Source of the DNA: a virus
Reading direction: 5' to 3' (one strand)
DNA length: 34,769 nucleotides
IMG/VR virus record: IMGVR_UViG_3300021511_000021
Span: 1-34,769 of that record
Notes under the pieces: generated by a model
The model's database searches: none
What the model saw: the letters and a program-made list of their open reading frames with translations, nothing else
Told to the model about the DNA's origin: nothing
Position numbers and translations under genes: made by a program
Shown: positions 1 to 34,769 of the stretch, in pieces
How positions within the stretch are numbered: position 1 is the first letter of the stretch
Layout: the number at the start of each line of letters is the position of its first letter

Positions 1-1785
1 CAAGAAATCGGGGAGAGTAAAGAAGATTTTGCATCACGAAAAGCAACAAAAGATAAAGGTGTTAGTGATGCTATAAAAAATATGTTCGCCGGAACAAGAA
101 AGAATATTATGGGTCGAGAGGTCCTAAAGTTTGGTGGTTTAGCAGGAATTAAAAGAGGGCATCTTGAAGACATATACGGATCAGAACAAGCGGTCCGCGC
201 ACAGCAAAGCGAAGAAGAATATCAGAAATACATGCCAAAAGGTATGGCAAAACTTGCAGTAAAACATGATGCGATGCCTGTAATGATAGCTGGAAATATT
301 GGAGACGCTAAGAAAGAAGCTGATAAAGAAGACAACCAAGAAATTTCAGCTGCTAAGATGACAAGAAAACAATACGCACAAGCGAAAAAAGATTATGCTA
401 AAAAAATGAAGCTTGCAAAACATCAAGCAGCAGTGGCGAAAGAGATACAAAGAAAGCGAGACAGAAGAACAAACCAGGCACAAAAGATAGCCGCAAAGTT
501 AGTCAAGAAAGCTCAAAAGAAACTTGCATTAGAAAAGAAAGCTCTTGCTAAAGAAAAAAGATCCGCAAGAATGGAAAACATACGAGAAGGTTTAAGAAAG
601 AAATACGATAAAGCTAAAACTGGTCTTTTTGGTTTATTTGGTGGCGGTGGCGGAATCATGGGATTCATCAAACGTCTTGGACCTCTATTGATGGGTGGTT
701 TGGGCAGTATGAAAACCATGCTTACATCTGTGATTGGTCCTGCATTGGGTCAATTGTTTGTAAAGGGTGGAGCTCTTGCAACTAGTTTAGTAACCACAAT
801 GGCAGGCGGTGTTACAAGTTTTCTTTCAAATCCAGCAGTTCTAAAAGGTCTTGCTGGGGTTGGTGCTGTTGCAGCCGCTGGTTATGCAGGATATGAATTA
901 GGTAAAAAGTTAGATGAGATGCTTGGGATCACAAAAAGTATCCAAGGATGGTTTAATAAGAAAGATAAAGAGGCTGCAGCATATACAAAAGAAATAGAAA
1001 CCAGACAATATCAGGCTGCCAAACGTGCAAGAGAGGGTGGAAGAATAGGGTTTGAAGGTGCTATGCAGTCGCACCTTGGATCCAGAATGGCCAGAGGAAA
1101 AGATTGGGAAGAAGACATTGGAACATTTGGTCGAAGAAATCGAACTGCTATTGCATCAGGCCAAAAAGAGTACATGCAGAAGAATATCGAAAAATATATG
1201 AGATATTCTCCTATAACACTTAAGAAAGCAAGAGCAGCATGGTTAAAGAAGAACAGATCTAAATGGACTAATTTTATTGGAATGGGTGGAAAAGGCATGG
1301 GTACAAGTGCCAAAGGCTATGGAAAGAAACGTGAAAGAGATTTCATGAAATTCTTAACAAGTAATAAGACTAAATATAAACCCCTTTCAGATGAACAAGT
1401 TCAAGATAGATATTCTGAATATCAAGCATCCCGTGGTTTATCTGTTGATATGCCGTATATTAATTATGAAGATTTATCACCGCTGGAAAAAATTGATAGA
1501 AACTATGGCGATAAAATTGAACTGGCTAAAAGAAAAACAGCGATGGGAATATTTACAGCAAACCAACAACGTAAGGCGATAATAGAAGCTGGAGAACAAG
1601 CAATAAAAGATAGAGAGAAACATGCAGAAGCTCTGAAAAATGCCGCATTTTATACAAGTAATAATATTGTAAATAGTGTAAACAACTCAACACAAAATGT
1701 AATGAGCAGTGGTCGAGCAGGAATGGATTATGGAATGAAAGAATACAATAGATTAATTGTACCTGGTGAGGTAGACGGAGACTAA
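1..1785 (+). CDS. Tape-measure-like tail protein, 5' end outside window
   Basis: The frame is open from the first base of the window, so the gene begins upstream; the ATG at 82 is an internal methionine. The visible 594 residues start with a long Lys/Ala/Glu-rich helical stretch likely to form coiled coil. A Gly-rich hydrophobic segment follows (from FGLFGGGGGIMGF, about 100 residues with several membrane-like helices), then a polar, basic C-terminal half. This mix of coiled coil and a hydrophobic glycine-rich centre is typical of tail tape-measure proteins, which set tail length and later help DNA cross the host membrane. The next gene starts one base after its stop, and that gene looks like a tail-tube-end protein, which fits. 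There is no recognisable lytic domain. It could instead be another internal virion protein; the tape-measure call is inference from composition and context. Confidence 0.5.
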   Translation, partial: QEIGESKEDFASRKATKDKGVSDAIKNMFAGTRKNIMGREVLKFGGLAGIKRGHLEDIYGSEQAVRAQQSEEEYQKYMPKGMAKLAVKHDAMPVMIAGNIGDAKKEADKEDNQEISAAKMTRKQYAQAKKDYAKKMKLAKHQAAVAKEIQRKRDRRTNQAQKIAAKLVKKAQKKLALEKKALAKEKRSARMENIREGLRKKYDKAKTGLFGLFGGGGGIMGFIKRLGPLLMGGLGSMKTMLTSVIGPALGQLFVKGGALATSLVTTMAGGVTSFLSNPAVLKGLAGVGAVAAAGYAGYELGKKLDEMLGITKSIQGWFNKKDKEAAAYTKEIETRQYQAAKRAREGGRIGFEGAMQSHLGSRMARGKDWEEDIGTFGRRNRTAIASGQKEYMQKNIEKYMRYSPITLKKARAAWLKKNRSKWTNFIGMGGKGMGTSAKGYGKKRERDFMKFLTSNKTKYKPLSDEQVQDRYSEYQASRGLSVDMPYINYEDLSPLEKIDRNYGDKIELAKRKTAMGIFTANQQRKAIIEAGEQAIKDREKHAEALKNAAFYTSNNIVNSVNNSTQNVMSSGRAGMDYGMKEYNRLIVPGEVDGD

Positions 1786-1786
1786 A

Positions 1787-3085
1787 ATGGCAAAAACAAT
1801 AACTAAAAACAGAATTATTGATTATACAATTGGGTTACCTCCGGGGAATCTTGCAGATGATAGTATGTATGACAGATCCCAAATTGTAATGGAAAACTCG
1901 ATGCCGATAGCAAGAATTTATCCGGGCATTCCGTCCTTCACAAAAGGGTTAACATTGTTTAGCAGAAAACCATACTTTAGAGGTGGTGGAAAAAAGAATA
2001 ATCTGACATACACAAGTTTGCTAAATGCTCACGGATTTGGTTTAGCACAACCCAAACATGCAATTAATGGGGGTGGTCCGGAAGGATGTTTGGTTCTTGC
2101 ATATCAAGCCGATAGTTTCCCAACCGACTCATTTACAAATGAATACGGAGAAAACTTTTTACAGGGATTGACTTCTATTGGGTCAGACGCTGCTGCATCA
2201 TTAGCACAAATTCGTGGTGCAAGAGACATGGGAGAAGTTGCTGATCAAATTCTTGGTGATTTAGCAGGCACTGGTTCAATGGGAGAAACAGCAGCAGGGG
2301 TTCTCAGAAAAGGCGGACAGATGATAGGTGGTGCTGCAAGGGCTGTTTTGCCTAAGAGCATTACTGGCGGGATTGATGTTGTTTCCAAGTTAATGGCTGG
2401 ATCAAGAATTGATTTTCCTATGGTCTGGAAAGGAAGTGCATTTCAACCTTCATATACAATGACAGTTCGATTGTTTAATCCAGCTCCAGGCAGTAGAGAT
2501 GCAACAGAAAAATACATTGCTGCACCAATAGCAGCTATAATGTTATTAGCAACTCCAGTTTCAACTGATGGAATTACATTTAGTTGGCCATTCATTCATC
2601 GGATTCAATCACCTGGTATATACGATTTAGACCCTGCGTTTATTTCAAACATAACGGTTATTAAAGGTGGTGATCAACAACAAATTTCTTACAGACAAAC
2701 ATTGGGTGTTGTTGACCTACGAATTGAGTTCGGAAGTTTGTTTAATAGTATGCTGGCTGCTCCAACTGTTAATAGTGGAAGACCCACGTTATCAACTTAT
2801 CTCAATACCATGACAGATGAAGATAACTGGGAAAAAAAGGGAGTACAAAATTTTAGTACAACTCCTTTACAATACACATTAGAAGATCAATTATCAAACA
2901 CGAGAACAAGGCGTGAAAAAGAGTCAAGATTGTTAGCCGAACAACAAGATCAGTTAGTAACAAAAAATCAAGCACCCACACAAGAGGAATTGACAGACGA
3001 AGAAAAAGATAACCCACCAAATAGAGTTACCGATTCCGTAAAGGGTGTATATGATAATTTAAAAGCGAGACTACCTTTTGGTTAA
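1787..3085 (+). CDS. Virion protein, possibly tail-tube cap/baseplate protein
   Basis: Predicted protein of 432 residues translated directly after the tape-measure-like gene, with a GGAG ribosome site in the end of that gene. The N-terminal half is Gly/Ala-rich. The middle (from IDFPMVWKGSAFQPSYTMTV) and the part around FISNITVIKGGDQQ to LRIEFGSLFNSML look like beta strands. The ending of that part (a short turn, then an L-R-I-E-F-type strand) resembles the C-terminal strands of myophage tail-tube cap proteins such as T4 gp48/gp54, but I cannot show homology by eye. The C-terminus is polar and charged. Its stop codon shares the palindrome TTAA with the stop of the convergent downstream gene. 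A role at the tail tube/baseplate junction is inferred from position and the strand pattern. Confidence 0.45.
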   Translation: MAKTITKNRIIDYTIGLPPGNLADDSMYDRSQIVMENSMPIARIYPGIPSFTKGLTLFSRKPYFRGGGKKNNLTYTSLLNAHGFGLAQPKHAINGGGPEGCLVLAYQADSFPTDSFTNEYGENFLQGLTSIGSDAAASLAQIRGARDMGEVADQILGDLAGTGSMGETAAGVLRKGGQMIGGAARAVLPKSITGGIDVVSKLMAGSRIDFPMVWKGSAFQPSYTMTVRLFNPAPGSRDATEKYIAAPIAAIMLLATPVSTDGITFSWPFIHRIQSPGIYDLDPAFISNITVIKGGDQQQISYRQTLGVVDLRIEFGSLFNSMLAAPTVNSGRPTLSTYLNTMTDEDNWEKKGVQNFSTTPLQYTLEDQLSNTRTRREKESRLLAEQQDQLVTKNQAPTQEELTDEEKDNPPNRVTDSVKGVYDNLKARLPFG

Positions 3086-4203
3086 ACGTTACAGACACTT
3101 CTCCTTACCATTATTGTAAGATAAAATGCTAAGAAGGAGTTTATAATGAATTGAGTTTGAGACGTGTACTTCTCATACGTTTTAAGTTGTCCAGCATCTT
3201 TTAAAACCTCTATGAGAAGTATGTTTATTTGAGCTTTGAAATATAATTGAGCAACCGTTCTTTTAACAGCCATGAGTCTTTTCACATAAATATAAAAACC
3301 ATCCCCACAAACCATATCAACAGTTTTAGCTTCTTTAACAAATAATTGTAACGCAATTTTTACATTATTATAATATTTTTCGTTGGTAACGCCGTTTGCA
3401 ATTACAGTTGCAATTGAAGTTTTGACCTTACTTATTTTCTTTGCTTCATCAAATGCTTTTCTGTCAATGATCTTGTATGATGTAATTTTCTTTGTAAGAT
3501 CATCAACGATTTTCTGTCCTTTTTCCAATACCTGATATTGATAGTTGTTTGCATCCTCATCGTCAGATATTTCACCTTGTGTTTTAATCGCCGAACCAGC
3601 TTTCCTATTGTCGTAATACGCTCGAGCAAAACTTTTAACACTTTGAGAAATTCTGGTTCTTGCAGCACTAAGAAAGGCAATAATTCTATCAATATCCCAA
3701 TTTTTAATATCATCTTTATAATTGCCTTGCATTTGATTTGCTAAATAGTATAAACTGTTGGGTATTGATTTCTCTCTGAAAAACAAATGAGTTCTTGTCA
3801 ACGTATCGAGTGTATATTTAAATGTATCCGGATAACAATATTTTATTTGTTTGTGCATAAGACGAGAATATTGAATTACCATAAAATATGCCATTCCTGC
3901 CTGAAAAGAAGCTTGATCTCTATGTTTTAAAAAGTAATGCATAACAAACATCAACATGTTAGTTCCTACGTCATTTGTTAATCGAAACTTTTCTGCTTTT
4001 GTTCCTTTGTATGTTCTTTTTACAAACTCTTTCATATCCTTATCTTTAATTTTAAAGATATGCAAAAGCTCATGGTAAAATCTCTTTGTCTTCGGATAAT
4101 AGCAGGGTTCAGAAAGTGCGGACAGTTCTCTTGCAGCACTTGTTGTAACAAACCTTTTTAATTGGTTATAATTTGGATTTACTTTATCATATAATATTTG
4201 CAT
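3082..4203 (-). CDS. Unrecognised alpha-helical protein of baseplate operon
   Basis: This 373-residue protein is not recognised. It is almost wholly helical, rich in Lys, Tyr and Phe, and has no signal peptide, clear membrane segment or enzyme motif. It is the last gene of the minus-strand tail operon and starts one base after the stop of the gp6-like wedge gene, so it is probably translated by coupling. There is an acidic loop (GEISDDEDANN) near residue 215. Position suggests a tail assembly factor or a baseplate component. Its 3' end overlaps the stop of the convergent gene by four bases, with no visible terminator between them. Confidence 0.6.
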   Translation of the reverse strand: MQILYDKVNPNYNQLKRFVTTSAARELSALSEPCYYPKTKRFYHELLHIFKIKDKDMKEFVKRTYKGTKAEKFRLTNDVGTNMLMFVMHYFLKHRDQASFQAGMAYFMVIQYSRLMHKQIKYCYPDTFKYTLDTLTRTHLFFREKSIPNSLYYLANQMQGNYKDDIKNWDIDRIIAFLSAARTRISQSVKSFARAYYDNRKAGSAIKTQGEISDDEDANNYQYQVLEKGQKIVDDLTKKITSYKIIDRKAFDEAKKISKVKTSIATVIANGVTNEKYYNNVKIALQLFVKEAKTVDMVCGDGFYIYVKRLMAVKRTVAQLYFKAQINILLIEVLKDAGQLKTYEKYTSQTQFIINSFLAFYLTIMVRRSVCNV

Positions 4204-4204
4204 A

Positions 4205-6667
4205 TTAGAATACCCTGATTGCTACATCGTCTTCTGTAAAATATACATACTCTGGTGCGTATTCCAGTAGTTGTGTTTGAGTAAATTCGTCAATATCAAA
4301 ATTGAAAAATATACTTGATTCTGGAGTAAGTAAACGACAATGATCAACTCCATCAACGCTTTGAACAATATCTACAATTTCAGATCTGAAAATTTCAGCA
4401 TTTATACCAAATCTATCTGTAAACCCCTCAACTAATGCTTCTCTAATTGATTGGGTTAGTGCTCCTAATGAACCTGTATAGGTATCTTCCCTAAACACAT
4501 CAAGAGAAATTTGTAATGGAATCATATACTCTGGTTTTACCCAACCTAAATCTGAATAGATATATTTATAATCTTCATTGGTAACATAAACCATCTGATC
4601 TGTTTTAGGATCAACATAAAACCATTCAAACGATGTTCCGTCGCTTACATATTCTGCAACCTGATCTTCATGATCTCCCCAATCCCCTGAGCTACCACGC
4701 CCAACAATATAACGATCTCCTTGTGATGGCAACAGAGGTTCGCCACAACGAATTGATGTTACAGGTCTCATATCTATATCATTTAACTGCATGTTACGCA
4801 AGATGCCTGTAGTATTTGAAAATTTAAAATTAACAAAGTCTGTCAACATTCTGTAATCTTTAAAAGTCATTGTTGAAAGTAATCGCTGGAGCACTTGAAG
4901 TTCAAAATCTCTTTGATTTATACCATCGTAATAATCCTTTTCCACCGTAGGAATGTCGTACACAATATAAGACGTTGAATCTGGTTGAACAACATCCGAC
5001 ATTGTAAAATCAGACAAGTCTTGTCTGAATACAAACTGTGTAGAATATTGTGCTATATTGCCATCTGTTGGATGTTTAATGGTGAAGAAATATGTTAGCT
5101 CACCCTTTGGGATAGCTTGATTATTTGGGAAGACTACAACGAACGCTGTACCATCATTTACCATATTGTATGTGGCACCAGTTTCTGAAATTTCCATTTC
5201 ACACGTGGTTGTAATAGAATCAACTTCTGTTGATTTATAATCCAATGTATAAGTAGCAGTAAGCCCAGCTCTTTCAACAGTTAAAAGATCAGCATACAAA
5301 TCATAATCAGAACCATAACTTGTAACCAGTGAAGGAATCTGTTCAATTTCATACATAATATAAGTATATTCTGCATTTGAATTTAGAGGGTCAATTTCAA
5401 TATCATATACTGTATAATAATCAACCCCATCAAAATTAATAATTGTTTGTCTCGGAATATATAATGTATCAAATGTTGCAAACACATCTCTTGTAGGAAC
5501 CAAATCATCAGCAAAGAATATGGTTGAAAATAATGCAATTTCATTTACTTTTAAATCTGATCGTTTTAATACAGGCAATGAGTTTGGTCCAATTGGAGAA
5601 TCGTCAATGATTACATTTGCATTTACAAAATCGTTTTCAGTTACAATTCTCTCTAAAGCAGAAATGTTAATAATAGCATTTCGTCTAATTTCTTCAAGAG
5701 ATTCCTCATCTTCACCAGCAAAAGCAGGAGCAGGGTTGGTTAAACCATATTGAACAATTTCAGTTATTCCTGCATCTGTTGTATTATAAATTCTGTCTCC
5801 GGTACTAATCGAACCGGTAATAACATTTCCATCCGCTCCATCTGTTAAAGATAAATTAACAAGAATGGTTGAACCCGCTTCAGGTTGGTATCCAATCAAT
5901 CCGTTTCCGAATTGTATATTTATTCCGGAGTCAGTTCTTCTTGATACATAACCTTTTGTCGTTGCTTCCATTAAAAACAAACTTGCAACCTCTACATAAC
6001 TTTCGTATGAAGCAGAAGACGCAGGTTTTACTTGAACTGTTTGCTCTGATATTTGACCAGAAAAAGGAACATCAACAGACACAAACTGATACTGTTGTAA
6101 ATCTTCTGGTACTGCAAATTCTTGTTCTGTCAATGAAAATTGTCTGAATGGAAGTATAAATACAAAGGCGGATTCTTCTATTGTTACAGGAAGATTATAA
6201 GTTCGATTCCCTTCTCGTACAGTTATTGTAACCTGTGAGTTGTTTGTAACATTAATTGTTGTTGAGTAATATGTCGTAAATATCACATCCCCTTCAGCGG
6301 TTACAGTAAATCCTTGTGGTATTTCAAACGTTGTAATTGCATCATCAAAACCAAAAGGTATTGTAAACATAACATCGGCTTGTGCTGAAGTTGCTTCGCT
6401 TGGACTGTAACCTAAAAATGCAGAAAGATTATAAATAGATTCAGGGAGTTGTGCCTTTGTTAAAAAGAATTCCCTGTATGATGAGATTTGATAAAATAAT
6501 GTATTACTTGTCAGCGTAGAAAGAGCATCGACGACAAATGATAAAAAAGATGATTTCGTTAAATCTACATTCTCGAGTTCCAAATATTGCTTTAACAAAT
6601 CAATAAGTTGGTTTCTAATTTGATCTCTTGATTTATATACCTGACTTGATACTGTTTCGTCTGCCAT
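4205..6667 (-). CDS. Baseplate wedge protein, T4 gp6 / phage J-like
   Basis: An 820-residue protein whose N-terminal part matches the baseplate J/gp6 pattern: YKSRDQIRNQLIDLLKQYLE, then a helical stretch with SFLSFVVDALSTLTSNTLFYQ, and EFFLTKAQLPESIYNLSAFLGY. A beta-rich middle follows, and the C-terminal part has SIREALVEGFTDRFGINAEIFRSEIVDIVQSVDGVDHC, typical of the family's C-terminal region. T4 gp6 is about 660 residues, so this one is longer, with extra beta domains in the middle. In T4 the protein forms the ring of the baseplate wedges. It lies just downstream of the gp25-like wedge gene and one intervening gene, the usual neighbourhood. The ATG is preceded by a GGAGATAAG ribosome site. 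Family identification is confident; details of the inserted domains are not known. Confidence 0.88.
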   Translation of the reverse strand: MADETVSSQVYKSRDQIRNQLIDLLKQYLELENVDLTKSSFLSFVVDALSTLTSNTLFYQISSYREFFLTKAQLPESIYNLSAFLGYSPSEATSAQADVMFTIPFGFDDAITTFEIPQGFTVTAEGDVIFTTYYSTTINVTNNSQVTITVREGNRTYNLPVTIEESAFVFILPFRQFSLTEQEFAVPEDLQQYQFVSVDVPFSGQISEQTVQVKPASSASYESYVEVASLFLMEATTKGYVSRRTDSGINIQFGNGLIGYQPEAGSTILVNLSLTDGADGNVITGSISTGDRIYNTTDAGITEIVQYGLTNPAPAFAGEDEESLEEIRRNAIINISALERIVTENDFVNANVIIDDSPIGPNSLPVLKRSDLKVNEIALFSTIFFADDLVPTRDVFATFDTLYIPRQTIINFDGVDYYTVYDIEIDPLNSNAEYTYIMYEIEQIPSLVTSYGSDYDLYADLLTVERAGLTATYTLDYKSTEVDSITTTCEMEISETGATYNMVNDGTAFVVVFPNNQAIPKGELTYFFTIKHPTDGNIAQYSTQFVFRQDLSDFTMSDVVQPDSTSYIVYDIPTVEKDYYDGINQRDFELQVLQRLLSTMTFKDYRMLTDFVNFKFSNTTGILRNMQLNDIDMRPVTSIRCGEPLLPSQGDRYIVGRGSSGDWGDHEDQVAEYVSDGTSFEWFYVDPKTDQMVYVTNEDYKYIYSDLGWVKPEYMIPLQISLDVFREDTYTGSLGALTQSIREALVEGFTDRFGINAEIFRSEIVDIVQSVDGVDHCRLLTPESSIFFNFDIDEFTQTQLLEYAPEYVYFTEDDVAIRVF

Positions 6668-6681
6668 TTCTTATCTCCAAA

Positions 6682-7356
6682 TTAACAAGGTGCTACATTA
6701 TTATTTGCAAAGTAATATCCACTCCTTGAATCGTACAAATTGGCTTTAACACACGCTTTTAAATGCTCATTTTTTGACAATAACAATGACATGAATTGAG
6801 CATCCTCCAATGTGTGAATATTCTTATCATACTCAAAGAATGAATAAGTATCTGACACTTGCAAATTTAGCTGATCTTCAGTAACACTCTGCTCGACCTT
6901 TACTTTTAGTTTCCAGAATGTTCTCTGTGTATTTACAGATTTTTCTACACCCGTTACATTGAATATCGGATAAACGTCATTTACTGGCTGTAAGTATGAT
7001 TGTTCTAATTTGATTTTATCGTTGGGTAATGGGGTGAAACCGTATGTACTTGGAATTGTAAATGATGTTTCATTCTCTTTTACATATCCCATATCCTGAC
7101 CATCGAACGCGGTAGAAATTTCTTCAGAATAATAAACAGGAAGTAATAATATCTTGCTCCATTGGACGCCTGAAAATTCACCGACTCTATCGTAGGAGCC
7201 AGCAAATATATTTTCATCTTCCCAAATGGTAGTATCTGTATCAATGTGATAGTAGGTGGTTAGGAACGAAACTACATCTTTGCTATAAAAGTCATACACA
7301 AGATTTTGGTACTCATGTATGTAGTCGTATATTCTTTCGTATTTTTGAGTGCTCAT
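6682..7356 (-). CDS. Probable baseplate-associated virion protein
   Basis: A 224-residue protein between the gp25-like and gp6-like wedge genes. It begins with a Tyr-rich helix (YERIYDYIHEYQNLVYDFY) and continues with mixed beta segments, including a conserved-looking stretch around VQWSKILLLPVYY and SFTIPSTYGFTPLPNDKI. No Cys cluster, membrane segment or enzyme motif is seen. Its start codon overlaps the stop of the gp25-like gene (TAATG), so the two are translationally coupled. The place in the operon is that of T4 gp53 or a similar wedge part, but I see no convincing sequence match to gp53, so the specific identity is open. Confidence 0.65.
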   Translation of the reverse strand: MSTQKYERIYDYIHEYQNLVYDFYSKDVVSFLTTYYHIDTDTTIWEDENIFAGSYDRVGEFSGVQWSKILLLPVYYSEEISTAFDGQDMGYVKENETSFTIPSTYGFTPLPNDKIKLEQSYLQPVNDVYPIFNVTGVEKSVNTQRTFWKLKVKVEQSVTEDQLNLQVSDTYSFFEYDKNIHTLEDAQFMSLLLSKNEHLKACVKANLYDSRSGYYFANNNVAPC

Positions 7357-7796
7357 TATATGGCAGCCCCTCCACCCTGTCTTACAACAGTACTATCATC
7401 AAATTTGACCGATAGCGTTCCTGTATCGCCATCATAATCGACAAAAACATTAACGGTGAATCCTTTTCGGTTAGAATTTAATATAACCTCAACACCTTCA
7501 ATTCTTGCACGATCATCATAGGCCCTTATCCGGGATACAACCTCAGTCTTAATCCTTTCAACTGTTGTTTCGTCTACCGGGTCAAACAAAATTTTGTGAA
7601 TATCACTTCCGTATTCAGGGTCCATTAAAAAAGTTCTTCTTGGAGTCATTAAGATATTATTCCACGACGTAATAATAACATCAATACCCGAGACTCTTTT
7701 GAAATCACCTTTCGCAGTAATCTTGGCTAAATAATCATAGATTCTATCATCAGATCCAACAACTTCCGTGTTAAACCTTTTTAATAAGTTAGCCAT
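7356..7796 (-). CDS. gp25-like baseplate wedge protein (GPW/gp25 family)
   Basis: This 146-residue protein carries the hallmark of the GPW_gp25 family: RRTFLMDPEYGSDIHKILFD, followed by a helix (ETTVERIKTEVVSRIRAYDD) and ARIEGVEVI, then beta strands. T4 gp25 is about 130 residues, so the length fits. The protein is part of the baseplate wedge core with gp6 and initiates sheath assembly. Despite old annotation as lysozyme, the family shows no lysozyme active site. The ATG directly follows the TAA of the predicted frameshift extension of the upstream gene, and its GGAGG ribosome site lies inside that extension. This arrangement makes translation of the extension relevant to expression of the wedge protein. 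Confidence 0.9.
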   Translation of the reverse strand: MANLLKRFNTEVVGSDDRIYDYLAKITAKGDFKRVSGIDVIITSWNNILMTPRRTFLMDPEYGSDIHKILFDPVDETTVERIKTEVVSRIRAYDDRARIEGVEVILNSNRKGFTVNVFVDYDGDTGTLSVKFDDSTVVRQGGGAAI

Positions 7797-7994
7797 TTAA
7801 CTTGTCCCCTCCAACAGCATTTTTTGTTTTTCATCTTCAAGATCAGTTTTCCACTTCAAATAATCTTGAAACCTTTTAACCGGCATTAACATAGTATCAC
7901 TGTATGATTGTTTGCTCATTTCCATACATGTGAAAATATTTGATATAAGTACATCACGATATTTATCTACGGTATTAGACTGAGTGCACCATGC
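7797..7994 (-). CDS. Predicted +1 frameshift extension of the gp26-like protein
   Basis: This open frame of 65 codons has no good start. It lies +1 to the gp26-like gene and becomes accessible by a +1 slip at the sequence AAT TTT TTT CGC near the end of that gene. The translated extension begins AWCTQSNTVDKYRDV and ends with a charged amphipathic helix containing MPVKRFQDYLKWKTDLEDE. The only ATG codons inside it (at 7925 and 7919) lack a ribosome site, whereas every neighbour has a clear one. The stop abuts the gp25-like start. The full fusion would be about 320 residues. By analogy, tail-assembly chaperones of many long-tailed phages are made as a short and a frameshifted long form. It could alternatively be a 40 to 42 residue independent protein starting at one of the internal ATGs. 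Confidence 0.6.
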   Translation of the reverse strand, partial: AWCTQSNTVDKYRDVLISNIFTCMEMSKQSYSDTMLMPVKRFQDYLKWKTDLEDEKQKMLLEGTS

Positions 7995-8760
7995 GAAAAA
8001 AATTTTCTACGAGATCGATATCCATGGCCTCTTGATGACCACAGTGTAGGCAATTGCTTGTCATTTTTAATGCAATGCCGTACTGACCGAAAACGTCCTT
8101 ATATTTAGCATATATGGATCTTTTATCTTTTGCAGGTAACGATTTATATGCATCCATAACATCTTCTCTTTCGCTATAAACAATTGAGTCGCCTTCTTCT
8201 GGATTATGTTGAAACTTAGTTAAAATTAAAGTCTCTGTCAACAAATCCATGTTTGATGAAACTCCGATGCCCATTGCCTTTAATGAAATACTTTCATCAT
8301 AGAGGGTTGGCTGCTTAATGAAAGCAATAACTCCCTTTGATATTGGCAATTCGACCTCAACTTCTTTTCCAATGATATCTTTCCCTGGATATGGGTTCAT
8401 ATCAAATGTTGATGAAGCCTTTACAGTTATAGCGTAATCCTTTCTGCATGATCCACATGTAACATCATAATTTCTTATGTCTTCGTATGTAATGTGATAC
8501 AGTCCATAAAGTAATGCATCACGATCCTTTAGTGTTGTACTTCTAAGAAAATCATCAAATGTAACAACCTTATCTGGTTTTACAACACAGGCCTCAAAGA
8601 TACATTTATTTAAATGATCATTGATTTTGGATGGTGTTAGCAAACTGCCTTTTAACCTTTCTTCTTCCTGTACATTCAATGAACGTAGATGGAACGATTT
8701 TCCCGTTTGAGGTGTAACAACCTCATACTCCGGGTACTTAATATTAAATCCTTGGAACAT
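7975..8760 (-). CDS. gp26-like T4-type baseplate protein / tail assembly factor
   Basis: A 261-residue protein resembling the T4 baseplate protein family that includes gp26 of T4-like phages. The N-terminus has YEVVTPQTGKSFHLRSLNVQ, followed by helices with EEERLKGSLL and FLRSTTLKDRDALLYGLY. A split zinc ribbon is formed by CGSC (102-105) and CLHC (237-240). The ATG has a strong AAAGGAG ribosome site. A good candidate promoter motif lies 27 bases upstream of the start. The zero-frame product stops soon after two Phe codons in a T-run; a +1 frameshift there would add 65 residues. In T4, gp26 and gp51 help to assemble the baseplate hub, and their genes sit close to the tape-measure gene, a place where other phages have chaperones. 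Confidence 0.72.
   Translation of the reverse strand: MFQGFNIKYPEYEVVTPQTGKSFHLRSLNVQEEERLKGSLLTPSKINDHLNKCIFEACVVKPDKVVTFDDFLRSTTLKDRDALLYGLYHITYEDIRNYDVTCGSCRKDYAITVKASSTFDMNPYPGKDIIGKEVEVELPISKGVIAFIKQPTLYDESISLKAMGIGVSSNMDLLTETLILTKFQHNPEEGDSIVYSEREDVMDAYKSLPAKDKRSIYAKYKDVFGQYGIALKMTSNCLHCGHQEAMDIDLVENFFRMVHSV
7993..8002 (-). promoter_or_regulatory. Candidate +1 ribosomal frameshift site TTTTTTTCGC
   Basis: On the minus strand the codons AAT TTT TTT CGC give seven T then C. A tRNA-Phe in the P site can move from UUU to the better-paired UUC when the next codon, CGC, is read slowly. UUU followed by a pyrimidine is an established type of +1 shifty site. A -1 shift would end after eight or nine codons, whereas +1 (or -2) opens 65 codons that reach the start of the next gene. 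Confidence 0.55.
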
Positions 8761-8786
8761 TTTGAACTCCTTTCATTCACGTTTTA

Positions 8787-8804
8787 TTTGTATTTAGTTC
8801 TTAA
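8787..8804 (-). promoter_or_regulatory. Candidate phage promoter motif (AGAACTAAATACAAA)
   Basis: Close variant of the motif found before other minus-strand units: AAGAACTAAATACAAA, with one change in the core AGAACAAAA. It lies 27 bases before the gp26-like start, between that gene and the tail tube gene. Confidence 0.5.
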
Positions 8805-9520
8805 CTGGCTGAAGCAGTGATATTACCGTAAGGCTCAATTGTATTGGCCTTTTGTGCAAATACTTCATCTGCCAGAGATTGGCATTTATCTTTTACCCAA
8901 TTTTCATGCCAAATATAATCAACATTAAACTCGATTTCTGTATCAAGTCTACCCACAGTTTCAACATCACTTGTGAACAAGTCTTGTGGGTCTTTTGTTG
9001 GAAACACACCATCATAGCACGCATAGTACTCAACGGTTTTTGCATCAGGTGCTGTAGTCCAGTAATACATAATAGCTGCATATGTACCCTTTGTATAACC
9101 CGCACCTTGTGGTCCGTCAACAAGATCAGTTGTACCTGTTCGGTAGTCTCTCATCATCTTGATCCAACCATGCATAATATTAAGAATTGGTACACCGTTA
9201 AACTCTAAGAATTTAACAGATACAGAGTTACCATAATCAATATTCGCAGGCACGGCCCACTTAATTCCCCCAAGTCCAGTAAACTCTACTTTATTAAGAG
9301 TTCCGCCTGGAGGTGTTACAGACAAACATGCACCCGCTAACAGATTCTGAATTGTTGCTGTATCTAATCCAGCGTAATCAGGTAGTTTAGTTGGTATTTT
9401 GGTCATGTACATAAAGTGATAACCAGTAACGTAAGGGTCAGCGACCCCACCAACAGTTCCACCAAAGTTACGAGTTAATCTGTTATTAGGAACTTTTGCA
9501 AATGAGTTTTTGATTCCCAT
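8801..9520 (-). CDS. Tail tube protein, gp19-like
   Basis: A 239-residue protein with the features of a myophage tail tube subunit: TGYHFMYMTKIPTKLP at the start, PPGGTLNKVEFTGLGGIKWA, a strand with VSVKFLEFNGVPILNIMHGW and MMRDYRTG, and a C-terminal half with TSDVETVGRLDTEIEFNVDY. T4 gp19 is about 160 residues, so there is an added portion, mostly the region around YYWTTAPDAKTVEYYACYDG. The protein would polymerise into the inner tail tube within the sheath. A GGAGG ribosome site precedes the ATG, and the gene starts five bases after the stop of the HAD gene. The tube gene is not next to the sheath gene here; the sheath lies about 4 kb away in another unit. Confidence 0.78.
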   Translation of the reverse strand: MGIKNSFAKVPNNRLTRNFGGTVGGVADPYVTGYHFMYMTKIPTKLPDYAGLDTATIQNLLAGACLSVTPPGGTLNKVEFTGLGGIKWAVPANIDYGNSVSVKFLEFNGVPILNIMHGWIKMMRDYRTGTTDLVDGPQGAGYTKGTYAAIMYYWTTAPDAKTVEYYACYDGVFPTKDPQDLFTSDVETVGRLDTEIEFNVDYIWHENWVKDKCQSLADEVFAQKANTIEPYGNITASAS

Positions 9521-9524
9521 TTTT

Positions 9525-10106
9525 TTAATCCTCCAAATTATGACTGATTCTAGATTTTATTTCCTTTAGAACTTCCAGCCAGTTACCATCTTTTATATGA
9601 ATGGCTTTATCATCTATATAAAAATCGGCGTTTAGTTTCTCAGCAGTTACCCTGTCATAATAAATATCATTGTTGCTTAGCCAGTTTTCCACACCTTGAA
9701 TTTGATCATTTACATCCTGACCGTGGTCCTTAGCATTTTCGGCTGAAGCTCTTGTTGTAAATATAACTATTTCATACCCTTTTGATTTTAACCAATCAAT
9801 AACTTGTTTTGCGCCAGGTATTGGATCGTCATATAAAGATCCATCCTGCCAACTTTTTGAGTATTTGTGTATTGTTCTATCAAGATCAATCATTGCCCTC
9901 ATAACTCGAGACGTTTTAACAATTGCCTCGTTTGGGTATGCAACTCTCAGTATTTGTTTCTTTTTCTTCTTTTTAACATATCTATCAGAACCAGGGAACG
10001 CATCATATGTAGCACCAATGCCTGCAGCAGCGGAAACACCACCACCTGTAGCACCGTCCATTTCCTCTGTACCCTGAATCTGCTCTAAGTATTTTTCTAT
10101 TTTCAT
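9525..10106 (-). CDS. HAD-family phosphatase with unusual N-terminal extension
   Basis: A 193-residue protein. Residues 70 to 190 form a HAD hydrolase: motif I MIDLDRTIH (Asp74, Asp76), motif II FTTRA (Thr117/118), and motif IV ADFYIDDKAI (Asp165, Asp166). Such proteins remove phosphate from small molecules or nucleic acid ends; the substrate cannot be told. The first 50 residues are not part of the fold: a short helix, a Gly/Ala tract (GATGGGVSAAAGIGA) and a run of six lysines. This may be a virion-targeting or nucleic-acid-binding tail. It heads the tail operon, directly before the tail tube, with a candidate promoter 35 bases upstream. No good ribosome site is seen before the chosen ATG; M16 is an alternative start. 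Confidence 0.8.
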   Translation of the reverse strand: MKIEKYLEQIQGTEEMDGATGGGVSAAAGIGATYDAFPGSDRYVKKKKKKQILRVAYPNEAIVKTSRVMRAMIDLDRTIHKYSKSWQDGSLYDDPIPGAKQVIDWLKSKGYEIVIFTTRASAENAKDHGQDVNDQIQGVENWLSNNDIYYDRVTAEKLNADFYIDDKAIHIKDGNWLEVLKEIKSRISHNLED

Positions 10107-10140
10107 ATTTTATTGACCGTATAGGATAGACACCAAGATT

Positions 10141-10157
10141 TATATTTTGTTCTAAAA
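10141..10157 (-). promoter_or_regulatory. Candidate phage promoter motif (TTTTAGAACAAAATATA)
   Basis: Minus-strand reading TTTTAGAACAAAATATAAA, identical over 19 bases to the copy at the right end of the window. It lies 35 bases upstream of the HAD gene, the first gene of the minus-strand tail operon. Confidence 0.6.
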
Positions 10158-10192
10158 AATGTGGGATATCTCATTTTTTTTAGTTAACAAAA

Positions 10193-10213
10193 CTATATAT
10201 ATAAATTACTGAT
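10193..10213 (+). promoter_or_regulatory. Candidate plus-strand promoter, copy 1
   Basis: CTATATATATAAATTA followed by one variable base and TGAT. The same 16 bases plus TGAT occur before the other plus-strand operon (18225). It contains a TATAAAT-like -10 region. It sits about 40 bases before the first start codon of the accessory operon and back-to-back with the minus-strand motif. Confidence 0.55.
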
Positions 10214-10248
10214 GTAAACGTATTGGCAAATCTTTAAAGGAGGTTATA

Positions 10249-10644
10249 ATGGCAAGTAAGTCAAGCAGTGGAATAAGTCTCAGCACCATCATTTTTTTAG
10301 TGGTTATGTACAATGTTATATTTGACGACGACGAAAATGAAGTGGAAATTATTGAGCAGGATACAATTGTCCAAACAGAGCCAGCTCCGGGTGGCTCAAC
10401 CATTAAAGATCAACTCAACAAGATTGGTGTTGAACTCAAAGAAGTTGGTAAACAGTTAAAGGATGAAGTGAGCGTTGCAGTTACTGATATTAAAAAGGAG
10501 TTTGAAGAAACTCCCTCGGAGCCGAAAGAGGAAGCCTCCGAAAAGAAAGAAGAAATACTGACAACAGAACCTGAGGATGAAGAGGAAACTCTTAAACCCT
10601 TAGACAACCCACCCGATACATCAAACGGTATGAAGAAACTGTAA
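10249..10644 (+). CDS. Small membrane-anchored acidic protein
   Basis: A 131-residue protein, not recognised as a family. Residues 9 to 25 (ISLSTIIFLVVMYNVIF) form one membrane segment without a cleavage site; the rest is very acidic and helical, with many Glu/Lys pairs and a Pro-rich end. The predicted topology is a membrane anchor with a long charged tail. It has a near-perfect ribosome site (AAAGGAGG). It is the first gene after the plus-strand promoter and ends 10 bases before the radical SAM gene, whose ribosome site begins at its stop codon. It may localise partners at the membrane, but no function can be read. Confidence 0.75.
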   Translation: MASKSSSGISLSTIIFLVVMYNVIFDDDENEVEIIEQDTIVQTEPAPGGSTIKDQLNKIGVELKEVGKQLKDEVSVAVTDIKKEFEETPSEPKEEASEKKEEILTTEPEDEEETLKPLDNPPDTSNGMKKL

Positions 10645-10654
10645 AGGAGTTACT

Positions 10655-11653
10655 TTGAAAAAATTTGTTATGAAGTTTGATAAACGGTTTGCAAATGAAG
10701 ACTATGAGTTGCTATTTAACACATCAACGGGTTTGGAGATACTTCAAGGTGTCAATGGAAAAGAAGATCCTTTCTCGTTATATCTCCCCTCATTGCTTGA
10801 TATTGGGGTGATGGGCACCTGTAAAAATAAATGCCCATTCTGTTATCAAGGGTATGGCCAAACACCGAATATGAAGCTATCAGACTTCATGAGCATCATT
10901 GATGCTGTTCATCATCATACAAATCAAGTTGCTTTGGGTGGACGCGGTGATCCAAACAAACACCCTCAATTTGCCGATATGTTAGAGTATTGCCGAAAAC
11001 ACAACGTTGTACCAAACTATACGACAAGCGGGATTGATCTTACGGATGATGAAATTGAAGCATCTGCAATGTGTGGGGCTGTCGCTGTAAGCGATTATGA
11101 GCAAGATTTCACATATGATGCCCTGCAACGATTCATGGATGCAGGTATTAAAACAAACATCCACCAGATCTTCGACGCCAAGACGTTTCACAAATGTACA
11201 TCGTTGATTAAAGGTATTGATTACTGGCAAGGGAGAGTTGATATTAACCAACTAAATGCTGTAATATTTCTCCTATTTAAACCACAGGGCGGTGGAAAAC
11301 AAATGAAGTTCCTGCAACCAACACAAATACAATTGGAGATGATGGCAAATAGAATCCTCGAACCCGAATGTAAATTCAAGGTGGGTATGGATAGCTGTTT
11401 AGCAAATCATGTTGTAAAATATGTAACTCCAACGCCACTGCAAGCAATGTCAATTGATACTTGTGAAGCAGCCCGAATGTCAGGATATATAACACCTGAT
11501 ATGAAATTCAAACCATGTAGTTTTGCGGAAAGTAGTACAGAAGTTCACTTAGGATGGGACGAGATTTCAGCAATATGGAATACGTCCGATCCGTTCAATT
11601 TCTTTAGAGATGTATTAAAAGAAAAATCCAATTCCTGTCCGATAGGATTCTGA
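10655..11653 (+). CDS. Radical SAM enzyme with SPASM/twitch-like C-terminus
   Basis: A 332-residue protein with the radical SAM cluster motif CKNKCPFC (Cys56, Cys60, Cys63; C-x3-C-x2-C) and a following GGRGDPNKHPQF at the place of the family's GGEP motif for SAM binding. The C-terminal part has further cysteines in DSC, DTC, KPC and the terminal NSCPIGF. The spacing CEAARMSGYIT to KPC resembles the twitch/SPASM domain that holds auxiliary iron-sulfur clusters. Such enzymes often modify peptides. It starts at TTG, chosen because an AAAGGAG site is correctly spaced; the next ATG is codon 6. It is followed at once by two genes with the same N-terminal tag, which are the obvious candidate substrates. 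Confidence 0.85.
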   Translation: MKKFVMKFDKRFANEDYELLFNTSTGLEILQGVNGKEDPFSLYLPSLLDIGVMGTCKNKCPFCYQGYGQTPNMKLSDFMSIIDAVHHHTNQVALGGRGDPNKHPQFADMLEYCRKHNVVPNYTTSGIDLTDDEIEASAMCGAVAVSDYEQDFTYDALQRFMDAGIKTNIHQIFDAKTFHKCTSLIKGIDYWQGRVDINQLNAVIFLLFKPQGGGKQMKFLQPTQIQLEMMANRILEPECKFKVGMDSCLANHVVKYVTPTPLQAMSIDTCEAARMSGYITPDMKFKPCSFAESSTEVHLGWDEISAIWNTSDPFNFFRDVLKEKSNSCPIGF

Positions 11654-11672
11654 CAGGCAAGAGAGGCGTAAC

Positions 11673-12068
11673 ATGAAGATAAAAGTCGACTTTGTAACAA
11701 ATTCAAGTTCATCATCATTTGTAGTCATGGGATCACATTTAAATACGGATGATGTAAGTGAAAAAGCATGGGGAAAACTTGCTGCGAAATTAGAAAAAGA
11801 AGGCGATGTTTTAACCCCAGCGGAAATCGTTGAAGAGTTCCCGGAATACATTGATTCCATGATTGCAGGATCGGATCTTGAGTACTCATTTGGGTATGAC
11901 AATTATGACAACTATTCAGAAGGTGGAATGATAGGAATACCATATACCGAAATGAGGGATGATGAAACCATGGAAGAATTTAAAGGCAGAGTCAAGATTC
12001 AAATTAAAAATGTGTTCGGATTTTTAACAGAAGTTGGACACATTGAAGAATGTTGGATGGATGGATAA
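11673..12068 (+). CDS. TNSSSSSF-tag protein A, candidate radical SAM substrate
   Basis: A 131-residue acidic protein beginning MKIKVDFVTNSSSSSFVV. The next gene begins with almost the same 16 residues. After the tag comes a helical acidic region, a Tyr/Asp/Asn-rich stretch (EYSFGYDNYDNYSEGG) and a C-terminal ECWMDG with the only Cys. The body is unrelated to that of the next protein. The tag resembles an N-terminal motif seen on many otherwise unlike prokaryotic proteins, whose meaning I do not know. It starts 19 bases after the radical SAM stop with a GAGAGG ribosome site. I infer that the tag is recognised or modified by the radical SAM enzyme. Confidence 0.75.
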   Translation: MKIKVDFVTNSSSSSFVVMGSHLNTDDVSEKAWGKLAAKLEKEGDVLTPAEIVEEFPEYIDSMIAGSDLEYSFGYDNYDNYSEGGMIGIPYTEMRDDETMEEFKGRVKIQIKNVFGFLTEVGHIEECWMDG

Positions 12069-12584
12069 ATGAAAATCAAAGCTGATTTTGTAACCAATTC
12101 AAGTTCGTCTTCATTCATCGTTGCTTTTCCAAAAAAGGTTAAACATCTTAGAGAAATCGAAGCTGTTATTGCAAACCCTCAACAAGCACAAACAGTTTTT
12201 AAAGATGCAACGAAACAAAAAGCTCTACGATCATCAAGCCCAAAACTCAAGAAAAAAATAGCAACCGAAATAACTCATGGATTTATTGATGATCCGCGGT
12301 TCAAAGATAGTTGGGATGAAGATAGGAAATTTGCAATGCGGGAAGGCGAAGACGAACGATCTATGGATGAACACCCACAATGGCGAGATATATTTTGGGA
12401 TGAACGTCGTTTAAAACAAAATTCGTTTGCAAATGTAGTTGCAAGTGAGTTTTTGGAAAAGGTGCCTGATGGCTATTACATTTACACTTTCGAGTATGGC
12501 GACGAAGACGGTGCGTACTTTTCGGAAATGGAGCACGGAAATATCTTCCATAATCTCATACATTTCCGCGTCAGTAAACACTAG
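12069..12584 (+). CDS. TNSSSSSF-tag protein B, candidate radical SAM substrate
   Basis: A 171-residue protein beginning MKIKADFVTNSSSSSFIV. The tag shares 15 of its first 16 residues with the preceding protein. The body is basic then acidic, with WDEDRKFAMREGEDE, and ends with a conserved-looking segment YTFEYGDEDGAYFSEMEHG and a final HFRVSKH. There is no cysteine. The start codon directly follows the stop of the previous gene (TAAATG), indicating translational coupling. Over the first 18 codons the two genes differ by eight synonymous and two conservative changes, so the tag is kept at protein level. Function unknown; its place after the radical SAM gene suggests a modified protein. Confidence 0.75.
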   Translation: MKIKADFVTNSSSSSFIVAFPKKVKHLREIEAVIANPQQAQTVFKDATKQKALRSSSPKLKKKIATEITHGFIDDPRFKDSWDEDRKFAMREGEDERSMDEHPQWRDIFWDERRLKQNSFANVVASEFLEKVPDGYYIYTFEYGDEDGAYFSEMEHGNIFHNLIHFRVSKH

Positions 12585-12651
12585 ACACGTTTCAAAAACC
12601 AGAACCAATTACCATGGTAAATCATTAAGAGATGTTGCGAGGGAAAGAATT

Positions 12652-13191
12652 ATGAATCCAGAAACTAAATATAGGCGAGATGAAGAAGAGCTTGACATGC
12701 GAAACGAAAGAGTGAAAAATTATATAACACTTGAGTTCGTTGCAATCCCTCCTGACTTTGATATTATGAATTATCTTAGCTTGAGAGAACAGGCCGGTAT
12801 CTTCAAGTCAAAGAAGGTAAACCTTAAACAACTTCAGGTTATTGCTGAAGGAGTCAAAGCATCACCCGTATTTGCAATGCTCAACAATATAAGAATTGAT
12901 CCGGCAACATGTTTATATTTCTTAAAGGTCATTCATGAATTAGACCTTGTATTAAAAACACTATACAATCCCATGAGAGATCAAATAGATCACTACCTTG
13001 AATGTTTTGATGAAAGGGATGGTGGTACTTATATACGCGGACAAATGGCGGAAACGGTAAATTTTGTAATCGTCAATATGTTCCCTATGATGAATGACGA
13101 TGTTATTAACGAGTCAATGGAAATTGCAACAAAACTTCAGCAATACCAAGTTGAAGTGGATAAAGAAATTGCATCAATGGACAACATTTAA
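12652..13191 (+). CDS. Unrecognised helical protein of the accessory operon
   Basis: I choose the ATG at 12652, giving 179 residues (MNPETKYRRDEEELD), because it has a GAGGGAAAG ribosome site. The longer frame from 12439 would run 146 bases through the preceding gene and has no support. The protein is mostly helical. It has no signal peptide, membrane segment or known motif. A region LVLKTLYNPMRDQIDHYLECFDE in the middle could be an interaction helix. It sits between the tagged proteins and the CreA gene, so it probably belongs to the same transcript; its role is unknown. Confidence 0.7.
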   Translation: MNPETKYRRDEEELDMRNERVKNYITLEFVAIPPDFDIMNYLSLREQAGIFKSKKVNLKQLQVIAEGVKASPVFAMLNNIRIDPATCLYFLKVIHELDLVLKTLYNPMRDQIDHYLECFDERDGGTYIRGQMAETVNFVIVNMFPMMNDDVINESMEIATKLQQYQVEVDKEIASMDNI

Positions 13192-13205
13192 CGAAAGGAA
13201 TTAAA

Positions 13206-13697
13206 ATGACAAAAAAAGGTTTAGCACTGGCAATCGTGATTATCGTATTGGGGATCTTCATGCTCACTGGCTTTGCAGATGCAGGAACCAAGGCTGTTGA
13301 AATTAACCGGTTTCTGGCAGTCGACCCGCTCGGTCCCAACAACTATGACCTTCAAACGTTGCGGATCGATGATCCTGAAAATCCATTTATAAGCATTTAT
13401 GTTACACACATCATTGCCACAGGATTTCAGTTTTCAGACCCCAGCAATGTTTCAATCGCATGTCGTCTGACATCTCCAGTTCCCATGAAAGATGGAAAAC
13501 AGGTCATTAACACAACGGTGAATCATAACGTTGCGAATTTCAAAAAATCCATCGGAAGTAAAGTCATGAGGATTTCAAGAGCATATGACAAGGGAAAGAA
13601 CGTCCTTGTTTATAGAGTTTATACAACGAAACTCTTTGACGGATCTTTAAAACATTCGTTATCGGTTGTTCCGTTGGGAATGCCCCTTACCCCCTAA
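13206..13697 (+). CDS. CreA-family periplasmic protein
   Basis: A 163-residue protein with an N-terminal signal peptide (basic MTKKG, hydrophobic core to about residue 20, likely cut after ADA at 26). The mature part matches the CreA family: ISIYVTHI, VSIACRLTSPVPMKDG, FKKSIGSKVMRISRAYD, KNVLVYRVYTTKLFDGSLK and LSVVPLG. CreA is a conserved periplasmic protein of proteobacteria with poorly understood function. Family length is about 155 to 160 residues, so this copy is complete. It is the last gene of the accessory operon and is followed by a strong terminator. A phage copy is unusual and may act on the host envelope. The lone Cys in IACR is kept as in the family. Confidence 0.85.
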   Translation: MTKKGLALAIVIIVLGIFMLTGFADAGTKAVEINRFLAVDPLGPNNYDLQTLRIDDPENPFISIYVTHIIATGFQFSDPSNVSIACRLTSPVPMKDGKQVINTTVNHNVANFKKSIGSKVMRISRAYDKGKNVLVYRVYTTKLFDGSLKHSLSVVPLGMPLTP

Positions 13698-13708
13698 GAC
13701 TCACCAAC

Positions 13709-13755
13709 GCAAAAAAGACCCCGAGAGGATTACTCCAATCAGGGTCTTTTTTTGC
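13709..13755. terminator. Bidirectional rho-independent terminator
   Basis: Stem GCAAAAAAGACCC pairs with GGGTCTTTTTTTGC around a 20-base loop, giving a T-run on either strand. It lies between the convergent CreA and tail sheath genes and can serve both. Confidence 0.92.
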
Positions 13756-13761
13756 TTCTAA

Positions 13762-15723
13762 TTATTGAATAAAGAAGTTTAGTTCAATTTGTTCAACAAC
13801 TCTTGTAGGTTGTAGAATAATATTAACATGGAATTTCTTTGTTTTCTTTTCGTAGTCCGTTGCTCCAACGTCTACTGAGTAACTATCCAAACCTCTTTTG
13901 TTTTTGATGACTTCAAGGAAATCAACAATTGAAGACGACACCTGTGTCCAGGTAATCTGATCATTTTGCTCAAAGATGAAGAAGCGACAGAATTGCTCAA
14001 TCGCTCTCTTGCAATAAAGAACAAGTCTTACGATGTTCAGATCTTGTAGAGCACTTGGTTTCGCCTGTGATGTTAATTGTCCCCAAACAACATAACCCGC
14101 TGAGAATTGAACAATTGGATTTAGTTGTTTCAAGTACATTTGATCACGTTGACCCAATCGTGGATTGTATCTCAATTCCTTAATTGAATCAATTGCACCA
14201 CGGTTAAATCCAGCAGCTGCAAACCATAGTTCTGCTACATTGTCATTTCTTGGGATCAAGTATGACATATGGTAAACAGGTGAGAACCAAATATCTTCGC
14301 CTGTAAAGGCATCAGATACTTTGTTATAACATTCATATAGAGCAACATAAAAGTTGTTAAATGTATTAACATCAGTTCTTGTTGAAAGTGCTAGATTAAC
14401 AGTTGCATTATCACCATTGTCAAGAATACCAACACAGTCACGTCTTGTTTGACATAGTGTGCTGATTGCAGTCTTAACATCGGCTGGATACCCTGCATCA
14501 TATACAAGGGTAAAGTAAATATTTTCTGTATCAAGAATTTGATCATCAATCAATCCTGAGTATGCTTGCTCAAGAAGAGTTTCTGCTTCAAAGGTATCCA
14601 GACTTCCGTCTGCCTGAACCAATGATCCTTCAGATCCTTTTCTCAATGGTGTGGGTTCTGCTGATGCAAATGCTTCAGCAACGTTTCCATTTGAAGCTTT
14701 GATTTGATATGAAACAGTAGAATTTACATCGAAGCTTGAAACAGATCCGTTCCATCCTTGTGTTCCACCGGTAAGATTTCTATCTGGGAATACGTTAACT
14801 GCATCACCATCAAAACCACCAGATGCTCCTAACCAACCCCAAATCGAATTACCTTTTGCGTCTCTGGCTTCAACGATATAATTAGCATTACCTGCCTCTA
14901 TTCCACCTGTAGCTTCCCAATCTTCAAACTCTTGTTTGTTATCTGTAATTGTAGCTGAACCAGCTGTTAAGTCAACAGTAACTGTACCGATATCTTTATC
15001 ATATACTCTTGCAATTAGATCGAAACCTGATGTATATTCACCATCAGCTGTCTCCATATAGAATCTCATCATTGATGAGTATGTTTCAAGGATACTACCG
15101 ATAAAGATTGAATCTCCGCCATTGTCTACTGCAAACGGATCGAATGATACATCAAATGATTCGATGATAACATCTTCACCATCTGATTGTTTTTCATAGA
15201 TGTCTAATACATATACTCCATATAGCGTTGGATTTGAATGTTGTGTAAATCGCACAGCAAGTGAGTTGTAATAGTCACCTCTACCGATTGGAACTAAAAA
15301 TCCTAACGGTTGTATATCACCAGAATCTTCTAAGTTTGTAATAATTTCAGCTTCTGAATTTAAACCTTCAACGTAAGTAATTGAAATACTTGCAGTTGCA
15401 TCAGCCGTAGCCAATCTAGTATCAATTCGTAAATTTGAATATGTAGCATCATCTGGTAAACATCTCATCCAATATAACGCACCTGATTCACCTAAATGAT
15501 TGTATGCGACATATGGACCTTGACCGTAATTTTTTGTATAGTCAGTAATTCGTGGTTCGCCCCATTCGCTGATTAAGTCAGCTCTTGACCCAACGAAAAT
15601 AACTTCGTTGTCTCGACCTTTGCGTGAAAACCCACACATAAATCCAATTGTAGATGGGACTGCTTGTACAAATGTAGATAGGTCGATAATTTTGGTAAAA
15701 ACACCCGGAGATACATTAGCCAT
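13762..15723 (-). CDS. Contractile tail sheath protein
   Basis: A 653-residue protein with the tail sheath pattern: MANVSPGVFTKIIDLS at the start, then STIGFMCGFSRKGRDNEVIF. Near the C-terminus is LYCKRAIEQFCRFFIFEQND, followed by WTQVSSSIVDFLEVIKNKRG and a final beta strand. T4 gp18 is 659 residues, so the length is normal. The sheath contracts around the tube at infection. The middle contains variable beta domains likely exposed on the outside. A GGAGGAAG ribosome site precedes the ATG. It is the last gene of its unit, with a terminator seven bases after its stop. Confidence 0.92.
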   Translation of the reverse strand: MANVSPGVFTKIIDLSTFVQAVPSTIGFMCGFSRKGRDNEVIFVGSRADLISEWGEPRITDYTKNYGQGPYVAYNHLGESGALYWMRCLPDDATYSNLRIDTRLATADATASISITYVEGLNSEAEIITNLEDSGDIQPLGFLVPIGRGDYYNSLAVRFTQHSNPTLYGVYVLDIYEKQSDGEDVIIESFDVSFDPFAVDNGGDSIFIGSILETYSSMMRFYMETADGEYTSGFDLIARVYDKDIGTVTVDLTAGSATITDNKQEFEDWEATGGIEAGNANYIVEARDAKGNSIWGWLGASGGFDGDAVNVFPDRNLTGGTQGWNGSVSSFDVNSTVSYQIKASNGNVAEAFASAEPTPLRKGSEGSLVQADGSLDTFEAETLLEQAYSGLIDDQILDTENIYFTLVYDAGYPADVKTAISTLCQTRRDCVGILDNGDNATVNLALSTRTDVNTFNNFYVALYECYNKVSDAFTGEDIWFSPVYHMSYLIPRNDNVAELWFAAAGFNRGAIDSIKELRYNPRLGQRDQMYLKQLNPIVQFSAGYVVWGQLTSQAKPSALQDLNIVRLVLYCKRAIEQFCRFFIFEQNDQITWTQVSSSIVDFLEVIKNKRGLDSYSVDVGATDYEKKTKKFHVNIILQPTRVVEQIELNFFIQ

Positions 15724-15839
15724 GATCTCTTCCTCCGATTAATATAAATTTCTCTAATAGTTTGTTTTGGCTCTCTCTAATTTAAGTTTCCTTTCTCTCC
15801 AGGTCTAAGTTAAAAATCCTTTTGATTTCCGATTCCTTT

Positions 15840-16562
15840 TTAAACGTATAAGTACCATACAAAGATCAAACGTCTTTCTTCTGTTTTGATCAGTGATGGA
15901 TATGTAACTCTTGCAAATAGACTGAATTGACCACTGTATCCGCCTGTAGCACTTGCAGCTGAAAATAATCCAGCCTCGCTAAGCTGTTGTCCGTTTGCGT
16001 CATTGACTCCAATTGTAGTTGTAATTTTAATCACTAAATATCTATCATCATTTAAAATGTCTGTTTGAAACTCTATTTGGTTTGTCGGTTCTTGGTCAAA
16101 GATTTTCTTATAAAACCCTGTTGTTGGATAAACATAAGAATCCTCTGATCTTATGCTTCCAGCAGCATGAAAATCCGCATATAAAGCAGATGTTGTATCT
16201 GAAATCATAACAGGAGAATATAAAAATTCATCATTGTTTATGGGTGGTGTGGGATCTAAAGGATCAGCGGGTCTTACACCACCATCTCCAACTCCAAACC
16301 ACTGTATCCATTCATCCTTTGTTGGGGTCACATTGGCATTATCAACATTGACTAATCTTTGTGCCAACATCTCGCGTCCAAGATAAACAACCAAATTACT
16401 CTTATGTACCAGTTTTTCTTTACCATCTTCAAGTTGTTCATAGATATGTACTTCACCTTGTGGTCTTCTTTCAACCGGCTTATTTACATTAACTTGATCA
16501 ACTAGACAGTTATCACCATACGATTCCCGTATTAGAACCTTTGTGTCTTTGACCTTTTCCAT
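15840..16562 (-). CDS. Virion structural protein upstream of sheath
   Basis: A 240-residue protein, not assigned to a named family. It contains QGEVHIYEQLEDGKEKLVHKSN, a helix with LGREMLAQRLV, then WIQWFGVGDGGVRPADPLDPTPP, and ends in beta strands with RRLIFVWYLYV. Proteins with a G-x-G-G turn followed by a Pro/Asp-rich loop like this are common as baseplate or fibre-linked structural proteins in large phages. A GAAGGAAAC ribosome site is present, and a promoter motif lies 42 bases upstream. The sheath gene follows after 116 bases containing AG-rich repeats but no open frame I can support. Confidence 0.62.
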   Translation of the reverse strand: MEKVKDTKVLIRESYGDNCLVDQVNVNKPVERRPQGEVHIYEQLEDGKEKLVHKSNLVVYLGREMLAQRLVNVDNANVTPTKDEWIQWFGVGDGGVRPADPLDPTPPINNDEFLYSPVMISDTTSALYADFHAAGSIRSEDSYVYPTTGFYKKIFDQEPTNQIEFQTDILNDDRYLVIKITTTIGVNDANGQQLSEAGLFSAASATGGYSGQFSLFARVTYPSLIKTEERRLIFVWYLYV

Positions 16563-16603
16563 AATCAGTTTCCTTCTCTCTCTAATGAAGTGAGGTTTTA
16601 CTT

Positions 16604-16619
16604 TATATTTTGTTCTGAA
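16604..16619 (-). promoter_or_regulatory. Candidate phage promoter motif (TTCAGAACAAAATATA)
   Basis: Minus-strand TTCAGAACAAAATATAAAG matches the consensus TTTAGAACAAAATATAAA except for one base. It is 42 bases upstream of the gene before the sheath gene and directly follows a terminator for the previous unit. Confidence 0.6.
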
Positions 16620-16652
16620 TTTATTAGCTGTTTAGCAAATGCCGACGAAAAA

Positions 16653-16704
16653 TAAAGGGTACATCCAAGTAAAGCTACCTCTGTTTAAATGATTGTACCC
16701 TTTA
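16653..16704 (-). terminator. Terminator after the zinc-ribbon protein gene
   Basis: Perfect 11-base inverted repeat TAAAGGGTACA / TGTACCCTTTA with a 30-base loop, followed on the minus strand by TTTTTCG, so a T-rich tail. It starts seven bases after the stop of the upstream minus-strand gene. The loop is long, so efficiency is uncertain. Confidence 0.65.
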
Positions 16705-16710
16705 GCAATA

Positions 16711-17574
16711 TTACTCTAAATAAGTTCCACAATTTGGGCAGTATTTAAATGATGATTTAGATACTCTGCCGCAACTTGAGCAAGTTAATTTAGATTGAAC
16801 AGTTAATGGTTGTTGTACTGTTGCACTGGAGTTACCATCAACTCCTTTCATTCTTATAACAATAACCTCAGCAGGATCAAGATCACCAATTTGTCCATAT
16901 CTAAATTGTTGATTTATTTCCTGTCCTTTAACAGTTATTCCTTCGTCATCTAAAGGAGCACCCAAAGATTCTGTTCCTAACGAATCCGATGTTACATTTG
17001 AATAGAAAGCATTTTGTACTTCTGGTCCACCTTTTGAGTTATTCATTGTGAATGAAGATTCGGCCATTCCTCTGATACCGTCTCCTGATGAACCACCAAC
17101 AGCAGCCGTGTATTTTATGGAAGAATCACCATCGAACCAATTATTGTAATTCCAATGATAGTCATGGCCATGATGGTGATGGTGGTGATACTCATGGTCC
17201 TCAAGAATAACTTTTCTTTGTGGTTTGTCTTTTTCATATGCAAACTCCACTCTAATCAACCCATCGTCAATTTTATCCCCACGATGCTCTTGTATTTCTT
17301 GAGTCTTTTTGATAAATTTAAATTTGTTTGTTGCTGTTATGCCTCTTAAAAATCCTTCTAGTTCTGTGCTTGTGTTTGGATTCAGGATCAACGAACTGTA
17401 ATCAAGAACATCTTGTCCATCAATGTGAATTTTAACAGAAGCCTTTTTTGCACTTAGATTCTTTAGATAGATTGAATACTCTGATCCAAATGGAAGGTAA
17501 ACAAAATCATCTCTCATTCTCAAGATTTTGCCTTTACACTTTACTTCTACGACGAACGCATCTTTGTATGTCAT
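16711..17574 (-). CDS. Virion-associated zinc-ribbon protein with natural His run
   Basis: A 287-residue protein. The N-terminal 100 residues form a likely beta-sandwich (VYLPFGSEYSIYLKNLSAKKASVKIHIDG), followed by a low-complexity loop with six histidines in a row (EYHHHHHHGHDYHW). A further beta region has GITVKGQEINQQFRYGQIGD, and a C-terminal zinc ribbon is formed by CSSC and CPNC. Proteins with this order of parts occur in phages, where they are thought to be accessory virion proteins; this is from memory of the pattern. The start has an AAAGGAG ribosome site. A weak promoter-like copy lies 40 bases upstream, and a terminator follows. The His run and zinc ribbon suggest metal binding. 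Confidence 0.65.
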   Translation of the reverse strand: MTYKDAFVVEVKCKGKILRMRDDFVYLPFGSEYSIYLKNLSAKKASVKIHIDGQDVLDYSSLILNPNTSTELEGFLRGITATNKFKFIKKTQEIQEHRGDKIDDGLIRVEFAYEKDKPQRKVILEDHEYHHHHHHGHDYHWNYNNWFDGDSSIKYTAAVGGSSGDGIRGMAESSFTMNNSKGGPEVQNAFYSNVTSDSLGTESLGAPLDDEGITVKGQEINQQFRYGQIGDLDPAEVIVIRMKGVDGNSSATVQQPLTVQSKLTCSSCGRVSKSSFKYCPNCGTYLE

Positions 17575-17614
17575 GGTCTTTTCTCCTTTTACAGGTCATG
17601 GACTAAGACCTCAA

Positions 17615-17632
17615 TTTGTATTTTTGCTTAAA
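17615..17632 (-). promoter_or_regulatory. Degenerate promoter-like motif (TTTAAGCAAAAATACAAA)
   Basis: Resembles the phage motif in its ends (TTTA, AAATACAAA) but the GAAC core is changed to AGCA. It lies 40 bases upstream of the zinc-ribbon gene. Weak evidence by itself. Confidence 0.25.
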
Positions 17633-17647
17633 GTCCATTGGTGAAAT

Positions 17648-18193
17648 TCACCCTTTTATATTTGTTCTGGTTTTATAACCATATCGTCTATACAATATTG
17701 CAAGATACCAACTTTGATGCCATCTCTTATTTACATTAGCTCTCGAATTACAACTCTGACAAATGGTAATTAAGTTGGTTGGTTTACAATCTTTCTTTAT
17801 ATAATTTATATGATGAAGTGTTAGTTTATTAGAAGTCTTCCAGCAATCAGGATTTATACATATATTTCCATCTCTATCTTTAATACTTTGTTTAAACGCT
17901 TGATCTGTCCAAGCATCACAATATGGTTCACATGCAATTCCGCCTTTCCAATTTGGATGATTATCTCCTGACCAATTATCTTTCATCCACTGAGAATGAA
18001 TCGGTCTACTTTTTCCTTTCCAAAAGCAAAGCCTTCCTTTATTTGCAACACTTACCTTATTATTTGTTTCTGTATCTCTTTTCTTTCCGTTCCAATAATG
18101 ACCTTTTATATATGAAGGGATTCCTTTATATTTATGCCAAGGTCTAACTTTAATTTCTTCATTACACCCACATTTACATAATGTTTTTTTCAT
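17648..18193 (-). CDS. Free-standing HNH homing endonuclease
   Basis: A 181-residue protein with an N-terminal Cys cluster (CKCGC) and a middle motif GDNHPNWKGG of the type found in DNA-binding modules of homing endonucleases. A C-terminal HNH nuclease core follows: CINPDC, then LTLHHINY, PTNLI and CQSC. These enzymes nick or cut DNA at a specific site and spread their own gene; they are common selfish elements in phages. No intron or intein flanks it, so it is free-standing. It sits in an intergenic site between a promoter motif and a virion gene. The promoter motif ends three bases before the ATG and there is no ribosome site, so its expression from this start is doubtful. Confidence 0.88.
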   Translation of the reverse strand: MKKTLCKCGCNEEIKVRPWHKYKGIPSYIKGHYWNGKKRDTETNNKVSVANKGRLCFWKGKSRPIHSQWMKDNWSGDNHPNWKGGIACEPYCDAWTDQAFKQSIKDRDGNICINPDCWKTSNKLTLHHINYIKKDCKPTNLITICQSCNSRANVNKRWHQSWYLAILYRRYGYKTRTNIKG

Positions 18194-18195
18194 GG

Positions 18196-18210
18196 TATTT
18201 TGTTCTTATT
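18196..18210 (-). promoter_or_regulatory. Candidate phage promoter motif before HNH gene
   Basis: Minus-strand AATAAGAACAAAATA keeps the AGAACAAAATA core. It ends three bases before the HNH start codon, so a transcript from it would be leaderless or would start inside the HNH gene and serve the virion gene beyond. Confidence 0.5.
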
Positions 18211-18224
18211 TTTGAAGTTATGAT

Positions 18225-18245
18225 CTATATATATAAATTAGTGAT
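18225..18245 (+). promoter_or_regulatory. Candidate plus-strand promoter, copy 2
   Basis: CTATATATATAAATTA followed by G and TGAT, matching the copy at 10193 over 20 of 21 positions, with AGTTA a few bases upstream in both. It lies 37 bases before the first start codon of the second plus-strand operon. Confidence 0.55.
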
Positions 18246-18281
18246 AGGACAACAACCAAAACTTTTAATGGAGAAAAATAT

Positions 18282-18455
18282 ATGAAAGATAAAAAGGAGC
18301 CTGTTGAAATTCGAACTATCCATCAAAACGGTCGATTGTACATGAACAAATTTGACATTATTAAATTTCTTGAGATCATCCGAAAGGATGCAATGTCAAT
18401 GGAGTGCAGAAGTAAACTACAAAGAATCATTTCAACCTTTATGGCCGCCAATTAA
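18282..18455 (+). CDS. Small basic protein, 57 residues
   Basis: A short open frame beginning MKDKKEPVEIRTIHQNGRLY and ending in FMAAN. It is not recognised. It has a GGAG ribosome site eight bases upstream and lies first after the plus-strand promoter; the next gene starts nine bases after its stop, with a ribosome site overlapping the stop. The centre (FDIIKFLEIIRKDAMS) is a likely amphipathic helix. Start, spacing and coupling support real coding; function unknown. Confidence 0.7.
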   Translation: MKDKKEPVEIRTIHQNGRLYMNKFDIIKFLEIIRKDAMSMECRSKLQRIISTFMAAN

Positions 18456-18464
18456 GGAGAAGTT

Positions 18465-18698
18465 ATGAATCAACTTCAGCAAGCAATAAAGGCAAGAGAT
18501 CAGTTTCTTAAAGATAATCCACACATGTTAGACTTTCAAAAAGAGATTGATGAAATTATGTTGAAGGTAAAAACAGAAGAAAGGTACGATGTAATTCTCT
18601 TAATGTTAGCGGGAAGGTTAGAAAAACAGATGGGGTTGTTGTTTAATTTGAAGAAATTATTAGATGTAAATGAGAATGCTAAACTAACCAAAACGTAA
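18465..18698 (+). CDS. Small helical protein, 77 residues
   Basis: A wholly helical protein (MNQLQQAIKARDQFLKDNPH at the start) with an AAGGAGAAG ribosome site. It has no cysteine, signal or membrane segment. Heptad-like Leu/Ile spacing suggests self-association. It lies in the short operon with the outer-membrane barrel gene. No function recognised. Confidence 0.75.
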   Translation: MNQLQQAIKARDQFLKDNPHMLDFQKEIDEIMLKVKTEERYDVILLMLAGRLEKQMGLLFNLKKLLDVNENAKLTKT

Positions 18699-18708
18699 AG
18701 GGCCGAAA

Positions 18709-19359
18709 ATGAAAAAGTTATTTGTAGTTCCGATTATCATGATTTATTTAGTTTGTGCTTCAATTACTTTTAGTCATGCTGCTGATTATCGTGTGTACAC
18801 AGAGATTGGCGGAATGGGATTACATGAGAAAGGAATATCAGAAGGGCATAAATCATATTACCTTTTGGGAACATCAATATCAACTGAAAACATTCGAGCA
18901 AAAGTAACAGGTGGCATTGAAGGGTTTATTCTTGGAGAAGCTGAAGATGAAGATCCGGAACTTCTGAAATGGGGTACGGGGATTTATGGAGAATACCTTT
19001 ATAAATGGACTAAGTTCATGCACCCTTACTTGGGCGCTCGTTTTGATTACTGGGAAAGAGGGAGCAATCAAAAATATCAAGATGCAATACAAGAGACCGA
19101 TTTTACATTTGCCTCAGCAACTGGAGGTATAAAATTTAATTGCGGTCTTGTGTATTTGAACGTCGGCACAATAATTCCATTCTGGACGACTACACAATCT
19201 GGTAATTTTGGAGCTGATGTTGGTATCGGAATTTCTAACGGAGAGTTTAGTATTGGCTATCATTACAAAGAAGTAGTGTTTTCAAATCATCATTTTGAGC
19301 ACGGCGATGATGATTTAAAATTTACATTTTCTGGAGTTGAATTATCATACAAGTTTTAA
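18709..19359 (+). CDS. Outer-membrane beta-barrel protein with signal peptide
   Basis: A 216-residue protein. Residues 1 to 24 are a signal peptide (MKKLFVVPIIMIYLVCASIT, likely cut at SHA-AD). The mature part alternates strands with aromatic residues and Gly turns (YRVYTEIGGMGLHEKG, TGIYGEYLYKW, HPYLGARFDYW, GGIKFNCGLVYLNVG, ADVGIGISNGEFSIGYHY) and ends in a strand with a terminal Phe (VELSYKF), the usual signal for outer-membrane insertion. Size suggests an eight-stranded barrel. No family is recognised. Phage-encoded outer-membrane proteins can block receptor use by other phages; that role here is inference. The start has a weak GGGCCG ribosome site 10 bases after the previous stop. Confidence 0.75.
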   Translation: MKKLFVVPIIMIYLVCASITFSHAADYRVYTEIGGMGLHEKGISEGHKSYYLLGTSISTENIRAKVTGGIEGFILGEAEDEDPELLKWGTGIYGEYLYKWTKFMHPYLGARFDYWERGSNQKYQDAIQETDFTFASATGGIKFNCGLVYLNVGTIIPFWTTTQSGNFGADVGIGISNGEFSIGYHYKEVVFSNHHFEHGDDDLKFTFSGVELSYKF

Positions 19360-19381
19360 TTAAAAAGAAGGAGATAATTAA

Positions 19382-19558
19382 ATGGCAATGCCGGAACCAG
19401 GAACTCAAGCGTATGAGGATATGATCGACTTCATGAGAAAAGACCTGGAGTCGGGCATGGGGTATTCTAAAATCATCGCAGCCGGTCGCAAGATCATTAA
19501 AGATCGCGGTGGCAACTTTGAAGAAGAGTTTGAAAAGTGGAAGGAGGCACAAAAATAG
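19382..19558 (+). CDS. Small acidic protein, 58 residues
   Basis: A short frame beginning MAMPEPGTQAYEDMIDFMRK with an AAGGAGAT ribosome site. It is helical and charged (FEEEFEKWKEAQK at the end) and is not recognised. The next start codon lies two bases after its stop, and the next ribosome site AAGGAGG lies within its 3' end, so the two are coupled. Confidence 0.72.
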   Translation: MAMPEPGTQAYEDMIDFMRKDLESGMGYSKIIAAGRKIIKDRGGNFEEEFEKWKEAQK

Positions 19559-19559
19559 A

Positions 19560-19910
19560 ATGATTCATCCAACATGTGACTGTGGCAGTGAAATGATCCT
19601 CATCGAAGACATCAACAGAGGACAAGCTTTTGTGTACGCATGTATGCATTGTGATATGCCACAAGAGGAAGAAGGATTTTACATCTATCAGAATCATTGC
19701 TGGAATTGCGGATACGGAATTGATAGTCGCTTTTCACAAATTTCACAACTCCCCGGTATGGGGTATATTTGCGGGTATTGTGGTAAAGACTTGACTGAAT
19801 GGAAAATTAGGAAAGGATTAATCACAATGGCCGAATTACTAACATTGAAAGGAGCTTATAAATGCTACTCTACTGCGACAAGTGTGCTGAAAAGTCCGGG
19901 AATCCAATAA
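19560..19910 (+). CDS. Double zinc-ribbon protein
   Basis: I choose the ATG at 19560 (MIHPTCDCGSEM), giving 116 residues, because the ribosome site AAGGAGG lies upstream; the longer frame from 19509 runs through the preceding gene. It has four Cys pairs: CDC, CMHC, CWNC and CGYC, enough for two zinc ribbons. Small zinc-ribbon proteins of phages often bind nucleic acid or host proteins, but no family is recognised. Its last 16 codons overlap the next gene, which has its own good ribosome site, so the C-terminus KSPGIQ may be a by-product of overlap. Confidence 0.7.
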   Translation: MIHPTCDCGSEMILIEDINRGQAFVYACMHCDMPQEEEGFYIYQNHCWNCGYGIDSRFSQISQLPGMGYICGYCGKDLTEWKIRKGLITMAELLTLKGAYKCYSTATSVLKSPGIQ

Positions 19911-20206
19911 CCGAGAAAAAAGTCAAAGGCGAATGTGAAATGTGTAAACGCCGACTCGGTAGTATGAATGTAATGGAGTCCGCTGTACATAACAGCATCG
20001 TAAACAACATCTCCACCGACACTGTGGACATTGAGGGGATCGAGATAAAGCAGGTTGAGGGATTTGTTCCAGGAACGAAACTTGATGAAATAGAGGCCGG
20101 TCTGCCTCATCGCATTTTGCGAGAAGATCGCGTGTTATATTTCGGATCGAAAGAATTGACAATCGCTATCCCTTCAACGGGAAAACGAATCCAGATAAGC
20201 TTTTAA
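19862..20206 (+). CDS. Small zinc-binding protein
   Basis: A 114-residue protein with CDKC and CEMC near the N-terminus, likely one zinc ribbon. A region with DTVDIEGIEIKQVEGFVPGT follows, and the end is beta-rich. The AAAGGAG ribosome site fits this start, which overlaps the previous gene by 49 bases in another frame. Not recognised; possibly a DNA- or protein-binding accessory factor. It is the last gene before the terminator at 20292. Confidence 0.65.
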   Translation: MLLYCDKCAEKSGNPITEKKVKGECEMCKRRLGSMNVMESAVHNSIVNNISTDTVDIEGIEIKQVEGFVPGTKLDEIEAGLPHRILREDRVLYFGSKELTIAIPSTGKRIQISF

Positions 20207-20291
20207 AGTTTGGGGTACCTACTGTGGGGATTCCGAATACGGATCATATTTGGGCCCATCTCAAGCAGCGGGTGATTGATCCACCCCAATT

Positions 20292-20334
20292 AAAAAAAGG
20301 TAAGGAGGCCCGGAAAGCCCCCTTACTTTTTTTT
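20292..20334. terminator. Bidirectional rho-independent terminator
   Basis: Stem GTAAGGAGGC pairs with GCCCCCTTAC (one mismatch) around a short loop, with an A-run on the left and eight T on the right. It lies between the convergent plus-strand operon and the metallophosphoesterase gene and can serve both strands. Confidence 0.88.
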
Positions 20335-20336
20335 GC

Positions 20337-21257
20337 TTAGATATCTTTACCATAATATTTACCATTGAACATAAATGACCCATCAATGATAATAATTGTA
20401 TATAAATTGAAATAACCTGTAGCTGGCAAATGTTCTACGATACCAAAACCATTGATCCAAAAGTTGGGAGCGTTCCTTTTGTAATCAGGTTTGATATTAC
20501 ATAGACATGGCAATGAGGTTGCGGTATGATATCCTTTCCTGTCAATTGGTGACACTTTAGCCATCATTTGAGGATTATGAACATGTGCATATGCTACGTT
20601 TCCTTCAAATGCTTCAAGGGTTTTTGCAGCATGATATTTATTCCAGTAGAATCCATGAATAACACTCAACTTTCCAACTGTATGAATTTCATTAAAAGGA
20701 ATAATTTTATATCCTCTTTCTTCGAGTTCAAGATGTCTTGTCATATCTATAAACCCTTCTAACTCGGGATGTTCTTCACAATACCATTCTATTCTTTGTT
20801 CATGATTACCAATCATAAATGTTCTACGAACTTCTGGACGTGTTATTGATTCATGTGTTTGTAAAACGTGATAATCAAAACCTTCATAATCTTTTAATAA
20901 TCGTTGCCCTTCCTTCAGCAATGGTTTTCTTTTATTCCACCCTGAAATACAATCCAATGAAACTTGATCTCCCATGTAACACACTTCATCTGGATCATAA
21001 TCACACATAAATTCTGCTACCGCATCCATCACACGTGGTTCATAATGTGGATAATGAATATCGGGGAGTAATACGGTTTTTTGGATTTGGAAAATGTCTT
21101 CTGAATCACAAGATACTTTTGATTTGCATCTATCTGAATGTGAACCTGCGTACTTATAGACTGTCTTTGGCGAGCAATTACAAACTTTAGCAATTTCGGC
21201 ATTAGATAAAATTGTATTGTTTGCTAACTTCATAACTTCTGTTTTAAGTTGTGACAT
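20337..21257 (-). CDS. Metallophosphoesterase with N-terminal helix-turn-helix
   Basis: A 306-residue protein. Residues 10 to 40 (ILSNAEIAKVCNCSPKTVYK) look like a helix-turn-helix. The rest is a calcineurin-like phosphoesterase: LLPDIHYPH (Asp66, His68), MGDQ (Asp97), GNHE (Asn151, His152), VIHG and AHVHNP, which together bind two metals. Such enzymes cleave phosphomonoesters or diesters, often in nucleic acids or nucleotides; the substrate is unknown. The DNA-binding-like start suggests action on DNA. Ribosome site AAGGAG, promoter motif 48 bases upstream, terminator right after the stop: it is a one-gene unit. The likely catalytic residues are all present. Confidence 0.88.
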   Translation of the reverse strand: MSQLKTEVMKLANNTILSNAEIAKVCNCSPKTVYKYAGSHSDRCKSKVSCDSEDIFQIQKTVLLPDIHYPHYEPRVMDAVAEFMCDYDPDEVCYMGDQVSLDCISGWNKRKPLLKEGQRLLKDYEGFDYHVLQTHESITRPEVRRTFMIGNHEQRIEWYCEEHPELEGFIDMTRHLELEERGYKIIPFNEIHTVGKLSVIHGFYWNKYHAAKTLEAFEGNVAYAHVHNPQMMAKVSPIDRKGYHTATSLPCLCNIKPDYKRNAPNFWINGFGIVEHLPATGYFNLYTIIIIDGSFMFNGKYYGKDI

Positions 21258-21304
21258 GTACTATTCTCCTTAAACAAGTGGAATACATTAAATTGTGGTC
21301 ATTT

Positions 21305-21321
21305 AATTTTTTGTTCTAAAA
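21305..21321 (-). promoter_or_regulatory. Candidate phage promoter motif before metallophosphoesterase
   Basis: Minus-strand TTTTAGAACAAAAAATT, with the full core AGAACAAAA; here the motif can also form a small hairpin (TTTTGTT/AACAAAA). It lies 48 bases upstream of the start codon. Confidence 0.55.
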
Positions 21322-21381
21322 ACAAAAGTCAACATCCGTAATGATAAACCACTATTTATAAGGGGTTAGAAGCTTAGCGGG

Positions 21382-23454
21382 TTAAAGGACAATACGCCCA
21401 CCACTTTCCAGCAATAGATTGTCACCAGTCTCTTGAAGAAGAAAACCAACAACATCGTCAACAGTAATTTGTACAAGATCAAAACCATGAGTACAATCAA
21501 ATGAACCTTCACTATCGAAATCTCTAAACCCACCTGATTGGTAATACCAATCCACTACAGTATCGCCTGTGGAATCTGCTACAATAGAGGATGTGGAATC
21601 AAGAGGATTTATAATTTCGGAAACCACAAATCCAGTCCCATCAACAGGACATCTTAAATGATCATGAATACTTTCCTCAACATAAATATGAGCACCTTCT
21701 TTATCTGTAACCGCACCAATATCATGTTGTGATCCACAGTCATAAGTATCTCTTGAGTAATATGATACAGGAGCAGTAGAATCAGCACACTCTATCGAAC
21801 TCATCAGATCCCAATATAAAGTCCAATCTGCACCCGTACCTGGTTTAGTTGCGTATCCAGATTCATGTGCTTGAATACAAATCCATTGGAATCCAACTCC
21901 TGAAGCAACAGCATCGTCAATGGCGTATACCGTCTCTGTCACCCATACATCCCTCCAGGTATATGAAGGTACTGTACCTCCTACGAACTCTCTCTGACAA
22001 ACGGTTGTAACGTCAACACACGTGGAATCATCGGTATTACAACATGGTGTACTATCACCTGTTAGATAATCATGAAATTCAAGATCAGCATCAACACTCA
22101 TTTGATCTTCAACGATAATAGTATTAAACAATCTATTTCTCACCTGAAGTGATTCAAGTAATAGAAGTCTTGCTCTATATGGTTTGAAGAAATCAATAAC
22201 AGGTTTTAAATCTTTGAAAAATTCCTGAATCCCAAATAAAATAAAACCGAAGTTTACAAAACCAAATCCTATGTTTGCTCTAACCCAAAGAGCTAAATCT
22301 TTTAGTAGTGAATATAAAACAGCTAATGGCTCACCCGCACCATCCAATGCAGCTTTAATATCTGGAGCAATTGTATTTAAAACATTACCTGCTGTATTTT
22401 TATCAATTAAGAAATTGTCTATAACCGGTCTTGAAAACAAATCTAAATATTGGTCGTATCTTTCTCTTAATTGATCTCTCGTTTCAACTTTTGTTTTTGT
22501 AAGCTCATCAAACTCTGTTAGAATTTGTACTTCATTTCCAACATTGGTTCCATCATAACACATAAAGTTTTCTGGTCTAACAAGGTAGTCATCAAAACCA
22601 GCGTCAAAAAGATTATTGAACATATAAATACATGATAAATATAATTCAAGCAAACTTCTTGTTTCACCAATGAATGTAATCTCTGCATTTGGTGGTGGTA
22701 GAACTCCTGTGCTTTCCCATGAGTCATATTGATCTTGAACATAACGCTCAATGATTGCCATTTCAGCGCCTTCAAGATCAACGGTTGGTTGTACTCCTAA
22801 GTAGGGAGTTTTAGAGGGTAAATTTATTTTGTTAATTTGGTCAAGCTGCAAAATCTGTTGTGCAGTATATAGCCAATGCGGATCTGTTGCTGTCAGGTTA
22901 TTATAAGGAATACCTATATCGCCTGGATTAACAGTTGTTCCTGCTACAGCTTTACCATCAAAGAATAGACTATCTGGAGCATCTTTCTTTAAGAAAAATT
23001 CAAAAATATCTACTTCTGTAACCCCGTAATATTGTAGGACATCCACAAGCGATTGTGGCGTACCCTTTACTTTATACAGGTTTACAAGATCAAGAAAGAA
23101 TTGTACTTTTTGTTCAAGTGGGTTTTCATCAAAACCTCTTAGACTTGATGAAAGATCGTACCCCATACTTCTGAACAATTCATCCAAATTAGAATTTGTT
23201 AGTGCGTGGGGGTCGGATGATGATAGAGATATAGTTGACTGTGTCCTAAAGGAGGCAAACAAATCAATCATAAATTTGCGAAGTCTGTTATAATCCGCAG
23301 TTTCAAATGTGAATTGATCAATTACATTTGAGAAATAAGATTCGACTTTTGTTCTGTCAGACTTGGCAATAGCATCGGTAGATTCCGTTACAGTAGATGG
23401 TTCACCAGCTACAGCTTTAAAAATCTCCCAAAAATAATCTATTTTATCAGCCAT
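21382..23454 (-). CDS. Large baseplate/tail protein with carbohydrate-binding module
   Basis: A 690-residue protein. Residues 70 to 150 include LYKVKGTPQSLVDVLQYYGV, which resembles the KGT motif of phage tail proteins of the P2 gpI kind, and the middle is helical. Near residue 498 begins WRDVWVTETVYAIDDAVASG and WICIQAHES, a pattern of chitin/cellulose-type carbohydrate-binding modules (W...Y..GD.V ... Y.C...HTS), followed by PGTGADWTLYW. A Cys-rich stretch (CCNTDDSTC) precedes it. The C-terminus LLQETGDNLLLESGG is a motif common in phage structural proteins. I infer a baseplate wedge or tail-tip protein with a glycan-binding part. The upstream gene starts 10 bases away. Confidence 0.65.
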   Translation of the reverse strand: MADKIDYFWEIFKAVAGEPSTVTESTDAIAKSDRTKVESYFSNVIDQFTFETADYNRLRKFMIDLFASFRTQSTISLSSSDPHALTNSNLDELFRSMGYDLSSSLRGFDENPLEQKVQFFLDLVNLYKVKGTPQSLVDVLQYYGVTEVDIFEFFLKKDAPDSLFFDGKAVAGTTVNPGDIGIPYNNLTATDPHWLYTAQQILQLDQINKINLPSKTPYLGVQPTVDLEGAEMAIIERYVQDQYDSWESTGVLPPPNAEITFIGETRSLLELYLSCIYMFNNLFDAGFDDYLVRPENFMCYDGTNVGNEVQILTEFDELTKTKVETRDQLRERYDQYLDLFSRPVIDNFLIDKNTAGNVLNTIAPDIKAALDGAGEPLAVLYSLLKDLALWVRANIGFGFVNFGFILFGIQEFFKDLKPVIDFFKPYRARLLLLESLQVRNRLFNTIIVEDQMSVDADLEFHDYLTGDSTPCCNTDDSTCVDVTTVCQREFVGGTVPSYTWRDVWVTETVYAIDDAVASGVGFQWICIQAHESGYATKPGTGADWTLYWDLMSSIECADSTAPVSYYSRDTYDCGSQHDIGAVTDKEGAHIYVEESIHDHLRCPVDGTGFVVSEIINPLDSTSSIVADSTGDTVVDWYYQSGGFRDFDSEGSFDCTHGFDLVQITVDDVVGFLLQETGDNLLLESGGRIVL

Positions 23455-23463
23455 CTAATCTCC

Positions 23464-24150
23464 TTACGCTTCTTCTTCGTCATCACAGTCGATCTCGAAA
23501 CGCACCTCTCTATTTGTCATATATAAGAAGTAGTCATCTATAAGTTTAAACTCAAAACATGTTGCCAACAACGAACAATCGGATATAATCCCAGGCGTGT
23601 TATACAACTCCCAATTGTCATATAAATGAAATTGTAAATATAAAAATATCTCTTGTGATAACGAGGTATTCAATGTATCCAATGAAGCGTAAACATAAGT
23701 AATACCTGTTGTTGCATCTGTTATAACCTCCACTGATGTTGCATCAATTGTAGCTGTTGCATCAATTAAAACTACAGCAGTAGAATCATGTCTGTATGCT
23801 AATAAAACATCGAGCATTAAAAAGTCATGTGGTTGTAAATTGAATACATTAGTTCCTTCTGATGTTGAATCCGTAGGAATTAAATATTGTGATCCTGGAT
23901 AAATGTTTAATCTCTGTGCTGTTAATGTTGGCCAACACTGTTTCCTATCTTCATTTTTATAAAGATATGTGTAATCATCATAAGGGTAATGCTCATTGCA
24001 TAACAACTCAACAACAGTCCCTGTCGGAATAAACGCCGGATCAACTTCTACCGGTATAGGAATCTCATACTTATTTACCAATGAAGTTTTTACGAACTTA
24101 CTGAACCAGTACTGAAACTCTGGAATAAGTTGTGAGTTTGCTATGATCAT
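23464..24150 (-). CDS. Unrecognised virion protein, beta-rich
   Basis: A 228-residue protein before the large baseplate protein. It starts with a helix (IPEFQYWFSKFVKTSLVNKY), then beta-rich sequence (AVVLIDATATIDATSVEVIT) and ends very acidic (DCDDEEEA). It has no known motif. It starts one base before the stop of the HD gene ends (adjacent, coupled), and its stop is 10 bases before the next start, with ribosome site GGAG. Its place suggests a partner of the large baseplate protein. Confidence 0.65.
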   Translation of the reverse strand: MIIANSQLIPEFQYWFSKFVKTSLVNKYEIPIPVEVDPAFIPTGTVVELLCNEHYPYDDYTYLYKNEDRKQCWPTLTAQRLNIYPGSQYLIPTDSTSEGTNVFNLQPHDFLMLDVLLAYRHDSTAVVLIDATATIDATSVEVITDATTGITYVYASLDTLNTSLSQEIFLYLQFHLYDNWELYNTPGIISDCSLLATCFEFKLIDDYFLYMTNREVRFEIDCDDEEEA

Positions 24151-24711
24151 TTAGTCCCTCATATCTGTCTGAATTAAATCCGCTGTGCTCATCATATCAA
24201 GCATGTGTACAAACATACTTTCTGGGTTGTAGTCATTAAATGTGAATGCTTTCTTTTTCGCATCTGTACTCCACTGTCCAGAGTGAAACCTTATAGCTTC
24301 TTCCATAATATAAAATTGTTCCTCGGTCATAATCTTTTGGAACGTTTCTTTATTTTCTGAAACCATATCAGCAGCATTTTTGTCATGTTGATAATCAGTA
24401 TGTTTTCGTGTGCCCAACTGACCATATTTTAATGAGTCGTGTAAAGCAATAGCAAACAACATCTTATCTGCATCAGCGGTTTTTGTTTCTATGTTAAACA
24501 TTCTAAAAAGTTTAACAGTTGAGTATAACATATGATACACGTGCTCTGCTTGAGTTGGAACATCACCATTCTTTTTTTTGTGATATTTTCCTGTTGACGA
24601 AGTTGGGTTTAACCATATATCAGGCAACCTTGAATTAATCCCCTTCCATAAAATAAATCCCTTTTCCGTCATATTATCTTCGAGTAGTTTAACAATTCGT
24701 TTTTTGAACAT
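24151..24711 (-). CDS. HD-domain phosphohydrolase
   Basis: A 186-residue protein with HD-family residues in order: EHVYHML (His), then FAIALHDSLKYG (the HD pair), HDKNAADM, IRFHSGQWS and HMLDMMSTADL (a final Asp). Such proteins are metal-dependent hydrolases of nucleotides or cyclic nucleotides. Phage HD enzymes may affect nucleotide pools or degrade signalling nucleotides used in host defence; this is inference, and no substrate can be read. It sits inside the virion gene block. The ribosome site is AAGGAATG-like; the start is 15 bases after the upstream stop. Confidence 0.82.
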   Translation of the reverse strand: MFKKRIVKLLEDNMTEKGFILWKGINSRLPDIWLNPTSSTGKYHKKKNGDVPTQAEHVYHMLYSTVKLFRMFNIETKTADADKMLFAIALHDSLKYGQLGTRKHTDYQHDKNAADMVSENKETFQKIMTEEQFYIMEEAIRFHSGQWSTDAKKKAFTFNDYNPESMFVHMLDMMSTADLIQTDMRD

Positions 24712-24726
24712 TCCTTATTCCTTTCT

Positions 24727-25323
24727 TTAAATAATTTTTGTCTTCGGATCTTTAGCCTTCTCTTTTGCAGCAGCTTGATGTGAAGCACTGTGTTTGCCAA
24801 GCCTTGCTTTTGCTTTGGCAATTTTCTGCTCACTCTTCTTAATCTCAGAGGCAATTTTTGCTTTACATTTATCAGGTTTTGGTGATTGTGAGCAATTCTT
24901 AACTGAGCTCTTCAAGAGTGCAATTGTTCTTTTTGCAACTTCAACGTCAGCAGCAACAAGGCATGCATCTCTTGATTTCCCAATTGCCAAAACACCACAA
25001 CGTCTTTGTCTTTCAGCCGCCATAGCTTTTAAACTTCTGTAAATTACCCATCCAGGAGGCGACAAAAGAATCATTCCAAGAATAGTTTTTAATGTGCCTT
25101 CTTTTATAAACTGTTCATTTAAAGAATGAACTGCAAATCTTTCATTTACAATTTCTGCTGCTTGCTCATCCAAATGAACAATTTTACCATCCATTAAAAG
25201 AGCTTTGATCTGTGCATCACTGGCATCTTCTTTGATAAAATTTAACATTTGAAGTTTTGCCGCTTTTGATAATTGCGATTCAACAACAATATTGGCAGCA
25301 ATAACTCTTAGATCTCTATCCAT
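24727..25323 (-). CDS. Paralog 1 of three LxE / Cys-hairpin membrane proteins
   Basis: 198 residues. Residues 1 to 67 form a domain shared with the next two genes (SKAAKLQMLNFIKEDASDAQ, LLMDGKIVHLDEQAAEIVNE), ending at LNE (68-70). A hydrophobic segment follows (LKTILGMILLSPPGWVIY). The rest is a basic helical hairpin with cysteines at 109, 121, 144 and 153 (C-x11-C-x22-C-x8-C). L-x-E is the cut pattern of T4-type prohead proteases, so the N-terminal domain may be a head-targeting propeptide; this is inference. The C-terminus is highly basic. Not a recognised family. The three genes are separated by 15 to 21 bases and follow one another on the minus strand. Confidence 0.72.
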   Translation of the reverse strand: MDRDLRVIAANIVVESQLSKAAKLQMLNFIKEDASDAQIKALLMDGKIVHLDEQAAEIVNERFAVHSLNEQFIKEGTLKTILGMILLSPPGWVIYRSLKAMAAERQRRCGVLAIGKSRDACLVAADVEVAKRTIALLKSSVKNCSQSPKPDKCKAKIASEIKKSEQKIAKAKARLGKHSASHQAAAKEKAKDPKTKII

Positions 25324-25338
25324 TATAATAACTCCCTT

Positions 25339-25908
25339 TTACTTCATTCCGCCATGCCCAAAACTTCTTCTTGCACGTTGGTGTCTTTCTTTATATTTAT
25401 CAATTGTTCTCTTTTGTTTAGCAATAAGTTTTCCAACTTTCATTTCACATCTAGCAGGAACTTTACTCTTACTGCATTGTTTTTGAGCCTTTTGATAAAC
25501 TTTCATTTTCTCTTGCTCGGCAGCCATTTGATATTTGGTCATACATGCTTTATATTCACCACCTTTCTTTCCTTTACATGCAGCACCAGCAGCTGTCATT
25601 CGCTTCTTATATGACTTAATTGCCATTGATGTTGCCCATGTTAAAAGGGTTGCAACAGCAAATCCACCAGCAGCAACTCCCATCGCTACAATAGGATCTT
25701 CTTGTAAATGACTTACCGCAAACCTATCGTTGACGATTTCTTCAGCTTGTTCATCAAGATGAACGATTCCACCATCCATCATAAGAGCTTTGATTTGAGC
25801 ATCTGAAGCATCTTCCTTTATAAAATTTAACATTTGAATTTTTGCTGCTTTTGATAATTCTGATTCCATTACATAAAAGGCAGCGTGTAACCTCAATGTT
25901 TTATCCAT
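25339..25908 (-). CDS. Paralog 2 of three LxE / Cys-hairpin membrane proteins
   Basis: 189 residues. The N-terminal 67 residues are about 75% identical to paralog 1 and end at LQE (68-70). A strong membrane segment follows (MGVAAGGFAVATLLTWATSMA), then a basic helical part with cysteines at 111, 122, 145 and 154 (C-x10-C-x22-C-x8-C). It ends in a basic HQRARRSFGHGGMK. The conserved cysteines without other metal ligands suggest two disulfides, so the C-terminal part may lie in an oxidising compartment. The hydrophobic part differs in sequence from that of the paralogs, so the module between propeptide and hairpin is variable. Confidence 0.72.
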   Translation of the reverse strand: MDKTLRLHAAFYVMESELSKAAKIQMLNFIKEDASDAQIKALMMDGGIVHLDEQAEEIVNDRFAVSHLQEDPIVAMGVAAGGFAVATLLTWATSMAIKSYKKRMTAAGAACKGKKGGEYKACMTKYQMAAEQEKMKVYQKAQKQCSKSKVPARCEMKVGKLIAKQKRTIDKYKERHQRARRSFGHGGMK

Positions 25909-25929
25909 TATAATATACCCTCTCTTTGT

Positions 25930-26508
25930 TTAGTCTCTTGTTGCAACAATCGGTGCTGGTTCTTCACCAGGCGTATTTCCTTTTGAAATCTCTTTATTCA
26001 ATTTTTCTTGTTGCTTCTTTGCTCTGGCTTGTTCTTTTGCAAGTTGGTCTTTCATAACAACTTTACATCTCTTTGGATTATTTACTTGATCGCAATTAGC
26101 CATAGCATTCTTTATAATCTCAATTTTCTTTAATGCATAACCCAATCTGGCTTTCGCCATACATGCATCTCGGTCTTTTGATATTTTTTGTAAACCACAT
26201 TGTCGATGAGCATCCGAAAAGATTCCTGCCAACTTTCTCCATATGGGTAATACACCAACCATCTTGCCAAGAATTTGTAAAAACATACCAGACTCATTTA
26301 AATGCGGATACCCTTCAAATCTGTCATTTACAATTTCTTCAGCTTGCTCATCTAATTGAACAACTCTACCGTCCATTAACAGAGCTTTAATTTGAGCGTC
26401 TGAAGCATCTTCTTTAATGAACTTTATAAGATGCTCCTTTACGTTCTTTGATGCTGAACTTGTAACCACTTTGTAAGCAGCAACTAATCTTAATTGTTTA
26501 CTCATCAT
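25930..26508 (-). CDS. Paralog 3 of three LxE / Cys-hairpin membrane proteins
   Basis: 192 residues, first of the three in transcription order. The N-terminal domain shares the invariant block FIKEDASDAQIKAL and LDEQAEEIVNDRF, ending at LNE (70-72), aligned with the paralogs. A moderately hydrophobic stretch follows (FLQILGKMVGVLPIWRKLAG), then cysteines at 104, 116, 139 and 148 (C-x11-C-x22-C-x8-C). The tail is charged, with a Pro-rich end (TPGEEPAPI). The N-terminus is less similar than between paralogs 1 and 2, so this is the oldest split. The tandem set, with different membrane parts, suggests duplication followed by divergence. Possible roles are virion internal proteins injected into the cell, or membrane effectors. 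Confidence 0.72.
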   Translation of the reverse strand: MMSKQLRLVAAYKVVTSSASKNVKEHLIKFIKEDASDAQIKALLMDGRVVQLDEQAEEIVNDRFEGYPHLNESGMFLQILGKMVGVLPIWRKLAGIFSDAHRQCGLQKISKDRDACMAKARLGYALKKIEIIKNAMANCDQVNNPKRCKVVMKDQLAKEQARAKKQQEKLNKEISKGNTPGEEPAPIVATRD

Positions 26509-26523
26509 TTTAACCCCTCTAAC

Positions 26524-27015
26524 TTATTTTGGTAATGTAGCGTAACTTGGGTGTAGCTTTCTAAATGCAGCTTTTTCACCGGCTGACATTTTCATATATT
26601 GCTGAAATTCCGCCGGAGTTAATGGAGGTTTATCAGCAGGTGCTTCCTTAAATCTAAAACTAACAGGTGGCGCAAGAGCAGGCGCTTGTTTCATTGCCTT
26701 CTGTTCAATCTGAACCTCTCTAATAATTTGCAATGTTTCAGATATAACGTCTTGTTGCTTCTCAATGTTTTCTTGTTGTTTCTCCAAAGTCTTTTGGTTC
26801 GTATCAATCAATTGTTTTTGATTTTGAATCATCAACTGTAGAGAATCTTTGTCTGCTTTTTCTTTCAGTTCCTCAGCAAGTCCATTATAGACTATACCTA
26901 ACAAACCAATCATTATAACAAAAATGATTGGCATGCCAATCTGTAATGTAGCTTGCAAATAACTTCTTTGTGGTGGCGGTGGCGGTGGCGGCGGTTCTCT
27001 ACGAAACCAGCTCAT
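26524..27015 (-). CDS. Membrane-anchored coiled-coil protein with polyproline start
   Basis: 163 residues. It begins MSWFRRE and eight prolines (8-15), then one membrane segment (about 22-44, IGMPIIFVIMIGLLGIVYNG), a coiled coil (46-108, many Gln/Lys/Glu heptads such as LIDTNQKTLEKQQENIEKQQ) and a Pro-rich C-terminal part (PPLTPAEFQQYMKMSAGEKA). The topology of one membrane segment plus a periplasmic coiled coil resembles inner-membrane spanins, but no lipoprotein partner is visible, so this is only a possibility. It overlaps the previous holin-like gene by one base, indicating coupling and a shared lysis or membrane role. Confidence 0.65.
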   Translation of the reverse strand: MSWFRREPPPPPPPPQRSYLQATLQIGMPIIFVIMIGLLGIVYNGLAEELKEKADKDSLQLMIQNQKQLIDTNQKTLEKQQENIEKQQDVISETLQIIREVQIEQKAMKQAPALAPPVSFRFKEAPADKPPLTPAEFQQYMKMSAGEKAAFRKLHPSYATLPK

Positions 27016-27638
27016 TATTTTGTTCCTTTTTCTGCACTATCTTTCTTCATTGTAACAAGTGCTTTTGACATTGTTCTATCACCGAACCACCAGGTTACAC
27101 AACTAACTGTTAAGTAAATAACAATGCTAGTTGTTTCTTGATAAATAGCAACAGCATCATTTGCAGACATCATGATGTTATTCTTTTCTAATATTTGCCA
27201 CGCCATATATGTTAGAACACTTGACATTGCAGTCAAGTAAAGTGTCAATGCTGGTCGCATAACACCACGCAACCAATCGACAAGTGCAAACCCAAACGAT
27301 ATGAATACCGCTACAGGAACTGCAAAGCATTTTCCAAACCATCCTTCAACACTGAAAAGTTTATCAATCCACTTCTCACTGAACATTGCTTTCTGACCCG
27401 CTTTCAAACTTTCAGTATATGCTTGAGCATCAGCCAATTCAACAGCACCTTCGATTTCAGCCTTCGTTACAGCAATCTGCATCTTGGCTTCTTCCTTCAT
27501 AGCCGCTGTTTCAAGAGCAACCATCTTGGCTTCATGATCAAATTCCATTTTCTGGTTTTTATATTTTAACCAGCCTGTAATGACGTTACCCAATAGTCCG
27601 GTAACACCGCCTAATATAATATCTAATCCTGGTATCAT
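27015..27638 (-). CDS. Holin-like membrane protein with three predicted TM segments
   Basis: 207 residues. The N-terminal 60 residues begin with a glycine-rich hydrophobic start (GLDIILGGVTGLLGNVITGW), followed by a long charged helix (EEAKMQIAVTKAEIEGAVE). Three membrane segments then follow near FAVPVAVFISFGFALVDW, LTLYLTAMSSVLTYMAW and TSIVIYLTVSCVTWWFGDR. The final W-W-F-G-D-R and the helix-plus-three-segments plan are like phage three-TM holin-type proteins. It lies near a DUF5675 protein and a coiled-coil membrane protein, which supports a lysis module, though lysis function is not proved. A basic tail (MKKDSAEKGTK) ends it. Confidence 0.6.
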   Translation of the reverse strand: MIPGLDIILGGVTGLLGNVITGWLKYKNQKMEFDHEAKMVALETAAMKEEAKMQIAVTKAEIEGAVELADAQAYTESLKAGQKAMFSEKWIDKLFSVEGWFGKCFAVPVAVFISFGFALVDWLRGVMRPALTLYLTAMSSVLTYMAWQILEKNNIMMSANDAVAIYQETTSIVIYLTVSCVTWWFGDRTMSKALVTMKKDSAEKGTK

Positions 27639-27650
27639 TTCTCTTTTCTC

Positions 27651-28220
27651 CTATACTTTTGCTTTAGGCACTATATTTCCGTATCCTAATACCTCACCAT
27701 CTTCATCACTCTTAGCGATAACGTCTACTTCTGCACGATAAGGTATATCAACTTCATATACCCCTGCTGAAAATGATTCTCGTTTAATAAACGTATGTAC
27801 ATCTTTCTCCAAAACAGTCACATAACCATTTTCTGAAATCTCACCCGCTATATAATGAGTTTCTGGTTCTATAGGATCTTCATATTGGGATCCTGTTATA
27901 ACACCCATATCAACATTAACAAAATTTCCAGCACCTGCTTGATCTGATACATTTGCAACTTCTATAAAGTTCTCACCTTTACCAAACTCTGCTGTATTAG
28001 GAATTTTAGCTCCATATAAAGCATCAGTAAACTGAATGGGTATTTCATGTAGCATTCCCAAAGGAGTCACAACTGAAATTTTGATCTCCTGTACATTAAC
28101 AAGAAACAGTTGATCTTGCCCATCAGCTATATTTGTAAGCTGTTCATTTATAGGACGAGATGTAATCGACTGTGCTGATTTATCTTCAATGTCTACTACT
28201 ATGGTATCAGATACAAACAT
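27651..28220 (-). CDS. Virion beta-rich protein downstream of propeller-like gene
   Basis: 189 residues, beta-rich throughout (ISVVTPLGMLHEIPIQFTDALYG and similar), with no enzyme motif or signal. It overlaps the start of the upstream 533-residue gene's stop by one base, so the two are coupled. Position among fibre genes suggests a chaperone, adaptor or fibre component. Not recognised. Confidence 0.62.
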   Translation of the reverse strand: MFVSDTIVVDIEDKSAQSITSRPINEQLTNIADGQDQLFLVNVQEIKISVVTPLGMLHEIPIQFTDALYGAKIPNTAEFGKGENFIEVANVSDQAGAGNFVNVDMGVITGSQYEDPIEPETHYIAGEISENGYVTVLEKDVHTFIKRESFSAGVYEVDIPYRAEVDVIAKSDEDGEVLGYGNIVPKAKV

Positions 28221-29821
28221 TATACCACCACGCTTGCAAGTACTCTTGTATAAGACGATCCCTTGATTACCATATCTACTTGAGTATCACCCGAGCCTGA
28301 TGTAGCAATCGTTTTATTCTGACTGTCGTCTGTAAAGTAAATTGCACCTTCCAGAACAATCTGGACATTTGCAACAATTCGACTATTGTCAATATCATAC
28401 GCACTAACGTCTGCGTGTGTTGCAATGTTTGAACCTTGATAGTTATATGACGCTTGATCCATAACTACTTCAACTCTTGTTGGTGAAGTAGCAGAAATCA
28501 TGTTTACAGATTCATCCGATTCTCTGACCCATATTCTATCATTTGAATCTCTCATTACTGATTGAATATCAAATGCTAGATCCTGTACCATATCATAAGT
28601 TTCGGTACCTGCGTTCCAATTATAGAACTTCATACCTGCACTATGAATAACAGCAATCTTTTTCCAATCATCTTGTACCTGAAATACGTTCCATGCTCTT
28701 ACATCAGTATCAACGTAATTCTTAAAAATCAGGTTATCTGAATTTGTTCCATCAACAGCATACACATAAAGACGGAATGTTGCTAGGTTTTCAGCTGTGT
28801 AGTTATCATGCTCAGTTGGAAGCATACAAATATAATTGGTGGATCCTTCGATCGCCCATGCTTCTAAATCTGTTCTGCCTTCTCCGGTTTGACCAGGTTT
28901 AACCACTACAGATGATTGTCCACCACCTGCGGTATAATCAGCAGTACATACAGTATTGCTGGCCGTTGAACCTGTAAGATCAACTTCAGATCTGACCCAT
29001 TTAAAGGCAAGTCCTGAATCAGCGATCACTTGTGGCCAGTAAGCTGACATCTTATCCGTCTCGAGTTCAAGAGCATGAGCTGCATGATACCAACCATCAT
29101 ATGAGGTCACATCCATAGTCTGTGATGCAACAAAAGATTCTATATTTGTTGATTTACTTACTCTTACAACACGGTTGTAATTAGTACTTGAGTAAGTGGT
29201 TTGATGTAACAAATAAAAATAGTCTGTATCTTGACAAAAATACGCCAGTTTGGATTGACGAGTATTTGGTCCGGTGTCAGTGAAAGCTAAACCCGCTTTG
29301 GTCAAATTTCCATAACTTTCATATCCATAATCACCACCACGATCCGAGATACCTGCTATAAATAACTGTGTAGCGTTCTGGCCTATAAATGACATTCCAC
29401 GAGATCCATATGTTCCGTCAAGTGAAATATTAATATTATCAAGTCGAGACAGTGGATCTAATGATAGTCTATGTAAAGGTTGATATTGACCTCCGGAATC
29501 TTCAGGGCTTGGAAATAGATAAGCAATATTACTATCCTGATCATTTACTACCATGTCCGGATTTGCTATATCCGGTGTTCCTCTTGTAAAATAGATATTG
29601 CCGCGAGGACTTTTTCCTCCGTCCGAATCGGATGCCTTCAACCATGTGACTCGCCCTGAGCAGAAATTTTCTACGTTTACGTTTGTATTCAGTTCTTTAA
29701 ACGGAACTGGAACCAAAGTTGTTTTGTCATAAGGTTGTGCATTTAATAGCATAACATTAGGCAACTCTATCACAGGTGGTTGAATATGTGAATATGTATC
29801 TTGTTGATATATTTTAGCCAT
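28220..29821 (-). CDS. Large beta-rich tail protein, possible propeller adhesin
   Basis: 533 residues. It starts MAKIYQQDTYSHIQPPVIEL and is mostly repeated beta segments of about 45 to 60 residues with aromatic and Gly/Asp turns (e.g. NIYFTRGTP, QLFIAGISDRGG, YFYLLHQTTYS, IAVIHSAGMKFYNW, DRIWVRESDES). This pattern is like a beta-propeller or beta-helix used in tail fibres and adhesins. The ribosome site AATAGGAGAAG is good. It has no visible membrane segment or catalytic triad. It is probably a host-range determinant, inferred from its place in a block of fibre-like genes. Confidence 0.55.
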   Translation of the reverse strand: MAKIYQQDTYSHIQPPVIELPNVMLLNAQPYDKTTLVPVPFKELNTNVNVENFCSGRVTWLKASDSDGGKSPRGNIYFTRGTPDIANPDMVVNDQDSNIAYLFPSPEDSGGQYQPLHRLSLDPLSRLDNINISLDGTYGSRGMSFIGQNATQLFIAGISDRGGDYGYESYGNLTKAGLAFTDTGPNTRQSKLAYFCQDTDYFYLLHQTTYSSTNYNRVVRVSKSTNIESFVASQTMDVTSYDGWYHAAHALELETDKMSAYWPQVIADSGLAFKWVRSEVDLTGSTASNTVCTADYTAGGGQSSVVVKPGQTGEGRTDLEAWAIEGSTNYICMLPTEHDNYTAENLATFRLYVYAVDGTNSDNLIFKNYVDTDVRAWNVFQVQDDWKKIAVIHSAGMKFYNWNAGTETYDMVQDLAFDIQSVMRDSNDRIWVRESDESVNMISATSPTRVEVVMDQASYNYQGSNIATHADVSAYDIDNSRIVANVQIVLEGAIYFTDDSQNKTIATSGSGDTQVDMVIKGSSYTRVLASVVV

Positions 29822-29836
29822 TACATTCTTCTCCTA

Positions 29837-29968
29837 TTAAGGTGTAAATATAAAATCTACATCATCGCCGTCTGGCGGTATATATGTTTCAGGATCAAAT
29901 ATAAAATCTGGTTCCTGTGGTGGTTCTGGTGGTGCTGGTGATTTATGAACAACAAAATGAAAAGCCAT
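29837..29968 (-). CDS. Small tag protein, 43 residues
   Basis: A short frame: MAFHFVVHKSP then a Pro/Glu-rich part and two copies of DFIF (ending VDFIFTP). The start resembles the first residues of the two larger fibre-like genes upstream (MGIHFVVEQTP and MAISFLVNKRP). Its ATG overlaps the DUF5675 stop by one base, and its stop is 15 bases before the next start. The coupling, the shared tag and the protein-like composition support coding. No function is known; it may be a virion peptide or a minimal version of the fibre anchor. Confidence 0.62.
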   Translation of the reverse strand: MAFHFVVHKSPAPPEPPQEPDFIFDPETYIPPDGDDVDFIFTP

Positions 29969-30390
29969 TAAAATGCCTCCATTACTTTTAAAGTAAATGG
30001 TTCATTGCCCAGTCTTTGCATAAATCGTTTGACTGTTATTCTTGAGTTTAAAACAGCCCATTGACCAGCCAATATCCCACGTTTTTGTCCTAAAAGAATA
30101 CACCCATTTACATGAGTTCTATATCCTTTAGTTGTATCGCCTGCCCAGTTTCCTGAGTGTATCAAAATGAATGTTCTCTTGGGAACATCTTTAACCCAAT
30201 AGATTTGCCCGTATTTTGGAGATATTCTTATCTTAACAGGATATTCCCCGGCAGGGATGCAAGACACACTTCTCCAATTTTCACGCCAAGGCAATTCCAA
30301 TGTTTGACAATTGAAATCCCCATAGAATAACATTCCACGAGTCCCTTGATCACTTCGCTTTAATCTACATAGATTAACTATTCGCTCCAT
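29968..30390 (-). CDS. DUF5675-family protein, possible cell-wall enzyme
   Basis: 140 residues with the DUF5675 signature: FNCQTLELPWRENWRSVSCIPAGEY, then VPKRTFILIHSGNWAGDTTKG and NGCILLGQKR. Family members are common in phages and near lysis genes, and are suspected to be peptidoglycan-active, but no catalytic mechanism is established to my knowledge. The invariant-looking His (LIHSGN) and Cys (GCILLG) could be catalytic or metal ligands. It overlaps the methyltransferase gene by 17 bases. With the holin-like gene 3 kb downstream it could be part of a lysis group. Confidence 0.78.
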   Translation of the reverse strand: MERIVNLCRLKRSDQGTRGMLFYGDFNCQTLELPWRENWRSVSCIPAGEYPVKIRISPKYGQIYWVKDVPKRTFILIHSGNWAGDTTKGYRTHVNGCILLGQKRGILAGQWAVLNSRITVKRFMQRLGNEPFTLKVMEAF

Positions 30391-30922
30391 TGTTGTGTCC
30401 CTCTGTAAATATATTTTTAAATTCTTTTGGCGTAGTCTTATATATCCAACCAGAAATTATACCATTGTGGTTTAATATTTTCTGTGCCGCCTGAACTATT
30501 TTTGATATTTCAGAATAATTATCATTATCTATACGTTTATAGAAATCAAAAAATATAAAATCAAATGTTCTTTCTGTTTCATTAATGTATGAAAGACCAT
30601 CTGTATTAATAATGTTATGTCTCTTATCATTAAAAAAGTTCGCCTGTTTTTGAGCTTGAATTACATCGTAATCTATCTCTACTGTAGTTAAAGATTTTAC
30701 TTCTGAAAACGACAGTATGTGTTGCGATGCCACACCCAATCCGAGACCTATTTCTAAACAATCTCCTTTAGCGTTTTCACCAATATTCTTTTTATAATCT
30801 TTTATTTCAGATCCTAATGCCCAAAGAATATTGTTTCTTCTAAGAAGTAGTTTACGATGATCATTAACTCTGTATATTTTTGCACTTCCATATTCGCTAA
30901 TCAGTTCTTCTTTATACGACAT
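30374..30922 (-). CDS. SAM-dependent methyltransferase-fold protein
   Basis: 182 residues with a class I methyltransferase/spermidine-synthase-like fold: motif I CLEIGLGLGVASQHI, then LTTVEIDYDVIQ (acidic residue after strand 2), and FDFIFFDFYKR near motif IV. The remaining part has a short C-terminal end (KNIFTEGHNNGANS) and looks truncated relative to full enzymes. The substrate is unknown: it may be a small molecule, protein or nucleic acid. It is placed between a fibre-like gene and the DUF5675 gene, overlapping the latter. No target domain is visible. Confidence 0.72.
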   Translation of the reverse strand: MSYKEELISEYGSAKIYRVNDHRKLLLRRNNILWALGSEIKDYKKNIGENAKGDCLEIGLGLGVASQHILSFSEVKSLTTVEIDYDVIQAQKQANFFNDKRHNIINTDGLSYINETERTFDFIFFDFYKRIDNDNYSEISKIVQAAQKILNHNGIISGWIYKTTPKEFKNIFTEGHNNGANS

Positions 30923-30932
30923 ACTTTCCTTT

Positions 30933-31808
30933 TTATTCGTCTACATAAAATTCTATTTTTTCTATGTTAAATGAAAAATCGGAACCTATAACCCATAAAG
31001 TAAATATATCATCAAATGGTTCAGTTCCGGATCCAAAGTCACATACAAGCCTGTCACCACTATCATACTGGTCTGGTTCTGGTCCACTTCTTCCTTCCAT
31101 TCCTGCTATAAGACGTCCGGGTCCCATACCATCAGTGTCAGCATTCAGTTGAATACCTATTTTATCACCACCAGTTTGATCCCATGTTATCACCATATGT
31201 GTAGGTCTATAACCTTCCTGCCATACAATAGGAACAGAGGTAGAATCTGTAAGAAGATATACTTCCTCAGTGCCAAAATAATCCTCACTCTCCCATTCAT
31301 CTACATTCCATATACCACTCTCTGCATCCCAATTAGCTTCAGCGGTTCTATTAGACACATTGGTTTGAACTGAAAACTCTATACTATCAAGAGTAAATTC
31401 TTGTGCACCAGGAGGGCCAGTGGGAGAAGAAAGTTCAAGCCACCCTATATCGTCGGTAATGCCTGTCCAATCTAAATCAAATTCATATTGTACTGAAACA
31501 TCGTGGGCACTAGTCAATGCAAAATCTGTCTCATCCAAAGGACTTCCCCACAATTTTAATGTTTCAATTATTCCAGAGTCAGACCCACTAGTCAATCGGG
31601 TTATTGACAATCTTATTTTTTCAGGATACCATCCCTTAACACCTGAAAGTGGATCAAGTTTTATGAAATATCCATCTTCACTTTTTGGATCATATCTTGA
31701 TTCTCCAGCATTCCATGTACCATCATCTGCAATCCAGTTTGATGGACCTTCAACTTCTGTCCATAGATTAACCACTGGGGTTTGTTCAACTACAAAATGT
31801 ATACCCAT
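30933..31808 (-). CDS. Fibre-like virion protein with two repeated beta domains
   Basis: 291 residues starting MGIHFVVEQTPVVNLW. Two similar segments, around GTWNAGESRYDPKSEDGYF and GIWNVDEWESEDYFGTEEV, each followed by a Pro-rich beta stretch, suggest duplicated jelly-roll domains like carbohydrate-binding or adhesion modules. The ends are acidic. It lies between the BspA-like adhesin and the methyltransferase, four bases after the former's stop. The start tag is shared with two neighbours. Its likely place is on the tail fibre; not proved. Confidence 0.6.
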   Translation of the reverse strand: MGIHFVVEQTPVVNLWTEVEGPSNWIADDGTWNAGESRYDPKSEDGYFIKLDPLSGVKGWYPEKIRLSITRLTSGSDSGIIETLKLWGSPLDETDFALTSAHDVSVQYEFDLDWTGITDDIGWLELSSPTGPPGAQEFTLDSIEFSVQTNVSNRTAEANWDAESGIWNVDEWESEDYFGTEEVYLLTDSTSVPIVWQEGYRPTHMVITWDQTGGDKIGIQLNADTDGMGPGRLIAGMEGRSGPEPDQYDSGDRLVCDFGSGTEPFDDIFTLWVIGSDFSFNIEKIEFYVDE

Positions 31809-31811
31809 AAT

Positions 31812-33371
31812 TTATAATGATCCTCCATCGTTAATAGTCCATCCTTGACCTTCTAATGATGCTTTACCTGCTGCTGCTGCTCCTCCCCCTGTGTACTTAG
31901 AAGTATTCATGGTAAGAGTAACACCAGTTTTAACAGTTTGTGCTCCCCATCCAATCAGAAGTAAATCGTAATTAACAGTAGACAAGTCATTAGTTACGAA
32001 GAAGTTAGTAGCATTAGTTACATTTGATACATTCCATCCGCCTATATCTTGCTCAAATGCAGAGGCACCTTGGAACATACTACTAATGTTAACCATACTT
32101 GTAGTATCCCAACCACCAATATCCTGATTGAATGCCTGGTTCCAATAAAACATATAACTAAAGGATGTTATATTTGATACATCCCAAGTAGCTATACTTG
32201 AGTTATTAAAAGTAGATTGACGGAACATACTATGTAAACTGGTCAAGCTGGGACTAAAAGTCCAGTTGGCTACACTACTATTAAAGGCACTAGTACTACG
32301 GAACATTTGATAAAAATCAAGACAAGACGAAACATCCCATTGATCCAAATCCTGGTTGAATGTTCCGGCAGAATAAAACATCTCCCTCATATTCTCAACA
32401 TTAGATACATTCCATCCGCCAATATCCCGATTAAAGGATCCACAACTATAAAACATCCGCTCCATATTAATTGCGCTGGCAGTATTCCAATTTGAACAAT
32501 CTGGATTACTTGCGCCGCTTTGTGCAAACATAAGATTAAAGTTAGTTACGTCAGAAACATCCCAATTAAGCATACTGAAATTAGAGGGAGATCCATTAAA
32601 CATTCCCCTCATATTTGTTGCACTTGGAGTTCTCCAATCACTCAAATCCTTAGTCCAAGATGCAGTATTATAAAACATATACTGGAAGTTTTCCACATTT
32701 GATACATCCCATGATGAAAGATTATATCTCATGGCATAGCACTGATAAAACATAGATGATAAATTTGTAGCACTTGAAGTATCCCATGAATCTATATCTT
32801 GATTAAAAAGAAGACACCTATAAAACATACTTTGCATGGTGGTTATATTTGATGTATCCCACCCACTAATATCTTCATTAAGCTTTTCACATTCATAAAA
32901 CATCCATGATAAATCAGTGATATTAGAAATGTCCCAATCCCCAATTGCAGATGCTGTGTTTAATTCATCACAACTATGGAAAAATAAAGTAAGAGATGTT
33001 GTGTTACTTAAATCAGGAACATCAATTGCAGTGATAGCAGTAAGTGAAGCACATCCGGTAAATGCACCTCCATCAATGGGTTGAAAAATTCCCCATTGTT
33101 TTATATCTGTTATCAAAGTTCTTGATAATGTATCTGACTGAAAACTCCATCCCATCATGAGTCCGGAAATGGTTATATCATAGGTTCCGGGCGTTGAATA
33201 TGAATGGTATTTTTCAGAATCAGAATATGAAGTAATGTGATCCGATGTATCATCACCCCAATCTACTATTAAATCATACTGTCCATTAGAAACAAGTGGC
33301 AATCTGAATGTGGTTGTAATATCTGCCGTAAATATAAAAGGCCTTTTATTAACCAAAAACGATATTGCCAT
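31812..33371 (-). CDS. BspA/DUF285 repeat adhesin, putative receptor-binding protein
   Basis: 519 residues. It starts MAISFLVNKRPFIF, then a PKD-like beta domain (DLIVDWGDDTSDHI, YSTPGTYDITISG). From about residue 146 come 13 repeats of about 25 residues with the pattern W-D-x-S-x-x-x-x-x-x-x-M-F plus F-N-x-D-I, typical of the DUF285/BspA leucine-rich-like family, usually found in bacterial surface proteins. In phages such repeats probably form a beta-solenoid that binds host surface. The end has GWGAQTV, TLTMNTSKYTGGGAAAAGKASLE and QGWTINDGG, a usual cap of the family. Ribosome site AAGAGGATAATTA. Family assignment firm; receptor role inferred. Confidence 0.85.
   Translation of the reverse strand: MAISFLVNKRPFIFTADITTTFRLPLVSNGQYDLIVDWGDDTSDHITSYSDSEKYHSYSTPGTYDITISGLMMGWSFQSDTLSRTLITDIKQWGIFQPIDGGAFTGCASLTAITAIDVPDLSNTTSLTLFFHSCDELNTASAIGDWDISNITDLSWMFYECEKLNEDISGWDTSNITTMQSMFYRCLLFNQDIDSWDTSSATNLSSMFYQCYAMRYNLSSWDVSNVENFQYMFYNTASWTKDLSDWRTPSATNMRGMFNGSPSNFSMLNWDVSDVTNFNLMFAQSGASNPDCSNWNTASAINMERMFYSCGSFNRDIGGWNVSNVENMREMFYSAGTFNQDLDQWDVSSCLDFYQMFRSTSAFNSSVANWTFSPSLTSLHSMFRQSTFNNSSIATWDVSNITSFSYMFYWNQAFNQDIGGWDTTSMVNISSMFQGASAFEQDIGGWNVSNVTNATNFFVTNDLSTVNYDLLLIGWGAQTVKTGVTLTMNTSKYTGGGAAAAGKASLEGQGWTINDGGSL
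31998..32940 (-). repeat. Thirteen tandem 75-base DUF285 repeat units
   Basis: Coding repeats whose tryptophans fall at residues 146, 171, 196, 221, 246, 270, 295, 320, 345, 370, 396, 421 and 446, so the unit is 25 codons with two single-residue indels. The units differ strongly in DNA, so they are old rather than recent copies. Such arrays can grow or shrink by recombination and change host range. Confidence 0.88.
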
Positions 33372-33387
33372 TTAATTATCCTCTTAT

Positions 33388-33486
33388 TTATTTTTTACTT
33401 TTTCTACTCTTTGGGTACTTCCGAGTAATTTGCCACTTTCGTCTTAATCTCCAAACCAATCTTACACATCCATTACAACTTTTAAT
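33388..33486 (-). CDS. Possible 32-residue basic peptide with AUU start
   Basis: Between the acidic virion gene and the BspA-like gene lies an open frame with no ATG but with GGGGGTGAT, close to a perfect anti-16S match, seven bases before an ATT. It would encode a peptide starting IKSCNGCVRLVWRLRRKW and ending in SRKSKK. It has one CxxC and is very basic. AUU starts are known but rare. Alternatively the frame is reached by a -1 slip in the AAG AAG AAA AAA run at the end of the upstream gene. Evidence is modest. Confidence 0.3.
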   Translation of the reverse strand: MKSCNGCVRLVWRLRRKWQITRKYPKSRKSKK

Positions 33487-33503
33487 ATTATCACCCCCGA
33501 GAA

Positions 33504-34415
33504 TTAAGATTTTTTCTTCTTCATTATATTAATGACTTGTCTTAATACCTCAATAGGTTTATTATTTCCGGCAGCCAATACAGCTTGTTCATATACAATC
33601 TCCTGTATTTGTGGATTTTGAGTTCCGGCTCGGTCCATATATTTATAAATATCTTTTTCAGTAAGTTTCTTTTTGAATTGCTCTAATGTAAGTTCTTTCT
33701 TTTTCTTATCTGATTTGCCAGATTCTGTATGCAATCCAAGTTTGCTAATTGTCTGGGCCAAGATCTTTTCCATAGCACCAGTTGTTAAAGGCGTATCAGG
33801 TTGAACTTCTTCCTTAACTTCTTCTTCCTGATCTTCCAATGGAGGTGGTTCATCACTCTCATCTTTTTCCTCTTTAACATGATCCTTACCACAATTTTCT
33901 TCAATCACTTCCATTTTTCCGCCTGTTACTTCAACTTTTGGCTTAATAAGATCAGCGAATTTTTCAGACAGTTTATTAACAATCCTATCTGTTAAATCTT
34001 CTTCAGTTGCAACTTCTTCTTTAACAGTAGTCTTTTGTCTAGCACCATCTTCTGAAACAACAAGCTGTGTCTTAAGAGTTGGGTTAGGAACAAATCCATC
34101 ATCTCTGATCTTGGCTTCAATAACTAACGGGTTAGACATTTTTGCTCTATCAGACCACGGTGTTAGATAGTGACCGTCAGCAACGATTTCCAATTTAACT
34201 TCTGCTTCATCGCCTTCTTTTATTTTTTTGCCAACAACTTGATTCAGCGGAGGAAGGTCAACAGTAATTGATTCTCTACCAACTTTTGCTGGAAAGCCAT
34301 ACTCCACATCTTCAAATAAGATTCTGAAGAAACTATCAATTTGGTCTCCATGAACTCCACCAATCTGTACTTCAAAAGTTAATTGTTTGGCTTCGTTGAC
34401 GTTTAATCTTAACAT
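33504..34415 (-). CDS. Acidic virion or head-associated protein
   Basis: 303 residues. The first 110 residues form a beta domain (LRLNVNEAKQLTFEVQIGGV, VEYGFPAKVGRESITVDLPP, HYLTPWSDRAKMSNPLVIEA). A helical and very acidic linker follows (EEKDESDEPPPLEDQEEEVKE), then a lysine-rich helical C-terminus ending MKKKKS. This beta-plus-acidic-helix plan is like phage head core, scaffold or internal proteins, but also fits a structural decoration. No protease or enzyme motif is present. It follows a small Gly-rich protein and precedes the adhesin genes. The C-terminal A-run could slip ribosomes; see the small-peptide entry. Function uncertain. Confidence 0.58.
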   Translation of the reverse strand: MLRLNVNEAKQLTFEVQIGGVHGDQIDSFFRILFEDVEYGFPAKVGRESITVDLPPLNQVVGKKIKEGDEAEVKLEIVADGHYLTPWSDRAKMSNPLVIEAKIRDDGFVPNPTLKTQLVVSEDGARQKTTVKEEVATEEDLTDRIVNKLSEKFADLIKPKVEVTGGKMEVIEENCGKDHVKEEKDESDEPPPLEDQEEEVKEEVQPDTPLTTGAMEKILAQTISKLGLHTESGKSDKKKKELTLEQFKKKLTEKDIYKYMDRAGTQNPQIQEIVYEQAVLAAGNNKPIEVLRQVINIMKKKKS

Positions 34416-34428
34416 TATACTTATCCTC

Positions 34429-34632
34429 CTAGTCTTCCTCGTTGACTAATTTAATACTCATATTTTCAAACATTTTTTTATTTACACTTATAGTTTCCAT
34501 CTCGAATTTTGTCACGAGAACTCTTGGGGCAACATGTTCATCTTCTCTCCGATAGGGTGGTGCTCCACCTCCACCAGTGCGGGATCCACAACATGGATTA
34601 AACATTCCCATTGTAGCGATTCCTACTGACAT
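34429..34632 (-). CDS. Small glycine-rich virion-like protein, 67 residues
   Basis: MSVGIATMGMFNPCCGSRTG then GGGAPPYRREDEH and a helical, acidic end (KLVNEED). It has a Cys pair and a Gly/Pro-rich part and is not recognised. A strong GGAGG ribosome site and a promoter motif only 17 bases upstream of the ATG show it is a real gene and the first of a long minus-strand unit. The short leader implies high expression, as for a structural protein. The next gene starts 13 bases after its stop. Confidence 0.7.
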   Translation of the reverse strand: MSVGIATMGMFNPCCGSRTGGGGAPPYRREDEHVAPRVLVTKFEMETISVNKKMFENMSIKLVNEED

Positions 34633-34648
34633 ACGGTTGCCTCCATTT

Positions 34649-34665
34649 TATATTTTGTTCTAAAA
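34649..34665 (-). promoter_or_regulatory. Candidate phage promoter motif (TTTTAGAACAAAATATA)
   Basis: Minus-strand TTTTAGAACAAAATATAAA, identical to the copy at 10141. It stands 17 bases before the start of the 67-residue gene, with the ribosome site between, so the transcript start would be only about 10 to 12 bases from the ATG. Confidence 0.62.
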
Positions 34666-34668
34666 TTT

Positions 34669-34769
34669 TTATGGGGTTACATACTGTTGCCAGAAGCTAA
34701 ATTGACCACAAGCTTCTGCATCAGATGTAATCATATACGTTTCAATGACACCCACATCTGTCCCGACAT
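34669..34769 (-). CDS. C-terminal end of an unidentified gene, 5' part outside window
   Basis: On the minus strand one frame is open from the window edge to a TAA at 34669. The visible end reads VGTDVGVIETYMITSDAEAC and GQFSFWQQYVTP. Only 33 codons are seen, so no family can be named. Its stop overlaps the T-rich start of the promoter motif for the next unit. It is probably a structural protein like its neighbours. Confidence 0.6.
   Translation of the reverse strand, partial: VGTDVGVIETYMITSDAEACGQFSFWQQYVTP

Follow-up and report, generated by a model that had tools for sequence, protein, structure and literature searches.

We analysed a viral sequence of 34,769 bases (IMG/VR record IMGVR_UViG_3300021511_000021), the whole of which is called the window below, and found a gp26-like gene that overlaps a second open frame at its 3' end, within a series of contractile-tail and baseplate genes (Table 1). 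The gp26-like protein passes the curated cut-off of the Pfam family PF12322 (37.7 bits versus 24.5, E 2.3e-9), with residues 10-256 of the protein aligned to positions 2-219 of the profile, and it also matches PHROG 150, a baseplate hub family, at 2e-10. No NCBIfam model matched the gp26-like part or the extension, and the Pfam tail tube model reached the gene directly upstream with an E-value of 0.12 only, which is under the cutoff. An Rfam scan of positions 7700-8900 and a tRNA scan of the whole window were both empty. Elsewhere in the region, a HAD-like gene (9525-10106, minus strand; PHROG 1238, 1.9e-22) lies between the tube-like gene and an opposite-strand block, and the gp6-like protein carries a DUF2793 module at residues 643-710 (Pfam 4.8e-8). 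In the block transcribed opposite to the tail genes, the ORF at 10655-11653 (plus strand, TTG start) encodes a cysteine cluster, CKNKCPFCYQGYG, which we take to resemble a radical SAM enzyme motif.

Table 1. Features of the tail gene region in the window, with positions, strands and the matches or roles assigned to them
Feature	Position	Strand	Assignment or proposed role
gp6-like baseplate wedge gene	4205..6667	-	PHROG 219 5.5e-34
ORF without assignment, between the gp25-like and gp6-like genes	6682-7356	-	
gp25-like baseplate wedge / sheath initiator gene	7356..7796	-	Pfam GPW_gp25 1.1e-8; PHROG 261 3e-20
+1-frame extension, 65 codons and stop TAA	7797..7994	-	C-terminal part of the proposed long form (TAC-NC)
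gp26-like gene, short form of 261 aa	7975..8760	-	PF12322 T4_baseplate; proposed short tail assembly chaperone (TAC-N)
Frameshift site TTT TTT CGC, codons 254-256	7993..8001	-	Proposed slip from the second TTT (7998-7996) to TTC (7997-7995)
Tail-tube-like gene, adjoining the gp26-like gene upstream	8801..9520	-	PHROG 21400/21257 virion structural; PHROG 45 tail tube E 4.5e-4
Gene for the tail sheath (contractile tail context)	13762..15723	-	PHROG 19666 1.4e-72; PHROG 23 5e-45

The zero frame of the gp26-like gene begins with the ATG at 8760 and its product ends in ENFFRMVHSV, followed by a TAA stop at 7977-7975. At the junction the zero-frame codons are AAT (8004-8002), TTT (8001-7999), TTT (7998-7996) and CGC (7995-7993); the run of seven Ts occupies 8002-7996 and the C that follows it is at 7995. 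A +1 step at TTT|C opens a frame of 65 codons (7994-7800) that ends in a stop at 7799-7797; the gp25 ATG follows without a gap at 7796. The initial annotation had described exactly this layout, a zero frame ending FF-RMVHSV-stop and a +1 opening of 65 codons up to the gp25 ATG, and the coordinates confirm it. The +1 frame is closed by an upstream stop and is open for just 12 nt before the first new-frame codon, and the -1 frame closes 8 nt past the zero-frame stop; the extension lies in +1 and not in the X XXY YYZ -1 arrangement of T4-type phages.

Relatives of the gene were collected from viral contigs by a protein search (8 loci), a profile search (the best 80 of 142) and a search with more distant members (the best 80 of 203). 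With the window included and overlapping contigs counted, the pooled set held 165 loci, one of which (L024) was dropped because its contig ends before the end of the gene. The 164 usable loci gave 121 distinct junctions after the removal of 43 that were identical over 360 nt. Statistics on codons, dN/dS, folds and SD-like sequences were calculated for the 118 junctions that read TTT TTT CGN or for subsets of these, with three TTC TTT CGC sequences left out; the subsets were the 115 cases with a complete extension and 61 representatives at 80% identity. The 115 complete cases form 61 clusters at 80% and 41 clusters at 70% protein identity. One locus, L130, was left out of the extension alignments since its extension (after position 3283) is shortened to 43 codons; there an apparent indel, reflecting assembly error or decay, removes the MP-helix region.

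TTT|CGN was found at the Phe-Arg pair in all 121 distinct junctions among the relatives retained (the top 80 from each of the two larger searches), 118 of which read TTT TTT CGN and three of which (L160, L163 and L178) read TTC TTT CGC. The +1 extension is open in every one of the listed junctions, with the contig end cutting it in three and a shortened form in one (L130). The comparison establishes, in the sequences, both the overlap of the two frames and the invariance of UUU|CGN. The +1 shift at UUU-C that the initial annotation took as probable gains support from these 121 of 121 listed junctions, and the shifty site and the extension both proved to be conserved at the same locus in relatives. 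The same site and open +1 extension were also present on two MAG contigs labelled Thermoplasmatales and Woesearchaeota (L187 and L188, 2/2), at 59 and 53% identity.

The choice of codons at the site differs from that in the remainder of the genes. The last base of CGN in the 118 TTT TTT CGN cases was T in 55, C in 37, A in 14 and G in 12. Elsewhere in the same 118 genes, Phe was encoded by TTT in 984 of 1256 positions (78%) and Arg by CGN in 242 of 1108 (22%), AGA being the commonest Arg codon, and TTT CGN did not occur once outside the site. Over the 35 window genes counted, CGN accounted for 118 of 391 Arg codons. The chance of CGN in 41 clusters would be 0.218^41, about 1e-27, a figure that assumes independence of the clusters, which is not fully true. 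Double coding accounts for part of the invariance of TTTCG. Since TTT|CGN is found in 121 of 121 junctions together with conserved extension residues, its conservation, as far as sequence comparison can tell, exceeds what chance or coding constraint alone would give. The occurrence of all four bases at the third codon position, and of TTC as the first Phe codon, fits a site at which nothing but the P-site UUU and the following C counts. The locus has the features that define the UUU_CGN class, namely UUU followed by an in-frame CGN with the extension in +1.

Purifying selection, judged from the comparison of relatives, acts on the extension. The median dN/dS was 0.24, with the first 12 codons omitted, and the ratio was below 1 in all 731 pairs with usable dS, out of 1830; the other two frames of the extension region hold stops in 61/61 representatives. 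MP, W, K and other extension residues are invariant in all 61 aligned extensions. The initial annotation had seen a conserved-looking MP-x-x-R-F helix in the extension; the MP part of this stands, while R and F vary. Modelled alone, the extension is predicted to be helical, with helices at 10-31 and 43-68 of the 69-aa query (pLDDT 82.5). The best viral structure matches of this model had E-values of 0.2 or worse and include Prochlorococcus Gp51 and a PhiW-14 protein; nothing was drawn from them, because short helical hairpins match easily.

The AF2 model of the gp26-like protein (pLDDT 85.8) gave 68 hits with E-values no higher than 0.001 in a set of predicted viral proteins, and many of these are named baseplate hub or gp26. 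Among solved structures, a Foldseek search with the model gave nothing significant (2ob9 at E 0.95) and a sequence search gave E-values above 0.3 only. The three best VIA-align rows, which cover roughly residues 1-100, were 3klu (YqbN, Z 4.5), 2ob9 (the HK97 tail assembly chaperone, a weak match with Z 4.2, rmsd 5.2 and 87 aligned residues) and 3fgx (Z 3.9). YqbN is presumably a PBSX-type phage protein. The predicted structural likeness of the gp26-like protein to known tail assembly chaperones is a hint only.

It is very likely that the gp26-like gene undergoes +1 programmed frameshifting at UUU_CGN, which would yield the long form of a T4-type tail assembly chaperone. From the conserved layout we infer that ribosomes do shift here, and we propose the following P-site mechanism, efficiency and chaperone role. 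Most ribosomes would read 261 codons and stop, producing the short gp26-type chaperone. A minority would pause while the P site holds peptidyl-tRNA-Phe on UUU and the A site the seldom-used CGN; the Phe-tRNA would re-pair one base forward onto UUC, and reading in the +1 frame for 65 codons would give a long form with a helical C-terminal domain. By analogy with lambda G/GT, coating of the tape measure protein would fall to the short form, and recruitment of tail tube subunits to the extra domain of the long form.

The slip is placed on the second Phe codon because three natural variants read TTC TTT CGC and keep the extension; in these variants only a +1 movement on the second UUU keeps the pairing of the Phe-tRNA (UUU to UUC). 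In 77 of 118 sequences no more than 15 nt of open new frame precede the first new-frame codon, and thus the shift there would have to take place at this site or between it and the zero-frame stop. In 27 of 118 the open +1 stretch before the new-frame start is 21-30 nt long, and in 14 of 118 it is 63 nt or more, so that a slip further upstream is possible in those sequences alone. None of the 61 sequences analysed had an SD-like 5-mer in the 20 nt upstream of the site, and there was no consistent downstream fold (mean z -0.53 against dinucleotide shuffles, with 11/61 below -2). As no SD-like or structural stimulator was found, the frameshift level may be low. A low level would fit, since the long product is a minority in lambda, where the ratio is given as 30:1 (PMC5009743).

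The extension could instead be a separate small gene, expressed from an internal ATG (for example that at 7925) or by reinitiation after the gp26 stop. Annotators call such short ORFs in AR9 and cyanophages, and extensions do contain ATGs; those in the window lie at 7925 and 7919, and would give a 42-aa ORF. However, by the criterion used no SD-like sequence precedes either of these ATGs, and just four of the 115 complete relatives listed have, within the extension's first half, a start codon preceded by an SD-like sequence, which is TTG in all four, whereas the gp26 ATG had an SD-like sequence in 61/61 tested. (A control at gp25 starts, with SD-like sequences in 27/65, relied on a crude start finder and was set aside.) In addition, 64 of the 115 have no ATG, GTG or TTG before nt 54 of the new frame, the CMEM ATG is changed to Ile in L010, L039 and L060, and a separate gene would account neither for the residues conserved ahead of that ATG nor for the invariance of TTT|CGN. 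The comparison therefore argues, as the initial annotation had held for the window, that the extension has no usable start or ribosome site of its own and that no credible alternative start exists. Related phages carrying the extension as a gene with its own ribosome site had been named at the outset as grounds for rejecting the frameshift, and none of the 121 listed junctions shows such a gene with a clear ribosome site. Because of the difference between extension and gp26 starts, independent initiation is ranked low, and we regard it as very unlikely.

Two further alternatives concern the T run itself. A sequencing or assembly error might have split a single gene, given that homopolymers are error-prone and that the window has seven Ts, and this too had been named beforehand as a way in which the reading could fail. 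However, the same frame relation is kept in 121/121 listed junctions from many metagenomes, with both frames conserved, and the relatives vary, having six or seven Ts or TTC TTT C. Since the run is conserved, and is only TTC TTT C in three relatives, there is next to no chance that it is an error. Alternatively, RNA polymerase could slip on the T run during transcription, or the ribosome could slip by -2 instead of +1; six to seven Ts are present in 118/121 junctions, and a -2 slip reaches the same frame. Yet L160, L163 and L178 (TTC TTT CGC) have no run of more than three Ts and keep the extension, a -2 slip would bring the Phe-tRNA onto a non-Phe codon in these variants, and under polymerase slippage the strict CGN after the run stays unexplained. 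Slippage of either kind is accordingly highly unlikely. The frameshift could also be real and its product a component of the baseplate hub rather than a chaperone for tube and tape measure. In the T4 literature gp26 is listed as a chaperone of hub assembly or as part of the hub (PMC3004832), baseplate genes of the gp25 and gp6 types lie downstream, and no gene next to the short/long pair was recognised as encoding a tape measure protein. On the other hand, a tail tube-like gene lies directly upstream of the gp26-like gene, tail assembly chaperones have a short/long pair as their hallmark, and a 2022 paper (Vladimirov, Gautam and Davidson, as cited in PMC10885494 and PMC12846349) is credited with identifying the T4-like tail assembly chaperone genes, the gp26-type proteins. 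A hub component is thus unlikely in our view. In lambda, the tape measure gene directly follows gpG/gpGT. The window does not have this order, in which the pair lies between the tube and tape measure genes, but has a tube-like gene upstream and the gp25-like gene, the ORF without assignment and the gp6-like gene downstream; T4 gene 26 also abuts gene 25, so the T4-type pair does not keep the lambda order either.

Tail assembly chaperones made in a short and a long form by frameshifting are known in principle, and the +1 direction appears, from sequence comparison, to be new for the gp26 family. The initial annotation knew of no described case for gp26-like proteins; this does not hold for -1 shifts, since poly-T -1 sites have been reported for T4-like chaperones (PMC10885494, PMC12846349), but it does hold for +1, for which we found no report in gp26-type chaperones in the open-licence literature. 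Nothing on UUU_CGN sites in phages was found in that literature either. In lambda gpG/gpGT the shift is -1, in contrast to +1 in the window. For the HF1 group of haloviruses, a +1 shift has been proposed at a conserved TTT-CGC shortly upstream of the stop codon that ends the first chaperone gene (PMC7230728), which is the same proposal as that made here, in viruses of archaea. The gene order reported for that group is tube-TAC-tape measure, as against tube-TAC-gp25-gp6 in the window, and HSTV-2 has been listed as very likely +1 (PMC5009743). The archaeal labels of the two MAG contigs, together with this halovirus TTT-CGC precedent, raise the idea of an archaeal host but do not show it. In the influenza PA-X model of Firth et al., the Phe-tRNA moves from UUU to UUC with a seldom-used CGN in the A site, and the same authors, who pointed out the preference for CGN, predicted that UUU_C sites form a class (PMC3498833). 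PA-X and the amalgaviruses (PMC3498833, PMC5009743) have UUU_C in the P site and CGN in the A site, as in the window; they belong to eukaryotic RNA viruses and involve other genes, whereas the window is from a prokaryotic DNA virus whose clade uses any CGN codon.

In other lineages the gp26-like gene is likewise overlapped at its 3' end, but in the -1 frame. Such overlaps are present in 13/13 complete named-phage records (six T4-type and seven AR9-type, including phiR1-37) and likewise in L001-L003 and the metagenomic L107; Listeria phage LPJP1 was not counted, as its record ends before the junction. The T4-type records (6/6) are S-RIM8, PhiW-14, T765, VH1_2019, ZPAH1 and Melnitz-1, and four of these (S-RIM8, PhiW-14, VH1_2019 and ZPAH1) have T TTT TTC followed by G. 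The octamer TTTTTTCG is common to these four records and the clade of the window, but is read in the opposite phase, TTT TTC G in the former and TTT TTT CG in the latter. The T4-type gp26/gp51 proteins share the Pfam family and the short/long architecture with the window, although the shift is -1 there and +1 here. T4 itself has no overlap, gene 26 abutting gene 25. In gp51 of T4 a second gp26-type copy (PF12322, residues 1-201) is followed by a C-terminal tail, which gp26 does not have, and this agrees with the statement in the PRFect paper that some T4-like phages have a short gene and a separate longer gene (PMC10885494). In S-RIM8 (L091 1471-2369) a 45-aa 'baseplate hub assembly catalyst' (gp51) is annotated after T TTT TTC, and it looks like the tail of a gp26-like -1 frameshift product.

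AR9, PBS1 and the jumbo Staphylococcus phages are the closest named relatives of the window. All 17 matches of its gp26-like protein at E 0.01 were to Staphylococcus and Bacillus phages, and a scan for AR9-type relatives gave three loci, two of them genomes already in the set. A stop-proximal LFR or LFH stands in these phages at the place of FFR in the window, and their overlapping C-terminal ORF has no early start, as in the window, but lies in the -1 frame after CTT TTY. CTT TTY followed by a -1 overlap was seen in AR9, PBS1, Goe21, BpSp, five jumbo Staphylococcus phages and phiR1-37. The AR9-type overlap loci are L001 4650-6073 (AR9 gp230/gp229), L002, L003, L097 and L099-L104, and in none of the records examined is the overlapping ORF annotated as a joined gene. 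Annotated small genes of the AR9 type, gp229 of AR9 among them, probably represent the 3' portions of frameshift products. The extension profile of the window gave no match to the T4-type -1 extension (hhalign E 0.47) and a marginal one to the AR9-type extension (25 columns, E 0.0012, probability 19%), and for this reason we infer homology of the extensions from their position. It is likely that the direction of frameshifting has flipped within one chaperone family, with -1 in T4-type and AR9-type phages and +1 in a widespread uncultured clade that includes at least one 248-kb contig.

For annotation, these comparisons mean that small ORFs following gp26-type genes, such as 'gp51' of cyanophages and gp229 of AR9, are probably the ends of frameshift products. 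The 121 natural variants could be used as they stand to measure the requirements of UUU_CGN in bacterial or archaeal ribosomes, and, if the proposed reading is true, the UUU_CGN clade, in which no stimulator was detected, would be a large natural test set for shifts of this type in prokaryotic viruses. Two overlapping frames must co-evolve, and the direction of a frameshift should therefore be hard to change. The use of -1 by some lineages and of +1 by another, with the short/long logic of the products retained, suggests selection for the pair of products and not for one particular recoding device.

Follow-up and report, generated by a model that had tools for sequence, protein, structure and literature searches.

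The solved enzymes closest by profile comparison to the one described here are SuiB, SkfB and PqqE (5v1q, E 8e-14), which work on precursor peptides and combine a radical SAM core with a C-terminal auxiliary-cluster region. A further radical SAM/SPASM enzyme, anSME, targets a serine or cysteine in a short motif of folded proteins; this motif, C/S-x-P-x-R, is internal and confined to one enzyme family. The system analysed here shares the core and C-terminal region with SuiB, SkfB and PqqE but differs in its partners, which are folded proteins of ~80–670 aa instead of short precursors and carry a shared N-terminal tag, with up to several unrelated partners per enzyme. This tag also differs from the anSME motif in being N-terminal, proline-free and present on many families. 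No RRE-like domain was recognised in the system, and the bodies of the tagged proteins are mostly unrelated. Because the partners are full-size proteins rather than short precursors with leader and core, no RiPP assignment was made despite the adjacent maturase-like gene. In vWA-MoxR FtsH ternary conflict systems, a radical SAM gene has been proposed as modifier of a peptide effector (Kaur et al. 2020, PMC7159879); these systems, compared here by their description only, have a different core ATPase, and the parts of that paper that describe them name no such tag. A survey of open-access full text returned no description of the tag peptide or of a radical SAM enzyme combined with a STAND NTPase.

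The locus lies in a viral sequence of 34,769 nucleotides (IMG/VR record IMGVR_UViG_3300021511_000021), the whole of which is referred to as the window. A preliminary description had proposed that two genes for tagged proteins follow a radical SAM gene, next to genes for a membrane-anchored acidic protein and a secreted CreA homologue. The three open reading frames were confirmed at the coordinates given in Table 1, as were both neighbours. The enzyme gene has a TTG start with AGGAG on its 5' side, the ATG of tagged protein 2 abuts the TAA of tagged protein 1, and both tagged proteins begin with MKIKxDFVTNSSSSSF. The PHROGs families matched by the enzyme (phrog_7293) and tagged protein 2 (phrog_7397) are both annotated as "unknown function". 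The envelope-related role at which the neighbours had been taken to hint was not borne out, as CreA-like genes were found in just 12 of 103 tag-chosen viral loci and did not figure among the recurrent neighbours in cellular loci, whose recurring partner is an Avs-like STAND NTPase. Relatives of the small acidic protein were encoded in 16 of these 103 loci.

Table 1. Coordinates of the enzyme, the tagged proteins, their tags and two neighbouring genes in the window.
Feature	Coordinates	Strand	Evidence or remark
rSAM-T, radical SAM enzyme, 332 aa	10655..11653	+	Cx3Cx2C, twitch-like C-terminus; phrog_7293, E 3e-32
Tagged protein 1, 131 aa, MKIKVDFVTNSSSSSFVV, body family 4	11673..12068	+	ORF
Tagged protein 2, 171 aa, MKIKADFVTNSSSSSFIV, body family 0	12069..12584	+	phrog_7397, E 1e-15
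N-terminal tag 1, MKIKVDFVTNSSSSSF	11673..11720	+	In tagged protein 1
N-terminal tag 2, MKIKADFVTNSSSSSF	12069..12116	+	In tagged protein 2
Small acidic protein, N-terminal hydrophobic stretch	10249..10644	+	Context; upstream of rSAM-T, same gene run
CreA-like protein, signal-like N-terminus	13206..13697	+	Context; PF05981, E 1e-21

The window enzyme belongs to a single coherent family, here termed rSAM-T. Its place in the radical SAM superfamily is given by the Pfam Radical_SAM model (PF04055, E 7e-7, slightly over the curated cut-off), by the Cx3Cx2C motif (C56, C60 and C63) and by fold matches. The AF2 model (pLDDT 95) had SuiB with its precursor, PqqE and SkfB as top PDB matches (5v1t, E 2e-12), and anSME as a weaker one (4k37, E 8e-8). 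The C-terminus, previously called SPASM/twitch-like, is twitch-like: it holds the family-invariant cysteines C248, C270, C288 and C328, assigned to putative auxiliary clusters, and lacks the final cysteines of a full SPASM domain. The tail of cellular relatives is longer and of the SPASM type, with TIGR04085 matched by 13 of 21 representatives, and sister clades show the spaced cluster-motif variants CxCx3Cx3C and Cx7Cx6C. The window enzyme reached no curated cut-off of the NCBIfam rSAM equivalogs (best score, 36.5 bits against 380), and no model in Pfam or NCBIfam describes the enzyme-tag system. Identity with viperin was rejected, given 13.9 bits with NF038283 against a cut-off of 180 and generic similarity in PADLOC-DB 2.0. 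An in-frame TGA in the radical SAM gene of one locus (L245) proved to be the terminal stop. In another (L058:3783-6128, +), the rSAM-T frame encodes 782 aa, and an intein-like insert that ends in HDHLFVTTNGIISHNC lies after the cluster motif and before the remaining enzyme. Several tag-chosen phage loci contain a second, distinct radical SAM family (NWLLTRxCNLxCxYC), mostly with an SMC/Rad50-like gene nearby (L018:1038-2105, L024:2737-3756, L062:7131-8165, L068:8124-9185, L093:3553-4602 and L100:2330-3397).

The tag was defined as M-K-[IV]-[KR]-x-D-F-V-T-N-S-S-S-[ST]-S-F at the protein start and searched as a degenerate DNA pattern against viral contigs and one genome per species, the genome loci being those among the matches listed; rSAM-T was detected in the loci with a profile built from nine enzymes. 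The association of tag and enzyme family suggested from the window held when starting from either partner, and the recurrence of the tag elsewhere was substantiated by enzyme-tag pairs in phages, bacteria and archaea. Starting from the tag, rSAM-T was found within 2 kb in 73 of 98 viral loci and in 82 of 106 genome loci among the matches listed, always on the same strand and with a median gap of 25 bases in viruses and 3 bases in these genomes. Of 24 viral records lacking a local copy, 14 encoded the enzyme elsewhere, including every record of at least 100 kb; of the 24 genomes that contributed the remaining tag loci among the matches listed, 15 encoded it at some position, several times just past the 8-kb block.

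Genomes drawn regardless of tags rarely encoded rSAM-T (9/1,233; 5/249, 0/394, 1/294 and 3/296). The 249 drawn Lachnospiraceae genomes included three with the standard tag, all of which had the enzyme, and none of the 244 enzyme-less genomes had the tag; the reversed pattern did not occur in this set. Such coincidence would arise by chance with a probability of ~4e-6, and chance is excluded as the source of the association. Starting from the enzyme, a tag, in some cases variant, was found near rSAM-T in eight of the nine loci from drawn genomes. The same was true of all three annotated plasmids (from Rhodobacter, Agrobacterium and Rhizobium), each with exactly one tag match in 473–861 kb, in the gene adjoining the enzyme. 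Among the best 80 viral loci, 49 carried a tag, against 0/80 for the reversed-sequence control; the 31 tagless pieces were 5–13-kb fragments, mostly of short records. Some viral records of 38–52 kb have the enzyme and zero tags (e.g. L391, L396, L417 and L427). Distal tags are real, since phages KP15 and RB16 each have two tags with the enzyme ~20 kb or more away. A NERD-helicase-like protein was also recurrent in tag loci of Clostridia and Olsenella (L138, L145, L198 and L218), the copy in L145 matching the PADLOC model RTasNERD-Hel with E 2e-60.

The tag is N-terminal: in 397 of 406 instances, its D/G residue occupies codon 6. Position 4, which was unconstrained in the search pattern, was R or K in 273 of 273. 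As this pattern had fixed several positions, conservation was reassessed in a set of 67 distinct tags located via the enzyme; acceptance required position 2 to be basic and at least 7 of the 11 core positions to match, so that the set is less biased rather than unbiased. In it, N10, S12 and T/S9 were present in 67/67 and S11 in 66/67, F7 in 63, and position 13 was S in 63 and T in 4, and positions 14 and 15 varied (S, T, A, C, V, N, F). The constant core is therefore T-N-S-S-S, flanked by two aromatic residues. The serine run, earlier put forward as a candidate target, is thus conserved unevenly: S11 and S12 are near-invariant and position 13 is Ser or Thr, unlike the variable positions 14 and 15. 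A Ser/Cys at position 15 was rejected as the target: tag-chosen sites had S in 262 and C in 10, but enzyme-chosen tags also had A, N, T and F.

Codon usage shows that the tag is a protein feature under protein-level selection. Among 335 tags, SSSSS was encoded by 212 distinct 15-mers, with 31 of the 32 TCN/AGY patterns in use. Tags of the same locus on different bodies differed per codon by 0.54 synonymous versus 0.05 non-synonymous changes, their serine codons switched box in 585 of 1406 cases, and no such pair was free of synonymous differences.

The tag further varies with the class of the enzyme. K4 was found in 44/44 tags accompanying Cx3Cx2CYQ enzymes, the class of the window, R4 in 129/130 with Cx7Cx6CYQ enzymes and T14 in 17/17 with CYR enzymes; where loci had been picked for the G6 dialect, each of the 25 enzymes that could be classified was CYK. 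Position 4 agreed in 283/283 same-locus tag pairs on different bodies, against an expectation of 0.61, and this agreement across unrelated bodies despite diverged codons fits one shared reader. Part of the matching may reflect shared descent, because the dialects track enzyme clades. As to the earlier suggestion that the tag is a recognition or modification site, the co-variation fits recognition by the enzyme, and modification appears well supported in outline.

In at least 24 genome loci, the enzyme-tag pair stands beside an Avs-like STAND NTPase, usually in the order STAND NTPase, small protein, tagged protein and rSAM-T (examples are L122, L124, L126, L128, L140, L149, L150, L155, L161, L205, L210 and L227). 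Among the matches listed, all such loci with a complete classified enzyme were of the CYR class, and they spanned Bacillota, Bacteroidota, archaea and others, which is consistent with mobility. The small protein lacks the tag but is paralogous to the tagged protein (hhalign 97%). The NTPase matches the Avs2 models of PADLOC (E to 9e-32) and has the Walker B motif hhhhDG[LI]NE wherever complete, and its N-terminal domains vary (trypsin-like, DUF4062 or PNP); in L210, an Avs1a/LmuA-like MBL gene lies upstream. These operons, not the window, thus show the Avs architecture of a STAND core with a variable N-terminal effector. They differ from Avs2 in the length of the NTPase, ~820–1,060 aa where complete versus 1,375–1,576 aa for the Avs2 models, and in that the small-protein pair and rSAM-T come after it. 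In PADLOC-DB 2.0, only the NTPase and effector parts were matched, and rSAM-T and the tagged proteins had nothing beyond generic viperin similarity. As the NTPase is Avs-like with varied effector domains, these two parts suggest that the operons serve anti-phage defence.

We propose, with a probability of roughly 0.75, that the three window genes form a protein-maturation cassette, in which rSAM-T would recognise the 16-residue tag at the N-terminus of the two small phage proteins and change it by radical chemistry, most likely within T9-N10-S11-S12-S13 and about N10-S12. This reading draws on the enzyme-tag partnership, the N-terminal position, the selection at protein level, the dialect matching and the kinship to peptide-modifying SPASM/twitch enzymes; from these we infer the covalent modification, its site and a role in conflict. 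In the STAND operons, the tagged and modified protein would probably be a sensor or adaptor of the defence system, since the sister enzyme shares the operon with the Avs-like NTPase and an untagged paralogue. For the tagged proteins of the phage, the analogy points to a probable part in conflict with the host or with other phages, which is the weakest step of the explanation. A variant of this role, compatible with the cassette, is phage counter-defence, in which the tagged proteins would serve as decoys for host STAND systems or antagonise them. The location of sister enzymes in Avs-like operons speaks for it, but body families 0 and 4 of the phage proteins show no detectable relationship to the tagged protein in these operons, and the enzyme classes differ between the two settings, so that we hold it to be unlikely, if worth keeping in mind.

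The bodies bear on whether the tag is instead a leader only, with the enzyme modifying residues of the body as in the leader/core precursors of RiPPs, a reading that has the activity of SuiB, SkfB and PqqE on precursor peptides in its favour. At least 60 body families carry the tag, and most have no detectable kinship to one another. The two window bodies, earlier described as unrelated, are indeed not detectably related, but elsewhere some families are remotely so: profile comparison linked solely families 1, 2, 3 and 13 with 21, and the reversed control none. A common fold for all bodies was discarded, as few families are connected. In 67 representatives, no motif common to the bodies was found and every invariant or nearly invariant column fell inside the tag, which is thus the sole sequence common to the candidate substrates and therefore the natural modification site. 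With mostly unrelated bodies, a well-folded modelled body, and a constancy of N10, S11 and S12 exceeding the need of mere docking, a leader-only function is improbable.

In the AF2 model of tagged protein 2 (pLDDT 91), residues 1–8 are mostly below 50 and residues 13–20 form a strand, so that the tag is predicted to start as a free end and enter the first strand; tag residues within this strand could be conserved partly for folding. A fold search of the PDB and BFVD with this confident model returned no match, and tagged protein 2 (12069-12584) possibly has a new fold. Known domains follow the tag in a few cases, two tagged proteins having BspA-type leucine-rich repeats and one a BRCT domain.

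Alternatively, the tag might bring proteins together at the enzyme or at some shared location, with the enzyme acting on a small molecule or other target. The presence of the enzyme without a tag in some phage pieces and the generic similarity to viperins, which act on nucleotides, are in line with this, but the twitch/SPASM tail, the kinship with peptide-modifying enzymes and the viperin score far below cut-off point the other way, and we give such docking as little credence as a leader-only function. A DNA- or RNA-level element mimicking a peptide motif, such as a translation enhancer or a recombination or gene-conversion cassette, would explain a near-identical peptide repeated at gene starts in several copies per locus, but it is contradicted by the codon data and was dismissed.

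On the maturation reading, a motif first noticed by eye now has a dedicated enzyme family, and thereby a group of function-unknown proteins gains a common biochemical hypothesis. If the tag is modified, folded proteins would be singled out for radical SAM modification by a portable N-terminal tag, a chemistry that might also serve for labelling. Radical chemistry on a protein partner would then join the STAND-type defence architecture. It is a tentative, somewhat doubtful extension that one radical SAM family places the same new N-terminal mark on dozens of unrelated proteins, both of phages and of STAND-based immunity, as a general form of protein tagging in which the modified tag is a common mark that is read in phage-host conflict.

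Two other regions of the window, both on the minus strand, contain repeats. Three successive genes at 24727-26508 encode proteins of 189–198 aa with similar N-terminal halves (FIKEDASDAQIKALxMDG) and are tandem paralogues, and the protein encoded at 31812-33371 has many MFxxCxxFNxDIxxWDxSxVTNMxxMF-like repeats, similar to DUF285-type surface repeats.
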